Notes under the pieces: model-generated
Seen by the model: only the letters and a program-made list of their open reading frames with translations
What the model was told of the DNA's origin: nothing
Databases searched by the model: none
Translations under genes and position numbers: made by a program
From: Chryseobacterium lactis
GTDB lineage: Bacteria > Bacteroidota > Bacteroidia > Flavobacteriales > Weeksellaceae
Length of the DNA: 64,000 nt
NCBI RefSeq assembly: GCF_003815875.1
Contig: NZ_CP033924.1
Coordinates: 4,960,001 to 5,024,000, forward strand
Direction of reading: 5' to 3'
Shown here: positions 1 through 64,000 of the stretch, one piece after another
Layout: the number at the start of each line of letters is the position of its first letter
Numbering within the stretch: the first letter of the stretch is position 1

Positions 1-1480
1 TATCGTTGACAAAATCTTCATTTCTCAGTTTTCTGTTTTCATATCCTATTAATCGATATGATTTTACAAACTTAGGATTGAATTCAATCTGGATTTTTAC
101 ATCTTTAGCGATCGTATAGATACTTCCCGCGAATTCCTTTCCTAAGAACTTATTCGCTTCCTGCATATTATCAATGTAAGCATAGTTTCCATTTCCTTTA
201 TCGGCAAGAGTTTCCATGTGGTTGTCTTTATAATTCCCCATTCCGTAGCCTAAGCAGGTAAGATATATTCCGGTTTCTCTTTTTTTCTCAATCAATGATT
301 CAAGATCAGCTGTAGAAGACGGTCCTACGTTAAAATCGCCGTCAGTGGCTAATACAACTCTGTTATTTCCTCCTTTAATAAAGTTTTCCTGAGCCATTTT
401 ATATGCCAGTTCAATACCTGCTCCTCCGGCGGTACTTCCTTCTGCTTGCAGATTATCAAGTGCCTTAATAATAGTCGATTTTTCTTTGGCAGAAGTAGAC
501 GGCAATACCATTCCGGCATTTCCGGCATAGACTACAATTCCTACCTTATCCTGAGGTCTCAACTGATCCAATAAAACTTTGAGTGAAGATTTTAATAACG
601 GTAATTTATTCTCATCGCTCATAGAACCCGAGACATCTATCAGGAAAACAATATTAGACGTCGGAAGATTCTCCATAGGAATTCTTTTTCCCTGAAGGCC
701 TATTTTCAATAATTTATGGTTCGGATTCCAGGATGCGTCACTATATTCCGTATTAATGGAGAACGGTTGATTTTTTTCCGGCTGTGGATAATCATATTTA
801 AAATAATTGATCATCTCCTCCACTCTTACTGAATTTTTATCGACTTTGCGCCCGTAATTAATCATTCTTCTTACATTGGAATAAGAGGCATTATCGACAT
901 CAATAGAAAACGTTGACAAAGGTTGATTTTTAGTCAGTTCAAATGGGTTTTCCACTAAAGCGACATATTCTTCACTGTCGTAATCTATGTTTTTATTAAC
1001 AGTCTTACTCGTCTTTTTGGTAGTTTTCTCAGATTCGACCTGATGATTATATACTCTTCCCGGTTCAATCTGTGACCTTGAACTTATAACTTCAGATGCC
1101 ACCATAGTTTTCGGTTTTGGGCACCCATTATATTCCGGCAGCCCAGGAACGGTAGGACAAGCATCATCTTTATCCAGAACGCCGTCGCCATCGGTGTCGG
1201 GCCACGGACATCCATTATTTTCCGGTGGCCCGGCTACTGTAGGACAGGCGTCATCTTTGTCGATTACTCCATCACTGTCCGTATCCGGCCATGGACAGCC
1301 ATCATTTTCAACCGGTCCGGCAGATTCAGGGCATTTATCCAGTTTATTGGGAATACCATCCTGATCTTTGTCTTTTCGCAGACTATATTTTTGAGGTTCT
1401 CCGCTTGTATCAGTAGTTTTTTGAGTTGTACAGCTTGCTAATACTACAAGCCCTGACATGGTTATTAGAATTTTTCTCAT
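1..1480 (-). CDS. VWA-domain lipoprotein with thrombospondin type 3 repeats (partial, C-terminus outside window)
   Basis: The frame is open from an ATG at 1480 to the window edge (493 codons), so the C-terminus is missing. The N-terminus is a lipoprotein signal ending LASC with Cys17. Three calcium-binding repeats follow at a 29-residue pitch (DKDQDG at 37, DTDSDG at 66, DTDGDG at 95), each with a Cys-Pro pair, as in thrombospondin type 3 repeats. The rest is a YfbK-like von Willebrand A domain, closely similar to the C-terminal half of the next gene upstream, down to the [16 protein letters not shown] stretch at the edge. It is probably the third gene of a sigma/anti-sigma operon, although a terminator-like hairpin lies in the 146-base gap before it. 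A surface or periplasmic adhesion or scaffold role is inferred; no substrate is evident. Confidence 0.85.
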
Positions 1481-1590
1481 CTTTATTAATTGAAGCAGGG
1501 AAATTATTAAAATAATTTTGAATTTCGTTAATAAATGTTAAAACACAGAAACCCATTAATAATCAATTTATTAGCAAAACGATATAATGA

Positions 1591-1620
1591 AAAAAGAAAC
1601 TTCCGGGGAAATTTCTTTTT
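1591..1620 (-). terminator. Hairpin between the two VWA genes
   Basis: Two 14-base arms (AAAAAGAAACTTCC and GGAAATTTCTTTTT) pair with one mismatch around a GG centre and run into T-tracts on both sides. It follows the stop of the fusion gene on the minus strand and could reduce or end transcription before the lipoprotein gene. Confidence 0.55.
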
Positions 1621-1626
1621 TTACAT

Positions 1627-4110
1627 TTATTTTTGAATGGTCTTATAGGTTTCTATCAACCTTATGAATTCTGATCGATAGCCTTCGTCATCTTTATTTT
1701 TACCTTGTTTGGCAAGGTTTTCAATATCGGAAAGATTTTTATTCCGGATGAGTTCAGAATTTCTCAACACTAATCCAAACCATGCTACTGATGAGGCAAA
1801 TTTAAAATCCGAACTCGCAGAAGTTATTCCCGGATCAAGATTTTTAATAACCTGACTCATTTCATGACTTTTATCCCCGTCAGGTTTTTTATATCTGAAT
1901 TTTATGGTAGCCAATTCATCCCCAAATTCTTTCGCAGGGGTATTTTGTGTATATTTCAGATCGTTATCCTTTGGAAGGAATTCTGATTTTGTACCTGCAG
2001 GAATAATCTCATACAGAGCGGTAACAGTATGCCCGCTTCCCAATTCACCTGCATCTATTTTATCATTGGTAAAGTCTTCATTTCTCAATTTTCTGTTTTC
2101 GTAACCAATCAGGCGGTAAGATTGTACATATTGAGGATTAAATTCAATCTGGATCTTCACATCTTTGGCAATTGCATACATACTTCCTGCAAATTCTTTT
2201 CCTAAAAATTTATTTGCTTCCTGTAGATTATCAATATAGGCATAGTTCCCGTTTCCTTTATCGGCAAGAGTTTCCAAGGTATTATCTTTATAATTGCCCA
2301 TTCCAAAACCTAAGCATGTAAGGAAAACACCTGATTTTCTTTTGTCTTCAATAAGGGTTTTCAAATCCGACTGGGAAGAGGTACCTACATTAAAATCTCC
2401 GTCAGTAGCGATGATCACGCGGTTGTTTCCATCTTTCACAAAATTCTCCTGAGCCAGTTTGTAGGCGAGTTCAATCCCTGCTCCTCCTGCGGTACTTCCT
2501 CCCGCCTGCAGATGATCCAACGCTTCGATAATTTTTGACTTTTCTCCGGCTGAAGTTGGTGGCAGAACAATTCCGGCGCTTCCGGCATAGACTACAATTC
2601 CTACTTTATCTTTTGGTCTCAATCTATCCAAAAGCACCTTGAATGAAGATTTCAGCAAAGGCAGTTTATTTTCTTCATCCATCGATCCTGAAACATCAAT
2701 AAGAAAAATAAGATTGGATGCCGGCAAATGATCCTGTGGAATATTTTTCCCCTGAAGTCCTATTTTCAAAAGCTTATGGCCGGGATTCCATGGTGATTCA
2801 TTATATTCTGTATTGATTGAAAAAGGTTCCGCATTTTTAGGCTGTGGATAATCATATTTAAAATAATTAATCATCTCCTCGATTCGCACGGCATTTTTAT
2901 CTACAACCTGACCGTTATTAATCATCCTTCTGACATTGGAATAAGAAGCATTATCTACATCGATGGAAAAGGTTGACAACGGTTGACTATGTGCTGATTC
3001 AAAAGGATTTTCAACAAAAGAGTCATAACTTTCATCATTGGAGGCAGGTGAAATTTGTTTTTGTTTTTCAATTTCTTCCTGAAGCTGCTCCATTCTTTTT
3101 TTCTCTTTTCTTGAAAGCCTTTTTGTTGTTACAACAACGACTCCGTTTGCCGCTTTACTGCCATATATTGCTGTTGCAGCAGTTCCTTTTACAATATTTA
3201 ACGTCTTGATTTTTTTGGTATTGATGAGCGATCTTAATCCTTCGGAATTAGAAACTTCTCCATTAATAATGTACAATGGTTCATTTCCTGCATTAATGGA
3301 AGCAACCCCTCTGATCATTACCTGATTATTACTACCAAGATATCCTAAATTGATATTGTTCGCCGTATTTTTAATTTCCTCTTTTCTCTTTCTCCTGCTA
3401 TCTCTTGAAGTAATTTGAAGTCCTGCAACCCTTCCTTGTAATGCTGATGGAACTGTAGGCTGCGATACAATCTCCGATGTGGAAACGGTTACTGCGCTAC
3501 CTACAGAATGTTCAACCTTTTTAGGCTTATATCCAACTACTACCACTTCATCAATTTGCTGGGTCTCTTCCTCATTGTTTCTTTTCTGATGATCTCCCCT
3601 CACTGTTTTTGATTCCACATAATAGTCATTGGTAACAGGTTGAACCTTGGATAATGATGGTAGCGGAACAGTCTTTGGTGGAGCGGGTGGCATACTCACA
3701 TCATAAGACTTAAGCGGTTCCGGAACTATATTCGATGCCAATTTTTCTATAGGTCGTTTTGCGTGTCTTTTCTCTTTCTGAATATTCCTTTTTGTGATAC
3801 TGTCAACTTCTGCTATGTAAGTATTCTGGCTGACAGCCGGTTCTTTTGAAATTCTATTTTCAGCGATAACAGGTTTTACAGGTTCCGCTATATCTTTGTT
3901 GTTAAGAAAATAGAAAGCACCCAGGCCAATAGCAATACTGGCAGCAATACCATAAGGGAGCCAGAAAGGAACAGTTCTCTTATTTTCTTCTTTCTTATCT
4001 AATTTTTCTTCAATTTTTCCCCATACTTTTTCAAAACCAGGAAAAACATTTGGTTCTTCTGAAAGCTTAGAGGCTTCATTGAATTGTTGATCTATATGAT
4101 TATTTTCCAT
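1627..4110 (-). CDS. Membrane-anchored anti-sigma-like / TonB-plug / VWA fusion protein
   Basis: This is an 827-residue protein in three parts. Residues 1-47 and the helix at about 48-68 (WLPYGIAASIAIGLGAFYFL) resemble Bacteroidota anti-sigma factors, with the F..VW..IE..L pattern just before the membrane segment. Residues about 185-335 form a SusC/RagA-type plug: a DEVVVVGY start, LQGRVAGLQITS, IRGVASINAGNEPLYIING and a final ANGVVVVTTK. Residues about 370-827 are a YfbK-like von Willebrand A module with the MIDAS motif DVSGS and a C-terminal DUF3520-like part. There is no receptor barrel. The gene starts 11 bases after the ECF sigma gene, so the pair is almost certainly cotranscribed. Sequestration of that sigma by the N-terminus is inferred; what the plug and VWA parts sense is unknown. 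Confidence 0.85.
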   Translation of the reverse strand: MENNHIDQQFNEASKLSEEPNVFPGFEKVWGKIEEKLDKKEENKRTVPFWLPYGIAASIAIGLGAFYFLNNKDIAEPVKPVIAENRISKEPAVSQNTYIAEVDSITKRNIQKEKRHAKRPIEKLASNIVPEPLKSYDVSMPPAPPKTVPLPSLSKVQPVTNDYYVESKTVRGDHQKRNNEEETQQIDEVVVVGYKPKKVEHSVGSAVTVSTSEIVSQPTVPSALQGRVAGLQITSRDSRRKRKEEIKNTANNINLGYLGSNNQVMIRGVASINAGNEPLYIINGEVSNSEGLRSLINTKKIKTLNIVKGTAATAIYGSKAANGVVVVTTKRLSRKEKKRMEQLQEEIEKQKQISPASNDESYDSFVENPFESAHSQPLSTFSIDVDNASYSNVRRMINNGQVVDKNAVRIEEMINYFKYDYPQPKNAEPFSINTEYNESPWNPGHKLLKIGLQGKNIPQDHLPASNLIFLIDVSGSMDEENKLPLLKSSFKVLLDRLRPKDKVGIVVYAGSAGIVLPPTSAGEKSKIIEALDHLQAGGSTAGGAGIELAYKLAQENFVKDGNNRVIIATDGDFNVGTSSQSDLKTLIEDKRKSGVFLTCLGFGMGNYKDNTLETLADKGNGNYAYIDNLQEANKFLGKEFAGSMYAIAKDVKIQIEFNPQYVQSYRLIGYENRKLRNEDFTNDKIDAGELGSGHTVTALYEIIPAGTKSEFLPKDNDLKYTQNTPAKEFGDELATIKFRYKKPDGDKSHEMSQVIKNLDPGITSASSDFKFASSVAWFGLVLRNSELIRNKNLSDIENLAKQGKNKDDEGYRSEFIRLIETYKTIQK

Positions 4111-4121
4111 TGTTGTAAAGT

Positions 4122-4640
4122 TTAAATGTTTTGATTCACTAAAAGTTCCTGCAATTTTTTCCGTGCAAAATTAAGCTGGGATTTTGATGTTCCTTCGCTG
4201 ATGGAAAGCATTGCAGCTATTTCCTTGTGCGGATATCCTTCAATAGCAAAAAGATTGAAAATAGCCCTGCATCCTTCGGGGAGAAACTTTAATAAGCTCA
4301 GAATATCTTTTTCAAACGAAATATTTTCCGGTGATCCATCCGGAGAATCCACCATATTTTCTTCGAGGGAAATAAATAAGGCTTTGTTGGTTCTTATTTT
4401 CTGCAGGCATTCGTTAACTGCAATTTTCCTGGTCCAGGCTTCAAAGGTTTCAGGAGTTTGAAGCTGGTTGATCTTCGTGAAAATTTTGTAGAAGGTATCG
4501 GCCAATACCTCCTCTATATCTTCATCGTTCTTTAAATAGCGTCTACAAACGGAGTAGAGTTTGCCCGCCATTTTTTCGTAAACTTTCCGCTGTGCGTTGC
4601 GGTCGTTCCGTTGACATTCTAATAATAATTCTCGTTCCAT
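4122..4640 (-). CDS. RNA polymerase ECF sigma factor
   Basis: The 172-residue protein has the two conserved sigma-70 regions. Region 2 lies at about 15-80, with DIEEVLADTFYKIF for core binding and the -10 contact. Region 4 lies at about 115-168, with the helix-turn-helix around EIAAMLSISEGTSKSQL. Length and order fit the ECF group. It is the first gene of a minus-strand unit and is followed 11 bases later by the anti-sigma-like fusion protein, which names its likely regulator. Its target promoters are not visible, although autoregulation is common for such pairs. It is divergent from the C1 peptidase gene, sharing a 156-base intergenic region. Confidence 0.93.
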   Translation of the reverse strand: MERELLLECQRNDRNAQRKVYEKMAGKLYSVCRRYLKNDEDIEEVLADTFYKIFTKINQLQTPETFEAWTRKIAVNECLQKIRTNKALFISLEENMVDSPDGSPENISFEKDILSLLKFLPEGCRAIFNLFAIEGYPHKEIAAMLSISEGTSKSQLNFARKKLQELLVNQNI

Positions 4641-4796
4641 AGTCAGGCTTTATACTATGATAGATGCAGAAACTTTTGTTGGGGTTGGAATCATGGTTAA
4701 CTTTTTTAACAAAAACTTACATTTCAAATTTAACTTTTCCTGTTGTAACAAATCTCTATTAGTAACGACTATTAATACAAATAATCTTTTATAGTA

Positions 4797-5999
4797 ATGA
4801 AAAATGCGAAAATGGCATCATTACTTTTTGTTTTGTCTGCAGGAAGTATGATGTTTGCCCAAGATGACTTAATCAACAAACTAAAAAACAATCACTCTCA
4901 AAATGCTAATTTCCAGTTCACAACGCTAAAAGACGTTGGAGCGACTTCAGTAAAGAACCAAGGTTCATCGGGAACTTGCTGGAGTTATTCTGGAAATTCA
5001 TTCCTGGAATCTGAAATGCAGAGAATGGGCAAAAAGCCTGTCGATCTTGCTGAAATTTTCACGGCCAGAAATTCTTACCATGATAAAGCAAAATTATATG
5101 TTTTAAATAATGGAGCCATCAGCTGGGGTGACGGTGGAGAGCTTCACGATGTAATCAATATGTACAAAAAGTACGGAGCGGTTCCACAGGATGTGTATAC
5201 AGGATTAAAATCCGGACAAACCACGAACAACTTCAAGGAAATGCAGGGGAAAATAAAACCGGTTCTTGATAGTCTTGTTCAGGCTTCATCTAAAGGAAAA
5301 CTTACCGATAACTGGATGGATTCTGTAGATACAATTCTTGATGAATATTTAGGAAAAGTACCTTCTAATTTCACTTATGAAGGGAAAAATTATACTCCTA
5401 AAACATTTGCTAAAGAAGTAGTAGGAATTAATGCCGATGATTATGTAGAATTATCTTCTTACAAAGACTATGCTTATTATCAGAAATTTGTAGTTCCGAT
5501 TCCTGATAACTGGAGCCATGATTCTGACTGGAATGTTCCGATGAAAGATCTTACTGCAATTATTGATAATGCGGTAACAAAAGGATATTCTGTAGGTTGG
5601 GCTACTGACGTTTCAGAACCTTATTTCTCTTACAAAAATGGGGTTGCTTATGTTCCTGATATGGAGCTTGATCAGATTACTTCTGAAAACAAGCAGACTT
5701 TATTTACAGAGCCTAAAAAAGATAAAACCATTACCGAGGATATGCGCCAGAAAGCGCTTAATAACCTTTCAACTACGGATGACCATGGAATGCATATCGT
5801 AGGTTTGGCTAAAGATCAAACGGGTAAGGAGTATTATATGGTAAAAAATTCATGGGGTGTAACCAATGACTTTGCAGGATACCTTTATGTAACAAGACCT
5901 TATGTTGAATATAAGTCTACTGCTATTTTGGTTCATAAAAATGCCATTCCAAAAAGCATTCTTAAACAATTGAAACCTACTAAAAATATTGGGTTGTAA
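4797..5999 (+). CDS. Secreted C1 family cysteine peptidase (bleomycin hydrolase/PepC-like)
   Basis: The 400-residue papain-fold peptidase carries a signal peptide ending MMFAQ (residue 22). The catalytic residues are all visible: Cys61 in NQGSSGTCWSYSG, His333 in DDHGMHIVGL and Asn351 in VKNSWG. The long insert between Cys and His and the overall size fit the bleomycin hydrolase/aminopeptidase C branch, but here the enzyme is exported, whereas classical PepC is cytosolic. It is monocistronic: divergent from the sigma gene and closed by a strong terminator. Whether it acts on the double-glycine peptides encoded just downstream cannot be told from sequence; the adjacency may be chance. Confidence 0.9.
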   Translation: MKNAKMASLLFVLSAGSMMFAQDDLINKLKNNHSQNANFQFTTLKDVGATSVKNQGSSGTCWSYSGNSFLESEMQRMGKKPVDLAEIFTARNSYHDKAKLYVLNNGAISWGDGGELHDVINMYKKYGAVPQDVYTGLKSGQTTNNFKEMQGKIKPVLDSLVQASSKGKLTDNWMDSVDTILDEYLGKVPSNFTYEGKNYTPKTFAKEVVGINADDYVELSSYKDYAYYQKFVVPIPDNWSHDSDWNVPMKDLTAIIDNAVTKGYSVGWATDVSEPYFSYKNGVAYVPDMELDQITSENKQTLFTEPKKDKTITEDMRQKALNNLSTTDDHGMHIVGLAKDQTGKEYYMVKNSWGVTNDFAGYLYVTRPYVEYKSTAILVHKNAIPKSILKQLKPTKNIGL

Positions 6000-6050
6000 G
6001 AAATCACTTCTGTCATTTGATATGGCAGTTTTAGATATTTAAATCTGTTA

Positions 6051-6090
6051 AAACCCGCTCCCGGAAATTTCCGGGAGCGGGTTTGTTTTT
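6051..6090 (+). terminator. Strong intrinsic terminator of the C1 peptidase gene
   Basis: A perfect inverted repeat (AAACCCGCTCCCGGAAA with its complement, 6051-6084) is followed by GTTTTTA. It is GC-rich at the base and lies 51 bases after the stop codon. Confidence 0.9.
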
Positions 6091-6208
6091 ATTCTGGTTG
6101 TAAAGGCTCTATAAACAACTTTAAAGTACTCACAAACGAGCTGCGTTGCTGTGGAAGGATCTGGTCAATCCGCTCGCATTCTGATTGAATATAAGCCGCT
6201 GCCTACAT

Positions 6209-6279
6209 TTAACATAAAATATTAATATGTTAAAATTAACGTCAAAGCATTTAATGATTTAAAAAAAATACTACATTTG
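6209..6279 (+). promoter_or_regulatory. Putative promoter and upstream inverted repeat of the small-peptide cluster
   Basis: TACATTTG at 6272-6279 matches the Bacteroidota -7 consensus TAnnTTTG, 22 bases before the first peptide start codon. An inverted repeat TTAACATA-N9-TATGTTAA lies at 6209-6233, upstream of where the -33 box would be, and could be a regulator site. No clear -33 TTG is seen. The preceding 6091-6208 holds nothing recognisable. Confidence 0.45.
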
Positions 6280-6301
6280 TTTACACTACAAACTATTAAA
6301 C

Positions 6302-6460
6302 ATGAAAAATTCAAGAAAATTAACAAAGTCTGATTTAAAGAAAATTAACGGAGGTAATGCTCCCGACTGTCCTACAGGAACTACCGCATGCTATATTCCC
6401 AGCAAAAATGGCTTTCCACCTCGATGGACATGTGTTCTGAATACACAAGAATGCCCATAA
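6302..6460 (+). CDS. Double-glycine leader peptide 1 (bacteriocin-like)
   Basis: A 52-codon gene. The leader is 18 residues (MKNSRKLTKSDLKKINGG), Lys-rich and ending in a double glycine like class II bacteriocin leaders. The core begins NAP and has four cysteines at 23, 30, 44 and 51, giving C-x6-C-x13-C-x6-C. Both other peptides of the cluster keep exactly this spacing. Similar short genes in Chryseobacterium are usually labelled bacteriocin-like, but no function is known to me. There is no C39 peptidase-transporter, modification enzyme or immunity gene in the window. Two disulfides or another Cys-based modification are possible. Confidence 0.85.
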   Translation: MKNSRKLTKSDLKKINGGNAPDCPTGTTACYIPSKNGFPPRWTCVLNTQECP

Positions 6461-6597
6461 AATAAACTATTTCAACGTATTCAATGTAAAAAACAGGACT
6501 CTGGTTTTTATATACAATTAAGGTTTTAATTTATCTTATTATTTATAAAAATCACAGTCTTTCAAAATTATGTATAACCATCAACAAATTATCAAAC

Positions 6598-6759
6598 ATG
6601 AAAAATCTAAAAAAACTCGCAACATCGGATCTAAAAAAAATTAATGGAGGAAATGCTCCGAATTGTGAAGGGGGATACATTGCATGTCGTAACAAAGCTC
6701 AGAACGGGTCTCCTGCTTACTGGTCTTGCGAGCCTCCTGAAACAGGATGTCGCTTCTAA
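6598..6759 (+). CDS. Double-glycine leader peptide 2 (bacteriocin-like)
   Basis: A 53-codon gene, 137 bases after peptide 1. The leader MKNLKKLATSDLKKINGG differs from peptide 1 at only a few positions. The core starts NAPNC and has cysteines at 23, 30, 44 and 51, with the AYWSCEPP stretch shared with peptide 3. The core is otherwise quite different from peptide 1, as expected for a leader conserved for export and a diversified payload. It is followed directly by a perfect 14-bp hairpin terminator. Confidence 0.85.
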   Translation: MKNLKKLATSDLKKINGGNAPNCEGGYIACRNKAQNGSPAYWSCEPPETGCRF

Positions 6760-6770
6760 AACAAATATAA

Positions 6771-6808
6771 TGAACGGGCTTTCAATATTCTGAAAGCCCG
6801 TTCATTAT
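6771..6808 (+). terminator. Terminator after peptide 2
   Basis: TGAACGGGCTTTCA and its perfect complement enclose a six-base loop (6771-6804), followed by a short T-rich stretch. It lies 11 bases after the stop codon. Confidence 0.8.
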
Positions 6809-6848
6809 TCATAAAAACAATACAATAACAACCAACACTTTATTCATT

Positions 6849-7010
6849 ATGAAAAATCTAAAAAAATTAACCAAATCCAATTTGAAAAAAATCAGCGGCG
6901 GAGATGCTCCAGTATGTGGAGATAACGAAATTCCGTGTCATTACTTTAATGAGTCCGGCAGTTCTTCCTACTGGAGTTGCGAACCAGCTGTTTATTCATG
7001 TAGAAAATAA
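6849..7010 (+). CDS. Double-glycine leader peptide 3 (bacteriocin-like)
   Basis: A 53-codon gene with leader MKNLKKLTKSNLKKISGG and a core starting DAPVC. Cysteines are again at 23, 30, 44 and 51. SSYWSCEPAV aligns with AYWSCEPPE of peptide 2, so these two are the closer pair. It begins 44 bases after the terminator of peptide 2, which leaves little room for a promoter; readthrough or a compact promoter overlapping the hairpin is inferred. It has its own strong terminator. Confidence 0.85.
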   Translation: MKNLKKLTKSNLKKISGGDAPVCGDNEIPCHYFNESGSSSYWSCEPAVYSCRK

Positions 7011-7018
7011 AACAAATA

Positions 7019-7056
7019 GAACCCCGATTTCAGAATTTCTGAAATCGGGGTTCTTA
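7019..7056 (+). terminator. Terminator after peptide 3
   Basis: A 17-bp perfect stem (GAACCCCGATTTCAGAA and its complement, 7019-7053) around one base, followed by TTAATAA. It closes the peptide cluster. 7057-7200 beyond it shows nothing recognisable. Confidence 0.8.
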
Positions 7057-7200
7057 ATAAATAGGTGAAAATTAAATATAAAATAAAGTGAATTATGATG
7101 ATTAATGGGATTGGTAAATAGTTAATTTTGCTCTGCCAGTGAATAAAATTATGCTGTAATAAAATTGCCGGCAAAGCCAATTCAATATCACCTTCTCACA

Positions 7201-8262
7201 TTAAAATAATACGCCCATACTTTCTGCTGAAAAATCCAGAAGCGCTTCGGTATTCCCGTCTTTGATCTTCTGTACCCACTGATAATCCTGTAAAATAGCA
7301 CGTCCTACTGCAACAAGATCAAATTCTTCACGATCAAGTCTTCTGATCAATTCGGTAAGGTCTGTTTTTTCTGTTCCCTGACCGGCAAAAGCATTTAAGA
7401 AATCTCCGTTTAATCCTACAGAACCTACGGTAATTGTTGGTTGCCCGGTAACTTTTTTTGCCCAGCCTGCAAAGTTCAAATCGGAACCTTCAAATTCCGG
7501 TTCCCAAAAACGACGTTGTGAACAGTGGAAAATATCTACTCCGGCCTCTTTTAACGGCAATAGCCAGTCTTCCATTTCATTTGGAGTTAATGCCAGTCTG
7601 CTTTTATAATCCTGTTGTTTCCATTGTGAAAGGCGGATAATAATGGTAAAGTCCTCTCCTACTGCAGCTCTTATTGCTTTCACAACATCAACCGCAAATT
7701 TGCTTCTTTCTTTTAATGTTTTACCTCCATATTCGTCAGTTCTTGTATTGGTTACTTCCCAGAAAAACTGATCAATAAGATAACCATGTGCTCCATGAAT
7801 TTCAAGGCAATCGAATCCAAGGTCTTTTGCTGATTTTGCAGAGGCTGCAAACTGTGCAATAGTATCCTGAATATCTTCAATGGTCATTGTGGAAGCTTTT
7901 TCCATCTGAACTAAAGGATATTCTTCAGACATTCTGGTATCTCCTACGTGCCAGATCTGAGGTCCCATTTTGCCACCGTGCTGATGTACGGTATCGATTA
8001 CATTTTTCCAGCCGTTCAAGGCTTCGTTTCCGTAGAAATCAGGAATATTCGGTAAGTTTTTTGATCCCGGTCTGTTGATTACAGTTCCTTCCGAAAGAAT
8101 CAATCCAACCTCGGAAGCAGCTCTTCTTCCGTAGTAATCGGCAATTTCTTGTGTGGGTACTCCATTGTCAGATTGTGCTCTGGTCATTGGAGCCATTACG
8201 ATTCTATTTTTAAGCTGTAAATTTTTGTATTGAAACGGTTTAAATAATGATGATGTGCTCAT
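7201..8262 (-). CDS. NADH:flavin oxidoreductase, old yellow enzyme family
   Basis: A 353-residue FMN-dependent TIM-barrel ene-reductase. It starts with the family pattern LFKPFQYKNLQLKNRIVMAPMTR, and has QIWHVGD near residue 105, LEIHGAHGYLIDQFF near 178 and a C-terminal phosphate-binding VAVGRAIL. Such enzymes reduce activated C=C bonds of electrophiles (quinones, enones, nitro compounds) with NAD(P)H; the physiological substrate is not predictable. It is divergent from an HxlR regulator across a 123-base region full of GTAAC half-sites, so control by that regulator, possibly in response to electrophile stress, is a reasonable inference. Confidence 0.92.
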   Translation of the reverse strand: MSTSSLFKPFQYKNLQLKNRIVMAPMTRAQSDNGVPTQEIADYYGRRAASEVGLILSEGTVINRPGSKNLPNIPDFYGNEALNGWKNVIDTVHQHGGKMGPQIWHVGDTRMSEEYPLVQMEKASTMTIEDIQDTIAQFAASAKSAKDLGFDCLEIHGAHGYLIDQFFWEVTNTRTDEYGGKTLKERSKFAVDVVKAIRAAVGEDFTIIIRLSQWKQQDYKSRLALTPNEMEDWLLPLKEAGVDIFHCSQRRFWEPEFEGSDLNFAGWAKKVTGQPTITVGSVGLNGDFLNAFAGQGTEKTDLTELIRRLDREEFDLVAVGRAILQDYQWVQKIKDGNTEALLDFSAESMGVLF

Positions 8263-8286
8263 GATTTAAAATTCTATTTTATAATT

Positions 8287-8383
8287 GTTACACAAAGTAA
8301 CTAATAATAGTTCACTTTTGTATCTTTTATCAAAAAAATAGTGGTAACTTCGCAGTAACTTACATTAGTAACGTTAAAGTAAC
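8287..8383. promoter_or_regulatory. Array of GTAAC half-sites between OYE gene and HxlR gene
   Basis: GTTAC-N5-GTAAC forms a palindrome at 8287-8301. It covers a TTACTTTG sequence on the minus strand that could be the -7 element of the oxidoreductase promoter. Four further GTAAC copies sit at 8344, 8355, 8368 and 8379, spaced 11, 13 and 11 bases, ending just before the hxlR-type start codon. About one copy per helical turn suggests cooperative binding by the divergent HxlR protein and autoregulation. Confidence 0.5.
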
Positions 8384-8385
8384 GT

Positions 8386-8778
8386 ATGAAAAAGAATGAA
8401 TTAATGCAATATAGCTGTCCTTTAGGCAAAGCCATGGCTGCCCTGGGAAGCAAATGGAAGCCCATTATCGTCCTGGTGATCAAAGACAGAAAGCTGCGTT
8501 TTGGAGAACTGGCAGTACGCATTAATGTAATTTCCAGAAAGGTGCTTACGGATCAATTAAGAGAAATGGAAAGCGATGGTTTGGTCATTCGTGAAGAGTT
8601 TAAAGAACTTCCTCCAAGAGTGGAATATTCACTTACGGAAAAAGGATTGGCACTATTACCTATTCTATATCTGCTGGAAGAATGGGAAGCAAAATATCAG
8701 GTGAAAGGATTGCATTCGGATAAAGATTGTTCTTTTTTGAATGAGGATGTAAAAAATAAAAAGGCTGTCAATGTTTGA
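8386..8778 (+). CDS. HxlR family winged-helix transcriptional regulator
   Basis: The 130-residue protein has the HxlR hallmarks: a Cys near the N-terminus in YSCPLGKAMAALGSKWKPIIV (Cys10), LRFGEL, then the recognition helix region ISRKVLTDQLREMESDGLV and the wing PPRVEYSLTEKG. Many HxlR proteins with an N-terminal Cys sense quinones or other electrophiles by thiol modification. That fits its divergent partner, an old yellow enzyme. It likely represses both promoters through the GTAAC array. The stop codon lies inside its own terminator hairpin. Confidence 0.92.
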   Translation: MKKNELMQYSCPLGKAMAALGSKWKPIIVLVIKDRKLRFGELAVRINVISRKVLTDQLREMESDGLVIREEFKELPPRVEYSLTEKGLALLPILYLLEEWEAKYQVKGLHSDKDCSFLNEDVKNKKAVNV

Positions 8779-8790
8779 TAGCCTTTTGCT
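8759..8790 (+). terminator. Terminator of the HxlR gene, overlapping its stop codon
   Basis: AAAAGGCTGTCAA pairs with TTGATAGCCTTTT (13 bp with one G-T) around a TGT loop. The TGA stop at 8776 lies within the 3' arm. Confidence 0.7.
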
Positions 8791-8828
8791 TTTAATGGGC
8801 AAAATTCATTGAGGCTACTTTCAAAAAG

Positions 8829-8857
8829 GTAAGTGTATCACCAAAAAGTAAGTATAT
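8829..8857 (+). promoter_or_regulatory. Direct repeat GTAAGTRTAT upstream of the AhpD-like gene
   Basis: GTAAGTGTAT at 8829 and GTAAGTATAT at 8848 recur with a 19-base period, 48 bases before the AhpD-like start. They resemble the GTAAC half-sites of the neighbouring HxlR array and may be a further site for that regulator. Confidence 0.35.
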
Positions 8858-8904
8858 AGGTTCAAAACCATTTCTGATGCAAATTTGCAGAAAAATATTT
8901 CATT

Positions 8905-9321
8905 ATGAATTACAAAGAAATTGCAAAAGAAACCATTGGAAATCTGTATAGAGCCCACAACAGCATTAGAAAATCCGGTATAGATGAAAAATTAATTGCC
9001 CTCGCCGAGCTCAGAGTATCTCAAATCAATAGCTGTGCTTATTGCTGTAGTTACCATGCTAAAGAACTGTCTGATTTTGGCTTTGAGCAGGATGTCATCA
9101 ACAGGCTACCAGGCTGGAAACATACCAATGTCTTCAATGATCGGCAAAAACTTGTTTTAGGCTGGGCAGAAGCCGTTACTTACAACAATGATGACTGGTA
9201 TGAAATGAGAGAGAAATTAATACAACAATTTACAGAAAGAGAAATTGTAGAACTGACTACAAGTATTACTTTGATGAGTACTTTAAATAGATTGCGTATT
9301 ACATTGGCTGAAGAGGAATAA
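8905..9321 (+). CDS. Carboxymuconolactone decarboxylase / AhpD-like protein
   Basis: A 138-residue all-helical protein with the AhpD core: a Glu upstream in LAELRV, then CAYCCSYHAKEL, giving CxxC followed by the conserved His. In AhpD this CxxC relays electrons to peroxiredoxin. Many relatives are uncharacterised disulfide reductases or peroxidases. It follows the HxlR gene on the same strand with its own upstream region, and an oxidative or electrophile stress role fits that setting. No ahpC partner is adjacent. Confidence 0.88.
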   Translation: MNYKEIAKETIGNLYRAHNSIRKSGIDEKLIALAELRVSQINSCAYCCSYHAKELSDFGFEQDVINRLPGWKHTNVFNDRQKLVLGWAEAVTYNNDDWYEMREKLIQQFTEREIVELTTSITLMSTLNRLRITLAEEE

Positions 9322-9323
9322 AG

Positions 9324-10163
9324 CTATAAGTTTCCAGATTCCCATGTACTCCAATGATTGTTAAAAAGCAAAACAGGTCTCCAATAAGAAGAATCTCCAG
9401 AAACCAAAATCTTAGCTATCATCTTATAGGTTTCCTGTTTACTTGGTAAAACTGTTCTGTCATAATGAAACTTGTCTATTGTCATTATTTTTTTTAATTT
9501 TTTGGGAATATGCATTTTTATTTCATCTTCTGAAGCATAAAGTAATGAGGGATTTACCTCATTATAATATCTTATTAAATCTCCAAATCCTACCAACCTC
9601 TTACCATTGTCAAAGTTCGCTATTTTAATACCTACTTTTTCATAATCTCTATAATTAGGATTAAAAGGCACAAATTGATTATGAATTTTTATTTCTTTTA
9701 TCTGTTCTCCAATATATTCAAATGTTTCTTGGTCGTTCCCTTCTTTATTTTCAATTCTTGTGAATTCATCACCATCAATTAGAACAATATAATTAGTATT
9801 ACTAGTATAATTTATATCAGAATATCTTTCTTTGGAATAATTAATACAGTTACCAATATAATTAAGCTCAATTTCTGCTCTTGTTGCTCTATTTTGATAT
9901 CCGTTTTTTTCAAAAACTACAGCCCATTGCCCTTCATCGTTTGCATATAAATGTATTCGATTTCCTGCTGTCATAAAATAACCATGTTCCAAATCCAGAA
10001 AAAAATTATATTGAATTTCACCTGATTTTTTTTGAGGAAAATACTGACTTGGTTTACCATTAAAAGCCAAATCTAATTGATCTAAAATTTCAGTTTCTGT
10101 ATACTTTTGGGCTTTACAAAAAAATAACGTAAAAAGCATATATATGATGAATGCTCGTTTCAT
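9324..10163 (-). CDS. Hypothetical exported protein
   Basis: A 279-residue protein with a signal peptide (MKRAFIIYMLFTLFFCKAQ) typical of Bacteroidota export. I recognise no domain. The mature part is rich in Tyr, Asn and Lys, and the gene is visibly more AT-rich than its neighbours, which hints at recent acquisition or relaxed codon use. It converges on the AhpD-like gene with only two bases between stop codons. No functional context is apparent. Confidence 0.75.
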   Translation of the reverse strand: MKRAFIIYMLFTLFFCKAQKYTETEILDQLDLAFNGKPSQYFPQKKSGEIQYNFFLDLEHGYFMTAGNRIHLYANDEGQWAVVFEKNGYQNRATRAEIELNYIGNCINYSKERYSDINYTSNTNYIVLIDGDEFTRIENKEGNDQETFEYIGEQIKEIKIHNQFVPFNPNYRDYEKVGIKIANFDNGKRLVGFGDLIRYYNEVNPSLLYASEDEIKMHIPKKLKKIMTIDKFHYDRTVLPSKQETYKMIAKILVSGDSSYWRPVLLFNNHWSTWESGNL

Positions 10164-10240
10164 AGACTTGGTTTAAAGATGGGCCAAAAAAATTATTTAG
10201 TCCTTAAATGTACAAATTTCCTGCAACTATGGTAAAACAA

Positions 10241-10266
10241 AACCGCTCCCAAAAAAGGAAGCGGTT
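10241..10266 (-). terminator. Terminator of the fused E1 gene
   Basis: On the minus strand AACCGCT and AGCGGTT enclose an inner CC/GG pair and a T6 loop, followed by TTGTTTT. It lies 25 bases after the E1 stop codon. Confidence 0.75.
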
Positions 10267-10290
10267 CAAAAATTTATTTAAAATCCCAAA

Positions 10291-12723
10291 TTAGAATATC
10301 GCAGGATATTTCTCAGGATTTGTTTCATTAAACATCGCGTAAATCTTCTCTACCATATCATCTGTAGACGGCTTACTGAAATAGTCACCATCACTTGCGT
10401 AGGCAGGTCTGTGATCATTTGCAGAAATCGTTAACGGATCTGAATCCAGATATCTGAATGCTTTTTGTTTTTCAAGAATCTGCTGTAAGATAAACCCTGT
10501 AGTTCCTCCTTCCACATCTTCGTCGATCACGACTAGTCTGTTTGTTTTCTTAACACTCTCACCGATTTCGTGAGATAAATCGAAAGGAATCAACGACTGG
10601 ATATCAATTACTTCTGCAGAAATTCCTAACTTTTCCAATTCGTTTGCTGCTTCTGTTACTACCCTCCAGGTAGAACCGTAAGTTACCAAAGTAACATCTG
10701 TTCCTTCTTTAGTCACTTCAATTTTACCTACAGGAACAGTGAATTCTCCTAAGTTATCAGGTTGCTTTTCCTTTAATCTGTATCCGTTCAGACATTCTAC
10801 GATGATTGCCGGTTCGTCTGCCTGAAGCATAGTGTTGTAGAATCCTGCAGCCTTTGTTAAGCTTCTCGGAACGAGTACCAGAATACCTTTTGAAAGGTTA
10901 AGAATTCCCGCCATCGGAGAACCTGAATGCCAGATTCCTTCCAGTCTGTGACCTCTTGTTCTGATGATCAAAGGAGCTTTCTGACCTCCTTTTGTTCTAT
11001 ATTGTACCGTTGCCAGGTCATCACTCATTCCTTGTAAACAGTAAAGGACATAGTCTAAATACTGGATTTCGGCGATTGGTCTTAAACCTCTCATCGCCAT
11101 ACCAATTCCTTGTCCAAGGATCGTAGCTTCACGAATTCCCGTATCGGCAATACGCAGTGCTCCGTATTTTTCCTGCATTCCTTCCAACCCCTGGTTTACA
11201 TCACCGATATTTCCGGTATCTTCACCAAAGATTAAGGTTTCAGGATATTTAGAGAAAATTTTGTCAAAGTTATTTCTGATCACTACTCTTCCGTCAACAT
11301 CTTCTGAGCTGTCAGAATATACCGGCGTGATCTCTTTGATGTTTTCAGCCTTCCATTGAGACTCTGAATATAGGTGAGAAGAATAGTTGTCTTTTTCGAT
11401 TTCAGAAACTTCATTGTATTTCTGCATCAATTGATTTCTTTCTGCCGAATTTGTTCCTCTCGTTGCTAATAAAGCCTTTCTTGTTAAATGGAATACATCT
11501 TTTTTAGCCTTAGAAACCAATTTATTGAACTGAGCGATATACGTTTCCACTTCAGCATTCTGACCTTTAAGGTTTTCTACTAGTGGTAAAATAGATTGAA
11601 TTAATTCAGTAATCGCTTTCTGGTAGTTATCCCAGGCTGTTTTTTGTCCGGCTTTTGCTTTCTTTTTCGCTTCTTCATCAATTGCTTCCAGCTCTTCAGC
11701 AGTAGCAATCACCTCTTCTTTTCCTTCAATTTCAATAGAATAGTTTAAAATCCATTCTTTGAATTTTGCCAGTCCGTCAAATTCTGCTTCCCATGCAAGA
11801 CGCTCTTCATTTTTATATCTTTCGTGAGATCCTGAAGTTGAGTGTCCCTGAGGCTGCGTAACATCTACAACGTGTACTACAACAGGAACGCTTTCTGTTC
11901 TTGCAAAATGTTCAGCTTTTGCATAAGCATCCAGTAATGCCGGATAATCCCATGCTTTCACCTGTATGATTTCACACCCTTGGTTCTCGCCCTCTTTTCT
12001 CTGGAAACCGCTTAACATTTCGCTGATATCAGCTTTTGCTCTTTGGTTTTTTGTAGGAACCGAAATTCCATATCCGTCATCCCAGATTGACACAATCATA
12101 GGAACCTGAAGCGCACAAGCAGCATTCAGTGTTTCCCAGAAATGCCCTTCTGCTGTAGAAGCATCACCAATGGTTCCGAAAGCGATTTCATTCCCTTGTT
12201 TTGAGAATTTTTCAGAACCTTCAAAGGTTACATTTTTATAAATAGTAGAAGCCTGAGCAAGTCCTAATAATCTTGGCATTTGTCCTGCAGTAGGAGAAAT
12301 ATCGGAAGAAATATTCTTTTGTGCTGTTAAATCTTTCCAGCTTCCGTCTTCATTTAAACTTCTTGTTGCAAAATGCCCGTTCATTTGTCTACCTGCTGAA
12401 GCCGGCTCTCTGTCTACATTGGTATCAGCATACATTTGTGCAAAGAAGCTTTCCACCGTCAGGGCATCTACTGCTAATGCAAAAGTCTGATCCCTGTAGT
12501 ATCCTGAACGGAAGTCTCCATTTCTGAAAACCTTCGCCATTGCCAGCTGAGGAAGTTCCTTTCCATCCCCAAAAATTCCAAATTTAGCTTTTCCAGTGAG
12601 CACTTCTCTTCTTCCGAGATAAGACATTTCACGAGAGATCCTTCCTAACCTGTAATCGTCAAGTATCTGATTTTTAAAATCTTGAAAGGATATTTGCTGT
12701 GTTTCAATATAGGTTGTTTGCAT
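10291..12723 (-). CDS. 2-oxoacid dehydrogenase E1, fused alpha and beta subunits
   Basis: An 810-residue thiamine-diphosphate enzyme. The first half is E1 alpha, with the ThDP motif starting GDASTAEGHFWETLNA and ending near WDDGYGIS. Residues from about 480 are E1 beta, with VVIRNNFDKIF, LIFGEDTGNIGDVNQGLEG and a transketolase C-terminal domain from about 680. It decarboxylates a 2-oxoacid and acylates the lipoyl domain of E2; branched-chain oxoacid or pyruvate substrates both fit. I start at the ATG at 12723 (MQTTYIETQ) rather than an upstream TTG that would add ten residues. No E2 or E3 gene is nearby, so the partners are encoded elsewhere. Confidence 0.92.
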   Translation of the reverse strand: MQTTYIETQQISFQDFKNQILDDYRLGRISREMSYLGRREVLTGKAKFGIFGDGKELPQLAMAKVFRNGDFRSGYYRDQTFALAVDALTVESFFAQMYADTNVDREPASAGRQMNGHFATRSLNEDGSWKDLTAQKNISSDISPTAGQMPRLLGLAQASTIYKNVTFEGSEKFSKQGNEIAFGTIGDASTAEGHFWETLNAACALQVPMIVSIWDDGYGISVPTKNQRAKADISEMLSGFQRKEGENQGCEIIQVKAWDYPALLDAYAKAEHFARTESVPVVVHVVDVTQPQGHSTSGSHERYKNEERLAWEAEFDGLAKFKEWILNYSIEIEGKEEVIATAEELEAIDEEAKKKAKAGQKTAWDNYQKAITELIQSILPLVENLKGQNAEVETYIAQFNKLVSKAKKDVFHLTRKALLATRGTNSAERNQLMQKYNEVSEIEKDNYSSHLYSESQWKAENIKEITPVYSDSSEDVDGRVVIRNNFDKIFSKYPETLIFGEDTGNIGDVNQGLEGMQEKYGALRIADTGIREATILGQGIGMAMRGLRPIAEIQYLDYVLYCLQGMSDDLATVQYRTKGGQKAPLIIRTRGHRLEGIWHSGSPMAGILNLSKGILVLVPRSLTKAAGFYNTMLQADEPAIIVECLNGYRLKEKQPDNLGEFTVPVGKIEVTKEGTDVTLVTYGSTWRVVTEAANELEKLGISAEVIDIQSLIPFDLSHEIGESVKKTNRLVVIDEDVEGGTTGFILQQILEKQKAFRYLDSDPLTISANDHRPAYASDGDYFSKPSTDDMVEKIYAMFNETNPEKYPAIF

Positions 12724-12860
12724 AGCTAAGTAAAAAAGTTTTTTATTCTTCAAGTATTTTGCTAATATACACTTTTTAAATTAATTTTAATTTTTATTAA
12801 TCTTTTTTAAAAATTTGATAATAATAAAAATTGTGCGTTATTTTGAAAAAAATTGTAAAG

Positions 12861-13154
12861 ATGGAAAAAAAGTCACCTCATATTTTGAATGCATCTAGCA
12901 ATCTTTTAGGGTTTTCACTGATCATTATTACTTCACTGAAAATTGCTAGAATAAGTCAGAGTACCTATTTAGACGAATTTGCAGGATTTGCCTGTATTCT
13001 TTTTGCCTGCAGCTGCTTCTTTTCATTCCTGGCGATCAGAACAAAAAGAGAAAAGCAAGAATATAGGTTTGAGACTATTGCGGATTATTTATTTTTAACA
13101 GCCTTATTTTGTATAGTTCTAGCTGTTATTATTGTAACCCTAAAAATTATTTAA
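12861..13154 (+). CDS. Small hypothetical membrane protein
   Basis: From the ATG at 12861 the protein has 97 residues with three predicted membrane segments (about 14-30, 40-60 and 75-96), a basic loop TKREKQE between the last two, and nothing else recognisable. An in-frame TTG at 12831 would add ten residues, but the ATG is preferred. It converges on the polyprenyl synthase gene with a single base between the stop codons. Function unknown. Confidence 0.65.
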   Translation: MEKKSPHILNASSNLLGFSLIIITSLKIARISQSTYLDEFAGFACILFACSCFFSFLAIRTKREKQEYRFETIADYLFLTALFCIVLAVIIVTLKII

Positions 13155-13155
13155 T

Positions 13156-14172
13156 TTAAAATTTTCGCTCAATTACATAATCCAGCATACTATGCAATGA
13201 CCTTTTAGGTTCAGAATCCGGAAATTCATTCAGGATATCTTTTGCTTTTTGCTGGAAATCTTTCATGATCGTAATCGCATACTCTAATCCTCCGGAGTTT
13301 TTAACAAACTCTATCAGTTCCTTTACTCTTTTGGGATTATTGTTATAACGTTTTATGGTATCAAAATAATATTTACGGTTCTTTTCATCAGCAATCTTTA
13401 GCGTATGAATCAAAGGCAGGGTCATTTTCTGTTCCTTAATATCAATTCCTACCGGTTTACCGATTACATTCGAACTTAAATAGTCAAAAAGGTCATCCTT
13501 GATCTGAAATGCCATCCCCGTATAAGTTCCGAAATCCAGCATTTTCTTGGCAAGTTGCTCATCGGCACTATTTGAAAGAACACCAATTTCACAGCACGCA
13601 GCAATTAAAGTAGCTGTTTTCTGACGGATAATTTCATAATAAACGTCTTCTGTGATATCCAGTTTTCTGGCTTTCTCCAACTGAAGAAGCTCACCCTCAG
13701 ACATTTCACGGATTGTTCTGGAAATTACGCCAAGCAAATCATAATCCTTATGGTCTGTAGAGAGCAATACTGATTTGGACAAAAGGTAATCTCCTACCAA
13801 AACAGCAATTTTATTTTTCCACAGCGCATTGATGGAGAAGAAATTACGACGCTTGAAACTTTCATCCACGACATCATCATGAACCAAAGTCGCTGTGTGA
13901 ATCAATTCAATCATTGAAGCTCCCCGATACGTCTTTTCAGTGACCTCTCCTACCAGCTTAGCACAAAGAAATACAAACATAGGACGCATCTGTTTCCCTT
14001 TTGTGGTAACAATAAAACGAGTTACTTTATCTAATAAAGGGACTTTACTCTGCATTGATTCATAAAACTTCTGTTCGAAAAGTTTCATTTCCTCATTGAT
14101 CGGTTGCTTAATGTCTTCTACAATGTTTGCCACAATCTGCGAATGATGGATGAATAAATTATTAATTCTCAC
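13156..14172 (-). CDS. Polyprenyl (octaprenyl-type) diphosphate synthase
   Basis: A 338-residue trans-isoprenyl diphosphate synthase. The first aspartate-rich motif is DDVVD in LVHDDVVDESFKRR and the second is DDLFD in QIKDDLFDYL. KGKQMRPMFV binds diphosphate. It makes the long isoprenoid chain of the menaquinone tail by successive addition of isopentenyl diphosphate; chain length cannot be read from sequence. The start used is a GTG at 14172. A second GTG at 14133 (ANIVEDIKQ) is equally possible and gives 325 residues. It lies directly downstream of the secreted-protein gene and may share its transcript. Confidence 0.9.
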   Translation of the reverse strand: MRINNLFIHHSQIVANIVEDIKQPINEEMKLFEQKFYESMQSKVPLLDKVTRFIVTTKGKQMRPMFVFLCAKLVGEVTEKTYRGASMIELIHTATLVHDDVVDESFKRRNFFSINALWKNKIAVLVGDYLLSKSVLLSTDHKDYDLLGVISRTIREMSEGELLQLEKARKLDITEDVYYEIIRQKTATLIAACCEIGVLSNSADEQLAKKMLDFGTYTGMAFQIKDDLFDYLSSNVIGKPVGIDIKEQKMTLPLIHTLKIADEKNRKYYFDTIKRYNNNPKRVKELIEFVKNSGGLEYAITIMKDFQQKAKDILNEFPDSEPKRSLHSMLDYVIERKF

Positions 14173-14207
14173 AAAGATAATTTTTTTCGCTCAATTTTAA
14201 GAGAAAA

Positions 14208-15086
14208 TTAATCTTTGAGTTTATCTTTTGGAATAAAATAGAACGCAGGTTTGGTACTACCTAAGCGCGATTTAAACTTTTCACCGGAGATAAAAATCCC
14301 GGTCTCGTCTACGGCAATCCCTTCAATCTGACCAATTGACAAAGAACTTCCGAGATAATAATGCTTCGGTCTCTCATTAAAAAACACTCCGGGTTCCGTT
14401 TCTGTAAAAATATCCAGAAACACTTCCGTTTTCTTGGTATATCCCACCAAATAAAGTTTTTTTTCAAAGTAGGCAGCATCTGTCACCATAAAATTGGTTT
14501 TATAGGTTTCTGTCATTGCTGCATTTTGCTTCTCATACTTTTCAGGGTCTATCACATAATGATGGGTTGCTTTTGAAGCCCATTCTTTTGTGAAAAGATG
14601 AATTTTCCCATTAGTATACACCATGGCTTCCGCATCAAAGTCTGTATTAAAATAAGTGGAAATATAGTCCGTCTGTTCCGGGTAATGAAAAAGAATTTCT
14701 TTAACCTGATCGTTTTGCAGGCTGTCATTTTTAAATGGCACTTTAAAAATTTTAAGGTGTCTTCTGCTTCCGTCATTATTTCCGAAATCACCGATATAAA
14801 AATGAGTTCCGTCATTGGTTAACGCCTCCCAATCGGTATTTTTACCGTTCACTTTAAAGGTCTTTACAATTTCTCCTGAAGTTTTACTGATCTCAAATAA
14901 TTCCGGAGCGTTCCCACTGTCGTTAAAGGTATACAGTTTTCCATTCAACATATTCAATCCGGAGGTTTCCTGGATCTTATCATCCAAATAACCGATTCTG
15001 TATTTTTTTATTTTAAGGAAATCAGGTTGTTGCGAAAATGCAGATTGGCCAATAACAAAAGCGGCCACCAGAAGGAATTTTTTCAT
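14208..15086 (-). CDS. Hypothetical secreted protein, probably beta-propeller
   Basis: A 292-residue protein with a clear signal peptide (MKKFLLVAAFVIGQSAFSQ). The mature part has repeated short strand motifs such as LYTFNDSGNAPELFEIS, HFYIGDFGNNDG, AEAMVYTNGKIHLFTKEW and GQIEGIAVDETGIFISGE, typical of propeller blades of the SdiA-regulated/esterase-like type. No catalytic residues can be assigned. It precedes the polyprenyl synthase by 35 bases on the same strand, but the two share no obvious function. Confidence 0.7.
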   Translation of the reverse strand: MKKFLLVAAFVIGQSAFSQQPDFLKIKKYRIGYLDDKIQETSGLNMLNGKLYTFNDSGNAPELFEISKTSGEIVKTFKVNGKNTDWEALTNDGTHFYIGDFGNNDGSRRHLKIFKVPFKNDSLQNDQVKEILFHYPEQTDYISTYFNTDFDAEAMVYTNGKIHLFTKEWASKATHHYVIDPEKYEKQNAAMTETYKTNFMVTDAAYFEKKLYLVGYTKKTEVFLDIFTETEPGVFFNERPKHYYLGSSLSIGQIEGIAVDETGIFISGEKFKSRLGSTKPAFYFIPKDKLKD

Positions 15087-15228
15087 AAGACAAAAATAAG
15101 GCTTTCAGTTTAAATGAGTGGTAAAGGTACAGGATGCTGGATTCGGGTAATTGAATTTGAAAGATGGTTGAATAATTTATGACTTTGTATATTGCAATTT
15201 TACCGTTTGGGTATTTTTATATAGCAGA

Positions 15229-15250
15229 AAAACGGACTAAAAAGCCCGTC
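15229..15250 (-). terminator. Terminator of the sterol-desaturase-like gene
   Basis: On the minus strand ACGGGC-TTTTTA-GTCCGT forms a six-base stem (one G-T), followed by TTTTT. It lies 36 bases after the stop codon. Confidence 0.6.
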
Positions 15251-15285
15251 CTTCTTATAGATTTTTATTGGTATCAATATTGAAA

Positions 15286-16239
15286 TCAAGCAATTTTCTG
15301 TTCATTCTGATTGTCTTGCTGTTCTTTCTTTCTGGCTTGTCTTGCAAAATATTCTTTCTGATATTGTCTTACCGTTTTTCCTGTTCCATCATGCCTCCAT
15401 CCGGGTGAATTGAAAATATAGTTGATTCTATCAGTAAATTTCAATCCCGGCTGTTTAAGGTCTTTCCATATCTTTCGCCATTCATAGAAGAGAACGGTAT
15501 CCGGTCTGTTATCGGGCATTTTTGGATAAATACCATATTTTACCGGAACATTGGGATCTTCTTTTTCAAAAGTTCCGAATATTTTATCCCAGATAATCAA
15601 ACACATTCCCATATTCTTATCCAGATATTTTACGTTACATGCATGATGTACGCGGTGGTGAGAAGGAGTTACCAGGATATATTCAAGAATTCCCATGCTC
15701 TTTACGGTTTGCGTATGAACCCAGGTTCCATATACCTGCCCGATTGCATAGGCCACCATAATATGCCATGGATTAAATCCTAAAAATGCCAACGGCGAAA
15801 AGTATAAATATCTGTAAAGCGGCTGTAGCACAGGGCTTCTGAAACCTGTTGTAAGATTAAAGAATTCTGAACTATGGTGCGTGATGTGAACTGCCCAGAA
15901 AGCTCTGGAACGGTGATCTACATAATGCAGCACATAGTAGGCAAAATCTGTGATTATAAAACAAGCGATCAGGTACCAGATACTCAGATCCCATGAGAAA
16001 AGTCTGTGGTGATAAAAGAAAAACATCACTCCCATGGCAAAGGCCTTCATGATAAGGTCAAGACCAAAATTCATCAAAGCCAGATAAACATTGGTTGCCA
16101 GGTCTTTTCCACTATATAATTTAGCTTCGGAAACATGGCTGTAAATCATTTCAGCTAAAATAACTGTAGCATGTAAGGGAATTGCCCAGGCATACACATT
16201 TTCTAACCCGTCCTCGCTCATAAGAAAATCCATCATCAT
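15286..16239 (-). CDS. Sterol desaturase / fatty acid hydroxylase family protein
   Basis: A 317-residue membrane protein with the di-iron histidine clusters of the family: HYVDHRSRAFWAVHITHHSSEF in the middle and PSHHRVHHACN further on. Several hydrophobic helices precede and separate them. The C-terminus is a charged, Gln/Lys-rich tail. Members hydroxylate or desaturate lipids at the membrane using oxygen; bacterial homologues often act on fatty acids, carotenoids or sphingolipids. The substrate here is unknown. The gene is flanked by terminators and appears monocistronic. Confidence 0.88.
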   Translation of the reverse strand: MMMDFLMSEDGLENVYAWAIPLHATVILAEMIYSHVSEAKLYSGKDLATNVYLALMNFGLDLIMKAFAMGVMFFFYHHRLFSWDLSIWYLIACFIITDFAYYVLHYVDHRSRAFWAVHITHHSSEFFNLTTGFRSPVLQPLYRYLYFSPLAFLGFNPWHIMVAYAIGQVYGTWVHTQTVKSMGILEYILVTPSHHRVHHACNVKYLDKNMGMCLIIWDKIFGTFEKEDPNVPVKYGIYPKMPDNRPDTVLFYEWRKIWKDLKQPGLKFTDRINYIFNSPGWRHDGTGKTVRQYQKEYFARQARKKEQQDNQNEQKIA

Positions 16240-16311
16240 AAAATAATTTTATGCAAAGGTAGGACTTTAGGGTATTTTTAAAGGGCGTTTTAAGGTTTTT
16301 TTAAGAAAATT

Positions 16312-17346
16312 TTAATCCGTTGCTTTATTGGCTAACTGTCCGCAAGCTGCATCAATATCGCCACCACGACTTCTTCTGACCATTACAGTAACGCCGGCAT
16401 TTTCCAGCTGTCTTATGTAGTTTTCCTCTGCCTGCTTGTTGCATTGGTCATACTTTCCGTCACCGATCGGATTGTATTGGATAAGGTTTACCTTGGAAGG
16501 AACCTGCTTACAGTATTTGATTAAAGCTTTGATATCTTCATCCCCGTCATTAATTCCTTTCCATACACAGTATTCAAAAGTAATAACAGAGCCTGTTTTC
16601 TGATACCAGTATTGAAGGGCTTCCATAATATCCGTTAAAGGGAACTTATCCGAAAAAGGCATGATTTCATTACGCTTAGATTCAATCGCTGAGTGAAGTG
16701 ATAGGGCCAGTTTCACACGCAATTCTTCATCTGCAAGCATTTTCATCATCTTCGGAATCCCTGAGGTGGAAACGGTGATTCTTCTTGGAGACATTCCGAG
16801 ACCTTCAGGTTGGGTAATTTTTTTGATGGCTTCCACTACATTTTTGTAATTCATCATAGGCTCTCCCATTCCCATAAAAACGATATTGGAAAGCGGTCTG
16901 TCAAAGTACATTTTACTTTGGCTGTCAATCAGTGCAACCTGATCTACAATTTCGGCAACTTCAAGATTTCTCATTCTTTTCAGTCTTGCCGTTGCGCAGA
17001 ATTCGCAATTTAATGAGCAGCCCACCTGTGAAGAAACACAAGCTGTAGTTCTTGTTTCTGTTGGAATCAAAACAGATTCAACCAGTAATCCATCATGAAG
17101 CTTTACTCCATTTTTGATGGTTCCGTCATTACTTTTTTGAAGCAGGTCAACGGAAACAGGATTAATGGTATATTCCTCGGAAATTTTTTCACGAAGAGAT
17201 TTCGAAAGATTCGTCATTTCATCAATCGAATGGAGGTTTTTACTCCATAGCCAGTCATAGACCTGTTTCGCACGAAACGGTTTTTCTCCCAAAGACACAA
17301 AGTAGTCTTTAAGCTGGTCTAATGATAATATACGGATATCTTTCAT
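16312..17346 (-). CDS. rlmN: 23S rRNA (adenine-2503-C2)-methyltransferase RlmN
   Basis: A 344-residue radical SAM enzyme. The cluster motif is CSLNCEFC (CxxxCxxC) within VSSQVGCSLNCEFCATARL. The N-terminal helical domain with FRAKQVYDWLW, the FMGMGEPMMN motif and a C-terminal Cys in DAACGQL, where the family has its methyl-carrying Cys, are all present. It methylates C2 of A2503 in 23S rRNA and A37 in some tRNAs. It lies downstream of queA on the same strand but is separated from it by a strong hairpin, so it may have its own promoter. Confidence 0.96.
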   Translation of the reverse strand: MKDIRILSLDQLKDYFVSLGEKPFRAKQVYDWLWSKNLHSIDEMTNLSKSLREKISEEYTINPVSVDLLQKSNDGTIKNGVKLHDGLLVESVLIPTETRTTACVSSQVGCSLNCEFCATARLKRMRNLEVAEIVDQVALIDSQSKMYFDRPLSNIVFMGMGEPMMNYKNVVEAIKKITQPEGLGMSPRRITVSTSGIPKMMKMLADEELRVKLALSLHSAIESKRNEIMPFSDKFPLTDIMEALQYWYQKTGSVITFEYCVWKGINDGDEDIKALIKYCKQVPSKVNLIQYNPIGDGKYDQCNKQAEENYIRQLENAGVTVMVRRSRGGDIDAACGQLANKATD

Positions 17347-17352
17347 AATATT

Positions 17353-17411
17353 AAAGAGCCAGGTTAAAAGTAAAATTTAAAAACCCTATTCTATTTTTAA
17401 CCTGGCTCTTT
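17353..17411 (-). terminator. Terminator between queA and rlmN
   Basis: AAAGAGCCAGGTTAAAA (17353-17369) is the exact complement of the arm ending at 17411, with a 24-base AT-rich loop. On the minus strand the stem closes queA, ten bases after its stop codon. The stem also reads as a terminator-like structure on the plus strand, where TTTTTACTTTTTT follows. Confidence 0.65.
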
Positions 17412-17420
17412 TTACTTTTT

Positions 17421-18470
17421 TTATAGAATTAACATTGCATCACCGTAAGAATAGAATTTATACTTTTCTTTTACGGCTTCTTCATAAGCGTGCATAATGA
17501 AATCTCTTCCGGCAAATGCAGCAATCATCATAATCAATGTAGACTTCGGTGTGTGGAAGTTGGTGATCATTGAGTTAGCAACTCCAAAATCGTGAGGTGG
17601 ATAAATAAATTTATTAGTCCATCCGTTGAAAGCAGAGATCTTTTTATTTGAAGAAACAGAAGTTTCCAACGCTCTCATTGTAGTAGTACCTACTGCACAT
17701 ACTCTTCTGTGAGAATCTACTGCTTTATTAATGATATCAGCATTTTTCTCATCAATGATGATCTCTTCAGATTCCATTTTGTGCTTAGAAAGATCTTCTA
17801 CCTCGATTGGATTAAAAGTTCCCAACCCTACGTGAAGCGTAACTTCAGCAAAATTGATTCCTTTGATCTCTAATCTTTTCATCAAGTGTCTTGAGAAGTG
17901 AAGACCTGCTGTAGGTGCAGCAACTGCTCCTTCTATTTTAGCATAGATCGTCTGATATCTTTCTGCATCTTCCGGTTCTACTGCTCTTTTGATATATTTT
18001 GGAAGTGGAGTTTCTCCCAATTCTTTCAATTTCGATCTGAATTCTTCATAAGAACCGTCGAATAAGAATCTTAATGTTCTTCCTCTTGAAGTTGTATTAT
18101 CAATAACCTCAGCTACCAATGATTCATCTTCAGTAAAGAATAATTTGTTACCAATTCTGATTTTTCTTGCAGGGTCTACCAATACATCCCATACACGAGT
18201 TTCTTTATCCAGTTCTCTTAAAAGGAAAACTTCAATTTTAGCACCTGTTTTTTCTTTATTTCCGTAAAGACGTGCAGGGAAAACTTTAGTATTATTGAAG
18301 ATAAACAAATCGTCCTCATCAAAATAATCTACTACATCTCTGAATAATTTATGCTCAATAGTTTGTGTTTTTCTATCAAGAACCATTAATCTAGCTTCGT
18401 CTCTGTGTTCTGAAGGGTGTTCTGCTAATAATTCCGCAGGAAGATCAAAATTAAAATCTGATGTTTTCAT
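17421..18470 (-). CDS. queA: S-adenosylmethionine:tRNA ribosyltransferase-isomerase QueA
   Basis: The 349-residue protein matches QueA along its length: [19 protein letters not shown] start, [20 protein letters not shown], the conserved [26 protein letters not shown] and the C-terminal [18 protein letters not shown]. It transfers and isomerises the ribosyl moiety of SAM onto preQ1-modified tRNA to form epoxyqueuosine. No other queuosine gene is in the window. The gene is bounded by the hairpin at 17353 and a 277-base intergenic region upstream. Confidence 0.97.
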
Positions 18471-18747
18471 TTTTTAAATTACGGTTTAAAAATTATTGAA
18501 ATTACAAGGTGTAATTTTCGGAGTGCAAATATACAACATTCAACACCCCTTTGTCAAGTATTATTTACAATGAAATATAAAACCGTGATTATACGGGGAT
18601 TCCGATAGGAGAAAAAGTTCTATTTTAGCTTCCGGCAAAAAATTATCATGGAAATATCAAACAATTATCTGTCAATACTTCAATATATTATCATAGAATA
18701 TTTTAACAAAACATATCAGATTTAATAACAATTAAAAAATAATAACA
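18471..18747. other. Intergenic region between queA and the AIM24 gene
   Basis: A divergent promoter region of 277 bases, AT-rich especially after 18640. I see no convincing TAnnTTTG box, hairpin or small coding sequence. Confidence 0.4.
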
Positions 18748-19440
18748 ATGAGCAAGTATTCAATCGAAGCATTTATTAACGAAACCAAAGAAAATCCGCA
18801 GCAAAGGGATTATTTTGAACTGGAAACCAAACATCTTCTGGAAATCAACCTCAATAATCAGGCAGTATGGACGAAAAGAGGAAGTATGGTAAGCTATGTA
18901 GGAAATATCAATTTTGAAAGACAGGGAATGCTGTCCGGAGGAATTGGTAATCTATTAAAGAAAGCCATAAGCGGTGAAGGTGCTAAACTGATGAAGGCTG
19001 AAGGAACCGGGAAATTATATGTAGCAGATTCCGGGAAAAAAGTCCGTATTCTTTATTTGAACAACGAATCTGTTTGCGTTAATGGCAATGATGTATTAGC
19101 CCATGAACAAAGCGTAAAAAGCGATATTACCATGCTTAAAAGCATTGCGGGAATGATGTCCGGCGGCCTTTTTCAGGTAAAACTTTCAGGAACCGGGCAT
19201 ATTGCGATAACCACTCACGGTGATCCTTTAACACTGCTCGTAACTCCTGACACCCCTGTTTTCACGGATCCTAATGCGACTGTTGCCTGGTCCGGAAACT
19301 TAAGCCCCGAACTGAAAACCAATGTTTCATTTAAAAGCCTTATCGGAAGAGGAAGTGGTGAAGAATTCCAGATGAAATTTTCAGGAAACGGCTGGGTACT
19401 GATTCAACCCTATGAAGAAGTGTACTTTATGGAAAAATAA
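18748..19440 (+). CDS. AIM24 family protein
   Basis: A 230-residue protein with the AIM24/TIGR00266-like double-stranded beta-helix: LNNQAVWTKRGSMVSYVGNI near the start, MLSGGIGNLLKKAISGEG, and a Gly-rich second half with LSGTGHIAITTHGDPLTL and FSGNGWVLIQPYEEV. There is no signal peptide, so it is probably cytosolic. The bacterial family has no agreed biochemical function. It is followed 54 bases later by an exported M61 peptidase and could be cotranscribed with it. Confidence 0.85.
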   Translation: MSKYSIEAFINETKENPQQRDYFELETKHLLEINLNNQAVWTKRGSMVSYVGNINFERQGMLSGGIGNLLKKAISGEGAKLMKAEGTGKLYVADSGKKVRILYLNNESVCVNGNDVLAHEQSVKSDITMLKSIAGMMSGGLFQVKLSGTGHIAITTHGDPLTLLVTPDTPVFTDPNATVAWSGNLSPELKTNVSFKSLIGRGSGEEFQMKFSGNGWVLIQPYEEVYFMEK

Positions 19441-19494
19441 AGTGACCTCAACTTGGGCAATTTTTGTATTTTCGTACTTACTAAAATAAAGAGG

Positions 19495-21030
19495 ATGAAT
19501 AACCTGATCAAGTTAGTTTTCGTACTAATTATCTTTCCTACTACAATTATTGCCCAATCATCAAAGAAAATTTACAATTACAATATAGACCTTCTTCACG
19601 TATCCAATGATGAAGTGACGGTTTCTTTTGCTCCACCTAAAAATAATCTTAAGCAAGGGAAGTTTATTATTCCCAAACTGGTTCCCGGGTTTTACCAGGC
19701 TATGAATTTCGGACAGTACGTTTCTAATCTGGTTGCCACCGATAAAAATGGAAAAAAAATCTCTACTGAGCGTTTGGATCAAAATAGCTGGATGGTACAC
19801 GATCTTAAACACGTCAACAAAATATCATATCAGGTAGCCGACGGATGGGACTCTTTAGAAAAAGATACCTATGAAGCTAAATCTGCCGGTAGTATGTTTA
19901 TTAAAGACAGCGTTTTTGTCATCAATTATAATTCTTTGGTGGGCTATTTTGAAGAAATAAAAGATACTCCCTACCAAATTAATATTACAAAAAATAAGGA
20001 TTTCTATGCTTCATCTGCCTTAGATTACAAAAAGAAAGATAAAAACACAGATATAGTCTGGGCAAAAGATTACCGACAATTGGTTGATTCTCCGGCTATG
20101 TACTGTGTTCCAGATACAACATGGCTGAAAATAGGCCATACTGAAGTACTTGTTTCGTTTTACAATAAGCAAGAACGGCAGTATTCAAAGACCATAGCTC
20201 ATGAGATAGAGAATATTTTGAAAAATCAGCAAGCTTATCTGGGCGGAACATTACCGGTGAATAAATATGCATTTTTGATTTATTATGAATCTTCAAATGA
20301 AAAAGGATTTATGGGTGACGGGCTGGAGCATTCTCAATCTACCGTATGCCTCTACCGTTCGGGAAGTATGAAGTTTCTACCTAATGCTTTAAACAGGGTC
20401 GCTTCTCATGAATTCTTCCATATAGTAACTCCGCTTAATATTCATTCCGGAGAAATTCAGCATTATGATTTCCTGAATCCTTCGATGTCTAAACATCTAT
20501 GGTTATATGAGGGTATGACGGAGTATGCCACCATTCATATGCCAATAAAACAAAAGATGATCAGTTTGGAAGATTTTGAAAAAACCCTGGAGGAAAAGAT
20601 CAAAGGAATGAAAGAATTCGATGATAAAGTATCTTTCACGGAAATCAGTAAAAATGCCATGACCAGACAGGATCAGTACATGAATTTTTACGAAAAAGGT
20701 CCGTTATTGGGACTATGTCTGGATATCAGACTGCGGGAACTTTCGGGAGGAAAAATGGGAACTCAGGATCTGATGCTGCAATTGATGAAAAAATATGGAG
20801 CAGGTAAATATTTTAATGATGATGATTTATTTGATGAAATTACAACAATGACCTATCCTGAAATCCGAACATTTTTCAAAGATTATATAGAAGGTACTCA
20901 ACCCGTTCCTTTAAAAGAATATCTGGCAAAAGTGGGTTTCACCTATGATGAAAATACCGGAAAAGTAAGCCTCGTACCTAATCCGGACTCTAAACAACTG
21001 GCTTTAAGAAAAGCATGGATTGACCAATAA
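19495..21030 (+). CDS. Exported M61 family metallopeptidase
   Basis: With the ATG at 19495 the product is 511 residues, starting with a good signal peptide (LIKLVFVLIIFPTTIIAQ). An in-frame TTG at 19453 would add 14 residues ahead of it and is unlikely. The zinc motif HEFFH sits in VASHEFFHIVTPLN, followed by the downstream Glu in LWLYEGMTEY. M61 enzymes are glycyl aminopeptidases of about 600 residues that often end in a PDZ domain; this one stops without a visible PDZ. It is a periplasmic or surface peptidase in a run of exported hydrolases. Confidence 0.88.
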   Translation: MNNLIKLVFVLIIFPTTIIAQSSKKIYNYNIDLLHVSNDEVTVSFAPPKNNLKQGKFIIPKLVPGFYQAMNFGQYVSNLVATDKNGKKISTERLDQNSWMVHDLKHVNKISYQVADGWDSLEKDTYEAKSAGSMFIKDSVFVINYNSLVGYFEEIKDTPYQINITKNKDFYASSALDYKKKDKNTDIVWAKDYRQLVDSPAMYCVPDTTWLKIGHTEVLVSFYNKQERQYSKTIAHEIENILKNQQAYLGGTLPVNKYAFLIYYESSNEKGFMGDGLEHSQSTVCLYRSGSMKFLPNALNRVASHEFFHIVTPLNIHSGEIQHYDFLNPSMSKHLWLYEGMTEYATIHMPIKQKMISLEDFEKTLEEKIKGMKEFDDKVSFTEISKNAMTRQDQYMNFYEKGPLLGLCLDIRLRELSGGKMGTQDLMLQLMKKYGAGKYFNDDDLFDEITTMTYPEIRTFFKDYIEGTQPVPLKEYLAKVGFTYDENTGKVSLVPNPDSKQLALRKAWIDQ

Positions 21031-21081
21031 AATTTGGTTTAAAAACCTATCATCAAGTATTTACCTTATTAAAACTTTACT

Positions 21082-22155
21082 ATGAAAAGACAACTTTCAG
21101 GATTGTTGGTGATGATGATTCATTTTGCCTATCCGCAGATACAGAAAGTGGAGCAAGTGATCGATGCCTGTGTAAAAAAAGATAATTTCAACGGCTCCGT
21201 ATTACTAGCAAAAAATGGAAAAACCGAATTGCTTACCTATAAAGGCTTATCCAACAGACATTATAACATCAGTTTTTCTGATGAAACAAGGTTTCATATT
21301 TTTTCACTCACCAAGACCTTTACGGCAGCTTTAATTATGCAGCTTTATGAAAAGGGAAAAATCAATCTGGATGCTACTATTTCTACCTACTATCCCGAAT
21401 ATAAAGGAGAAGCAGGTACAAAAGCAACGATAAGAAACCTGCTCACCTACAGCAGCGGCCGAGAAAATAAAGACCTCCGTTCACCGGAATTCATCCATCA
21501 GGCTTATGACAACACGATCTGGAATCTTGATGATTTTATTACCACTTTTCTTTCTGAAAAGCTGATTGATAGACCAGGAACAAAATTCAGTTACAACAAT
21601 GGCGATTTCATTCTTCTTGGGAAGATCATTGAAAAAATATACCACAAACCTTTTGAAGAGGTTTTAAAAGAGCAAATCCTTATTCCGCTCAACATGCAAA
21701 ATACAGGATTTCTTCATCATAACGATATTATCAAAAATATAGATGATGGATACGCTGCCGATTCGTCTGATCCGTTTGCTCTTCATACCCCGACCAATAC
21801 CTATATTGATAATTTTTATTCGGCAGGAGCTATGTATTCTACTCCTAAAGATCTGCTCATTTTTGATCAGGCTGTGTTTAATTCTGTTCTGTTCAACAAA
21901 AAGACTTTAGAAACAATGCTGACTGCTGATAAAAAACTGGAAGATACAGCATTGGGCTTTTGGGTGTATCCTAAAAAATTCGGTTCAGTCAATACTATAT
22001 TTGCTGAACGTCAGGGAGAAGGATACGGGCACAGTGCCAACTGGGTACATCTGGTGGATAAAGGTCTTACAGTGATCATTCTGTCAAATACCAAAGACAT
22101 TAAATACCTCAACAAGATGAGGGAAAGAGTAATCAGTGCTTACTATGGACAATGA
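21082..22155 (+). CDS. Exported serine hydrolase, beta-lactamase/class C family
   Basis: A 357-residue protein with a signal peptide and the serine beta-lactamase/penicillin-binding fold. The SxxK motif is SLTK in FHIFSLTKTFTAALIMQ, the YxN motif is YNN in FSYNNGDFILLG, and the third box is probably HSA in GYGHSANWVHL. The family includes class C beta-lactamases, DD-peptidases and esterases. The motifs and length fit a peptidase or esterase better than a true AmpC, so I do not call resistance. It follows the M61 gene by 51 bases on the same strand. Confidence 0.88.
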   Translation: MKRQLSGLLVMMIHFAYPQIQKVEQVIDACVKKDNFNGSVLLAKNGKTELLTYKGLSNRHYNISFSDETRFHIFSLTKTFTAALIMQLYEKGKINLDATISTYYPEYKGEAGTKATIRNLLTYSSGRENKDLRSPEFIHQAYDNTIWNLDDFITTFLSEKLIDRPGTKFSYNNGDFILLGKIIEKIYHKPFEEVLKEQILIPLNMQNTGFLHHNDIIKNIDDGYAADSSDPFALHTPTNTYIDNFYSAGAMYSTPKDLLIFDQAVFNSVLFNKKTLETMLTADKKLEDTALGFWVYPKKFGSVNTIFAERQGEGYGHSANWVHLVDKGLTVIILSNTKDIKYLNKMRERVISAYYGQ

Positions 22156-22274
22156 GAATCTTTAGTAATACGCTAAATCAACATAAACCCCCAAACTCTT
22201 AGACTTTCCAACTCAAAAAAACCTCCCTTCCAAACATCAAATTCACATTATTTTTTCTCAAAATATATTCACTA

Positions 22275-22301
22275 TTGTTTGATAAATTTTTAATATATTT
22301 A
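22275..22301 (+). promoter_or_regulatory. Possible promoter of the GH109 operon
   Basis: TTG at 22275 and TATATTTA at 22294 (one mismatch to TAnnTTTG) are separated by 16 bases and lie just ahead of the start codon at 22317. The spacing fits the Bacteroidota -33/-7 arrangement only loosely. Confidence 0.35.
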
Positions 22302-22316
22302 GAAAAAAATATATAA

Positions 22317-24602
<2,286 letters not shown>

Positions 24603-24624
<22 letters not shown>

Positions 24625-25637
24625 TTCAATTTATCGGAGCGAATAAATATGATCTTTCTCCGATTACCGATGGATTGATCAATACGACCTACCTTTTAGA
24701 GGATAAAACCCGAAATGAAAAATTTATTCTGCAAAAGATCAATAATAATGTTTTCAGGCAGCCGGAGATTATCGTCAACAATCATTTGATGATTAATGAA
24801 CTTCTGAGATCAAATAATTATCAATTTCAAATTATAGAGCCTATTCCCTCTCTTATCGATAAACTTCTGGTAAAAGATGCCAATGGCCAACCATGGCGCA
24901 TGCTAAGTTTTGTGGAAAACAGTATTACTTTTCTTACTGCTCCCTCTTTACAGACGGCTTTTGAAGCTGCTAAAACCTTTAGTTATTTTCTTACCACCAT
25001 CAATACTGAAAAGTTACCCGCCATTGAAGATCCGCTTCCTGATTTCCTCAATTTTGAAAAAAGGATTTCGGATTATAAAATTGCACTAAAAGATGCGGCT
25101 CCTCATTTAAAAGAAAATGCAAAGACTGAAATAGAAATCACGAACCGGTTTTTGTCCTTACCTGATCATTGGATAGAAATGGAGAAAAGCAATCAGATTC
25201 CCAAAAGAATCATCCATGCAGATGTAAAAATCAGCAACATTCTTTTTGATCAAAATCATCATCCTTTAGCGGTCATTGATCTGGATACTATGATGATCTC
25301 TACTATTTTATATGATTTTGGCACAATGATCCAATCCTACACCAATACAACCACTGAAGATGACGGAGGCGCCAGAAACAATTTCAATCCTGAAATGTAT
25401 AAGGCTGTAAAAGAAGGATTTCTATTCCATCTAAAAGAAAAATTAACTCCGGAAGAATCTGAAAATCTCGATTATGCTGCACAAGTCGCCATTTATATCC
25501 AGGAACTTCGATTTTTAACCGATTACCTGAACGGAAGCACCTACTATTCTATCAAACATCCTGAACACAATTTGGACAGGACAAAAAATCAGCTGGAATT
25601 ATTGAAGGGGTTGAGGGAATACTTAGAAAATATGTGA
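24603..25637 (+). CDS. N-acetylhexosamine 1-kinase-like phosphotransferase (APH family)
   Basis: A 344-residue APH-fold kinase. DGLINTTYLLE and FILQKINNNVF at the start, the catalytic loop IIHADVKISNILFD, the metal-binding VIDLDTMM and the end LRFLTDYLNGSTYY...HPEHNLDRTKNQLELL line up with bifidobacterial NahK from memory. NahK phosphorylates GlcNAc and GalNAc at C1 using ATP. The gene overlaps the nucleotidyltransferase gene by 22 bases, indicating translational coupling. AmgK (MurNAc/GlcNAc kinase) belongs to the same superfamily and is the main alternative. Substrate assignment rests on similarity and neighbours. Confidence 0.85.
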
Positions 25638-26055
25638 TTTTTTTAAATTCTACTTTTTAAAAACAAAGAACATTTAACTTGCTACGGAATAGCAAAGTTT
25701 AAAGATTATTTATGTGAGCTATGTTGAGATTCCTCCTTCGTCGGAATGACAATAGGCCCACGCTTTATCTCATTAATGCAAAATGAAATATGCTGCTTCT
25801 ATTCAAAGTAACAAAAATCTGTGTACATCTGCGAAATCTGTGGTTAATCAAATGACAAAGTCACAAAAGCTATTTGAACACTTAAGTTATTTTAAGTGTA
25901 CAATCTTTGTGCATAGAAAGTACATTAAAGTTTTTATGAAAATCTCTGATTTTCTTCTAAAGTGAACTTACATGTTTAGTAGCATGATGAGCTTATTGAA
26001 GTGAACTTAAGTGTTATAAAAAAAACTGCATTATCTGCAAAATCTGCAAAAGTTT
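25638..26055. other. Repeat-bearing intergenic region
   Basis: This 418-base gap has no credible gene. It holds a fragment with CATCTGCGAAATCTGTGG near 25824 and TATCTGCAAAATCTGC near 26031, resembling the ATCTGCGAG repeats at 48831-49065, then the dispersed repeat at 25853-25970 and a partial second end, AAGTGAACTTAA, at 25999. It looks like a landing zone of small intergenic repeats. Confidence 0.6.
25853..25970 (+). repeat. Dispersed intergenic repeat, copy A
   Basis: About 118 bases with an inverted second copy at 34334-34446. Shared blocks are GTCACAAAAGCT-TTTGAACAC, TTTAAGTG, GAAAATC-GATTTT and GTGAACTT, in the same order; by eye about three quarters of positions agree. It contains two hairpins: CACTTAA-N6-TTAAGTG (25879-25898) and GAAAATC-TCT-GATTTTC (25938-25954). 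Confidence 0.75.
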
Positions 26056-26553
26056 TTATTTCAAAAAGTTCAGAATAGCTTTCCAATCTTCGAGTTTTTT
26101 CTCAAGTGGAATTGTATAAGCAGGACTTGTTGAGGGAAGTAAAAATACGGGTAAGCTATTATTCTTCCCTAATAGTTTAATCAGATTTTTATAGGACTTT
26201 CCGCCATTACAGAAAATAGCTTTGATATGTGGATGTTCTTCCAAAAGCTCAGCAATCTGATTGGCTTCTTCGTTTTTAATATCAGAATCCAGGCTTCCTT
26301 TTCTTTCGCAGGAGTCGATGACATCCCAGAGGGCAATATGATGTTTCTTTATTGTTTTAATTCTTTGGACATACTCTTCAGTAAATTCTTCATTCAGCAA
26401 TTCAAAAATAATTCTCCAGAATTTGTTCTGAGGATGTGCATAATATTGCTGTTTCTCCAATGACTTTCCACCCGGGATTGAGCCCAGAATCAGAATTTCA
26501 GACTGTTGATCAATAATTGGAGGAAAAGAAGAAATACGGTTTTGCATGATCAA
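26056..26553 (-). CDS. DNA-deoxyinosine (hypoxanthine-DNA) glycosylase, uracil-DNA glycosylase superfamily
   Basis: A 165-residue protein with the motifs of the hypoxanthine-DNA glycosylase branch: ILGSIPGGKSL near the N-terminus, AHPQNKFWRII, ALWDVIDSCERKGSLDS, FCNGGKSYKNL and LPSTSPAYT near the end. It removes deaminated adenine (hypoxanthine) from DNA, starting base excision repair. It stands alone between a repeat-rich gap and the S9 peptidase terminator. The second methionine (residue 3) is an equally good start. Confidence 0.9.
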   Translation of the reverse strand: MIMQNRISSFPPIIDQQSEILILGSIPGGKSLEKQQYYAHPQNKFWRIIFELLNEEFTEEYVQRIKTIKKHHIALWDVIDSCERKGSLDSDIKNEEANQIAELLEEHPHIKAIFCNGGKSYKNLIKLLGKNNSLPVFLLPSTSPAYTIPLEKKLEDWKAILNFLK

Positions 26554-26593
26554 ATATATGCATTTTGGCTAAAGCCATTGGAATTTTTATATA

Positions 26594-26616
26594 AAAAAAG
26601 CGGGCTAAAGCCCGCT
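26594..26616 (-). terminator. Terminator of the S9 peptidase gene
   Basis: AGCGGGC-TTTA-GCCCGCT followed by TTTTTT on the minus strand, 13 bases after the stop codon. Confidence 0.85.
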
Positions 26617-26629
26617 CCCATTGATATTT

Positions 26630-28624
26630 TTATAATGTTTCTTTCAACCAGTCAAAGAATTCTCTCTGCCATACCAATCCGTTTTGTGGATGAAGTACCC
26701 AGTGATTTTCGTTCGGGAAGTAAACCAGTTTAGATTTTAAACCTCTTAATTTTGCAGCCTGGAAAGCTTCCTGTCCTTGCTCGTAAGGTACACGGAAATC
26801 AATTCCACCCTGAACAATCATAATGGGCTTATTCCATTTTTCTACAAAGTTGCTTGGGTTAAATTCTGTATAAGCCTTTGGAAGTGGCTTTTCCCATGGA
26901 GAACCAAGATCCCAGTTGGCAAACCAAAGCTCTTCAGTCGTCAGATACCATGATTTCATGTCAAATAATCCATCATGTGCAATGAACGTTTTGAATCTGT
27001 TTTCGTGGATCCCGGCTAACATGAATACACTGTATCCTCCATAGCTTGCTCCTACCGCTGCTACTCTTTCTCCGTCTACATACGGTAAAGTTTTCGCATA
27101 ATCAGTAGCTGCCAGATAATCTCTCATCGGCTGTCCACCCCAGTCTTTTGAAATATCTTCATTCCATTTTGTACCCCATCCCGGCATCCCTCTTCTGTTC
27201 GGAGCTACTACGATATAATCATGAGCAGTCATTAATGCGAAGTTCCATCTTACACTGAAATATTGTGTCAATGCAGACTGTGGACCTCCCTGACAGTATA
27301 CTAATGTCGGGTACTTTTTGTTTGGATCAAAGTTGGGTGGATAGTGGAACCATACTCCCATTTCTTTACCATCGGAAGTTTTCACCATCTTAAGTTCGGA
27401 TTTTCCTTGCGCCAATTTAGCATAGGTATCTTTATTGGCTTCGGTCACCTGCTTCATCTCTCCATTTTTAAGGTTAACAGAGAATAGTTCCGTTGCGTGG
27501 TTTACATCTGTTCTTCCTACTAAAAGTGAAGTTTTATTGTCTGTAAAAATTTCGTTAACATCGAAATCTCCTTTGGTAATCTGCTGTACTTTTGCTGATT
27601 TTGAATCCAGTGAGAAAAGCTGCTTTGTTCCTCTGTAAGCTGCAGTAAAGTAAATTGTTTTTGAATCTGCTCCCCAAAGAACGTCTCCAGAAACACTATC
27701 ATCCCAACCTGCAGTCAGATTGGTTACTTTTCCGGTCTTCCAGTCCATGATTTTCACATCATTTTTATCAGCTTCATACCCGTCTCTGGCCATACTCTGC
27801 CAGATCAGCGATTTTCCATCCGGACTGAATTTTGGGTTAATATCGTACCCTTTATTAGATTCGGTAATGTTTTTTGTAGTACCTGAAGCCATATCGTAGG
27901 CAAAAATATCCGTATTGGTACTTGTTGCATACTCTTTACCGCTTTTAGGCTTTGTAACGTATAAAAGCTGTGCAGAATCGGCACTCCAGATAAAGTCTTC
28001 TGCTCCACCGAAAGGTCTTTGCGGCGAATCCCATGTTTTTCCTTCCAGTAGATCTTTGGCACCTTCTACTTTATCGGAAGTATTTACTACAAATACGTGA
28101 TTGTATTTTCCTTCATTGAAATAATCCCAATGTCTGTGATTCAGGTCTGTATACACCTGAGCTGTGGTCTTCGGAGTATCGGCATATTTATCCTTACCCA
28201 TTAATTTTTCAACCAACACCTGCTTACTGAAGGCGATTCTTTTTCCATCCGGAGAAATAACGATATTATCGACTTCACCAATTGTATAAAATTCACTCCA
28301 TGTCTTTCCGGCGTCTTTGGAAAGATAGATTTTATCGCCTTCCTGAGCATAAATCCCATTCTTATCCCATTGGATCAGAGATTTTTTACCGAAATCTATT
28401 TTTGCAGATTGATTATTAAGAACATTCAGAAAGTAGTTCTCACTTTTTGTTTTTTCTGTTTTCAGATCTACCTGTCCTACTTTGTAAATAAGAGAAGCCT
28501 GATCCGGTGAAACTGCCTGCACTCCAACTTTTTTCAAAGTCCAAAGAATTTCAGGCGTCATTACTTGTTGTGCATTCATTAAAAGCGGAGCTGCCAGAGC
28601 CAGCAGACTGTACTTAAGTTTCAT
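26630..28624 (-). CDS. Exported S9 family prolyl oligopeptidase-type peptidase
   Basis: A 664-residue protein with a signal peptide (LLALAAPLLMNAQ), an N-terminal beta-propeller with WD40-like blades (VISPDGKRIAFSKQ, NPKFSPDGKSLIWQS) and a C-terminal alpha/beta hydrolase. The catalytic triad is the Ser of GASYGGYS, the Asp of QGGIDFRVPYEQG and the His of NENHWVLHP. This layout fits acylaminoacyl-peptidase or dipeptidyl-peptidase relatives, which trim peptides in the periplasm. It appears monocistronic, with a clear terminator. Confidence 0.93.
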   Translation of the reverse strand: MKLKYSLLALAAPLLMNAQQVMTPEILWTLKKVGVQAVSPDQASLIYKVGQVDLKTEKTKSENYFLNVLNNQSAKIDFGKKSLIQWDKNGIYAQEGDKIYLSKDAGKTWSEFYTIGEVDNIVISPDGKRIAFSKQVLVEKLMGKDKYADTPKTTAQVYTDLNHRHWDYFNEGKYNHVFVVNTSDKVEGAKDLLEGKTWDSPQRPFGGAEDFIWSADSAQLLYVTKPKSGKEYATSTNTDIFAYDMASGTTKNITESNKGYDINPKFSPDGKSLIWQSMARDGYEADKNDVKIMDWKTGKVTNLTAGWDDSVSGDVLWGADSKTIYFTAAYRGTKQLFSLDSKSAKVQQITKGDFDVNEIFTDNKTSLLVGRTDVNHATELFSVNLKNGEMKQVTEANKDTYAKLAQGKSELKMVKTSDGKEMGVWFHYPPNFDPNKKYPTLVYCQGGPQSALTQYFSVRWNFALMTAHDYIVVAPNRRGMPGWGTKWNEDISKDWGGQPMRDYLAATDYAKTLPYVDGERVAAVGASYGGYSVFMLAGIHENRFKTFIAHDGLFDMKSWYLTTEELWFANWDLGSPWEKPLPKAYTEFNPSNFVEKWNKPIMIVQGGIDFRVPYEQGQEAFQAAKLRGLKSKLVYFPNENHWVLHPQNGLVWQREFFDWLKETL

Positions 28625-28827
28625 ATGTCAATATTCATTTTTTAACGGAATTACAAAATCATAGCGATTTCAATAATTCCTTTTATTAAATTCAAAGATT
28701 GCCAAAGTTAGTATTTAAAATAAAAATGGACGAAAAAATTAACACTTAAGTTTTCTAAAATTAAAATAATTAATTAGTCAATAGGTAAATTTCATTAATT
28801 TTATCAAAAACTAAATATCCAACCATC

Positions 28828-29694
28828 ATGAAAAAAATTTTACTTTTTTCGTCAATCCTTTTTTCATCATTCCTTTTTTCACAAATAGCCATACTTCCTA
28901 TCGGAACTCATTATAACAATGCTTATCAGGCTACTATTTCAGGAAACGGAACTATTTATTATACTACCGACGGCAGCACACCGACCTTGAGCTCGTCTTC
29001 GGCTATCAATAATGTGCAAATCTCTATTAATCAGAATAAGGAAATCAAGGCCTTTCTTGTTGATGGCCAGGGAAATTCTTCCGCTATAATCAGCAAAAAG
29101 TATTACACCGGAAGTATTCCTGATGCTGCCATTTATTTTAAAGCTCCTTCTACATGGACATCTGGAAGTTGTATTATGATCGATATGGTGAATCCAAATT
29201 CAATTAACGGATTTGTAATTGATACTTTCTGGCCGGGAATGGCGATGCAGCCTACCGGTTGTGAAACCTGGTATAAAATAAGCCGAAATTTTGAAGAAGC
29301 TAATGTAAGTTTTAATAACTGTACTCCTTTCGAAAATATCCCTCAAACGGTTACAACCAATTCGATTCCGATGGGAAGTACTCTATACTATGACTTTACA
29401 GATGGAATTATAACGAATCCACCTTCCTGCTTATTTTTAGCAACTCGTGAAAATCAGTCACAAGGTAAAAATGTTTTGATCAAAATTTATCCAAATCCTG
29501 TTTCAGATATTCTAAAGGTAAATACTGATCGGTATTTTCAGGAGTATGAAATCATAGATGTTACCGGAAAAATAGTTTCAAATGGTAAGTTTAAAAAAGA
29601 TATTTCCATTCATGATCTTATTTCAGGAAATTATTTTTTAAAACTGAAAGACCAAAAGGGAGATTTAGTTTTACTGAAATTCATTAAGAAATAA
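28828..29694 (+). CDS. T9SS-exported protein with chitobiase-C-like and CBM26-like domains
   Basis: The 288-residue protein has a signal peptide and three small domains. Residues about 20-95 have TIYYTTDGSTPTLSSSSA, typical of the chitobiase/beta-hexosaminidase C-terminal (CHB_HEX_C) fold. Residues about 100-190, with AAIYFKAPSTW, WPGMAMQPTGCETWYK and a final QTVTTNS, resemble starch-binding family 26. The last 75 residues (IKIYPNPVSDILKV, then YEIIDVTGK and GNYFLKLKD) are a type A T9SS sorting domain. No catalytic domain is present. It is probably a surface or secreted carbohydrate-binding protein; the starch-binding call is by pattern only. Confidence 0.82.
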   Translation: MKKILLFSSILFSSFLFSQIAILPIGTHYNNAYQATISGNGTIYYTTDGSTPTLSSSSAINNVQISINQNKEIKAFLVDGQGNSSAIISKKYYTGSIPDAAIYFKAPSTWTSGSCIMIDMVNPNSINGFVIDTFWPGMAMQPTGCETWYKISRNFEEANVSFNNCTPFENIPQTVTTNSIPMGSTLYYDFTDGIITNPPSCLFLATRENQSQGKNVLIKIYPNPVSDILKVNTDRYFQEYEIIDVTGKIVSNGKFKKDISIHDLISGNYFLKLKDQKGDLVLLKFIKK

Positions 29695-29699
29695 AAAAA

Positions 29700-29730
29700 T
29701 CCGTCAGTAATTAAACCAACGGACTTTATA
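29700..29730. terminator. Weak bidirectional terminator candidate
   Basis: TCCGT-N14-ACGGA lies between the convergent ends of the T9SS protein gene and the holin-family gene, with A/T tracts on both sides. The stem is only five base pairs. Confidence 0.35.
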
Positions 29731-29748
29731 ACTTATATATTCAATCAA

Positions 29749-30093
29749 TTAATCTCCATCTGAGAACATTGAGTTGGCCAGAGAAGTAACAATTGACAAT
29801 AGGATACTGAATATAAATGCCCACCAGAAGCCATCTACCACCATACTGTCAATAAAATAATCTGCAAGCATAATAATTGCGGCATTAATTACCAATGCAA
29901 AAAATCCTAAGGTAATAATAGTCAGTGGAAGACCGAAAAGGCTTAAAATGGGTTTTACAAATATGTTTAAAACTCCCAGGACAATAGCAAAAATAATTGC
30001 CGTTGAAAATCCTTCAAAATGTACTCCCGGTAAAATTTTAGTTAAAAGATAGGCAACTATGGCCGTCACAAACAATCTGATAATTAAGTTCAT
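29749..30093 (-). CDS. Phage holin family 4 (YvlD-like) membrane protein
   Basis: A 114-residue protein made almost entirely of four membrane segments: IIRLFVTAIVAYLLTKILPG, AIIFAIVLGVLNIFVKPIL, TIITLGFFALVINAAIIML and FWWAFIFSILLSIVTSL. The VKPIL and LPLTIITLGFF motifs are typical of the YvlD/phage_holin_4_2 family. Despite the name, these are common chromosomal proteins linked to envelope stress, and nothing phage-like surrounds it. Function in this group is not established. Confidence 0.88.
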   Translation of the reverse strand: MNLIIRLFVTAIVAYLLTKILPGVHFEGFSTAIIFAIVLGVLNIFVKPILSLFGLPLTIITLGFFALVINAAIIMLADYFIDSMVVDGFWWAFIFSILLSIVTSLANSMFSDGD

Positions 30094-30207
30094 TTCGTAA
30101 TTTTTTTAATGTTTATGGGGGATATGGAGCAAAAGCCATTCCATTTTCAAGATTTTTTTTTAATCAAATTCTATTTATTTAGGAAATATTTTAAGCTAGC
30201 AGATCTT

Positions 30208-30630
30208 TTATTTTATTTTCATCATGGTGACTAGCGAAGTCGCTACATGACTTTCTGCGCCTGAACCTTCAGTCACTACATAAATCTCCGTTCTTATCAC
30301 ACTGATCTTCGCCCCGCCTTTTATGACATAGGATTTAGAGATTAAAGCATCTCCTATTGCAGGACGCAGGTAATTCACCTTCAGTTCTACGGTTACCACA
30401 TAGCAATCTTCTTCATAATGACTTACTGCGGCATATCCTGAAGAAACATCTACTAAGGAAGCAATCATAGCGCCATTGAACATGCCTGCTTTTCTGGTCA
30501 TCAGTTCCATTTTTGGAATTTTCATAGAAATGAAATCGGTTTCTACTTCCAGCAGTTCTGCTTTATAAAACTTCAGGGTTTCTGAACGGTCAAAGCTATC
30601 GGTAATGAGTTTCTTTTTTTCCGGAGTCAT
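30208..30630 (-). CDS. PaaI-type hotdog-fold thioesterase
   Basis: A 140-residue protein of hotdog-fold size with the PaaI-family pattern: MFNGAMIASLVDVSSGYAAV (helix with the catalytic-site Asn/Asp region), VVTVELKVNYLRPAIGDALI, then a strand-rich end. Such enzymes hydrolyse acyl-CoA esters; the substrate cannot be inferred. It is on the same strand as the holin-family gene, 114 bases away, without obvious functional linkage. Confidence 0.85.
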   Translation of the reverse strand: MTPEKKKLITDSFDRSETLKFYKAELLEVETDFISMKIPKMELMTRKAGMFNGAMIASLVDVSSGYAAVSHYEEDCYVVTVELKVNYLRPAIGDALISKSYVIKGGAKISVIRTEIYVVTEGSGAESHVATSLVTMMKIK

Positions 30631-30691
30631 TGTTATTTAATTTGATGGTAAATGTAAGGATTGATTTAAATGTAAACCTAATAGATTGGTG

Positions 30692-30719
30692 TTGTTTTAC
30701 TTATAAAAGATTAGTTTTG
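30692..30719 (+). promoter_or_regulatory. Promoter of the repeat-containing secreted protein gene
   Basis: TTG at 30692-30694 and TAGTTTTG at 30712-30719 are 17 bases apart, an exact match to the Bacteroidota TTG/TAnnTTTG pattern, 18 bases before the ATG at 30738. Confidence 0.6.
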
Positions 30720-30737
30720 CAGTAAAGAAACCGTCCC

Positions 30738-31160
30738 ATGAACTTAAAAAAAATGCTTCTGGTTCTCACCTTTATAATAGGCTGTATTTATCATGCCCAG
30801 ACACTGCATTTATATGGAGGTGCTGACCAGGATCAATATCTGGGATGCCTCAATTGTGATAATTTTGATAAAAACTCGGTGTGGAATAAGTTTAGTGACT
30901 ATGGCAATCCGTTCAGCTCAAAATCTATCTGGAATACCTACGGAAACTATGGAAGTACTTATAGCACTTATTCACCATGGAGTGCCTACGCATCGTATCC
31001 GCCGGCTATTCTGGATGAAAACGGAAACTTTTTAGGCTTCCTAACCCTGAACCCTTATAAATCCGATAGATCAGAACTTGAACTGGCTTTGATTGTATGT
31101 AAACATCATGAAGAGATCAAAAAAGATGTTGGAGGCTGGTATGAGAGGCTATTTCGGTAA
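30738..31160 (+). CDS. Small secreted protein with short tandem repeats
   Basis: A 140-residue protein with a signal peptide (to YHAQ, about residue 21). The mature part begins LYGGADQDQYLGCLNC and continues with three degenerate repeats of about 16 residues (NSVWNKFSDYGNPFSS, KSIWNTYGNYGSTYST, YSPWSAYASYPP), then a conserved-looking ILDENGNFLGFLTLNP. I recall similar repeat proteins in diverse bacteria but no known function. The CLNC pair could bind metal or form a disulfide. It sits immediately upstream of the tRNA scar. Confidence 0.75.
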   Translation: MNLKKMLLVLTFIIGCIYHAQTLHLYGGADQDQYLGCLNCDNFDKNSVWNKFSDYGNPFSSKSIWNTYGNYGSTYSTYSPWSAYASYPPAILDENGNFLGFLTLNPYKSDRSELELALIVCKHHEEIKKDVGGWYERLFR

Positions 31161-31239
31161 ATTAGCCGGTCAAAGAAACGGTGTGAAAAAATTAAACGCT
31201 CTATTTGTCATACCATAAAAATCCACATAATTAAAATAT

Positions 31240-31293
31240 AGCGCGTTTGACTGGCAGTCAAAAGGTCACGGGTTCGAATCCCGTTTTCTCCCC
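31240..31293 (+). pseudogene. 3' fragment of a tRNA-Ala(GGC) gene
   Basis: The anticodon stem TTTGA/TCAAA encloses loop CTGGCAG with anticodon GGC (31253-31255). The variable loop AGGTC, T-arm ACGGG-TTCGAAT-CCCGT and the 3' acceptor strand TTTCTCC follow. The 5' acceptor strand GGAGAAA and the D-arm are absent; upstream is AT-rich sequence. It therefore cannot fold as a tRNA. Such 3' halves are typically left at attachment sites when an integrative element uses a tRNA gene. Confidence 0.8.
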
Positions 31294-31456
31294 TCTCTAC
31301 TACAAAGCTTTTTCTATTACTTCGGTCTTCAACGTTCTGGTTGATTATCCTGTAATTCTTTATTTTGACACTATAAATTCTCCCAAACCCTAATAAATAT
31401 CAGGTTTTTCAGCCGAAATAAAGTTCTCTACTGTAAAGAATTACTACAAATAAAAC

Positions 31457-31464
31457 TATATTTG
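31457..31464 (+). promoter_or_regulatory. -7 promoter element ahead of the PepSY remnant
   Basis: TATATTTG matches TAnnTTTG and lies 36 bases before the ATG at 31500. No clear -33 TTG is seen at the usual distance. Confidence 0.4.
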
Positions 31465-31499
31465 CATTTATTATTTTTAATAAGACTAAATAATAATAA

Positions 31500-31985
31500 A
31501 TGCAACAACTCGGTAAAAAGAAGTCTAAGGGTACATTTAAAAAATATATTCTAAAAGTTCATTTATGGCTTGGACTACTTTCCGATATTATTGTTTTAAT
31601 AGTTTCTTTGTCGGAAGCAATTTTTGTTTTCAATGAAGATATTACCGCTGCGTTGCGTAAGGAACATACTTTTCATGGTGAGAAGGATATTCAGCATAAA
31701 AAATCACTTCCCTTACGTGAGTTAAAAGACCTTGTAAATGCCCAGCTAAAACATGAAATTGTAAAAGCAGATGAAGTTACCATTCCTATTGACCCTTCAC
31801 GTTCCTATCAATTCGGACTGGTTAAAGGCAATCCTGAGGGCTGGAATCATTTCAATAGCATTATTGTCTATAAAAACGTTTACGTAAACCAATATACTGG
31901 CATAAGCCTGTTCTGTGCATCATTGCCGATAACGGGGTTTATGATCTGGTGGGGCCGAAGAAATAAAAAGAAAACAACAACCTAA
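31500..31985 (+). pseudogene. PepSY-type membrane protein with internal deletion
   Basis: The 161-residue reading frame starts like a PepSY-associated TM protein (KVHLWLGLLSDIIVLIVSL, then FVFNEDI) and runs to YVNQYTG near residue 137. It then passes straight into SLPITGFMIWWGRRNKKK, which in full-length relatives is the extreme C-terminus. Family members have about 370 or more residues, so roughly 200 are missing from the middle, including several membrane helices. The frame is kept, so a short product may still be made, but normal function is unlikely. Full-length relatives accompany iron/siderophore receptors, as here. Confidence 0.75.
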
Positions 31986-31997
31986 AAATCAGTTATC

Positions 31998-34121
31998 ATG
32001 AAGAAGCACTATATATGGTTACCCTTAATGGCGAGCCTGAATGCGTACGGGCAGACAGAAAGCACGAATGATTCTTTGCAGACAGAAAAAATTTCAGAGC
32101 TTAGCGGCATTGTACTCAAAGGTAATAAAGCGGTCTTTCAGCAGAAAGCCGATAAAATGATTTTTAATGTAGAAAATAGTGTCTTGTCTGATGGTACTAC
32201 TGTACTGGAAATTCTGGGCAAAACGCCGGGTGTGGTGGTTTCGCAGGAAGGTGAGCTGTCTTTACGCGGCAAGAGAGGAGTAAGTGTAATGATTAACGGT
32301 AAGCTGAGTTCCCTGTCAACTAAGGAACTGGCCAACTTATTGCGCTCTACCAATTCCACATTGGTAAAGAATATTGAAATTATTGCTAATCCTTCTTCAA
32401 AATACGATGCTGCAGGAAATGCAGGTATCATCAACATTGTTCTTAAAAAAAGTTCATTGGAAGGACTAAGCGGCAGCTATTACCTGAACGGCGGAAGGGG
32501 TCGGAAAAATAGAATCAATACCGGACTGAGTCTGAATTATACCCATAAGAAACTATCTCTGCATGGGGACTACAGTTATACTTTCCGTGGCGAGGAAGAA
32601 AGAAAAAAATTCAATCAGATTTTCTTTAATGAAAAACAACCCCAGCAGGTTACACGAAGAACGGATCAGAATTCAATAACCAATGAACCTTTAACTTCCA
32701 ACAACTTTAAATTCGGAGCAGATTATACATTTAATGATAAAACGACCATTGGTGCTTTATTCGATGCTAAAATAGGACGATATGAAGATTTTTCGAAAGG
32801 TGAAAACAGAATATTTCAACCTGTAGACAATCTGTTTGCTCATGTACTTTCGGATAACAAAAGCAAAGAAAACTGGTATGATTATACGTATAATTTAAAG
32901 GGTACACATATCTTTAACGATAAGGATTACAAGGTAGATGTGGATCTGGAATACGAAACTTCGCGCTTCTCTTCCCTTCAAAATCAGCTTTCAGATGCAT
33001 TGGTGAATCAGGGCACAGAAAAGTTTAACAACAGAAGAGGCAGCATTGCTTCCCGCTTGAAAGTCTTTAATGCTAAAGTAGACTTTACCCTGCCTTTCAG
33101 TGAAATGCATAGCCTGGAAACAGGACTTAAATCCACTATAAAATCTAATAACAACCCTTCAGAATATTTTATACAACAGGGCGAAGACTGGATCAACGAT
33201 GATAAAGCAAGCAATGAATATGTTTACAAAGAACAGATACATGCGCTGTATGCCAACTACAAGCTCAATCTGACAAAATGGACATTCCAACTAGGATTGA
33301 GAACTGAAATGACACATACAGACATTAACCAGAAAACTTCCCAGGAACAGCGAAAAAGAGATTATACCAATTTGTTTCCGAGTGCGTCCGTCAAATATCA
33401 GATGAGCGATCAGCATGGATTCTATGCCTCGTACAGTAAAAGAATCAACAGGCCGAGCCACTTCGATCTGAATCCGTTCCGCTTTTATGATGATCCCTTC
33501 AACTACTGGCAAGGAAATCCAAATCTGAACCCTGAGTTTACTCACGCAACAGAATTGGGATATACCTGGGGAAAATATATTATAGCATCGGCTTATTTCA
33601 GCGTAACAAACGATGTAATGACGGAAGTATACAACTATCAGCCTGATACAGGAATCCTGGTAAAAACTCAGGACAACCTGAACAAATCTTATGTATATGG
33701 CGCCAACATAACTGCCACTACAAAGCTTGTTAAATGGTGGTCACTTACCTCTATGTTTAATGTTTTCAACAATGAATATAAAGGAAATTACCAGAACTAC
33801 TCGGTAAACAGTTCACAACTGGCCTTTACACTCAATGCACAAAACAGTTTCAGCATTGCAAAAGGGGTGAAAGCAGAAGCTAATGCACAATACTTCTCAA
33901 AATCAAACATTGGACTGTTTATTCGCGATGCTTATTTTGACCTGACACTGGGTGTTTCAAAAACCCTTTGGAAGGATAAAGCAACAATAAAACTGGCGGT
34001 AACCGACTTATTAAAAACAAATAATTATCGTGTAACAGGGAACAATTTCAGTTCTACAATCCGGCAAAAATACAATCTTGACAGCCGGGTGGTGACGCTC
34101 TCTTTTAATTACAAACTTTAG
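31998..34121 (+). CDS. Outer membrane beta-barrel receptor (TonB-dependent receptor-like)
   Basis: A 707-residue protein with a signal peptide and a plug-like region (VLEILGKTPGVVVSQEGELS, VMINGKLSSLS, IEIIANPSSKYDAAGNAGIINI) followed by a long barrel with alternating strands ending in the aromatic-terminated LSFNYKL. It belongs to the Bacteroidota outer membrane beta-barrel family. The usual N-terminal carboxypeptidase-regulatory-like domain is missing; residues 20-40 lead straight into the plug. It starts 12 bases after the PepSY remnant, so both were one operon, probably for iron-chelate uptake. The receptor frame is intact. Confidence 0.88.
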   Translation: MKKHYIWLPLMASLNAYGQTESTNDSLQTEKISELSGIVLKGNKAVFQQKADKMIFNVENSVLSDGTTVLEILGKTPGVVVSQEGELSLRGKRGVSVMINGKLSSLSTKELANLLRSTNSTLVKNIEIIANPSSKYDAAGNAGIINIVLKKSSLEGLSGSYYLNGGRGRKNRINTGLSLNYTHKKLSLHGDYSYTFRGEEERKKFNQIFFNEKQPQQVTRRTDQNSITNEPLTSNNFKFGADYTFNDKTTIGALFDAKIGRYEDFSKGENRIFQPVDNLFAHVLSDNKSKENWYDYTYNLKGTHIFNDKDYKVDVDLEYETSRFSSLQNQLSDALVNQGTEKFNNRRGSIASRLKVFNAKVDFTLPFSEMHSLETGLKSTIKSNNNPSEYFIQQGEDWINDDKASNEYVYKEQIHALYANYKLNLTKWTFQLGLRTEMTHTDINQKTSQEQRKRDYTNLFPSASVKYQMSDQHGFYASYSKRINRPSHFDLNPFRFYDDPFNYWQGNPNLNPEFTHATELGYTWGKYIIASAYFSVTNDVMTEVYNYQPDTGILVKTQDNLNKSYVYGANITATTKLVKWWSLTSMFNVFNNEYKGNYQNYSVNSSQLAFTLNAQNSFSIAKGVKAEANAQYFSKSNIGLFIRDAYFDLTLGVSKTLWKDKATIKLAVTDLLKTNNYRVTGNNFSSTIRQKYNLDSRVVTLSFNYKL

Positions 34122-34128
34122 TCTTCGG

Positions 34129-34161
34129 AGCCTTGTCAAGGTTTAAAACCTTGACAAGGCT
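34129..34161. terminator. Perfect hairpin after the receptor gene
   Basis: AGCCTTGTCAAGGTTT and its exact complement flank one A, giving a 16-bp stem eight bases after the receptor stop codon. No T-tract follows on either strand, so termination is likely but not textbook. Confidence 0.5.
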
Positions 34162-34167
34162 AAAAGA

Positions 34168-34286
34168 TTAGTCGTAGAATTTATCAAAGTGGGCAAAGCC
34201 GGAAATATTATCAGGAAGCTTCATTCCTTTAGCTATTTTGTCAGTTTGTACATCATAGATCCATAGCGCCGATACTTTTAGAATTT
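34168..34286 (-). pseudogene. C-terminal gene remnant
   Basis: On the minus strand about 36 sense codons end in a TAA at 34168-34170, with coding-like composition: LKVSALWIYDVQTDKIAKG then LPDNISGFAHFDKFYD. Upstream the frame is closed by a stop, and no start is present. It looks like the last blade or tail of a larger exported protein, possibly one of the propeller-type proteins (DUF4374-like) that accompany such receptors; that identity is a guess. Confidence 0.5.
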
Positions 34287-34333
34287 AACAGACACTTTAG
34301 ACAATTAAAACTATTCAAATAACACCGATGAAA

Positions 34334-34446
34334 AAGTTCACATTAGACCAAAATCGAAGATTTTCAAAACTTACGTGTACTTCTTATTCTCAAAGCTTAT
34401 CACTTAAAGTGACTTTTGTGTTCAAAAAGCTTTTGTGACTTTTGTA
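34334..34446 (-). repeat. Dispersed intergenic repeat, copy B (inverted relative to copy A)
   Basis: The reverse complement aligns with 25853-25970 over its whole length. The two hairpins are kept although their bases differ: TCACTT-A-AAGTGA at 34400-34412 and AAAATCGAAGATTTT at 34350-34364. It fills the space between the gene remnant and the topoisomerase stop codon. Confidence 0.75.
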
Positions 34447-34462
34447 GTTTAATTAATGATAA

Positions 34463-36589
34463 TTAAGTGAGTTGTACCTGGAAGTCATCACTTAAAGTTA
34501 GAACCCCTTCTGCAATACTTTCAGGGTGAGCACTGAATCCTTTTAGTTTTGAGCTCTTGCCTTTTAACACAAGATCCATCAATTGCTTATCCGTTAATTT
34601 TTTACCGAAAATTTCGAAAGTAATTTTAAAACCACAGTTTTTGAAGTCGGAACATCCCACGGCTGTTTTTCCTTTGATCAGGTTGTGTTCTTTACATTTC
34701 GGACATTTCGTTTCTTCCCAGGACTGAAGCTCCTTTTTCTGTGCAGGTTCTCTTTTTTTCTTTTCCTTTACTTCTTCTTTTGCTTCTTCCTGAAGGGTAA
34801 TGACTTTTCCTTTTCCGTACACCACTTTATCCGTAAGTTCCGTCACCATCTGAATCAGTTCTTCTTTGAAAAGATTGGCTTCATACTCGCCTTTCTCAAT
34901 CTTACGAAGCTTTGATTCCCATTCACCGGTTAGTTCCGGACTCTTCAAAAGCTCGTCTTCGATGGTATCAATCAACTGAATTCCTGTTTGAGTGGCAATC
35001 AGATTTTTCCTTTTCTTCTCAATATATTTTCTTTTGAACAGCGTTTCAATGATGTTTGCACGAGTAGACGGTCTTCCGATCCCGTTATTTTTCAGCATTT
35101 CACGTAATTCTTCATCTTCAACCTGTTTTCCGGCTGTTTCCATAGCCCTCAGCAAGGTTGCTTCAGTATACGGCTTGGGAGGGGTTGTTTTTCCCTGATG
35201 AATCATCGGATCATGCGGTCCTGTTTCACCTACTATAAATTCAGGAATGGTTTGTTCCTCTTCTTTCTCTTTTTCTTTATCGGCAGATTCTTCTTTGGGT
35301 TCTTTGGCATAAACCGCTCTCCATCCCGCTTCCAATACCTGTCTTCCGCTGGTTTTGAAAGGAATGGTTCCTACTTTTCCTTCTACCAAAGTATTGGAGA
35401 TTTTACATTCCGGATAGAATACAGCAATGAAACGTTTGGCAATCAAATCATAAATCAGTTTTTCTTCCCTACTCAGATTTTGAGAAGGAGGAATTTCTGT
35501 AGGAATGATCGCATGGTGATCGGTTACTTTGGTATCGTCAAAAACAGCCTTTGATTTTGGAATCGGAGCTTCTAATAATGGAGCAATCAATTCCTGATAA
35601 GGATACATTTTCTGAAGAATGCCCTCTATTTTCGGATATAAACTTTCTGATAAATAAGTGGTATCAACACGTGGATAGGTCACATGTTTCTTTTCGTAAA
35701 GGCTTTGGATATAATTCAGGGTATTTTCTGCCGAATACCCATATTTTTTGTTGGCTTCTACCTGAAGTCCGGTCAAATCAAAAAGTCTTGGATTCTTTTC
35801 TTTTCCTTCTTTAATTTCGAAAGAAACGATCTCAAATGGATTTACTTTAAGGTATTCCAGTCCTTTTTCTGCACGTTCTAAGGTTTTTAAACGATCAATT
35901 GCCGCATTGAAAACAACGTCACGGTATTTGGTTTTAAGCTCCCAATATTCTTCCGTGGTAAAGGCATCAATTTCTTTCTGACGCTGAACCAGCATAGCCA
36001 ATGTCGGGGTCTGCACTCTACCGATGGAAAGTACCGCTTTATTTCCACCGAATTTCTTGGTAAAAAGTCTGGTAGCATTGATTCCCAGCAACCAATCGCC
36101 TATCGCTCTGGCATTTCCTGCCAGGTAAAGGTTTTTGTAATCTTCAGCAGGTTTTAAATTTGCAAAACCTTCCTTAATTGCTTCCTCCGTCAGGGAAGAA
36201 ATCCATAAACGCTGAATGGGTTTGTTGCATTTTGCCTTCTGCAATACCCAACGCTGAATCAATTCTCCCTCTTGCCCGGCATCCCCACAGTTAATGACCT
36301 CATCACATTCTTCAACTAATCTTTCAATTACTTTAAACTGATTTTCAACGCCTTTATTGGGAATCAGCTTGATCCCGAAACTGCTGGGAATAATTGGCAG
36401 CAAAAATAAATTCCAGGATTTATATTGTGGACCGTAGTCGTGAGGTTCTTTCAGTGTACAAAGGTGTCCGAATGTCCATGTTACGCAATAGCCGTTTCCT
36501 TCCATATAGCCTTGTTTAGGCATAGTAGCGCCTAATACTTTGGCAATATCTCTGGCAACACTCGGTTTTTCGGCAATACATAATTTCAT
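34463..36589 (-). CDS. topB: DNA topoisomerase III (type IA)
   Basis: The 708-residue enzyme starts at the ATG at 36589 (MKLCIAEKPSVARDIAKVLGA); an in-frame TTG at 36616 would add nine residues. Toprim motifs are EKPS and NCGDAGQEGELIQRW. The catalytic Tyr is in VTYPRVDTTYL, and SIGRVQTPTLAMLV marks domain IV. The C-terminal region has a Lys/Glu-rich linker (about 595-630), then a zinc-ribbon CPKC...GCSDFKNCGFKITF. It relaxes and decatenates single-stranded regions. Bacteroidota often carry extra topoisomerase III copies on mobile elements, but this full-length gene with ordinary neighbours looks chromosomal. Confidence 0.93.
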   Translation of the reverse strand: MKLCIAEKPSVARDIAKVLGATMPKQGYMEGNGYCVTWTFGHLCTLKEPHDYGPQYKSWNLFLLPIIPSSFGIKLIPNKGVENQFKVIERLVEECDEVINCGDAGQEGELIQRWVLQKAKCNKPIQRLWISSLTEEAIKEGFANLKPAEDYKNLYLAGNARAIGDWLLGINATRLFTKKFGGNKAVLSIGRVQTPTLAMLVQRQKEIDAFTTEEYWELKTKYRDVVFNAAIDRLKTLERAEKGLEYLKVNPFEIVSFEIKEGKEKNPRLFDLTGLQVEANKKYGYSAENTLNYIQSLYEKKHVTYPRVDTTYLSESLYPKIEGILQKMYPYQELIAPLLEAPIPKSKAVFDDTKVTDHHAIIPTEIPPSQNLSREEKLIYDLIAKRFIAVFYPECKISNTLVEGKVGTIPFKTSGRQVLEAGWRAVYAKEPKEESADKEKEKEEEQTIPEFIVGETGPHDPMIHQGKTTPPKPYTEATLLRAMETAGKQVEDEELREMLKNNGIGRPSTRANIIETLFKRKYIEKKRKNLIATQTGIQLIDTIEDELLKSPELTGEWESKLRKIEKGEYEANLFKEELIQMVTELTDKVVYGKGKVITLQEEAKEEVKEKKKREPAQKKELQSWEETKCPKCKEHNLIKGKTAVGCSDFKNCGFKITFEIFGKKLTDKQLMDLVLKGKSSKLKGFSAHPESIAEGVLTLSDDFQVQLT

Positions 36590-36712
36590 GAACTCGGATT
36601 TATTGTAGGGGTGCAAAAATCGGGATTTTTTTTGACTTTAGCTAATTTAAGAAGATCATGTAACCGTTAAAATTAACAAACTTTATTCTATTAAAAGTCT
36701 ATATGTAAAAAG

Positions 36713-36738
36713 TGAGTTTAATTCGTAAAAACAACTCA
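36713..36738 (-). terminator. Weak terminator candidate after the M17-N gene
   Basis: TGAGTT-N14-AACTCA with T-rich flanks, immediately after the stop codon on the minus strand. Confidence 0.35.
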
Positions 36739-37455
36739 TTATTTATTTTTCACTTCAGCAATCGCCTCTGAAATTCCTCCGCCCGCAGTTTCAAAGAAAG
36801 CATGTCCTGCCAGCAGGTATACTTTTTCTAATTTTTTGGTGGTGGATAACTTGTGTTCTTTCAGATAATTTTCAGAACGGTTGGCATGTACAATACCTCT
36901 CACTGCATTTCCAGCTACTAAAGCAGTGGGTGAATCTATCCCCGCATCCTTAAGATCACTGGCAAAGGCAAAATTGGTAACGCCTAATCTCATCGCTTCA
37001 CGGGCAGCTACCTCTCCTACTGAGGTCATTAAATCAGGAGTGAATTTATTACGGTCACCCAAACCGATCAACAATAGTTTCTTTGCAGGCATCGATCCGG
37101 CAGGTGGTGTAATTAAAATAGTTTCCAGAGAATGCCCGTGAAATTGTCCTGATTTTCTAATATTGGTTAGCTCACCTTTTAACGCTTGATCCAGATGGAT
37201 CAGACCATTTAAGTTGGCTGGCAAAGCCGGTGCATTAAAAATATCCCCTTCGGTATACTCGAAAACGCAGGCTACCTGAAGCTGAACGTTTGCTGAAGAA
37301 GGTCCTTCTACCAAGCCTACCATAGAGATTCCGTCTACTGATCCCCAGGTTTTTGAAGTTCCTACAGCCGTTGTAGAACTGGTTGTTTGAGCAAAACTTA
37401 AAGCAGAAAATGCTAAAGCGGCAATAACTAAAGATCTGGCAATTGTATTTTTCAT
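36739..37455 (-). CDS. Secreted stand-alone M17 peptidase N-terminal domain protein
   Basis: A 238-residue protein with a signal peptide (LVIAALAFSALSFAQ). The mature part matches the macro-like N-terminal domain of leucyl aminopeptidases (M17): GDIFNAPALPANLNGLIHLDQAL, KKLLLIGLGDRNKFTPDLM and AAREAMRLGVTNFAFASDL. The C-terminal metallopeptidase domain with its zinc ligands is absent, and no fragment of it follows, so this is an independent non-peptidase protein, not a truncation visible here. A ligand-binding (nucleotide or ADP-ribose-like) role is possible but unproven. Monocistronic. Confidence 0.85.
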   Translation of the reverse strand: MKNTIARSLVIAALAFSALSFAQTTSSTTAVGTSKTWGSVDGISMVGLVEGPSSANVQLQVACVFEYTEGDIFNAPALPANLNGLIHLDQALKGELTNIRKSGQFHGHSLETILITPPAGSMPAKKLLLIGLGDRNKFTPDLMTSVGEVAAREAMRLGVTNFAFASDLKDAGIDSPTALVAGNAVRGIVHANRSENYLKEHKLSTTKKLEKVYLLAGHAFFETAGGGISEAIAEVKNK

Positions 37456-37540
37456 AATAAATAAGATTTGTATGGGTAATAATTATACTCCGAAATTACA
37501 GAAGATAAAAACCGCCTGCATTGATCTATCATAATAAATA

Positions 37541-37568
37541 CAAAAAGACCCAACTTTCGTTGAGTCTT
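37541..37568 (-). terminator. Terminator of the secreted protein gene at 37597
   Basis: AAGACTCAAC-GAAA-GTTGGGTCTT with one G-T pair, followed by TTTG on the minus strand, 28 bases after the stop codon. Confidence 0.65.
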
Positions 37569-37596
37569 CTTAATTCACATTAAAAAAGTTGAATAA

Positions 37597-38448
37597 CTAA
37601 GGCATTGGTAATGCCACGATATCAAATACAGTATCTGCATAGCTGTTATCTCCGAAGACAGCTCTTACCCCGGAGGCATCCTGTGCAAAAACAAGTGGGT
37701 TAAGGTTGGCAGTATAGGTTCCCGGTTGCAAAACCAATGACCTTGTACCGTTCACCTGATATCCGCTATTGGTATAAGCTCCTGTATTGGCGTTGACAAT
37801 TGAACTTCCTGATCTTACAATTAAATAATTATTATATCCCGGACCGGTTAAGAATACATTGGTCGCCAGAAGTTTTGAGCTTCCACCGCTTAGTCCTGTT
37901 CCATTTGCTAATGTAACATTGGTAATAGGAACAGAAAATGTAAACATAACCAATGCGGGTTTGTCGAGAGTGAAACTTTTGGAAATCATGGTTGCCGTCC
38001 CATTCGATGAGTTGGCGGAAGTCAAAGTCATTGCATTTCCTGTATTGGCACTTCCGGAAGTTGCTCCTGCTGCAATGGCAGGATACCTGTGAAACATCCT
38101 CATCCACTCACCATCTGTTCCGCGGGAAGCATCAAAATTATAATATCCCTTTTCCAGTAGATTGGTAGTCTTTGCACTGGTATCAGCAGGAAGTAAAGGT
38201 TGTGTAATATAGACTATCGTTCCATCCTGGGCTGCGGTATACAGATTATCTTTACTTTTCAACTGAGTGCCGGTAATTCTGGGAGCAATAACCCCATCAA
38301 TTTTTCCGGAATCAGTAGGAGCACCTGAAATATCAAAAGTAGCCTGAGGATTGGTATTGTTAATTCCGACCTGGCTGTAGAATTTTCCTGTACCCGCGAC
38401 TATTGAGCAGACAAAAATTGTTTTAAAATATTGAGATATTGTATTCAT
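37597..38448 (-). CDS. Hypothetical secreted protein with VGINNTNPQATFDISG start
   Basis: I start at the ATG at 38448 (283 residues); another ATG at 38466 adds six residues before the signal peptide. After the signal (to FYSQ) comes VGINNTNPQATFDISGAP, a very common start of large families of secreted Flavobacteriia proteins, often with tail-fibre-like beta structure. The rest is Ser/Thr/Gly/Asn-rich beta strand with a C-terminal jelly-roll-like part (LVLQPGTYTANL, then YADTVFDIVALPMP). No enzymatic motif and no T9SS domain is visible. It is likely a structural surface protein; the role is unknown. Confidence 0.72.
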   Translation of the reverse strand: MNTISQYFKTIFVCSIVAGTGKFYSQVGINNTNPQATFDISGAPTDSGKIDGVIAPRITGTQLKSKDNLYTAAQDGTIVYITQPLLPADTSAKTTNLLEKGYYNFDASRGTDGEWMRMFHRYPAIAAGATSGSANTGNAMTLTSANSSNGTATMISKSFTLDKPALVMFTFSVPITNVTLANGTGLSGGSSKLLATNVFLTGPGYNNYLIVRSGSSIVNANTGAYTNSGYQVNGTRSLVLQPGTYTANLNPLVFAQDASGVRAVFGDNSYADTVFDIVALPMP

Positions 38449-38637
38449 ACATTTAGGTTTATACATTTTTCATCTTAGTTATTTCTATTCACAAACTCAT
38501 ACAAATTTATTGATCCGGAAAACGACAAACAGTATCCAAATCATCGAAAAAGTTATTTCTATTATTCCAATTAATGGTACTAAGAAAACCTGTTTTCCTA
38601 TTTAGTTTCCGATATACAGTTCTTAAAAACTGATTTT

Positions 38638-39516
38638 TTACTGATCAGTATTTTTCCCTTCGGATACGCTGTAAAGTTCCCGGAATTTTTTTGGAGTCAA
38701 TCCTGTATGTTTTTTTATAAAGCCCGAGAAATGTCCATAATTTTGAAAATTAAAATCAAACGCAATATCTTTTAACGGATCCTTGGTCATCATCAGTTTA
38801 TATTTTATTTTTTCCAACGTTTGGCTCTGTATCACTTCAGTTGCTGTGTGGCCCAAATATTTTTTGCAGAGAATATTAAGATAATTGGCATTAATTCGCA
38901 ATTGATCTGCGTAATACTTTTTTGATCTCTCCTGTCTGAAATTTTGGTTCAGCAAGGTCATAAAGTCAAAAAGCACAGGATGATCTTCATAAATATTCAG
39001 GTACTCAGCATTTTTCTGAACTTCGTTAGAGATATACCGGGCAATGATTTTCATTTTTGAATAAATAATTTCGTTCATCACCGGCGACGGATTATTCAAC
39101 TCATCTCTGATATCTTTAAATTCATGTAAAAGCTTTTCAAAAATCTCTTCATTCAGATTAATAACGGGCTTTTCTTTATACATAAAAACCGGTAGCTGCA
39201 TCAATCCTTCCAGACGCTCAAATACCTCTCCACTTACAAATAATTTATAAATTTCACCATGCCTTTCATAATCCCACCAACGTACTTGTCCCGGAAACAC
39301 CATATGAAGCTGCATACCTTCAACGGGATATTCCTTCCCATCAATACTATGCTTTCCTTTTGTCTCTTTAAATAGTAGTAATGAAAAAAAATCATGGCTG
39401 ACGGGAGTATATAAAGGGCATAAACCTTTTGGCTCATAAAAAAAAATATCATGGTATATTTTTAACCTGCCCTGGATCTCCTTGAACTTTTGAACCGGAT
39501 TTTTTTTCTCATTCAT
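38638..39516 (-). CDS. AraC family transcriptional regulator (paralogue 1)
   Basis: A 292-residue protein with an N-terminal cupin-like sensing domain (LLLFKETKGKHSIDGKEY, then LHMVFPGQVRWWDYE) and a C-terminal pair of helix-turn-helix motifs from about residue 185. The second helix-turn-helix ends with the family signature FSGFIKKHTGLTPKKFREL. It shares VFPGQ, YLNILCKKYLG and the general layout with the next AraC gene 148 bases upstream, so the two are likely old duplicates. Targets are not evident; neighbouring genes are not an obvious regulon. Confidence 0.9.
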   Translation of the reverse strand: MNEKKNPVQKFKEIQGRLKIYHDIFFYEPKGLCPLYTPVSHDFFSLLLFKETKGKHSIDGKEYPVEGMQLHMVFPGQVRWWDYERHGEIYKLFVSGEVFERLEGLMQLPVFMYKEKPVINLNEEIFEKLLHEFKDIRDELNNPSPVMNEIIYSKMKIIARYISNEVQKNAEYLNIYEDHPVLFDFMTLLNQNFRQERSKKYYADQLRINANYLNILCKKYLGHTATEVIQSQTLEKIKYKLMMTKDPLKDIAFDFNFQNYGHFSGFIKKHTGLTPKKFRELYSVSEGKNTDQ

Positions 39517-39594
39517 TCAGAAATACATTTTTATATTGTTTGTTAGTTTAATTTAATAGCATTGGCTATTTTACTTCAGCCTACAGTAGCCTCA

Positions 39595-39616
39595 TCCTAT
39601 CTTATGCAGGATAGGA
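39595..39616. repeat. Inverted repeat between the two AraC genes
   Basis: TCCTATC-N8-GATAGGA lies between the end of one AraC gene and the start of the other. With no T-tract it is more like an operator or a weak hairpin than a terminator. Confidence 0.35.
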
Positions 39617-39664
39617 ACATTTTTTCAGAATTAGAGATAATAATGGAAATTTTAGTTTTTAAAA

Positions 39665-40552
39665 TTACAGGTCTTCGGGGACTGCATGTAAGACGGTTCC
39701 TGCATATTTACTTTGAAAATCTTTGGGTGTCATCCCTGTATATTTTTTAAAAAAGGCATAAAAACTACTGACCGAACTAAAGTTCATCAATATGGACAGC
39801 TCTTTTATTGAGAGGTTAGAAGCAGCCAGATATTGTTTGATTTCCGACAAGAGCTCACGGCTTATAATCCCTGTTGCTGTTTTTCCGAGATGTTTGCTGC
39901 AGAGAATATTCAGATAGTTGGTTGTGACAGCCAGTTTATCTGCATAAAAACTGACGGATCTCTGCTCCCTGAAATGTTCAAAAACGAGAGTAATAAATCT
40001 TGAAAGTAGGCAAGCCGAATCCATTCTTTTTTCATAATGTATCCTGTAGACTTCACGGCTTAGCATCAGCATGATCACTTTAAGCCTGAATTCTACCATC
40101 AACTTTTCTTCCTGTTGGCTTCTGAGATCGGTTCCCATATGAGCAAATTCATAATTAAATTTCGCGAAACTTTCTTCTGACAAACTGATCTCACCCATTT
40201 TCATATAGTGCGAGAATGGATATTTAAGGTAGCTTCCAAAAGTCTCAAATATTTTCTCCGGAATTTGTATCTGTTCAATCTCAACTTCATCACCACCACG
40301 GAAATCCCATTTGCTTTCTTGTCCCGGAAAAACAAAGTGTAATTGTTTGTGTTGAACGGATTTAATCTGCCCGTTGATCTGATGCGTTCCCCACCCTTTC
40401 CTGATCAGAAATAAGGAAAAATAGTCGTCTGTCATATCCTCTTTTTCCAACCTTTCTTTTTCGAAATATTGGGTTAAAATAATATCTGAAAAATCAGATA
40501 TACCAGTAGAATGTTGGATTGGCTTATTTTTAAACGAACTGACTATGTGCAT
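39665..40552 (-). CDS. AraC family transcriptional regulator (paralogue 2)
   Basis: I start at the ATG at 40552 (MHIVSSFKNKPIQ, 295 residues); an upstream frame extension adds a hydrophobic stretch that does not belong to the family. The N-terminal cupin-like half contains LFLIRKGWGTHQING and LHFVFPGQESKWDFRG, equivalent to the other AraC protein. The DNA-binding half has YADKLAVTTNYLNILCSKHLGKTA and ends FYAFFKKYTGMTPKDFQSKY. Ligand and targets unknown. Confidence 0.88.
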   Translation of the reverse strand: MHIVSSFKNKPIQHSTGISDFSDIILTQYFEKERLEKEDMTDDYFSLFLIRKGWGTHQINGQIKSVQHKQLHFVFPGQESKWDFRGGDEVEIEQIQIPEKIFETFGSYLKYPFSHYMKMGEISLSEESFAKFNYEFAHMGTDLRSQQEEKLMVEFRLKVIMLMLSREVYRIHYEKRMDSACLLSRFITLVFEHFREQRSVSFYADKLAVTTNYLNILCSKHLGKTATGIISRELLSEIKQYLAASNLSIKELSILMNFSSVSSFYAFFKKYTGMTPKDFQSKYAGTVLHAVPEDL

Positions 40553-40739
40553 ATAAAAAAATATTAAGAACTTATTATAACCTAAGATCATTTCGATCAA
40601 AAAATCAGCAACATCTATTCCTGCAAAACAACTTTAGTAGGTATGAAAAACAAAATTATTTTTTTCGAATCAAAAAAAACATCAGAAATAATCAAAAAAA
40701 TTATTCAATTCATATCTTTTTTATCGGTTTTGATAAAGA

Positions 40740-41177
40740 TCATGATTTTTTCATTTTTTCTAAAAGACGGAGCAACACTTCCACTTCTTCATCTGCCAGT
40801 GCATTGTAAACTTCGTCAACACCTGATAAATTCGCGGTAACTTGTTGATACAAATATTCTCCCTTGTCAGTAAGTTTCACGTCGATCAGCCGTTTATCAC
40901 CCTTATTGACGTTCTTTTCCACCAGTTCTTTGAGGATCAGACGATCAACCAACCTGGAAACACCGGCATTTTTCTCCAACATTTTTTTCAGGATATCTGA
41001 AGTCGACAAAGGGCCTCCAGCATCGTTCAAAATAGAAAGAACATTATACTGCTGAGAGGTAAGCCCGTAGGTCGCAAAAAACTCCTGAGACCTTTCATAA
41101 ACGGTATTATATGTTTCAACCATTGTAATACCCAACTTTCTTCGAAGTGGAAGTTTTTCCGTTTTTGTTTTTTTCAT
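40740..41177 (-). CDS. MarR family transcriptional regulator
   Basis: A 145-residue winged-helix protein: YGLTSQQYNVLSILNDAGGPLSTSDI, then the recognition helix KNAGVSRLVDRLILKELVEK and the wing GDKRLIDVKLTDKG. Such proteins usually repress genes next to them in response to small phenolic or other ligands. It follows the SDR gene by 14 bases and is probably cotranscribed, giving a simple feedback loop if it binds the direct repeat upstream of the SDR gene. Confidence 0.92.
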   Translation of the reverse strand: MKKTKTEKLPLRRKLGITMVETYNTVYERSQEFFATYGLTSQQYNVLSILNDAGGPLSTSDILKKMLEKNAGVSRLVDRLILKELVEKNVNKGDKRLIDVKLTDKGEYLYQQVTANLSGVDEVYNALADEEVEVLLRLLEKMKKS

Positions 41178-41191
41178 TCTTTATTATTTAA

Positions 41192-41944
41192 TTACTGGAT
41201 CAGGTAACCCCCATCCACTGGAAGATACGCTCCTGTACAGAAACTCGCATCTTCAGAAGCCAAAAATAATACAGCTTTTGCAATTTCTTCCGGTTTTCCC
41301 AATCTTTTCATCGCATGTTTTGATTCCATATAAGATCTGTACTCTGCACTTTGAGCTGCGTTGTCCATCAATAAAGGTGTTTCGATATATCCAGGACCAA
41401 TGGCATTGACACGAATATTGTTGGTTCCGTTTTCCAAAGCAGCTACTTTAGTAAGACCTACCAACCCGTGTTTTGAAGAAGCATAACCGCCAATTCCAAA
41501 TTCTGCCACCTGGCTCATAATGGATCCCATATTGACCACAGCACCACCCGTTTCCTGCTTTCTCATCTGGGCAATCTGATATTTCATTCCGTAAAAGACA
41601 CCGCTCAGGTTAATATTAATAACTTTTTGCCATTCTTCCACGGATTTCTCATGAATCGGAGAAGCATCTACAATTCCCGCATTATTCACAGCTACATCCA
41701 GGCTACCAAAGGCTGCCACAGTTTCTGCGACTGCTTTTTCTACTTCTTCATGTTTGGATACATCACAAGCAATAAATCTGGCTTCTGTTCCTTCTTTCAA
41801 AACTTCTTCCAATGTTTCTTTGTTCTCTTTAAGATCGGCAATCATTACTTTTGCTCCTTCTCTTGCCATCAGTATTGCAACGGCTTTACCAATTCCTGAG
41901 TTTCCACCTGTAATAAAAGCTACTTTGTTTTCAAAACGTTTCAT
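41192..41944 (-). CDS. Short-chain dehydrogenase/reductase (SDR)
   Basis: A classical 250-residue SDR: cofactor motif TGGNSGIGKAVA (TGxxxGIG), NNAG in VAVNNAGIVD, catalytic Ser in GSIMSQ, and YASSKHG (YxxxK). The acidic residue after strand 2 (MIADLKE) favours NAD over NADP. The C-terminus ends GAYLPVDGGYLIQ, typical of the glucose 1-dehydrogenase-like group. The substrate is unknown. It is the first gene of a two-gene unit with a MarR regulator. Confidence 0.93.
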   Translation of the reverse strand: MKRFENKVAFITGGNSGIGKAVAILMAREGAKVMIADLKENKETLEEVLKEGTEARFIACDVSKHEEVEKAVAETVAAFGSLDVAVNNAGIVDASPIHEKSVEEWQKVININLSGVFYGMKYQIAQMRKQETGGAVVNMGSIMSQVAEFGIGGYASSKHGLVGLTKVAALENGTNNIRVNAIGPGYIETPLLMDNAAQSAEYRSYMESKHAMKRLGKPEEIAKAVLFLASEDASFCTGAYLPVDGGYLIQ

Positions 41945-41978
41945 AATACCTGTTTTTAAAATTAATAAATTGATTTTT

Positions 41979-42012
41979 CAAATTTAATGACTAATCATCA
42001 ATGTCTAATCAT
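41979..42012 (-). promoter_or_regulatory. SDR/MarR promoter with direct repeat
   Basis: On the minus strand TAAATTTG (41986-41979) matches TAnnTTTG, 35 bases ahead of the SDR start. Just upstream, the plus-strand sequence GWCTAATCAT occurs twice (41989-41998 and 42003-42012) with a 14-base period, covering the -33 position. The repeats are a plausible operator for the MarR protein. Confidence 0.45.
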
Positions 42013-42364
42013 AAATATTGTTAAATGTTAAACTTAAAATCACAAACATACTTATTTGCAAACACTTACAATATTTCTATTTCATCACAATCGTTTATTA
42101 AATCATTCCGATTTTACCTCCATAAAAGCATCAATGAATTTATATTATTCATAAAAATTTAACCTTATTTTATCTTTTCTATAATACGTTTTAATATGCA
42201 TTTCAATCCATATTGAATTAAAATTTTATATAAACTTCAATTTACTACTTCCATTTCACACAGAATAAAAATATAAAACACTGTATTTAAACAAATTAAA
42301 TCATTAACAATAAATTAATATACAAATTCCCTACTTTTTTAGTGGACTAATAAAAATTATATTA
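42013..42364. other. AT-rich intergenic region upstream of the met leader
   Basis: About 350 bases of very AT-rich sequence with no ORF, hairpin or repeat I can support. It separates the minus-strand SDR promoter from the plus-strand leader promoter. Confidence 0.4.
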
Positions 42365-42372
42365 TATATTTG
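42365..42372 (+). promoter_or_regulatory. -7 element of the EamA-metNIQ leader transcript
   Basis: TATATTTG matches TAnnTTTG and lies 26 bases before the leader ORF start at 42398, giving a very short 5' end on the leader. The expected -33 region is AT-rich without a clear TTG. Confidence 0.5.
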
Positions 42373-42397
42373 CACCGTATTCAGGAAAAAAAATAAA

Positions 42398-42496
42398 ATG
42401 AAGGCAGTATTAAAGAATAATTCAATAATAAAACACAGCATCAAAAAAATGATGATGGCTACCTGTATGCCTATGTATCAGAAATGCTGTGGGTGA
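42398..42496 (+). CDS. Met/Cys-rich leader peptide (putative attenuator ORF)
   Basis: A 32-codon ORF between a promoter element and a terminator, upstream of a methionine transporter operon. Residues 18-31 read MMMATCMPMYQKCC: five Met within nine codons (18, 19, 20, 24, 26) and three Cys (23, 30, 31). The N-terminal half is Lys/Asn/Ile-rich. Its UGA stop at 42494 sits inside a possible antiterminator: GTGGG (42489-42493) and CCTTAC (42497-42502) can pair with CCCTAC and GTAAAGG (42519-42531), which overlap the 5' arm of the terminator. This is the layout of ribosome-mediated attenuation. Translation is not demonstrated; a bioactive short peptide is the alternative. Confidence 0.65.
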   Translation: MKAVLKNNSIIKHSIKKMMMATCMPMYQKCCG

Positions 42497-42520
42497 CCTT
42501 ACTTTTATATGACATATTGT

Positions 42521-42551
42521 AAAGGCCCTACCAAGTTGTAGGGCCTTTTTT
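42521..42551 (+). terminator. Leader terminator (attenuator) upstream of EamA-metNIQ
   Basis: AAAGGCCCTAC and GTAGGGCCTTT form a perfect 11-bp stem around CAAGTT, followed directly by TTT. It is 24 bases after the leader stop codon and 33 before the EamA start, so the operon can only be transcribed past it or from an internal promoter, and there is little room for the latter. Confidence 0.88.
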
Positions 42552-42583
42552 ATTGAAAAACAAACAACATTAAAAAAATAAAA

Positions 42584-43579
42584 ATGAGTAATTCTAAAAA
42601 CAAATGGTTGATTCCATTGGCTTTTACAAACATCTATGTAATATGGGGGATTACGTTTTTAGCTATTTCATTTGGCTTGAAAGGTTTCCCGCCATTCATT
42701 CTTTCGGGATTAAGATTTCTGGTTGCAGGAATTTTAATGATGAGCTATCTTCTTTCTAAAGGGGAAAAAGCAAATTCGCTGATCAACTGGAAGAAAAATG
42801 CAATCACCGGAGTTCTTATCCTCACGGGAGGAACAGGGCTTGTAGCCTGGGGAGAACAATATGTAACGGCCTCAGAAGCTGCCATATCTATCGCAACAGG
42901 TCCGTTTTGGTTCATTGCAATTGACAGAAAAAACTGGAAATATTATTTCTCGGATAAATTCATACCTATAGGATTGGCAATAGGATTTGTAGGGTTGGTA
43001 TTCTTTTTAAAAGGAAGTGTACACTCAAGTGCAGCCCATTCAATGGTGAACGGAAATCTTCGTATTACTGCATTTATAGTATTAGGATTAAGTTCTGTTG
43101 CCTGGGTTCTGGGATCTTTATATTCTAAGAAAAATCCGGCCTCACATTCTACTTTTATGAATATTGCTCAACAGCTTATTGTAGCAGGATTAGCCTCTTT
43201 TTTCATCGCTTTTGTAAGAAAAGAATGGACTGGTTTTTCAGTTTCTGCGATCCCATTATCGGCATGGTTGGGAGTTCTGTTTTTGATCTTCTTTGGATCT
43301 ATAGTCGCTTATTTGTCGTACATTTGGCTCTTGTCCGTGAAACCCGCTGCTCTGGTAAGCACCCATACCTATATTAATCCTATTGTTACAGTGATTGCAG
43401 GCTGGATTGTTGCCAATCAAAGCATCAACGGAGGTCAGCTATATGGTTTATCAATCATTTTGCTGGGAGTATTGCTGACGAATGTTACCAAGTACTTTAA
43501 ACTTTCAAAACGGTCAAAGGTTAAATTAAGAAGAGTAAGAAGATTTTTTAAGGCAGGCAAGCGCTATCAGCCTATCTAA
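42584..43579 (+). CDS. EamA/DMT family permease
   Basis: A 331-residue inner-membrane protein with about ten membrane helices in two EamA repeats. IYVIWGITFLAISFGLKGFPP opens the first, and the second runs from about residue 155. A basic C-terminal tail (KRSKVKLRRVRRFFKAGK) stays in the cytosol. DMT permeases export amino acids and metabolites. Cotranscription with metNIQ, 19 bases downstream, suggests export or balance of methionine, cysteine or a related compound; this is inference from context. Expression likely depends on the leader terminator. Confidence 0.88.
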   Translation: MSNSKNKWLIPLAFTNIYVIWGITFLAISFGLKGFPPFILSGLRFLVAGILMMSYLLSKGEKANSLINWKKNAITGVLILTGGTGLVAWGEQYVTASEAAISIATGPFWFIAIDRKNWKYYFSDKFIPIGLAIGFVGLVFFLKGSVHSSAAHSMVNGNLRITAFIVLGLSSVAWVLGSLYSKKNPASHSTFMNIAQQLIVAGLASFFIAFVRKEWTGFSVSAIPLSAWLGVLFLIFFGSIVAYLSYIWLLSVKPAALVSTHTYINPIVTVIAGWIVANQSINGGQLYGLSIILLGVLLTNVTKYFKLSKRSKVKLRRVRRFFKAGKRYQPI

Positions 43580-43598
43580 AATAATGTAAAACATCAGA

Positions 43599-44627
43599 AT
43601 GATAGAAATCAGAAACATATCAAAAACGTTTCACCAGAAAAAACAGTCTTTCAAAGCACTGGATCAGGTGAGCCTTACTATAGATAAAGGAGATATTGTA
43701 GGAATTATCGGATTTTCAGGTGCAGGAAAAAGCACTCTGATCCGTACGGTAAATTTATTGGAAAAGCCGGATCAGGGACAGGTGATTATCAATGGAAAGG
43801 ATTTTACCCAATTAAGCTCAAAGCAACTGGCCGAAGAGCGTAAAAAAATAGGAATGATTTTCCAGCATTTCAATCTTCTTTCTTCAAGAACCGTTTTTGA
43901 TAATATAGCACTTCCTCTGGAACTGGATCATCTCAGCAAAGAGCAAATCAATAAAAAAGTAAATGAATTATTGAAAATCGTAGGCCTTGAAGATAAAGCC
44001 AGCGACTATCCCAAAAGTCTGTCCGGAGGTCAGAAGCAAAGGGTAGCAATCGCAAGGGCATTAGCCAATGATCCTCATCTTCTACTCTGCGATGAAGCTA
44101 CCAGCGCCCTTGACCCGGTAACCACACAGTCTATCTTACAGTTGTTGAGAGACATCAATCAAAGGCTTGGCATTACCATTCTTTTGATTACCCACGAAAT
44201 GGAAGTGATCAAAGCGGTCTGCAACCACGTTGCCGTTATAGACCACGGAAAATTATTAGCAAAAGGAACTTTAAGTGAGATTATTTCGGATAAAGAAAAT
44301 CCGGTAATCCGACAATTTATAAATTCAGACGTCATGACCCTGCCACAGGAAATCAGTAACAGACTGCAGAAAGAACCAAAAGAAGGTTTGTTTCCGCTGG
44401 TCGAAATAGAACTTAACGAAAATATCAGTGTTGAACAAATTCTTTCAGCCCTATACAACCAATATAAAATTCCATATAAACTATTGAAAGCTGATGTAGA
44501 GTATTTTGGGAATTCCAATTTTGGAAAACTGCTGTTGCAGCTTCAGGGCAAAACGGAAGAAAATCAGCAGGCTATCTATTATTTCAATCAAAATAAAATT
44601 CAAAACACAGTAAAAGGATATGCTTAG
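43599..44627 (+). CDS. metN: Methionine ABC transporter ATP-binding protein MetN
   Basis: The 342-residue ATPase has Walker A GFSGAGKST near residue 36, the Q-loop in GMIFQHFNLLSSRTV, signature LSGGQKQRVAIARAL and Walker B LLLCDEATSALDP. The C-terminal NIL domain (about 265-340) is the regulatory methionine-binding domain that distinguishes MetN from other importers. It overlaps metI by eight bases, indicating translational coupling. It powers uptake of D/L-methionine with MetI and MetQ. Confidence 0.95.
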   Translation: MIEIRNISKTFHQKKQSFKALDQVSLTIDKGDIVGIIGFSGAGKSTLIRTVNLLEKPDQGQVIINGKDFTQLSSKQLAEERKKIGMIFQHFNLLSSRTVFDNIALPLELDHLSKEQINKKVNELLKIVGLEDKASDYPKSLSGGQKQRVAIARALANDPHLLLCDEATSALDPVTTQSILQLLRDINQRLGITILLITHEMEVIKAVCNHVAVIDHGKLLAKGTLSEIISDKENPVIRQFINSDVMTLPQEISNRLQKEPKEGLFPLVEIELNENISVEQILSALYNQYKIPYKLLKADVEYFGNSNFGKLLLQLQGKTEENQQAIYYFNQNKIQNTVKGYA

Positions 44628-45276
44628 TGATACGGTAATTGCTCTTTTAGCAAAAGGAGCCTGGGAAACGGTTTATATGACATTTGTTTCAGGATTTTTT
44701 GGATTTGTACTAGGACTTCCGGTGGGAATTATGTTATTTTTAACCAGAAAAGGACAACTGCTGGAAAATACGTTATACCATAGAATATTATCTGTTATGG
44801 TTAATATTTTCCGTGCCATTCCCTTCATTATTTTAATTGTATGGATGATTCCTTTTACAAGAATTTTGGCAGGAACCTCTATTGGAGTGAACGCAGCCCT
44901 TGTTCCATTAAGTGTTGGTGCAGCCCCGTTTATCGCAAGATTGGTAGAGAACAGCCTTATTGAAGTTCCTCACGGACTGATAGAAACGGCCAGAGCTTTA
45001 GGTGCATCACCTTTCCAGATTATCAGAAAAGTATTGCTTCCGGAGGCACTTCCTTCTCTCATCAATAATGCAACCATCACATTAATTACTTTAGTGGGCT
45101 ACTCTGCAATGGGAGGAGCTGTAGGAGCAGGTGGATTAGGACAGGTCGGTTACCAGTACGGTTATATCGGATATGATATTGTTATTATGAATACGGTTCT
45201 TATTTTGCTTGTTCTGCTGGTATTTATCATCCAGTTTGCCGGAGACCGGTTTTCCAAGCATTTTGACCACAGATAA
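44620..45276 (+). CDS. metI: Methionine ABC transporter permease MetI
   Basis: The 218-residue permease has five membrane segments and the MetI-type sequence GAWETVYMTFVSGFFGFVLGLP at the start. The EAA loop, which contacts the ATPase, is VPHGLIETARALGASPFQIIRKVLLPEALP. GYSAMGGAVGAGGLGQVGYQYGY is a strongly conserved MetI stretch. The start overlaps the end of metN. Confidence 0.95.
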   Translation: MLSDTVIALLAKGAWETVYMTFVSGFFGFVLGLPVGIMLFLTRKGQLLENTLYHRILSVMVNIFRAIPFIILIVWMIPFTRILAGTSIGVNAALVPLSVGAAPFIARLVENSLIEVPHGLIETARALGASPFQIIRKVLLPEALPSLINNATITLITLVGYSAMGGAVGAGGLGQVGYQYGYIGYDIVIMNTVLILLVLLVFIIQFAGDRFSKHFDHR

Positions 45277-45352
45277 TTAGAAGGTTTTAGATAAGAAGAT
45301 TTAGCGTTCAGTGTTTTACCTCTTCTTTGCCCTTAATAATAAATAAAAAAGA

Positions 45353-46159
45353 ATGAAAAAAATAAAGATCATAGGTTTATTAACAGCAGGACTTCTTCTA
45401 TTCAATGCTTGTTCAGGGAGAAAAGATGATCCGAATTTCATCAGAGTTGGAATCACTTACGGACCGGAACAGGAAATTGCTGAAGTAGCCAAAAAAGTAG
45501 CTAAGGAAAAATACAATCTGGACGTGGAACTCATTCCTTTCAATGATTATGTCGTTCCCAATGAAGCTTTAACCAACGGTGATATTGATGTCAATGCCTT
45601 TCAGCATGTTCCTTATTTGACGGAACAATCAAAACAAAGAGGCTACAATCTTGCGGTAGTTGGTAATACTTTCGTCTATCCTATTATTGCTTATTCAAAA
45701 AAAATCAGCAATATCAATCAGTTGCAAAATGGCAATACAGTTGTTATCCCTAATGATCCAACAAACGGAGGACGTTCATTACTATTATTGCAGAAAAGCG
45801 GTTTATTAAAACTAAGAGATGGTGTTGGGCTTCTTCCCAAGGTTACAGACATCACAGAGAATCCAAAGCAGCTGAATATTATGGAGATTGAAGGTGCACA
45901 AATTCCAAGAGTTCTTGATGACAGAGATGTTGTGGTGGGAATTATCAATAACAATTTTGCGGCTCAGGCCGGTTTAGATTCAGAAAAACAAGGTATTTTA
46001 AAAGAAGATAAAGATTCCCCATATGTCAATGTAGTGGTGGCAAGACAGGACAATAAAAACAGCCAGAAAGTCAAGAATTTTGTGAAGGCTTATGAATCTG
46101 ATGAAGTAGAGAAAAAAGCAAAAGAAATTTTCAAAGGAGGAGCTGTGAAAGGCTGGTAG
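45353..46159 (+). CDS. metQ: Methionine-binding lipoprotein MetQ
   Basis: The 268-residue protein has a lipoprotein signal ending LLFNAC (Cys20) and the NlpA/MetQ fold: IRVGITYGPEQEIAEVAKKVA, then VELIPFNDYVVPNEALTNGDIDVNAFQHVPYL, and VGIINNNFAAQAGL. It captures methionine and delivers it to MetNI. It is the last gene of the operon, 76 bases after metI, and is closed by a terminator 162 bases after its stop codon. Confidence 0.95.
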   Translation: MKKIKIIGLLTAGLLLFNACSGRKDDPNFIRVGITYGPEQEIAEVAKKVAKEKYNLDVELIPFNDYVVPNEALTNGDIDVNAFQHVPYLTEQSKQRGYNLAVVGNTFVYPIIAYSKKISNINQLQNGNTVVIPNDPTNGGRSLLLLQKSGLLKLRDGVGLLPKVTDITENPKQLNIMEIEGAQIPRVLDDRDVVVGIINNNFAAQAGLDSEKQGILKEDKDSPYVNVVVARQDNKNSQKVKNFVKAYESDEVEKKAKEIFKGGAVKGW

Positions 46160-46321
46160 TTTTTAGCGAGAGAGTTTGAGAGTAAAATTGTTTCAACGGC
46201 AGTTCTATTTTCCACTTTCTTTTATTTTAGTCTCAACAAAAAAAATTTATCTGAAGAAGCATATAATTTGCTATTCTGCTTTTTCACTACGATCGCCTAA
46301 AATCGCCTTTAATTAATAATT

Positions 46322-46352
46322 ACTGTCAACGAACTGCGTGGACAGTTTTTTT
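46322..46352 (+). terminator. Terminator after metQ
   Basis: ACTGTC and GACAGT enclose a second small stem ACG/CGT, and T7 follows. It lies 162 bases after the metQ stop codon. Confidence 0.75.
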
Positions 46353-46376
46353 ATGGGTTATTTTTATTTTCTCAAT

Positions 46377-46409
46377 TTGAGATAATAATGAAAATTTTCG
46401 TTATTTTTG
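46377..46409 (+). promoter_or_regulatory. Promoter of the GH3 glucosidase gene
   Basis: TTG at 46377 and TATTTTTG (matching TAnnTTTG) at 46402-46409 are 22 bases apart, and the start codon follows 24 bases later. Confidence 0.5.
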
Positions 46410-46432
46410 TTTCAATCAAATAAAAAGGCATT

Positions 46433-48694
46433 ATGTTAAAGAAAACCGCCATCGTAAGTTTATTCACTCTTATTTCTGTTTCTTATATGGCTCAGAACAC
46501 TACCCTACCCGTTTATTTAGATGAATCCAAGCCTGTGGAACAACGTATTCAGGATGCGCTTTCACGGATGACGCTGGAAGAAAAAGTGGCTATGCTGCAT
46601 GCACAGTCAAAATTTAGTTCGCCGGGCGTTCCGAGATTAGGAATTCCCGAATTCTGGACAACAGACGGCCCTCACGGGGTACGTCCGGAAGTGATGTGGG
46701 ACGAATGGGACCAGGCCGGATGGACCAATGATTCTATTATCGCTTATCCTGCTCTCACCGCTTTGTCAGCGACATGGAATAAAAAAATGTCATGGAATTA
46801 CGGTAAAGCTTTAGGTGAAGAAGCACGTTACAGAAAAAAAGATATTCTTCTGGGACCCGGAGTCAACATTTACAGAACTCCCCTGAACGGAAGAAATTTC
46901 GAATATATGGGTGAAGATCCTTATCTGACCTCAAAAATGGTGGTTCCTTACATTAAAGGAGTACAATCAAACGGTGTGGCTACTTCTGTAAAGCATTTTG
47001 CATTAAATAACCAGGAAATGTTCCGTCACACAAGCAACGTGAATGTAGATGACAGAACCTTGTATGAAATTTACCTTCCTCCTTTTAAAGCGGCAGTAAC
47101 AGAAGGTGATTCATGGACAATCATGGGAGCATATGATATGTATAAAAACCAGTATGCCAGCCAGAATCAATACCTTTTAAACGATATTCTGAAAAAGGAA
47201 TGGAAGTATAATGGCGTGGTAGTATCAGACTGGGGTGCGGTAAACAATACGGAACAGGCTATTCATAACGGGTTGGATCTGGAATTTGGTACCTGGACAA
47301 ACGGACTTTCGGCAGGAACTAAAAATGCTTACGACAATTACTTTTTAGCAAAACCTTATCTGGATTTAATTAAATCAGGAAAAGTAGGAACGACTGAGCT
47401 TGATGACAAAGTTACGAGACTTCTTCGTCTTGCTTACAGAACAACAATGAACCGAAACAAACCTTTCGGAAATATCGCTTCTGAAGATCATAAAGCAGTG
47501 GCAAAAGAAATTGGAGAAGAAGGAATGGTCTTATTAAAAAACCAAGGAAATGTTCTTCCAATTGATCTTAATAAAGCTAAAAGAATTGCTGTTATTGGCG
47601 AAAATGCCATTAAAGTAATGACTGTTGGTGGCGGATCTTCTTCACTAAAGGTAAAATACGAAACCCTTCCACTAGACGGAATCAAATCCAGATTCGGAAA
47701 ACAGGCCGATGTACAATATGCCCGAGGTTATGTAGGAGATACCGGCGGTGAATACAACGGCGTAAAATCCGGACAAGATCTGAAAGACAGCCGTTCTGAG
47801 ACTGAATTATTGAATGAAGCGGTGGAATTAGCCAAAAAATCAGACTACGTCATTTTCGTAGGAGGTTTGAATAAAGCAGATTTTCAGGATAGTGAAGGAA
47901 ATGACAGAAAGAGCTACGGACTTCCTTATAATCAGGATAACGTAATTTCTGCGTTGGCAAAAGCTAATAAAAACCTGGCTGTAGTTTTGGTTTCAGGAAA
48001 TGCTGTCGCGATGCCATGGATCAAAGAAGTTCCGACAGTTATCCAGAGCTGGTATCTTGGTTCTGAAGCAGGAAATTCGATCGCGTCTGTCCTCGCCGGT
48101 GATGCTAACCCTTCCGGAAAACTTCCGTTTACCTTCCCTGTTAAGCTGGAAGATAATTCTGCGCATCAGCTTGGAGAATATCCTGGTCAAAAGGATGAGT
48201 TTGCTGCAGGAAAAGGAAAAGATCAGAAAAACCCGATCAATATTACATATAATGAAGGAATCTTCGTAGGATATCGTTGGCATGATACTAAAAACATCAA
48301 ACCATTATTCAGTTTTGGACATGGATTGAGCTATACAACTTTTGAATTCGGAAAAGCAAAAGCCGACAAAACAGCAGTCTCTCAAAATGGCACCATTACC
48401 TTTACCGTAAGTGTTAAAAACACAGGTAAAAAAGCAGGAGCGGAGGTTGCACAGCTTTACATCAGTGATTTAAAATCCTCAGTTCCCCGCCCTTCAAAAG
48501 AATTGAAAGGTTTTGAAAAAGTATTTTTAAATCCCGGAGAACAAAAAGAAGTAACATTCACTATTGATAAAACGGCACTGAGTTATTTTGACGCGGATAA
48601 ACATGACTGGGTAGCTGAACCTGGAGATTTTGAGGCTTTAATCGGTAATTCTTCTGATGCGATCAAAACGAAAGTGAAGTTTACGCTTCAATAA
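46433..48694 (+). CDS. Exported GH3 beta-glucosidase
   Basis: A 753-residue glycoside hydrolase family 3 enzyme with a signal peptide (to YMAQ). The catalytic nucleophile is the Asp of VVVSDWGAV. Substrate-site motifs TTDGPHGVRPE, SVKHFALNNQE and GPGVNIYRTPLNGRNFEYMGEDPYL are well preserved. The second alpha/beta domain (GGGSSSLKV, then VFVGGLNKADFQDSEG) carries the acid/base region. The C-terminal fibronectin III-like domain starts near 650. It releases glucose or xylose from oligosaccharides in the periplasm or outside. Monocistronic, with its own promoter and terminator. Confidence 0.95.
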   Translation: MLKKTAIVSLFTLISVSYMAQNTTLPVYLDESKPVEQRIQDALSRMTLEEKVAMLHAQSKFSSPGVPRLGIPEFWTTDGPHGVRPEVMWDEWDQAGWTNDSIIAYPALTALSATWNKKMSWNYGKALGEEARYRKKDILLGPGVNIYRTPLNGRNFEYMGEDPYLTSKMVVPYIKGVQSNGVATSVKHFALNNQEMFRHTSNVNVDDRTLYEIYLPPFKAAVTEGDSWTIMGAYDMYKNQYASQNQYLLNDILKKEWKYNGVVVSDWGAVNNTEQAIHNGLDLEFGTWTNGLSAGTKNAYDNYFLAKPYLDLIKSGKVGTTELDDKVTRLLRLAYRTTMNRNKPFGNIASEDHKAVAKEIGEEGMVLLKNQGNVLPIDLNKAKRIAVIGENAIKVMTVGGGSSSLKVKYETLPLDGIKSRFGKQADVQYARGYVGDTGGEYNGVKSGQDLKDSRSETELLNEAVELAKKSDYVIFVGGLNKADFQDSEGNDRKSYGLPYNQDNVISALAKANKNLAVVLVSGNAVAMPWIKEVPTVIQSWYLGSEAGNSIASVLAGDANPSGKLPFTFPVKLEDNSAHQLGEYPGQKDEFAAGKGKDQKNPINITYNEGIFVGYRWHDTKNIKPLFSFGHGLSYTTFEFGKAKADKTAVSQNGTITFTVSVKNTGKKAGAEVAQLYISDLKSSVPRPSKELKGFEKVFLNPGEQKEVTFTIDKTALSYFDADKHDWVAEPGDFEALIGNSSDAIKTKVKFTLQ

Positions 48695-48761
48695 AATTGA
48701 GAGTTGAAAGTTGAGAATGTGTTCAAAACGATCAATATCTGGAAGTTTCAATATAGAGATA

Positions 48762-48792
48762 AAAAACAGGTTCCTGATTGGGATCTGTTTTT
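48762..48792 (+). terminator. Terminator after the GH3 gene
   Basis: AAAAACAG and CTGTTTTT form the outer stem, TCC/GGA an imperfect inner stem; TTC TTTT follows. Confidence 0.65.
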
Positions 48793-48830
48793 CTTTTGCT
48801 TATCCATTTTATTTAATCTGATTTTATTTA

Positions 48831-48900
48831 TTTCGCTCGCGGATCTCGGAGATTACACAGTTTTTTTTTGATCTGCTCAATTTGCTAAATCTGCGTGAGG
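48831..48900. repeat. Intergenic hairpin repeat, copy 1
   Basis: TTTCGCTCGCGGATCT at the start and AATCTGCGTGAG at the end are imperfect complements, with TTTTTTTTTGATCTGCTCAA between. It is a direct repeat of 48991-49065. Confidence 0.65.
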
Positions 48901-48990
48901 GTAAAATTAAAACGCAAATTTTACTCACTTTACAACAAATAGTCTGGAAACCGAACCTTTGCATCAAAGTAAAATTGTGAATGTATTTTA

Positions 48991-49065
48991 TTTTCGCTCG
49001 CAGATTGAGCAGATTTTGCAGATTTTTTTTGATCTCTTCAAATTTGACAGATCTGCGAGAGACTA
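48991..49065. repeat. Intergenic hairpin repeat, copy 2
   Basis: CTCGCAGAT near 48998 and ATCTGCGAG near 49051 are perfect complements. The inner part GATTTTTTTTGATCTCTTCAA matches copy 1. The same ATCTGC words recur at 25824 and 26031. It is a small dispersed repeat family typical of intergenic space, with no coding capacity. Confidence 0.65.
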
Positions 49066-49072
49066 TTAAAAA

Positions 49073-49102
49073 TAAAAAAGCGGACTCCCAAAGAAGATCC
49101 GC
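49073..49102 (-). terminator. Terminator of the barrel receptor gene at 49126
   Basis: GCGGA-N13-TCCGC followed by T7 on the minus strand, 23 bases after the stop codon. Confidence 0.7.
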
Positions 49103-49125
49103 CCACACATTTAACAAATTTAGCT

Positions 49126-51306
49126 TTATTTTCCTCCGCCGGCATTTTTCTCGACATCGGTTTTAGTATTTTCTTTTACTTTCTGATTTCCAAAGCGTTT
49201 TACGAACGTAAGTGCTACCCCGTACCAATCCCATTTCGAATACTCTCTAAACGTACCATCCGGACTATAAGTCGTATTATCACCTGAAGGTCTTTTAAAG
49301 ATATTCATCAGCTGCATACTCAGCTCCATTTGAGTTTTTGGGAATATTTTGGTGACTGAAATATTATGGAAAACGTTGGTATTGTTCGCATATGAATTTC
49401 CATTGTTTTGATTCGCAATCTCCATCCAGGCACTCAGGTTGATATTTTTGTTGAAAAGATTGGTGTATGATAAATTGGCAGAACCTCCCCAATAACTGAT
49501 ATAGTTCTTACCTCCCAATTTATTTTTTTCATTAAAATCTTTATTATTGATGTAGTACCATCCAAATCCGACATTGACATTCAGCTTGTTTTTCAGAAAA
49601 TTCTGATTGGTATTGGCAAAAAGATAGTATTTTTCCACCTTTCCATCGAAGTTTCCGGGCAAGGAAACAGTTCTTCCATTTTCAGTAACATAGGTTGTCC
49701 AGTAATCCTGATTGGTATGCATATATCTTGCAGAGATAAAGTACTTTTTCAGAATTCCGAATTTTAGATAAAGACGATCGTTAGGATTCGGATTTAAATA
49801 TAAATTTCCTCTGGAATATGTTCCATTGATTTCCGGCATCAGGAATGGATTAAATTCAGAATACCAAGGTCTCCATATGCTTCGGTTATAGGTAAAACTC
49901 ACATCATATTTATCCGAAAAAGTATATTTCAGCAATAGATTGGGTAAAAAAGTTCCATACGATTCCTTTCTCTCTGTTCCTGCTACATCCTGCCCAACTT
50001 TGAAATCAATATATTCATATCTTATTCCTATTCTTGTTTCCAGTTTTTTGAAAAATGTTTTACTGTAATTGGCATACAAAGAGCTCAGATTATCTTTATA
50101 GTGGAATCTGTCATTTTTAGAAAGATTAAAATATTCCGAGTTGGGATCGTTGATACTGGATCCATACAAATTATTAGGAATCACGTGATTATTAAGCTCG
50201 GTCTTTCCGCCCACTTCTATAGTACCTCCCGATTTACCTAAAGGTTGTGTATAATCTATTTTCAGGTAATAATTACGCATCTCATTCGTACTGATAAATC
50301 CCAGCTGCTGCGCTGTTTTTACTCCCTGCTTATCTGTTATTTCCTTGTCAATTAAATTATCATTGTTATTGCTGGAATAATTGGTTCCTAAATTAATATC
50401 TAAAATTTTATTTTTTTCCTTATCATAGTATTTGTAAAAGGCATTCGTCCCTAAGTTACGGCTGAAACCCCAGGTATTTTGCATCTGATGAAAAGAATCA
50501 CCAGGGTTCCCATTCAATGAAATCCTTCCGTCAGATTCGGCCAAAGATAAATTTCTGTTCTGTGAATACTCCAGCACAAATCCGATATTATTTTTGTCGT
50601 TGATTGCAAATTCTGAAGTAGAGGAAAGTGAAGGACTCTCATTTCTCATTATATTTTCCAGACTGAATTGGGTAAGTTTATTGTTTTCAAACCGATTGTC
50701 CCAGGTCTCTGTCTTCTGGACATAATTTCCGCTATTATAACTTCCTATAAAGGTTTGGGTAAACTTTTTTTTATGATAATTCAGGTTAAAATTCGTGTAT
50801 TGAGAGTTTTTGGTACTTTGTCTGTTATTCAAAGAAATACTTCCCTTCATTCCTTCATCATCTCTCTTTTTAAGGACAATATTAATCACAGATCCTGAAG
50901 TTTCATATCGGGAAGACGGACTGGTAATGACCTCAATCTTCATAAGGTTATCAGCAGGAATAGTCTTAAGATATTCTTTTAATTCCTTCCCTGTAAAAAC
51001 TGATTTTCTGTCATTGATATATACCGTAACGTTTTGTCCCTCCGCTTTTACATCATCATTATTATTGATGCTTACCAATGGGGTCATTCTAAGGACATCC
51101 CAGGTCGTATTTCCTGCTACTATAGAACTATTGGAAACATTAAAAACGGTTCTGTCTACTTTAGATTCAACGGTTGGTTTTCTGGCGACAAGAGTAACTC
51201 CTTCAATTTCTTTCGCCTCTGCTTTTACAGTATCTTTCACAGCCTTGGTTTGAGCAAAAGTGCAAGTGCCCATTAATACCGCGATTGGAAATAAAATTAT
51301 TTTCAT
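49126..51306 (-). CDS. Outer membrane beta-barrel receptor (TonB-dependent receptor-like)
   Basis: A 726-residue protein with a signal peptide (to CTFAQ), a plug-like region (WDVLRMTPLVSINNNDDV, YINDRKSVFTGKELKEYLK, IEVITSPSSRYETSGSVINI) and a long barrel. Like the receptor at 31998 it lacks an N-terminal carboxypeptidase-regulatory-like domain; the two are distant paralogues with the same plug landmarks. The C-terminus carries a hydrophilic tail after the last strand (VALTFVKRFGN), which is unusual for a barrel that should end in an aromatic residue. Its ligand is unknown. Monocistronic. Confidence 0.88.
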   Translation of the reverse strand: MKIILFPIAVLMGTCTFAQTKAVKDTVKAEAKEIEGVTLVARKPTVESKVDRTVFNVSNSSIVAGNTTWDVLRMTPLVSINNNDDVKAEGQNVTVYINDRKSVFTGKELKEYLKTIPADNLMKIEVITSPSSRYETSGSVINIVLKKRDDEGMKGSISLNNRQSTKNSQYTNFNLNYHKKKFTQTFIGSYNSGNYVQKTETWDNRFENNKLTQFSLENIMRNESPSLSSTSEFAINDKNNIGFVLEYSQNRNLSLAESDGRISLNGNPGDSFHQMQNTWGFSRNLGTNAFYKYYDKEKNKILDINLGTNYSSNNNDNLIDKEITDKQGVKTAQQLGFISTNEMRNYYLKIDYTQPLGKSGGTIEVGGKTELNNHVIPNNLYGSSINDPNSEYFNLSKNDRFHYKDNLSSLYANYSKTFFKKLETRIGIRYEYIDFKVGQDVAGTERKESYGTFLPNLLLKYTFSDKYDVSFTYNRSIWRPWYSEFNPFLMPEINGTYSRGNLYLNPNPNDRLYLKFGILKKYFISARYMHTNQDYWTTYVTENGRTVSLPGNFDGKVEKYYLFANTNQNFLKNKLNVNVGFGWYYINNKDFNEKNKLGGKNYISYWGGSANLSYTNLFNKNINLSAWMEIANQNNGNSYANNTNVFHNISVTKIFPKTQMELSMQLMNIFKRPSGDNTTYSPDGTFREYSKWDWYGVALTFVKRFGNQKVKENTKTDVEKNAGGGK

Positions 51307-51643
51307 GTGAGATTATAGTTTATCCTATAAGACCATTCACATACTGTATTTGTTACATCGAAAAATAAAAAAAACGAAATAAATATTTAATTTCCAACGA
51401 CATAACCATGATTAATTTTAAATAAAAAACAATTATAATTAAAAAAAAGTAATAATATATCAATATAATAAATTCGAAATAATTTTCAATTTGCCAAATT
51501 ATCAAAAAATAGCATTTTCCTTATAATTGAAAAATTCATAATAAAAATTGTAATAAACTTAATTATTAATCAACAAAAATGCCCGGATCTCACCCGGGCA
51601 CCTAGCAAAAGCAAATTTACAAGGATTAATATTAAAAAATATG
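51307..51643. other. AT-rich intergenic region upstream of the receptor
   Basis: About 340 bases, extremely AT-rich between 51360 and 51575, with no ORF or repeat that I can support. It contains the terminator at 51580 that closes the DUF2652 gene from the other side. Confidence 0.5.
51576..51600 (-). terminator. Terminator of the DUF2652 gene
   Basis: TGCCCGG-N7-CCGGGCA followed by TTTTTG on the minus strand, 43 bases after the stop codon. Confidence 0.85.
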
Positions 51644-52195
51644 CTAGTTTATATTTTCAAAATAGTGAATGGCACCTACTTCCTCCTGATGAAAACCTTC
51701 TTCAGGAAAAGCTGCTTCTTGTTTTTTACTGTTTTCAAGGAAAGAATTGGTGTATAAAGCATAAGAAGGCTGTTCCGCCAACCCGTTTTTAAGGAGCTGA
51801 TGGGCTTCCACTATTGTTTTTCCGTATAATTTTCTGAAATTCCCAATATTATATTGTGAAAATGTACCGTAATGAACGATAAACTTCAGAGACAGATCAA
51901 TAGTTGTACTCAGACTCTTACTGAGTTCTTCTATTTTCTTGTTGAAGGCATTTCGCATTTTTTTGAGTATCCCTGAAATATTCTGATAAGACGGCTGCTC
52001 ATCATAGCGATAGAACAAAATGGCGTCTCCTTCAATCTCTGAAATTTCAAAATAGCGATCATTCATGTCAATCAATGTAGAGAGCAATTCCCTTACAATA
52101 TACTCTCCTGTGTATAATTTTGTATTAAACACAAATTCCGTAAATCCGCTGAAATCCGGAATAAGAATAACACCCTCCTGTATATTTGTTTTCAT
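51644..52195 (-). CDS. DUF2652 protein, nucleotide-cyclase-like fold
   Basis: The 183-residue protein resembles class III cyclase homology domains in pattern: ILIPDFSGFTEFV at the start corresponds to the metal-binding strand, EIEGDAILFYRY to the second Asp strand, and FIVHYGTF and GKTIVEAHQLL to later strands and helix. It matches what I know as DUF2652. Key catalytic residues of true cyclases are only partly present, so activity is doubtful. It lies downstream of an RND efflux operon, but a terminator separates it from the TolC gene. Confidence 0.78.
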   Translation of the reverse strand: MKTNIQEGVILIPDFSGFTEFVFNTKLYTGEYIVRELLSTLIDMNDRYFEISEIEGDAILFYRYDEQPSYQNISGILKKMRNAFNKKIEELSKSLSTTIDLSLKFIVHYGTFSQYNIGNFRKLYGKTIVEAHQLLKNGLAEQPSYALYTNSFLENSKKQEAAFPEEGFHQEEVGAIHYFENIN

Positions 52196-52211
52196 AATAG
52201 TATAGATTAAA

Positions 52212-52243
52212 AACCTGCTGTATCATGATAGACGAAGCAGGTT
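52212..52243 (-). terminator. Terminator after the TolC-like gene
   Basis: AACCTGCT-N16-AGCAGGTT followed by TTT on the minus strand, between the efflux operon and the DUF2652 gene. Confidence 0.65.
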
Positions 52244-52253
52244 CAATTTTACT

Positions 52254-53666
52254 TTATTGCCATCCTCCGCCTACAGATCGATAAAGAGCTGTTATTGCAT
52301 TCAGGCGCTGAGTTTTCAGGGAAGCCAGATCCAGCTCTGCCTGAAGTTTATTGGTTTGCGCAATGATCACCTCAACATAAGTAGCTGAATTATATTTAAA
52401 TAACAAATCTGCCTTCTTTACTGCTTCACCGGATTTCATCGCCAGTCCTTCAGCAATCTTTTGCTGCTCTTCCAGCTTTTGAATTTGTACCAATGCATCA
52501 GAAACCTCTCCCACTGCTTTTAAAACAGACTGCTTAAAGCCGATTTCAGCCTGATCCGCCAATACTTTTGACTGTTCATACTGTGTTTTCAATTGTTTGC
52601 CGTTCAAAATAGGCTGGGCAATAGCTCCAGCTACCATCCCGAACAAGGATCCCGGAATATTAAACCATTGGCTCAACTGAAAGGCATTCACACCACCCTG
52701 CGCCGTAATATTCAACGAAGGGTACATGCTTACTTTTGCCACATGAATTGCCGCTGCACTTTTCCTTACGTCCAGTTCGGCAGTTCTTATATCCGGTCTG
52801 TAGCTCAATAGTTCCACGGGAATTCCGGCTGAAATTTTATCCGGAGATTGTACATTATTCAAACCGGCACTTCTTTCAATTTTTCCCGGCATCGAACCTG
52901 TCAATACGCTCAAAGCATTTTCCTGTGTGGCTACAGAACTCTCAATAGCCGGAACAGATTTTAAGATCTGATCTTTCACGATTTCCTGTTGCTGCACAGC
53001 TAAAGCTGTTGTCAGCCCAAGTTCCTGTTGTTTGGCAAGAAATTTCAAGGTATTATCCGCATAGACGAGATTGGATTTTGTAATTTCCAGCTGAGTATCC
53101 AGCATCAATAAATTATAATACCCCTGTACTACTGCTGCAACAACCTGTGTCTTTACAGCATTGGCCGCTTCCTTAGTCTTAAGATATTCTACCAGAGCCT
53201 GCTCTTTCCGACCCTTAATTTTCCCCCAGATATCTGCTTCCCATGATAGATTGACAGAAGCAGTATAGTTTTCAGTATATTTTTTCCCGCCAAACTGCGC
53301 TGCCGACATTCCGCCCATACTATTGTCCGAAGAACGAGTGATATTTGCGTTAGCACCAGCACTGAGTATCGGTACATTTCCCCATTTACTTTGATCGTAT
53401 GCCAGAGAAGCAAACTCTATTTGTTTTATCGCTACCAAAAGATTATTGTTCTGCACCATTGCTTTGTCAATCAGTCCAACCAAAACAGGATCTTTGAAAA
53501 AATCTCTATAACTGATTTTAGCAATGTTTTCATTCTTTTCCGCAACAACACTGTCGTTTCTGAAGTTTTCAGGCATTTTGACTACCGGTTGTTCATATTT
53601 CTGAACCCCACATGAAACGGCGGTTCCTGAAATGAGTGCGATATATGCTATATTTTTAAATTTCAT
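52254..53666 (-). CDS. TolC-family outer membrane efflux lipoprotein (RND system)
   Basis: From the ATG at 53666 the product has 470 residues and a lipoprotein signal ending AVSC. A longer in-frame extension would run back into the permease gene and is rejected. Two outer membrane efflux repeats are visible, with the NodT-type landmarks LVGLIDKAMVQNNNLLVAIKQI, VNLSWEADIWGKIKGR, SYRPDIRTAELDVRKSAAAI and LVQIQKLEEQQKIAEG. It forms the exit duct of the pump encoded by the two genes before it, from which it is separated by 17 bases. Confidence 0.93.
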   Translation of the reverse strand: MKFKNIAYIALISGTAVSCGVQKYEQPVVKMPENFRNDSVVAEKNENIAKISYRDFFKDPVLVGLIDKAMVQNNNLLVAIKQIEFASLAYDQSKWGNVPILSAGANANITRSSDNSMGGMSAAQFGGKKYTENYTASVNLSWEADIWGKIKGRKEQALVEYLKTKEAANAVKTQVVAAVVQGYYNLLMLDTQLEITKSNLVYADNTLKFLAKQQELGLTTALAVQQQEIVKDQILKSVPAIESSVATQENALSVLTGSMPGKIERSAGLNNVQSPDKISAGIPVELLSYRPDIRTAELDVRKSAAAIHVAKVSMYPSLNITAQGGVNAFQLSQWFNIPGSLFGMVAGAIAQPILNGKQLKTQYEQSKVLADQAEIGFKQSVLKAVGEVSDALVQIQKLEEQQKIAEGLAMKSGEAVKKADLLFKYNSATYVEVIIAQTNKLQAELDLASLKTQRLNAITALYRSVGGGWQ

Positions 53667-53683
53667 TTTTAAAATCATTTGAA

Positions 53684-56600
53684 TTAATATTCCCAATCCG
53701 CATCCGTCACTACTCTTCCGTTGATTCTTTCATGTAAAAACTGGAATACTACAAAGAGAACAGGAACCACAAAAATTCCTAAGATCGTTCCGAAAAGCAT
53801 CCCCGAAATGGCAGCGTACCCAATAGAATGATTTCCTAATGCTGAGGGTCCTACTACAAATAGAAGAGGAAGCAATCCCGTAATAAACGCTAATGAAGTC
53901 ATCAAAATAGGACGCAGACGGGCCTTTGCTCCTTCAACAGCCGACGCCGTAATACTTTTCCCCGCGCGGCGTCTCTGAATAGCAAATTCCACAATCAAAA
54001 TACCATTCTTCGCTAAAAGCCCGATCAACATTACCATGGCAATCTGAACATAAATATTATTCGAAAGATCAGCGAACGTAATTCCAACAAAAACACCCGA
54101 TAAACCAACCGGAATAGCAATAAGCACTGCAAATGGAAGGATATAACTTTCATACTGTGCAGATAAAAGGAAGAACACAAACACAATACACAATCCGAAA
54201 ATCATTACGGATTGGGAACCGGAGCCAGCTTCTTCACGGCTCATTCCCTTGTAATCATAAGTATATCCCGGAGGAAGTACCTGTTTGCTTACTTCTTCAA
54301 CAGCCGCCATAGCCTGACCTGTACTGTATCCCGGAGCCGGCATTACCGTTAAATTGGATGAATTAAAGAGATTAAAACGAGCTACCACTTCAGCTCCCGT
54401 CACCTGTTTTAAACTTACCAATGTATTTACAGGAACCATTCCGCCCGTATTATTTTTCACAAAAACTCCGTTCAGGGATTCTTTATCCTGTCTGGTCTCC
54501 GGAGAAGATTGTACCAATACTCTGTAATACTTTCCGAATCTGTTGAAATCCGATGCCTGAATACTTCCATAATATCCCTGCATCACCCCTAGCACATCTG
54601 AAACATTGACTCCAAGCTGCGCAGCCTTCACCTCATCTACCAGTACTTCAAACTGAGGATAGCTCACATCGAAAGTGGTAAAAGCTACCGCTACTTCAGG
54701 CCTCTGCATCAAAGCTCCCATCATTCCATAGGTAATATTTCCTAAATTTTGAAGTTCCCCATTGGTACGATCCTGAACCACAAGTTCCATCCCACTGGTA
54801 TTTCCGAAACCATCCACTGTTGGAGTATTAATCACAAGGAAATTAGCCCTTTTATCCTTAGAAAGCATTCCCTGAGTCTGTCCAATAATGTCATTGATAT
54901 TATTAACAGCCCCTCTCTCGCCTCCTTTTTTTAATTTAACGAAAATAGAAGCTGCTGACGATGACATCGACCCACTGAATAAATTAAGCCCATCAACTGA
55001 AATAACCTTTTCTACCGCAGGGTTTTTCATCAAAAGATCTTCCGTGTCCGAAACTACTTTTGAAGTTCTGTCCTTAGAAGCTCCGGGAGCCAGATTAGCT
55101 GTCACGATGATAAAACTCTGGTCTTCATCGGGAATAAATCCTTTAGGAGTAGTCATCGACATCCACGCAAACAATCCTCCGAATGCTACAACGATGATCA
55201 GTGCAATCCATTTTTTCTTTAAAAGAAATAATATTGCTTTTCCATAACGGAATGTCAGTTTATTAAAACTTGCATTAAAGCCTGCAAAGAAGCGGTCTTT
55301 AAAATTCATTTTTTCGTGAGTCCCTCCATGATGTTGTTTTAAAAATAAAGCACATAATGCAGGGCTTAAAGTCAATGCATTGATCGCAGAAATAACAATT
55401 GCGATAGCCAATGTCAAAGCAAACTGCTGATAAAACAATCCTGTAGAACCACTCATAAATGCTACCGGAACGAATACCGCAGACATAATTAAGGTAATGG
55501 AAACAATAGCCCCTGTAATCTCACTCATAGCCGACATCGTGGCAGCCCTCGGATTCAGTTTTTTATGTTCCATTTTAGCATGAACTGCCTCTACGACTAC
55601 AATGGCATCATCCACAACAATACCAATAGCCAGTACCAGGGCAAATAATGTCAGGATATTAATTGAGAATCCAAAAATCTTTATAAAGAAGAATGTTCCT
55701 ACAATAGACACGGGAACTGCAATCGCCGGAATCAAAGTAGAACGTAGATCCTGTAAGAAAATATACACGACGATAAATACCAGGATAAATGCTTCTATCA
55801 AAGTATGAATTACCTGTTCGATCGACTGATCCAATGCTTCTTTTGTAGCATACGGAATCTCATAGCTCATTCCTTCCGGGAAAGACTTCTCCAGTTCTTT
55901 CATTCTTTCCTGCAGGGCGATTTGCACCTCATTGGCATTCGATCCTGCCATCTGGAACATTGCCATCGTTACTGAAGGTTTTTTGTTAAAATTGGAGGAA
56001 ACAGTATAACTATATGCCCCAAATTCAACTTTGGCAATATCTTTTAGTTTTAAAACAGAACCATCACTTAAAGCTTTTATGGTAATATTTTCATATTGCT
56101 CAGGTTCCGTGAATTTTCCTTTGTAGCGAAGTACATATTCCATTACCTCCTTACTTCTTTCTCCGAATCTTCCGGGAGCTGCCTCCAGGTTTTGGGTCTG
56201 AATCGCCCGTGAAACTTCTGCCGGGGTCAGATTATAGGAGGCCAGTTTATTTGGATCAAGCCAGATACGCATTGAATAATCTTTATTTCCGTACACCATC
56301 GCGTCTCCTACTCCCTTCACTCTTTTCAGTTCCGGTACAATATTAATTTTCGCATAATTTTCCAGGAAAAGATCACCCATCTTACCATCTTTACTGGTCA
56401 GTGATACCATAGCAATCATACTGTTCTGTCTCTTTACCGTGGTAATCCCTGCCTGAATAACCTCTGCGGGAAGCTGATTGGTCACCTGGGCAACCCTGTT
56501 CTGAACGTTGATAGCTGCCTGATCGGGATCTGTACCCAATTTAAAAATAACGGTAATACTTAACGTTCCGTCGTTACTGGCATTCGACGTTATATAATCC

Positions 56601-56824
56601 ATATTTTCCACTCCATTGATGGCGTTTTCCAAAGGAGGTGCCACCGATCTTGCAATCGTTTCAGCATTTGCTCCCGGGTATACCGCAGTTACCATAACGG
56701 TAGGTGGCGCAATATCCGGAAACTTTGTGATCGGCAGGCTCACCATACCGACTATCCCCAGAATAACAAGCAACACGGAAATAACCGTTGCCAGTACAGG
56801 TCTTTTTATAATTTTCTTTAACAT
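53684..56824 (-). CDS. RND efflux transporter permease, HAE1 (AcrB/MexB-like) family
   Basis: The 1046-residue inner-membrane pump has 12 membrane segments and two large periplasmic loops. It starts KRPVLATVISVLLVILGIVG. Proton-relay Asp residues lie in VLAIGIVVDDAIVVVEA; the second bundle has VMLIGLLAKNGILIVEFA and GAKARLRPILMTSLAFI. GANAETIARSVAPPLENAINGVENM is typical of the porter domain. It exports hydrophobic drugs, dyes or other toxic compounds; the substrate range cannot be inferred. It is the central gene of an adaptor-permease-duct operon. Confidence 0.95.
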   Translation of the reverse strand: MLKKIIKRPVLATVISVLLVILGIVGMVSLPITKFPDIAPPTVMVTAVYPGANAETIARSVAPPLENAINGVENMDYITSNASNDGTLSITVIFKLGTDPDQAAINVQNRVAQVTNQLPAEVIQAGITTVKRQNSMIAMVSLTSKDGKMGDLFLENYAKINIVPELKRVKGVGDAMVYGNKDYSMRIWLDPNKLASYNLTPAEVSRAIQTQNLEAAPGRFGERSKEVMEYVLRYKGKFTEPEQYENITIKALSDGSVLKLKDIAKVEFGAYSYTVSSNFNKKPSVTMAMFQMAGSNANEVQIALQERMKELEKSFPEGMSYEIPYATKEALDQSIEQVIHTLIEAFILVFIVVYIFLQDLRSTLIPAIAVPVSIVGTFFFIKIFGFSINILTLFALVLAIGIVVDDAIVVVEAVHAKMEHKKLNPRAATMSAMSEITGAIVSITLIMSAVFVPVAFMSGSTGLFYQQFALTLAIAIVISAINALTLSPALCALFLKQHHGGTHEKMNFKDRFFAGFNASFNKLTFRYGKAILFLLKKKWIALIIVVAFGGLFAWMSMTTPKGFIPDEDQSFIIVTANLAPGASKDRTSKVVSDTEDLLMKNPAVEKVISVDGLNLFSGSMSSSAASIFVKLKKGGERGAVNNINDIIGQTQGMLSKDKRANFLVINTPTVDGFGNTSGMELVVQDRTNGELQNLGNITYGMMGALMQRPEVAVAFTTFDVSYPQFEVLVDEVKAAQLGVNVSDVLGVMQGYYGSIQASDFNRFGKYYRVLVQSSPETRQDKESLNGVFVKNNTGGMVPVNTLVSLKQVTGAEVVARFNLFNSSNLTVMPAPGYSTGQAMAAVEEVSKQVLPPGYTYDYKGMSREEAGSGSQSVMIFGLCIVFVFFLLSAQYESYILPFAVLIAIPVGLSGVFVGITFADLSNNIYVQIAMVMLIGLLAKNGILIVEFAIQRRRAGKSITASAVEGAKARLRPILMTSLAFITGLLPLLFVVGPSALGNHSIGYAAISGMLFGTILGIFVVPVLFVVFQFLHERINGRVVTDADWEY

Positions 56825-56833
56825 GATTTCTTC

Positions 56834-57979
56834 TTACGATTTTTTCTGTTGAGCATTCTTCTTTTGTGCTACCACAGGAGTTCCCGGCTGTAATCTGTCG
56901 AAGCCGGTAGTAATGTACTGATCACCGGCCTTAAGCCCGTTGGATACAATGAATTGATCACCTGCCTTTCCGTTGACTTCAACCGGCAACATTACTGCTT
57001 TCCCATTTTTGATGGTAAAGACAAAAACCTTATCCTGGATTGTTCTGGTTGAGGCAATCGGAAGCAGAATAACATTACTGTAAAACTGATTCATTACAAT
57101 TTTCCCTGTGTTTCCACTTCTCAAAAAGTTGTTAGGATTGTTGAATTTTGCTCTTAAAGTAATAGATCCGGTGGTTTTATTAAACTGTCCTTCCACTGCA
57201 TCAATTTTCCCGGCTTCAGTATATTTTTCACCACCGGAAAGCAATAGAGATACAGCCGGAGTATTGTTGATTACTTCCTGAACACTACTTCCTACCTGTT
57301 GTTTCTGAAAATTATTAAAATCATTTTCACTCATGCTGAAATAGGTATACACCTGATGAATATCAGACAGCAATGTAATAGGCAGCTGATTTCCCGGAGT
57401 CATCAAACTTCCCAGACGATAATTGAATCTTCCGATAAATCCACTTACCGGCGCTTTAATCGTTGAAAAGTTCAGGTTGATTTTCGCTGATTGGATGGAA
57501 GATGTTGACGAACTTACAGCCCCTCTTGCAGCATTATAAGCAGCTTCTGCCTCTTTCACCTGGATATCCGAAACCATTTTATTTTTAAAAAGCTCCTTTT
57601 TTCTGTCCAGATCAATTTTAGAGGTTGAAAGATTGGCTTGTGCTGTAATCAGAGCTGCCTGAGCAATTTTGAGCTGTTCACGAAACACCTGATCTTCAAT
57701 CTTAAATAAAGACTGTCCGGCTCTCACGTAATCTCCTTCATCAACAAAAATTTTGCTTAAATATCCTGTTACCTGAGGTCTGATTTCCACATTGGAAACG
57801 CCCTCAACTGCAGCCGCATATTCTCTGGAAACAGAGGCATCTCCCTGCTTCACTGTTTCTACAGGAAGTTCCGGTGCCTGCTGCTGATAAGATTGATTTT
57901 GATTATTTTTCCTACACCCTGCCAGGACGACAAGCGAGAGGAAAATTAGGGTTGATTTCTGAATAAAAAACCTTTGCAT
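56834..57979 (-). CDS. RND efflux periplasmic adaptor (membrane fusion protein)
   Basis: From the ATG at 57979 the product has 381 residues with lipobox LAGC; a longer frame upstream lacks any signal and is rejected. The lipoyl-like barrel halves are VEIRPQVTGYLSKIFVDEGDYVRAGQ and INLNFSTIKAPVSGFIGRF, with an alpha-helical hairpin between them. The beta-barrel and membrane-proximal parts follow. It bridges permease and outer duct. It is the first gene of the operon, nine bases before the permease, and is preceded by an AraC regulator on the same strand. Confidence 0.93.
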   Translation of the reverse strand: MQRFFIQKSTLIFLSLVVLAGCRKNNQNQSYQQQAPELPVETVKQGDASVSREYAAAVEGVSNVEIRPQVTGYLSKIFVDEGDYVRAGQSLFKIEDQVFREQLKIAQAALITAQANLSTSKIDLDRKKELFKNKMVSDIQVKEAEAAYNAARGAVSSSTSSIQSAKINLNFSTIKAPVSGFIGRFNYRLGSLMTPGNQLPITLLSDIHQVYTYFSMSENDFNNFQKQQVGSSVQEVINNTPAVSLLLSGGEKYTEAGKIDAVEGQFNKTTGSITLRAKFNNPNNFLRSGNTGKIVMNQFYSNVILLPIASTRTIQDKVFVFTIKNGKAVMLPVEVNGKAGDQFIVSNGLKAGDQYITTGFDRLQPGTPVVAQKKNAQQKKS

Positions 57980-58187
57980 AACAATATTCCATTTAAATTT
58001 TACCGCACAAAATTCGGACGAAAAAAATTCAATAGAATTATTCGAAAAACCCCTTGTTTTGTCAAAAAGACTCCTCATTTTTTTAAAACCTGATAAAAGT
58101 CATTTTGATCTTAGACAGATAAGATCCTTCTTGATCATTTAGATTTATAAAAAAATTTAAATAATGAGAAAGGGATTAAATGAGATT

Positions 58188-59105
58188 TTAATACAAATCA
58201 GCCCTTTTATAAGCCAATGGAGAAATTCCGGCTTGTTTCTTAAAAAATTTACTGAAAGACGCCTGATCTGAAAAACCAAGCTGGGTCGCCACTTCGTTTA
58301 CATTGGCATTGGAATTCTTAAGCAATAGTCTTGCTTCAACTCCTAATACCTGGTGAACAATATCTCTTGGTGACTTAAACATCGTCTTATTGATTACCTT
58401 AGTGAGATATTTACGACTTATGCAAAGCTTATCTGCATAGAACTGTATAGTATGCTCTTCCTTAAAGTGTTCACGGACCAAAATAAAAAAGCTTGTTGTG
58501 AGTTCATCTTCCCGATAAGTGATCGGATTTCCTTTTTCTATTTTTTTAAAATAATTATCAATCTCATAGATAACAAGTGAAAAGTGATGCCAGATTAATT
58601 CCTTAAAATAATAATTATCGTTTTCAGGATTGTTTAAAATTTTAAGTTCATCCAGGTGAAATTCCACTCTCCGAAACAAATCCGGTTCATTCCTGATTAC
58701 ACTGGCAGGGTCTTCGGAAAGACTCCTTAAGACATCACTCGATCTGTAATTAAAGCCTGCATTAGAAATAAAATCAATTGAGAAGAAAATATATTTAGCC
58801 ACATAATCTTCTGATACTTCTTCTATCCAAAAGGTCTCTGATGTTGGACTGAATAAAACATCACCTTCTGAAATAATATATCTTTTATCATCAACCCTGA
58901 ACTTATTATATCCTTTTTTCACAAGAATCATACAAAAATATTCTGACCGGTACGGAACGTTAAGTTTCATAGAATAACTGCTTGTATCAAGAGTTTTTAC
59001 AACAAATTCTTTAATCCTGAGATCAATTTGCACTTCCTGAAAAAGTTTTTCAAGTGTAAATTCAGAAATGTATCCGGTAGATTCTGTATTTTTCTTTCGA
59101 GGCAT
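58188..59105 (-). CDS. AraC family regulator upstream of the efflux operon
   Basis: A 305-residue protein: an N-terminal sensing domain with FCMILVKKGYNKFRVDDKRY and EGDVLFSPTSETFW, and a C-terminal AraC double helix-turn-helix (YADKLCISRKYLTKVINKTM, then VATQLGFSDQASFSKFFKKQ). It precedes the adaptor gene by 209 bases on the same strand, so it is the likely controller of the pump. It is more distant from the two AraC proteins at 38638-40552 than these are from each other. Confidence 0.92.
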   Translation of the reverse strand: MPRKKNTESTGYISEFTLEKLFQEVQIDLRIKEFVVKTLDTSSYSMKLNVPYRSEYFCMILVKKGYNKFRVDDKRYIISEGDVLFSPTSETFWIEEVSEDYVAKYIFFSIDFISNAGFNYRSSDVLRSLSEDPASVIRNEPDLFRRVEFHLDELKILNNPENDNYYFKELIWHHFSLVIYEIDNYFKKIEKGNPITYREDELTTSFFILVREHFKEEHTIQFYADKLCISRKYLTKVINKTMFKSPRDIVHQVLGVEARLLLKNSNANVNEVATQLGFSDQASFSKFFKKQAGISPLAYKRADLY

Positions 59106-59203
59106 TGGGATGGAATATTAGGCGAAAATAATAAATATCGCTCTTAAAAAATGACGTAGTCAATTGAAATGCTAAATGATCATCTTACAATTTTTTCACA
59201 TTG

Positions 59204-59950
59204 TTAAACCACAATGATCAGTTCCTTATCATAACCGTTATATTTTTCATCAATATAGCCATGAGGATTACAAATAACTTCAGTATCTCCGATTTTATAT
59301 CTGGATGGTGTATGGATGTGGCCATGAATCCAATATAAAGGTTGGTGTTCTGTAATTAAATCCTCCAGATCAGAAGCATACGCAGAAGTCAAAGGATCTT
59401 CTTTGTAATGTTCCGGTACAGATTGAATACTTGGTGCGTGATGGGTTACAACAATATTGTTAAAACCTTTTGAATTTTCAAGGCTTTCTTTCAACCATAA
59501 TTTTGAATACTGATGGATTTTAAAGGTATCAATCGTTCTCATTTTTGAATAAGAAGGATCTCGTCTGATCTTTTTATAATCATTCATTTTAGGCTGACAA
59601 AGCATTCCATATTCGACAGGATTTCCAAAAATTGAAAAATCAGTCCACAACGTTGCTCCATGAAAACGAGTTCCATCAAGGTCTACAAAAGAGTTTTCAA
59701 GCACAAATACATTTGACCCCTTTGCTGCTTCTTTAATCCTGTCAAGTGTTTTTGGATAAGAGCCTTTATAATATTCATGATTGCCTAAGACGTAAATTAC
59801 CGGCTTGTTATGAATTTTAGATTTAATCCATTCCACACCTTTGGTCCCCAGATTAACATCTCCTGCCAAAACAACAACATCTGAATTATCAAAACATAAT
59901 TCCGTACTGCCAAACTCCCGGTGAAGATCACTAATGACTTGTATTTTCAT
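59204..59950 (-). CDS. Calcineurin-like metallophosphoesterase
   Basis: From the ATG at 59950 the product has 248 residues; the upstream frame adds a short hydrophobic run and is not preferred. All motif blocks are present: VISDLHREF (DxH), VVLAGDVNLG (GDxx), VLGNHEYYKG (GNHE), VVTHHAPS and GHIHTPSRY (GHxH). It is a cytosolic two-metal phosphoesterase with unknown substrate, related to small Icc/YkuE-like enzymes. It lies downstream of the MFS gene on the same strand, with a terminator between. Confidence 0.92.
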   Translation of the reverse strand: MKIQVISDLHREFGSTELCFDNSDVVVLAGDVNLGTKGVEWIKSKIHNKPVIYVLGNHEYYKGSYPKTLDRIKEAAKGSNVFVLENSFVDLDGTRFHGATLWTDFSIFGNPVEYGMLCQPKMNDYKKIRRDPSYSKMRTIDTFKIHQYSKLWLKESLENSKGFNNIVVTHHAPSIQSVPEHYKEDPLTSAYASDLEDLITEHQPLYWIHGHIHTPSRYKIGDTEVICNPHGYIDEKYNGYDKELIIVV

Positions 59951-59988
59951 ACTGTAAAAGTAGTAAAGGAGGAGCAAACAGCAAGAAC

Positions 59989-60022
59989 AAAAAAAGAACC
60001 GACACCTTAAGTACCGATTCTT
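59989..60022 (-). terminator. Terminator of the MFS gene
   Basis: AAGAATCGGTAC and GTGTCGGTTCTT pair over 12 positions (four G-T) around a TTAAG loop, followed by T6, on the minus strand. Confidence 0.65.
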
Positions 60023-60054
60023 TCGTCATATAGTTTGTGTAATTTTAAGGCCGC

Positions 60055-61446
60055 TTACTGTGAAACTGCGATTTCAGCTTGTTTCAGTTGTAAGCTTTTT
60101 ACTATAAAATAGCATAACATTCCAAGTGCTAAAAGAGCGTAGCCAATTAAAATAATCAGATTGAGGCTTCCTACGGCAAATTCCGAAGGAAAGACCTGGC
60201 TCATTAAAGTCATAAATGACAATCCGATCCCAGCTCCCAGAAAGTAACTTGTAGAACTCAAACTTGATGCCAATCCGTAATTTGCGGGTTCAACATCCTG
60301 AATTCCCATTACCGAAAGTGCTGTAAAACAGAAAGTCATCCCAACTCCTGATATACATGCAGCTCCTAATAGTACAGTCGTCAAAGGATGCCCTGCATAC
60401 ACAGAGACCAGCAACAACAAACCTCCGGCCAGCATAAACAACCAGCCAAAAACACCCATTTGAGAAGAGTTAAGCCGCTTTGATATTTGAGGTAAAATAA
60501 ATTTTGCTGTCAAAGCAGATACAATACTGAACGGCACAAGCATTAATCCTGCTGAAGCAGCACTGTATCCCATATCTTTCTGAAGCATTAAAGAAATAAG
60601 GAACAAGAATCCAATAAAGAAATCTCCCAATGTAAAGAATGCCGCATTAGAGACAACCAGAGATTTATGTTTAAATAATTTTAAATCAAACAATGGTTCA
60701 GCTACTGATTTCAGTCGATAGAATACCGTAATTAAAAGCAATATAGCTACAACCAGTGAACCTATTACCAGAAAAGGCTGTTCTTTAATATGAATCAGCT
60801 CATGTGTTCCGTAGGTCATGCTTAAAAGTCCCAGGACCATCAGAATTCCGGAAATAATATCCGTTTTTTGAGCGGTCTCATTTTTCTCATCTGTTGGCAG
60901 ATAATAGTAAGACAGCACCAAGGTTATCAGAAGAATAGGAACATTAATCAGGAAAACCCAATGCCAGCTTAAGTAAGTACTGATGATCCCTCCTACGGAA
61001 AGACCACTCCCGGAACCAATTGCTGCAAAGGAACTGAAGACTCCAATAGCACGATTCCTTTCCTGTTCTTCTCTGAATGTATTGGTGACAATGGATAAGG
61101 CAGCCGGCATAACGAAAGCAGCTCCCAATCCTTGTAAAGCGCGAAATATAGCTAATATATTAAAACTTTCAGACAGACCTGCACCGAGTGATGTTAACAT
61201 AAAAATAAGTGCTCCCAATAAGAAAATCTTCTTTCGCCCTATCTGATCAGAAAGCTTTCCGCCAATAATCAGAAAACCGCCAAAGAACAATACATAAAGG
61301 GTTTGCAGCCATTGAACGGTCTCGGCCCCGATGTTAAACTGCTCCTGAATAGAAGGAATTGTTAAATTAATAATGGCAATATCCAACGCCTCTACAAAAG
61401 TTCCTACCGATGCTAAAATTAATATTACATTCTTCCTTGTACTCAT
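60055..61446 (-). CDS. MFS transporter, DHA2 (EmrB/QacA-like) family
   Basis: A 463-residue membrane protein with about 14 helices. Family motifs: ASVGTFVEALDIAIINLTIP (helix 1), GGKLSDQIGRKKIFLLG (motif A), RALQGLGAAFVMPAALSIV (motif B) and GSGLSVGGIISTYLSWHWVF (motif C, antiporter). It is a proton-coupled drug or metabolite exporter. It is divergent from an Lrp regulator across 142 bases, suggesting export of an amino acid or an aromatic compound under Lrp-type control; this is inferred from context only. Confidence 0.92.
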   Translation of the reverse strand: MSTRKNVILILASVGTFVEALDIAIINLTIPSIQEQFNIGAETVQWLQTLYVLFFGGFLIIGGKLSDQIGRKKIFLLGALIFMLTSLGAGLSESFNILAIFRALQGLGAAFVMPAALSIVTNTFREEQERNRAIGVFSSFAAIGSGSGLSVGGIISTYLSWHWVFLINVPILLITLVLSYYYLPTDEKNETAQKTDIISGILMVLGLLSMTYGTHELIHIKEQPFLVIGSLVVAILLLITVFYRLKSVAEPLFDLKLFKHKSLVVSNAAFFTLGDFFIGFLFLISLMLQKDMGYSAASAGLMLVPFSIVSALTAKFILPQISKRLNSSQMGVFGWLFMLAGGLLLLVSVYAGHPLTTVLLGAACISGVGMTFCFTALSVMGIQDVEPANYGLASSLSSTSYFLGAGIGLSFMTLMSQVFPSEFAVGSLNLIILIGYALLALGMLCYFIVKSLQLKQAEIAVSQ

Positions 61447-61588
61447 ATATTCAAATTTCCTGCAAAATTAAAATTAACAGAACGTATTTGAAAATTTAGT
61501 CTTAAATTTGGAACGATATTGATATTTAAAATATTTAAAAAGAACAAAACAACTGTTTCACCACTATTTAATTTAAAAAACAGAACAA

Positions 61589-62059
61589 ATGGCAGCAGAA
61601 AATTACGTCCCGGACGATAAAGACCTTTCAATTCTCAGACTTCTTCAGAAAGACGCTAAAATGAGTGTCCGTGATATTTCAGCAAGAATCAACCTGAGCC
61701 CTACTCCTACTCACGAACGTATTAAACGAATGGAAAAGTTGGGAATCATTAAAGAGTATACAGCCGTTGTGGATCGCAAAAAAGTGAACAAAGGAATGAT
61801 GGTGATCTGTATGATTGCTCTGAACGTTCACAACAAAAAAACCGCCGGAAAATTCATTGAAGAAGTAGGCAAATTAAAAGAGGTGGTAGAATTTTACAAC
61901 ATCAGTGGAGACTTTGATTTCATGTTAAAAATTCTTGCCCCAAATATGGATGATTTTCATGAGTTTTTTATCAATAAATTATCGGAAATTGAAGGAATTG
62001 GTCAAACAAAAAGTATTTTTGTTATGAATAGTATTAAAGAAAGTGTTCAAATTGTGTAA
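61589..62059 (+). CDS. Lrp/AsnC family transcriptional regulator
   Basis: A 156-residue protein with the N-terminal helix-turn-helix (DLSILRLLQKDAKMSVRDIS, then LSPTPTHERIKRMEKLGII) and the C-terminal RAM effector domain (VICMIALNVHNKKTAGKF, VVEFYNISGDFDFMLKIL). RAM domains bind amino acids and form octamers. TAAATTTG at 61503-61510, a TAnnTTTG match, may be its promoter. The divergent MFS pump is the obvious candidate target. Confidence 0.94.
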   Translation: MAAENYVPDDKDLSILRLLQKDAKMSVRDISARINLSPTPTHERIKRMEKLGIIKEYTAVVDRKKVNKGMMVICMIALNVHNKKTAGKFIEEVGKLKEVVEFYNISGDFDFMLKILAPNMDDFHEFFINKLSEIEGIGQTKSIFVMNSIKESVQIV

Positions 62060-62402
62060 TATTTTTCTCATAACAATATCTCATTGCTTTTCAAAAGATT
62101 ATTGAAGTTTTAGTTATTTTCACTACTTTAGTACTGCTGATTGATCAGCATATTGAAAAGTTCCAATAAACAACAAATAAAATGATGAGCAATAAATTTA
62201 TTAACTCAGACAATTTTCAACAATTGTCGACAGGTTTTCGTAGACCTATCTGTACAAAAAGTATAAAATTTATTCGGCATACAGTTTCTCAATAAGTTCA
62301 AACTGTAATAACAGGCTTTGCTCTAACGGAATAATTACGCATTCTTCAGAACAAACCTGAGATTGACATTATGTAAATGATTACAAAAATCAAAAAAAAT
62401 CA
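62060..62402. other. Intergenic region with a possible small ORF
   Basis: A 343-base gap. It holds the small frame at 62182-62295 and a hairpin GACAATT-N6-AATTGTC near 62209-62228. Otherwise it is AT-rich and featureless; the end supplies the upstream region of the TPR gene. Confidence 0.4.
62182..62295 (+). CDS. Possible 37-residue small ORF
   Basis: It begins ATG ATG after an A-rich stretch and reads MMSNKFINSDNFQQLSTGF, then a basic, Cys-containing end. The hairpin GACAATT-N6-AATTGTC lies within it. No homologue is known to me, and the frame could be chance in AT-rich DNA. It is listed because the start is well placed and it occupies an otherwise empty gap. Confidence 0.25.
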   Translation: MMSNKFINSDNFQQLSTGFRRPICTKSIKFIRHTVSQ

Positions 62403-63821
62403 ATGAACTGCATACATGAAATCCGACTGCAAAAACACAAAATACTTTTACTACTTTTCACTACAATTTTCTTTGTTAGCTGCCATAAAAAAGCAGATAT
62501 CAATGAGCTTGACAACGCGCTATTACAGAAAAATGAAAGACTAAGACTTGAAGGAAAAGATACCGAGCTTATAGCTCTAAATAACGAAGTCATTGAACAC
62601 GCAAAACAAAGTGGATATCAAAAAGGAGAAGCATTGGGATACATCAATCTGGCGAATATGTATGCTACAATGGGAAAATACAAGATAAGTCAGAAGTACC
62701 TGAAATCAGCCAGTGGCATAGCCAATCGCCTTAATGATAATTTCCTATACGCAAAACTATATCATGAATATGGCCAACTCAATTATGTAACAGGTTTAGA
62801 TAACACCGCTTTAAGCTATAATGCCAAAGCCATTTATTATGGTAAACAATTGGAAAAAAAGGATTGGTTATTAGGGAATATGTACATGCAAAGGGCTGAT
62901 TTTATCTTTTCTATCAATAAGGATTCTGCATTGATATACCTTCACAAAGGGTTCAGTACAGATCCGTCAGCACTGAATTCTTCAATACTAGGCAATTATT
63001 ATCTGTCAAAATCTCCTAATATTGATTCGGCTAATTTCTATACTACTAAGGCTCTGACTCTCCTTAAGAGGTCAGAATACGGAACCGCAAGACAAGGGAT
63101 TATATATTATCTCTACGCCGATTTTCTTTTTGAAAGGAAAGATTACGAAAAAGCTCTGGAATATTACAAGAAATCAACAGAAATCTTAATAAAAACAAAA
63201 AGAATTAATAAACTCCCAGGTATTTATCAGCAAACAGCTCTTACTTATCAAAAACTCAATAATAAGGAAAAGGAAAAAGAATATTCTGCCAAAGCTGAAC
63301 AGCTAAGTAAAACTTTGGAAAATTCAGGAACTGAAGCGATAGACCTCTCACTTACCGAACTGATTGATCAGAAGGAAAAACAGAATATTAATACTATTTT
63401 CATTTTTGCGAGTGCAATTGCTCTTATATTAGGAACTTCGTTATTACTTTACATGAGAAAAAGTAAACAAAATAATCCAAGATTAAAGTCATACACAGAA
63501 GAATTATTTACAAAAGATCAGATCTCAAAAGAAAATTTCACAGAACTATTAGAACTGGCCAAAAACAATGACCTTACATTCATTAAAAGGTTCGAAGAAA
63601 TAAATCCGTTTTTATTTCAAAACATTTTAAAAATCAATCCACAGCTTACGAAATCAGAATTATCTTTATGTGCTATGATCTGGCTTGGCTTTTCATCCAA
63701 GAATATTGCAGATTATACTTTTATTCAGCATCGTTCTGTCCAGACTAAAAAAGGCAGGCTAAGAAAAAAACTTAACATTCCTTCAGAAACTGATCTTTAT
63801 AGCTTTTTCACATCGTTATAA
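62403..63821 (+). CDS. TPR-containing membrane regulator with C-terminal LuxR-like helix-turn-helix
   Basis: A 472-residue protein. The N-terminus has a hydrophobic signal ending FVSC (Cys27), possibly lipidated. Residues about 60-320 are tetratricopeptide repeats (ALGYINLANMYATMGKYKIS, LFERKDYEKALEYYKKS). A single membrane helix follows (IFIFASAIALILGTSLLLYM, about 332-351), and the cytosolic end carries a LuxR/GerE-like helix-turn-helix: SELSLCAMIWLGFSSKNIA then QTKKGRLRKKLNI. This suggests a periplasmic TPR sensor coupled to a membrane-tethered DNA-binding domain, an arrangement common in Bacteroidota and little studied. Confidence 0.85.
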   Translation: MNCIHEIRLQKHKILLLLFTTIFFVSCHKKADINELDNALLQKNERLRLEGKDTELIALNNEVIEHAKQSGYQKGEALGYINLANMYATMGKYKISQKYLKSASGIANRLNDNFLYAKLYHEYGQLNYVTGLDNTALSYNAKAIYYGKQLEKKDWLLGNMYMQRADFIFSINKDSALIYLHKGFSTDPSALNSSILGNYYLSKSPNIDSANFYTTKALTLLKRSEYGTARQGIIYYLYADFLFERKDYEKALEYYKKSTEILIKTKRINKLPGIYQQTALTYQKLNNKEKEKEYSAKAEQLSKTLENSGTEAIDLSLTELIDQKEKQNINTIFIFASAIALILGTSLLLYMRKSKQNNPRLKSYTEELFTKDQISKENFTELLELAKNNDLTFIKRFEEINPFLFQNILKINPQLTKSELSLCAMIWLGFSSKNIADYTFIQHRSVQTKKGRLRKKLNIPSETDLYSFFTSL

Positions 63822-63864
63822 TTTTTAATTTTCCCAACAATTACTCTTCACTTAAGCAATATAT

Positions 63865-63891
63865 AATCCTGTTAAACCAGCAGGATTTTTT
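63865..63891 (+). terminator. Terminator of the TPR regulator gene
   Basis: AATCCTG-N9-CAGGATT followed by TTTT, 44 bases after the stop codon. The remaining 109 bases to the window end show nothing recognisable. Confidence 0.75.
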
Positions 63892-64000
63892 CGTTCCCGA
63901 TTCCAAAAAGACAAAGGAAAAAAATTTTAAAAAAAACTCTTAGAAAAATATTTCTTTATTACTACCCATTATCTTCTGATGAGAAAATATAAATTTTACG

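Follow-up and report, generated by a model that had tools for sequence, protein, structure and literature searches.

A probable leader-peptide attenuator for sulfur amino acids upstream of EamA-metNIQ in Chryseobacterium

In Chryseobacterium lactis a short open reading frame containing Met and Cys codons, followed by a hairpin with a T-tract, precedes the operon EamA-metNIQ, which encodes a predicted methionine importer. This raises the question of whether translation of the reading frame decides if RNA polymerase enters the operon and, if so, which amino acid would be sensed. The window analysed is a stretch of 64,000 nucleotides from a genome of 5.6 Mb in one contig. A preliminary description of the window had pointed out a TAnnTTTG element, which we take to be the -7 element of a Bacteroidota-type promoter, a 32-codon ORF, a perfect 11-bp terminator with T-tract and the gene order EamA-metNIQ; all of these are found where they were described (Table 1), and the observation is exact to the base and far beyond chance. 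From the comparisons given below, we consider it probable (probability about 0.77) that the leader upstream of EamA-metNIQ acts as a transcription attenuator that senses sulfur amino acids through the translating ribosome.

Table 1. Features of the leader region and the operon in the window.
Feature	Position	Strand	Evidence
Predicted palindromic operator TCCCTACTTTTTTAGTGGACTAAT; genus pattern AGTCYAC-N7-GTRGACT	42328..42351	.	Conserved position
Putative promoter -7 element TAnnTTTG, TATATTTG	42365..42372	+	Read in sequence
Leader-peptide ORF, 32 codons, MKAVLKNNSIIKHSIKKMMMATCMPMYQKCCG	42398..42496	+	Present in 112/112 operon-bearing Chryseobacterium genomes
Small hairpin CATCA/TGATG over Met codons	42439..42454	+	95.6% of cells paired, 69 rows
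Control run M18 M19 M20 .. C23 M24 P25 M26	42449..42475	+	Residue conservation, 122 leaders
Antiterminator 5' strand GTGGG-TGA-CCTTAC, across the stop codon	42489..42502	+	Comparative pairing, folds
Antiterminator 3' strand GTAAAGGCCCTAC, includes terminator 5' arm	42519..42531	+	Comparative pairing, folds
Intrinsic terminator: 11-bp stem, loop 42532-42537, T-tract	42521..42551	+	69-row alignment, fold
EamA-family transporter	42584..43579	+	Pfam EamA
metN, ATPase with NIL domain	43599..44627	+	TIGR02314, 441 bits, below curated cut-off of 500
metI, permease	44620..45276	+	NF008049, above curated cut-off
metQ, substrate-binding lipoprotein	45353..46159	+	NF008285, above curated cut-off

Conservation of the leader and its control run

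The 32-residue leader peptide was used as query against 118 genomes of Chryseobacterium, the genus of the source genome, and gave a match at E≤1 in 99 of them. The leader was present in all 90 matched loci that were read, and EamA or metN sequence lies downstream in 89, the exception being a locus whose contig stops before the downstream gene. A MetI search of the remaining 28 genomes found metI in 22 (E≤1e-20), and the leader in each of these 22. Every one of the 112 operon-bearing genomes has the leader, including one in which the contig end cuts the leader, and none of the six genomes without metI has a leader; five of these gave no match, and the sixth gave a match with E 0.82 inside a 779-aa frame. 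Absence of the ORF or its Met codons from related genomes, which the preliminary description had regarded as fatal to its own proposal, is hence not what was found. A profile built from 61 leaders and run against 197 genomes of the family gave strong matches in Chryseobacterium only, and the matches in other genera (E 0.037-0.098) were not accepted. A second match of the peptide within the source genome (47% identity over 19 residues, with an internal stop) was dismissed as chance.

The EamA gene that stands between leader and metN in the window is missing from part of the genus. Among 79 named loci parsed, the leader-to-metN spacing is EamA-sized in 52, the leader adjoins metN in 23 and four are undecided; since the leader adjoins metN where EamA is missing, it belongs to metNIQ. 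The common layout in Chryseobacterium is an ORF of 31-34 codons with an M-M-(M)..C-M-P run, followed by the terminator and by EamA-metNIQ or metNIQ. The stop codon, TGA at 42494-42496 in the window, is kept (94 TGA, seven TAA and one TAG in 102 leaders), and lengths vary by whole codons with no frame-shifted leader met in the genus, a pattern that is partly one of construction, as leaders were sought as ORFs. Third codon positions of the N-terminal half differ at roughly double the rate of first and second positions (0.36 versus 0.19; 436 sequence pairs). In the control run the differences at codon positions 1, 2 and 3 are 0.18, 0.19 and 0.21, and the third-position excess is nearly gone, as would be expected from Met codons and from bases that double in pairing; the run counts as no support in this respect. 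Conservation, the kept stop and the N-terminal third positions thus point, by comparison, to a translated leader ORF.

Residues of the control run were counted from the stop in 122 leaders, a set that excludes the leader cut by a contig end. Met was found at -15 in 109, at -14 in 121, at -13 in 88 and at -9 in 116 of them, Cys at -11 in 59 and at -10 in 114, while Pro at -8 and Gly at -1 are each present in 114. Met makes up 15% and Cys 7.5% of the residues after the start, and positions -16 to -6 hold 2-6 Met and 0-3 Cys per leader. The conserved Met codons for which the preliminary description proposed an alignment of relatives are therefore there, most clearly at -14 and -9, and to them is added Cys codon 23, which within codons 18-26 is conserved about as well as the Mets. 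The C-terminal residues are variable (CCG, YCG, SRG, FSG, CGD, FRS), and the nucleotides there keep their pairing duty. Given the predicted methionine importer downstream, these Met and Cys codons are credible candidates for the control codons of an attenuator.

Terminator, competing pairing and geometry

Pairing was compared in an alignment of 69 sequences, hand-picked for spread from 115 distinct full sequences; of the 122 leaders, three in which the script found no T-tract and four duplicates had been left out beforehand. An intrinsic terminator stands before the first gene of the operon. Its arms (42521-42531 and 42538-42548) form a perfect 11-bp stem with the T-tract running to 42551, the segment 42515-42549 folds with -18.2 kcal/mol, and in the alignment 99.1% of cells are paired and 23 cells are changed on both sides. 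The spacer between stop and terminator varies in length, each value from 24 to 29 nt being represented among the 69 rows. In the full transcript the terminator was the more stable fold in seven of the eight genomes folded; as it is more stable once complete, a switch would have to be kinetic, with the antiterminator winning by forming first. The small hairpin over the Met codons showed no covariation in the 69 rows and was left out as evidence.

The pieces of the alternative stem named in the preliminary description, GTGGG (42489-42493), CCTTAC (42497-42502), GTAAAGG (42519-42525) and CCCTAC (42526-42531), are in place. Alternative pairing is supported, but the GTGGG/CCTAC pairing proposed there is a second register that is used in only part of the genus. 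In the main register GUGGU and CCUU, on either side of the stop, pair with AAGG-N4-ACCAC in the terminator 5' arm and loop. Loops of ACCAAG or ACCGAG usually go with GGG as the last codon, and in these leaders the second register GUGGG/CCUAC is used; the window is of this type, and therefore this was the register first seen. Changes on both sides that keep the pairing are GGAGU/ACUCC (L088, L114), AUGGU/ACCAU (L137), GUAGA/UCUAC (L147), GCGGA/UCUGC (L288), ACCGUGGU/GCCACGGU (L240) and the GUGGG/CCUAC rows, and at one locus (L047) the pairing is shifted one codon upstream (GUGGUGA/UUACCAC).

Over the 69 rows, 91.5% of the antiterminator cells are paired, compared with 33-54% when the partner is slid by 1-3 columns. 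In 500 shuffles, which ignore shared ancestry, none reached the observed percent paired, both-side changes (5 cells versus 0.8 in shuffles) or covariation score (0.040 versus 0.022), and the observed value for further pair types was reached in 59. Two slid controls, at -3 (0.081) and at +2 (0.048), beat the covariation score of 0.040, and two, at -3 and at -2, exceed the both-side changes (six versus five). Slid controls keep ancestry, and percent paired alone stands clear of them. The pair of alignment columns 111-158 fails in 31 of 69 rows, a part of which is accounted for by the second register, recognised after the test. Thus, of the covariation that the preliminary description expected in both stems, the terminator shows changes on both sides in 23 cells, and the antiterminator is distinguished by its percent paired, its covariation score being reached or exceeded in slid controls.

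Two further comparisons concern the same pairing. The mean best-helix score of 48 distinct strand/loop combinations was 13.6, versus 12.4 (sd 0.2) when strands and loops were re-paired, and none of 2000 re-pairings reached the observed score. For all 122 leaders, partial transcripts ending at the loop were folded, giving a mean of -8.8 kcal/mol versus -5.3 with the 5' strand shuffled; a loose criterion, at least four long-range antiterminator-type pairs, was satisfied by all 122 real transcripts, yet 1425 of the 2440 with a shuffled strand satisfied it too, so that the energy difference alone was used. Named MetI loci number 80 (78 Chryseobacterium and two Weeksellaceae bins), one of which (L321) was retrieved from its contig start onward and shows no leader in the retrieved stretch. 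On a metN-metI tree of 79 named loci, built by a quick method, the 5' strand requires at least 14 changes and the loop at least 11, and the GGG codon and the altered loop give four independent pairs, of which 3-4 agree and none disagrees (median p 0.125). This tree test is too small for significance, and the ancestry-aware support for joint changes is good, not decisive. Within these limits of the covariation, the pairing in Chryseobacterium is that predicted of an antiterminator mutually exclusive with the terminator.

A protector (1:2) stem between codons 9-17 and the ORF end was rejected (11.15 versus 11.29 shuffled; 321 of 400 as high), which speaks against the trp layout and not against attenuation; to our knowledge, such a stem is not needed in every attenuator. 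The reach of a ribosome beyond the first base of its A-site was taken as 13 nt. Of 566 internal Met codons, 564 lie more than 13 nt before the antiterminator strand, where a stalled ribosome would leave the strand free, and so do 202 of 289 Cys codons, the other 87 lying in the masked zone. The start of codon -9 is 22 nt before the strand in 119 of 122 leaders and 19 nt in three. The logic of the preliminary description, in which a ribosome at the stop masks the alternative stem and one stalled on Met codons does not, agrees with this geometry: the near-fixed distance of the Met codons would leave the antiterminator free, and its 5' strand spans the ORF end and the stop.

In the mechanism that we propose, ample Met- and Cys-tRNA would let the ribosome run to the UGA and mask the antiterminator 5' strand, which comprises the last codons, the stop and the bases that follow; the terminator would then form upstream of EamA-metNIQ. 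If charged Met-tRNA or Cys-tRNA were short, the ribosome would be stalled within the M-M-M..C-M run, some 20 nt or more short of the strand, and the antiterminator would form first and hold the terminator 5' arm, allowing RNA polymerase to enter the operon. An upstream operator, probably bound by an Rrf2 repressor, would add a second control layer. As there is no protector stem, an untranslated leader is predicted to read through, and a shortage of initiator Met would consequently act in the same direction. The comparison supports conservation, coding, the terminator, alternative pairing with coordinated changes, and the geometry; from these we infer stalling, read-through, the amino acids sensed and the protein at the operator. 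At the level of sequence, a conserved attenuator is well supported, and the signal is probably Met and/or Cys.

The sensed signal, alternative readings and upstream control

Few genomes of the phylum have a MetI match at E≤1e-30 (order sample, 52 of 346; phylum sample, 18 of 395), and the metNIQ loci of other genera, here labelled g9, g16, g17, g35 (probably Flavobacterium) and g127, were searched for leaders. In g35 a leader unlike that of Chryseobacterium precedes metNIQ in 28 of 33 metI-bearing genomes; its usual form is S-M-M-C-C-x-x-x-M, CC being present in 24 of the 27 leaders that were read completely, and it is accompanied by a predicted antiterminator core, GGCUU/AAGCC, and a terminator, the outer antiterminator stem showing no covariation (476 of 2000 re-pairings as high). 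Short Cys-Cys leaders precede metNIQ in 15 of 18 metI-bearing genomes of g9, some of them without Met beyond the start (MLKFVCCIRFI); their antiterminator folds are weak (-4.8 to -9.4 kcal/mol at the 15 Cys-Cys loci), and the fold of one locus (L282) contains none of the arm pairs. The only metI-bearing genome of g127 carries the leader MYMCCFFM. No such leader was seen by eye or script in g16 and g17 (one metI genome each) or in five of the 33 g35 metI genomes. By their sequences the leaders of g35, g9 and g127 are unlike those of Chryseobacterium, and Cys-Cys, not Met, is common to them. Since Cys-Cys recurs across genera, our reading moved from a Met sensor to a sensor of Met and/or Cys. 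The Met-sensing originally proposed is thus supported in part: Cys is about as constant as Met in Chryseobacterium and is the shared element in other genera.

This distribution also bears on whether the Cys codons are the only sensor, the Met run being secondary or pace-setting. At least one Cys lies at -16 to -6 in 121 of 122 Chryseobacterium leaders, and Cys-Cys is constant in the 15 of 18 g9 loci, often without Met beyond the start, and is also common to most g35 leaders and g127; a cysteine-only attenuator is nevertheless rather unlikely, given that in Chryseobacterium Met is nearly constant at -14 and -9, 47 of 122 leaders have a single Cys at -16 to -6, one run has four Mets and zero Cys (L005), and stalling would mask the antiterminator at 87 Cys codons but at only two Mets.

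TnaC and SpeFL are leaders with nascent-peptide arrest. A peptide containing ..C-M-P.. that responds to Met, SAM or Cys as a ligand, or stalls unaided, would agree with the near invariance of C-M-P in Chryseobacterium, with the Pro codon being CCT in 61 of 69 rows and with a conservation of residue identity that goes beyond Met count. We find such arrest distinctly improbable, as C-M-P was not seen in the leaders of g35, g9 and g127, five of the 69 rows have Ser, His, Ala or Arg in place of Pro, and the last residues vary (SRG, FSG, CGD, FRS), leaving the leaders without an arrest motif beside the stop.

The SAM-I (S-box) riboswitch (RF00162) controls methionine genes by termination, and SAM riboswitches were the alternative to be expected according to the preliminary description. 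An Rfam search of the leader returned zero families at gathering score, including no T-box match, and the conserved aptamer of the SAM riboswitch families was not found, in which the metNIQ leader differs from SAM-I. A ligand-binding riboswitch or other structured RNA that needs no translation would fit the highly conserved post-stop spacer, CCTTACTTTTATATGACATAT, and the SAM-I elements that adjoin the same operator elsewhere in the source genome, but its probability is very small, because the Rfam matches at E≤1 (MicC, Arrc14, snoZ173, SraG) are unrelated and far below cut-offs, the upstream part is coding and the RNAalifold consensus contains the terminator alone. Just as remote is a constitutive terminator whose only effect is to lower operon expression or to yield a small RNA, the small protein having no regulatory role: the terminator is indeed the thermodynamic winner in most fully transcribed folds, but the ORF end and the terminator loop change together, leader geometry is nearly fixed and leaders recur on metNIQ in four genera.

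Upstream of the attenuator proposed here, a 21-bp palindrome with at most three mismatches lies within 150 nt of the ATG in 121 of 122 leaders, starting 66-74 nt upstream of the ATG in at least 119; in a control of one letter-shuffle per leader the best match had at least four mismatches in 122 of 122. The pattern was not enriched genome-wide (19 sites with at most two mismatches versus 63 for the reversed control), and neither was a related operator pattern (57 sites with at most one mismatch versus 51), so that the case for an operator rests on its conserved place and not on counts. A similar site in the source genome adjoins an Rrf2 gene and a TauE-type exporter, suggesting that the regulator is probably of the Rrf2 type. 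Similar sites also adjoin two SAM-I riboswitches, one before a TonB-plug protein (Pfam) and the other at a TonB receptor recognised by eye. A SAM riboswitch is thus not found at the metNIQ leader, but the genome does have two SAM-I elements elsewhere, beside copies of the operator.

Significance and comparison with known systems

A wider reading joins these elements. The leader may be a bivalent (OR-gate) Met+Cys attenuator, ancient or repeatedly evolved, which ties import through metNIQ to the supply of sulfur amino acids in Bacteroidota and perhaps, with the metL leader discussed below, in Actinobacteria; lacking a protector stem, it would read through upon failed fMet-dependent initiation, and it would belong to one Rrf2-operator regulon in which some genes have SAM-I riboswitches and others (metNIQ, TonB receptor) Met/Cys leader peptides. 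We put this forward tentatively, the balance leaning slightly against all of it holding at once. If true, Bacteroidota would gain a leader-peptide Met/Cys sensor, on an importer, where riboswitches are the usual expectation, and the 122 leaders of one genus, with those of other genera, provide a natural sequence set for attenuation. Translation initiation in Bacteroidota is said to be largely without Shine-Dalgarno pairing, and the switch would offer a direct test of transcription-translation coupling in this phylum, because a polymerase outrunning the ribosome would disable it.

The trp, his, thr and ilv attenuators consist of a leader ORF with control codons, an intrinsic terminator and an antiterminator freed by the stalled ribosome, and the thr and ilv leaders sense more than one amino acid. 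The leader described here resembles them in its control-codon ORF, its intrinsic terminator and its competing antiterminator, and departs from them in its Met/Cys codons, its transporter operon, an antiterminator that overlaps the stop and the lack of a detected protector stem.

Cysteine leaders are known from other phyla. The uORFC-8-2 motif before cysS of Rhodobacterales has two tandem Cys codons followed by a terminator, as described (PMC8632094); it differs in phylum, in preceding a cysteinyl-tRNA synthetase gene, in having Cys only and in a first stem that includes codons 14-15. Leader peptides rich in Cys precede cys operons in Mycobacterium and cbs in Bifidobacterium, and these Actinobacterial leaders are, as here, ORFs with Cys runs before sulfur genes, but have no Met according to their description (PMC1262725). 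The same 2005 study reported no conserved terminator hairpin in the Mycobacterium cys leader alignments, for which Rho was suggested, and saw no RNA structure conserved upstream of actinobacterial methionine operons (PMC1262725). A T-box has been described before a methionine transporter in Lactobacillus sakei (PMC2965389). Within Bacteroidota, sORFs have been described in Bacteroides thetaiotaomicron (PMC7366714), and in Flavobacterium psychrophilum, of the same bacterial class as the present genus, leader attenuation of amino-acid biosynthesis operons was inferred from transcriptome structure, the words "methionine" and "metN" being absent from the main text of that report (PMC9723704).

The closest system is metL of Streptomyces lividans TK24, a 29-residue leader before metNIQ for which a methionine attenuator was proposed from transcriptome data (PMC8079986). 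Its start is leaderless; a typical Rho-independent terminator was not found by the authors, who regard termination as unclear and mention methionines and threonines but no cysteines, although by our own reading the printed peptide end, ..ARCMCRRMCAF, has three Cys besides Met near the stop (PMC8079986). As far as the published description allows comparison, metL and the present leader share an ORF with Met and Cys codons near the stop before metNIQ, whereas metL is Actinobacterial, with no antiterminator or comparative evidence given, and the present leader is found in Bacteroidota with both terminator and antiterminator (PMC8079986). The novelty claimed in the preliminary description is accordingly reduced by the earlier proposal of a metNIQ methionine leader in S. 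lividans (PMC8079986), and is retained for Bacteroidota, where the literature covered by the search contained no description of a metNIQ leader with Met, or with Met and Cys, codons. If our reading is true, the incomplete Streptomyces metL proposal would become one instance of a recurring Met/Cys design. In conclusion, the mechanism is a known one, and what is new is the complete anatomy of the switch, its comparative support and the pairing of Met and Cys as control codons.

Conservation within the metNIQ leader region

The stretch that follows the leader stop codon, CCTTACTTTTATATGACATAT, is conserved beyond what pairing in the antiterminator would need. Of 69 aligned leaders, 61 use CCT for the Pro of C-M-P, and the GCCU at this codon could, by prediction, form base pairs with AGGC in the arm of the terminator.

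Operator-associated loci

A second Met/Cys-rich small ORF (...CFESMTYMCTMMML) lies downstream of a copy of the metNIQ-leader operator, a 21-bp palindrome, and upstream of a TonB-plug (SusC-like) gene. It was matched in 37 of 116 Chryseobacterium genomes (search, E<=0.01); 14 of the matching loci were fetched and four of these inspected. In all four, S-M..M-C-T-M is kept near the end of the ORF, and visual inspection of the sequence that follows revealed no T-tract terminator. Other operator copies in C. lactis adjoin two SAM-I riboswitches, close to TonB-receptor-like genes. The Rrf2-family gene of locus L170 is a predicted candidate for the regulator of the metNIQ operon.

Features of the leader and of operator-associated loci (L, fetched loci)
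Feature	Position	Remark
SAM-I riboswitch	L163:1555-1650	61 bits
SAM-I riboswitch	L167:1402-1507 (-)	81 bits
Rrf2-family gene and TauE/SafE-type exporter	L170:1072-2496	on either side of operator-like site
Second small ORF	L174:1615-1776 (G000:C1:4898657-4898815)	
Post-stop stretch	window 42497-42519	
C-M-P Pro codon	window 42470-42472	

Leaders outside Chryseobacterium

In another genus (g9) with short Cys-Cys leaders before metNIQ, the leader of genome G212 (L284/L285) is without Cys-Cys, and the MetI search matched two overlapping pieces there. The metL peptide of the Streptomyces lividans metNIQ leader, on which its authors make no comment in this respect in the passages of PMC8079986 consulted, carries C-M-C..M-C close to its stop (Table 4 of that article).
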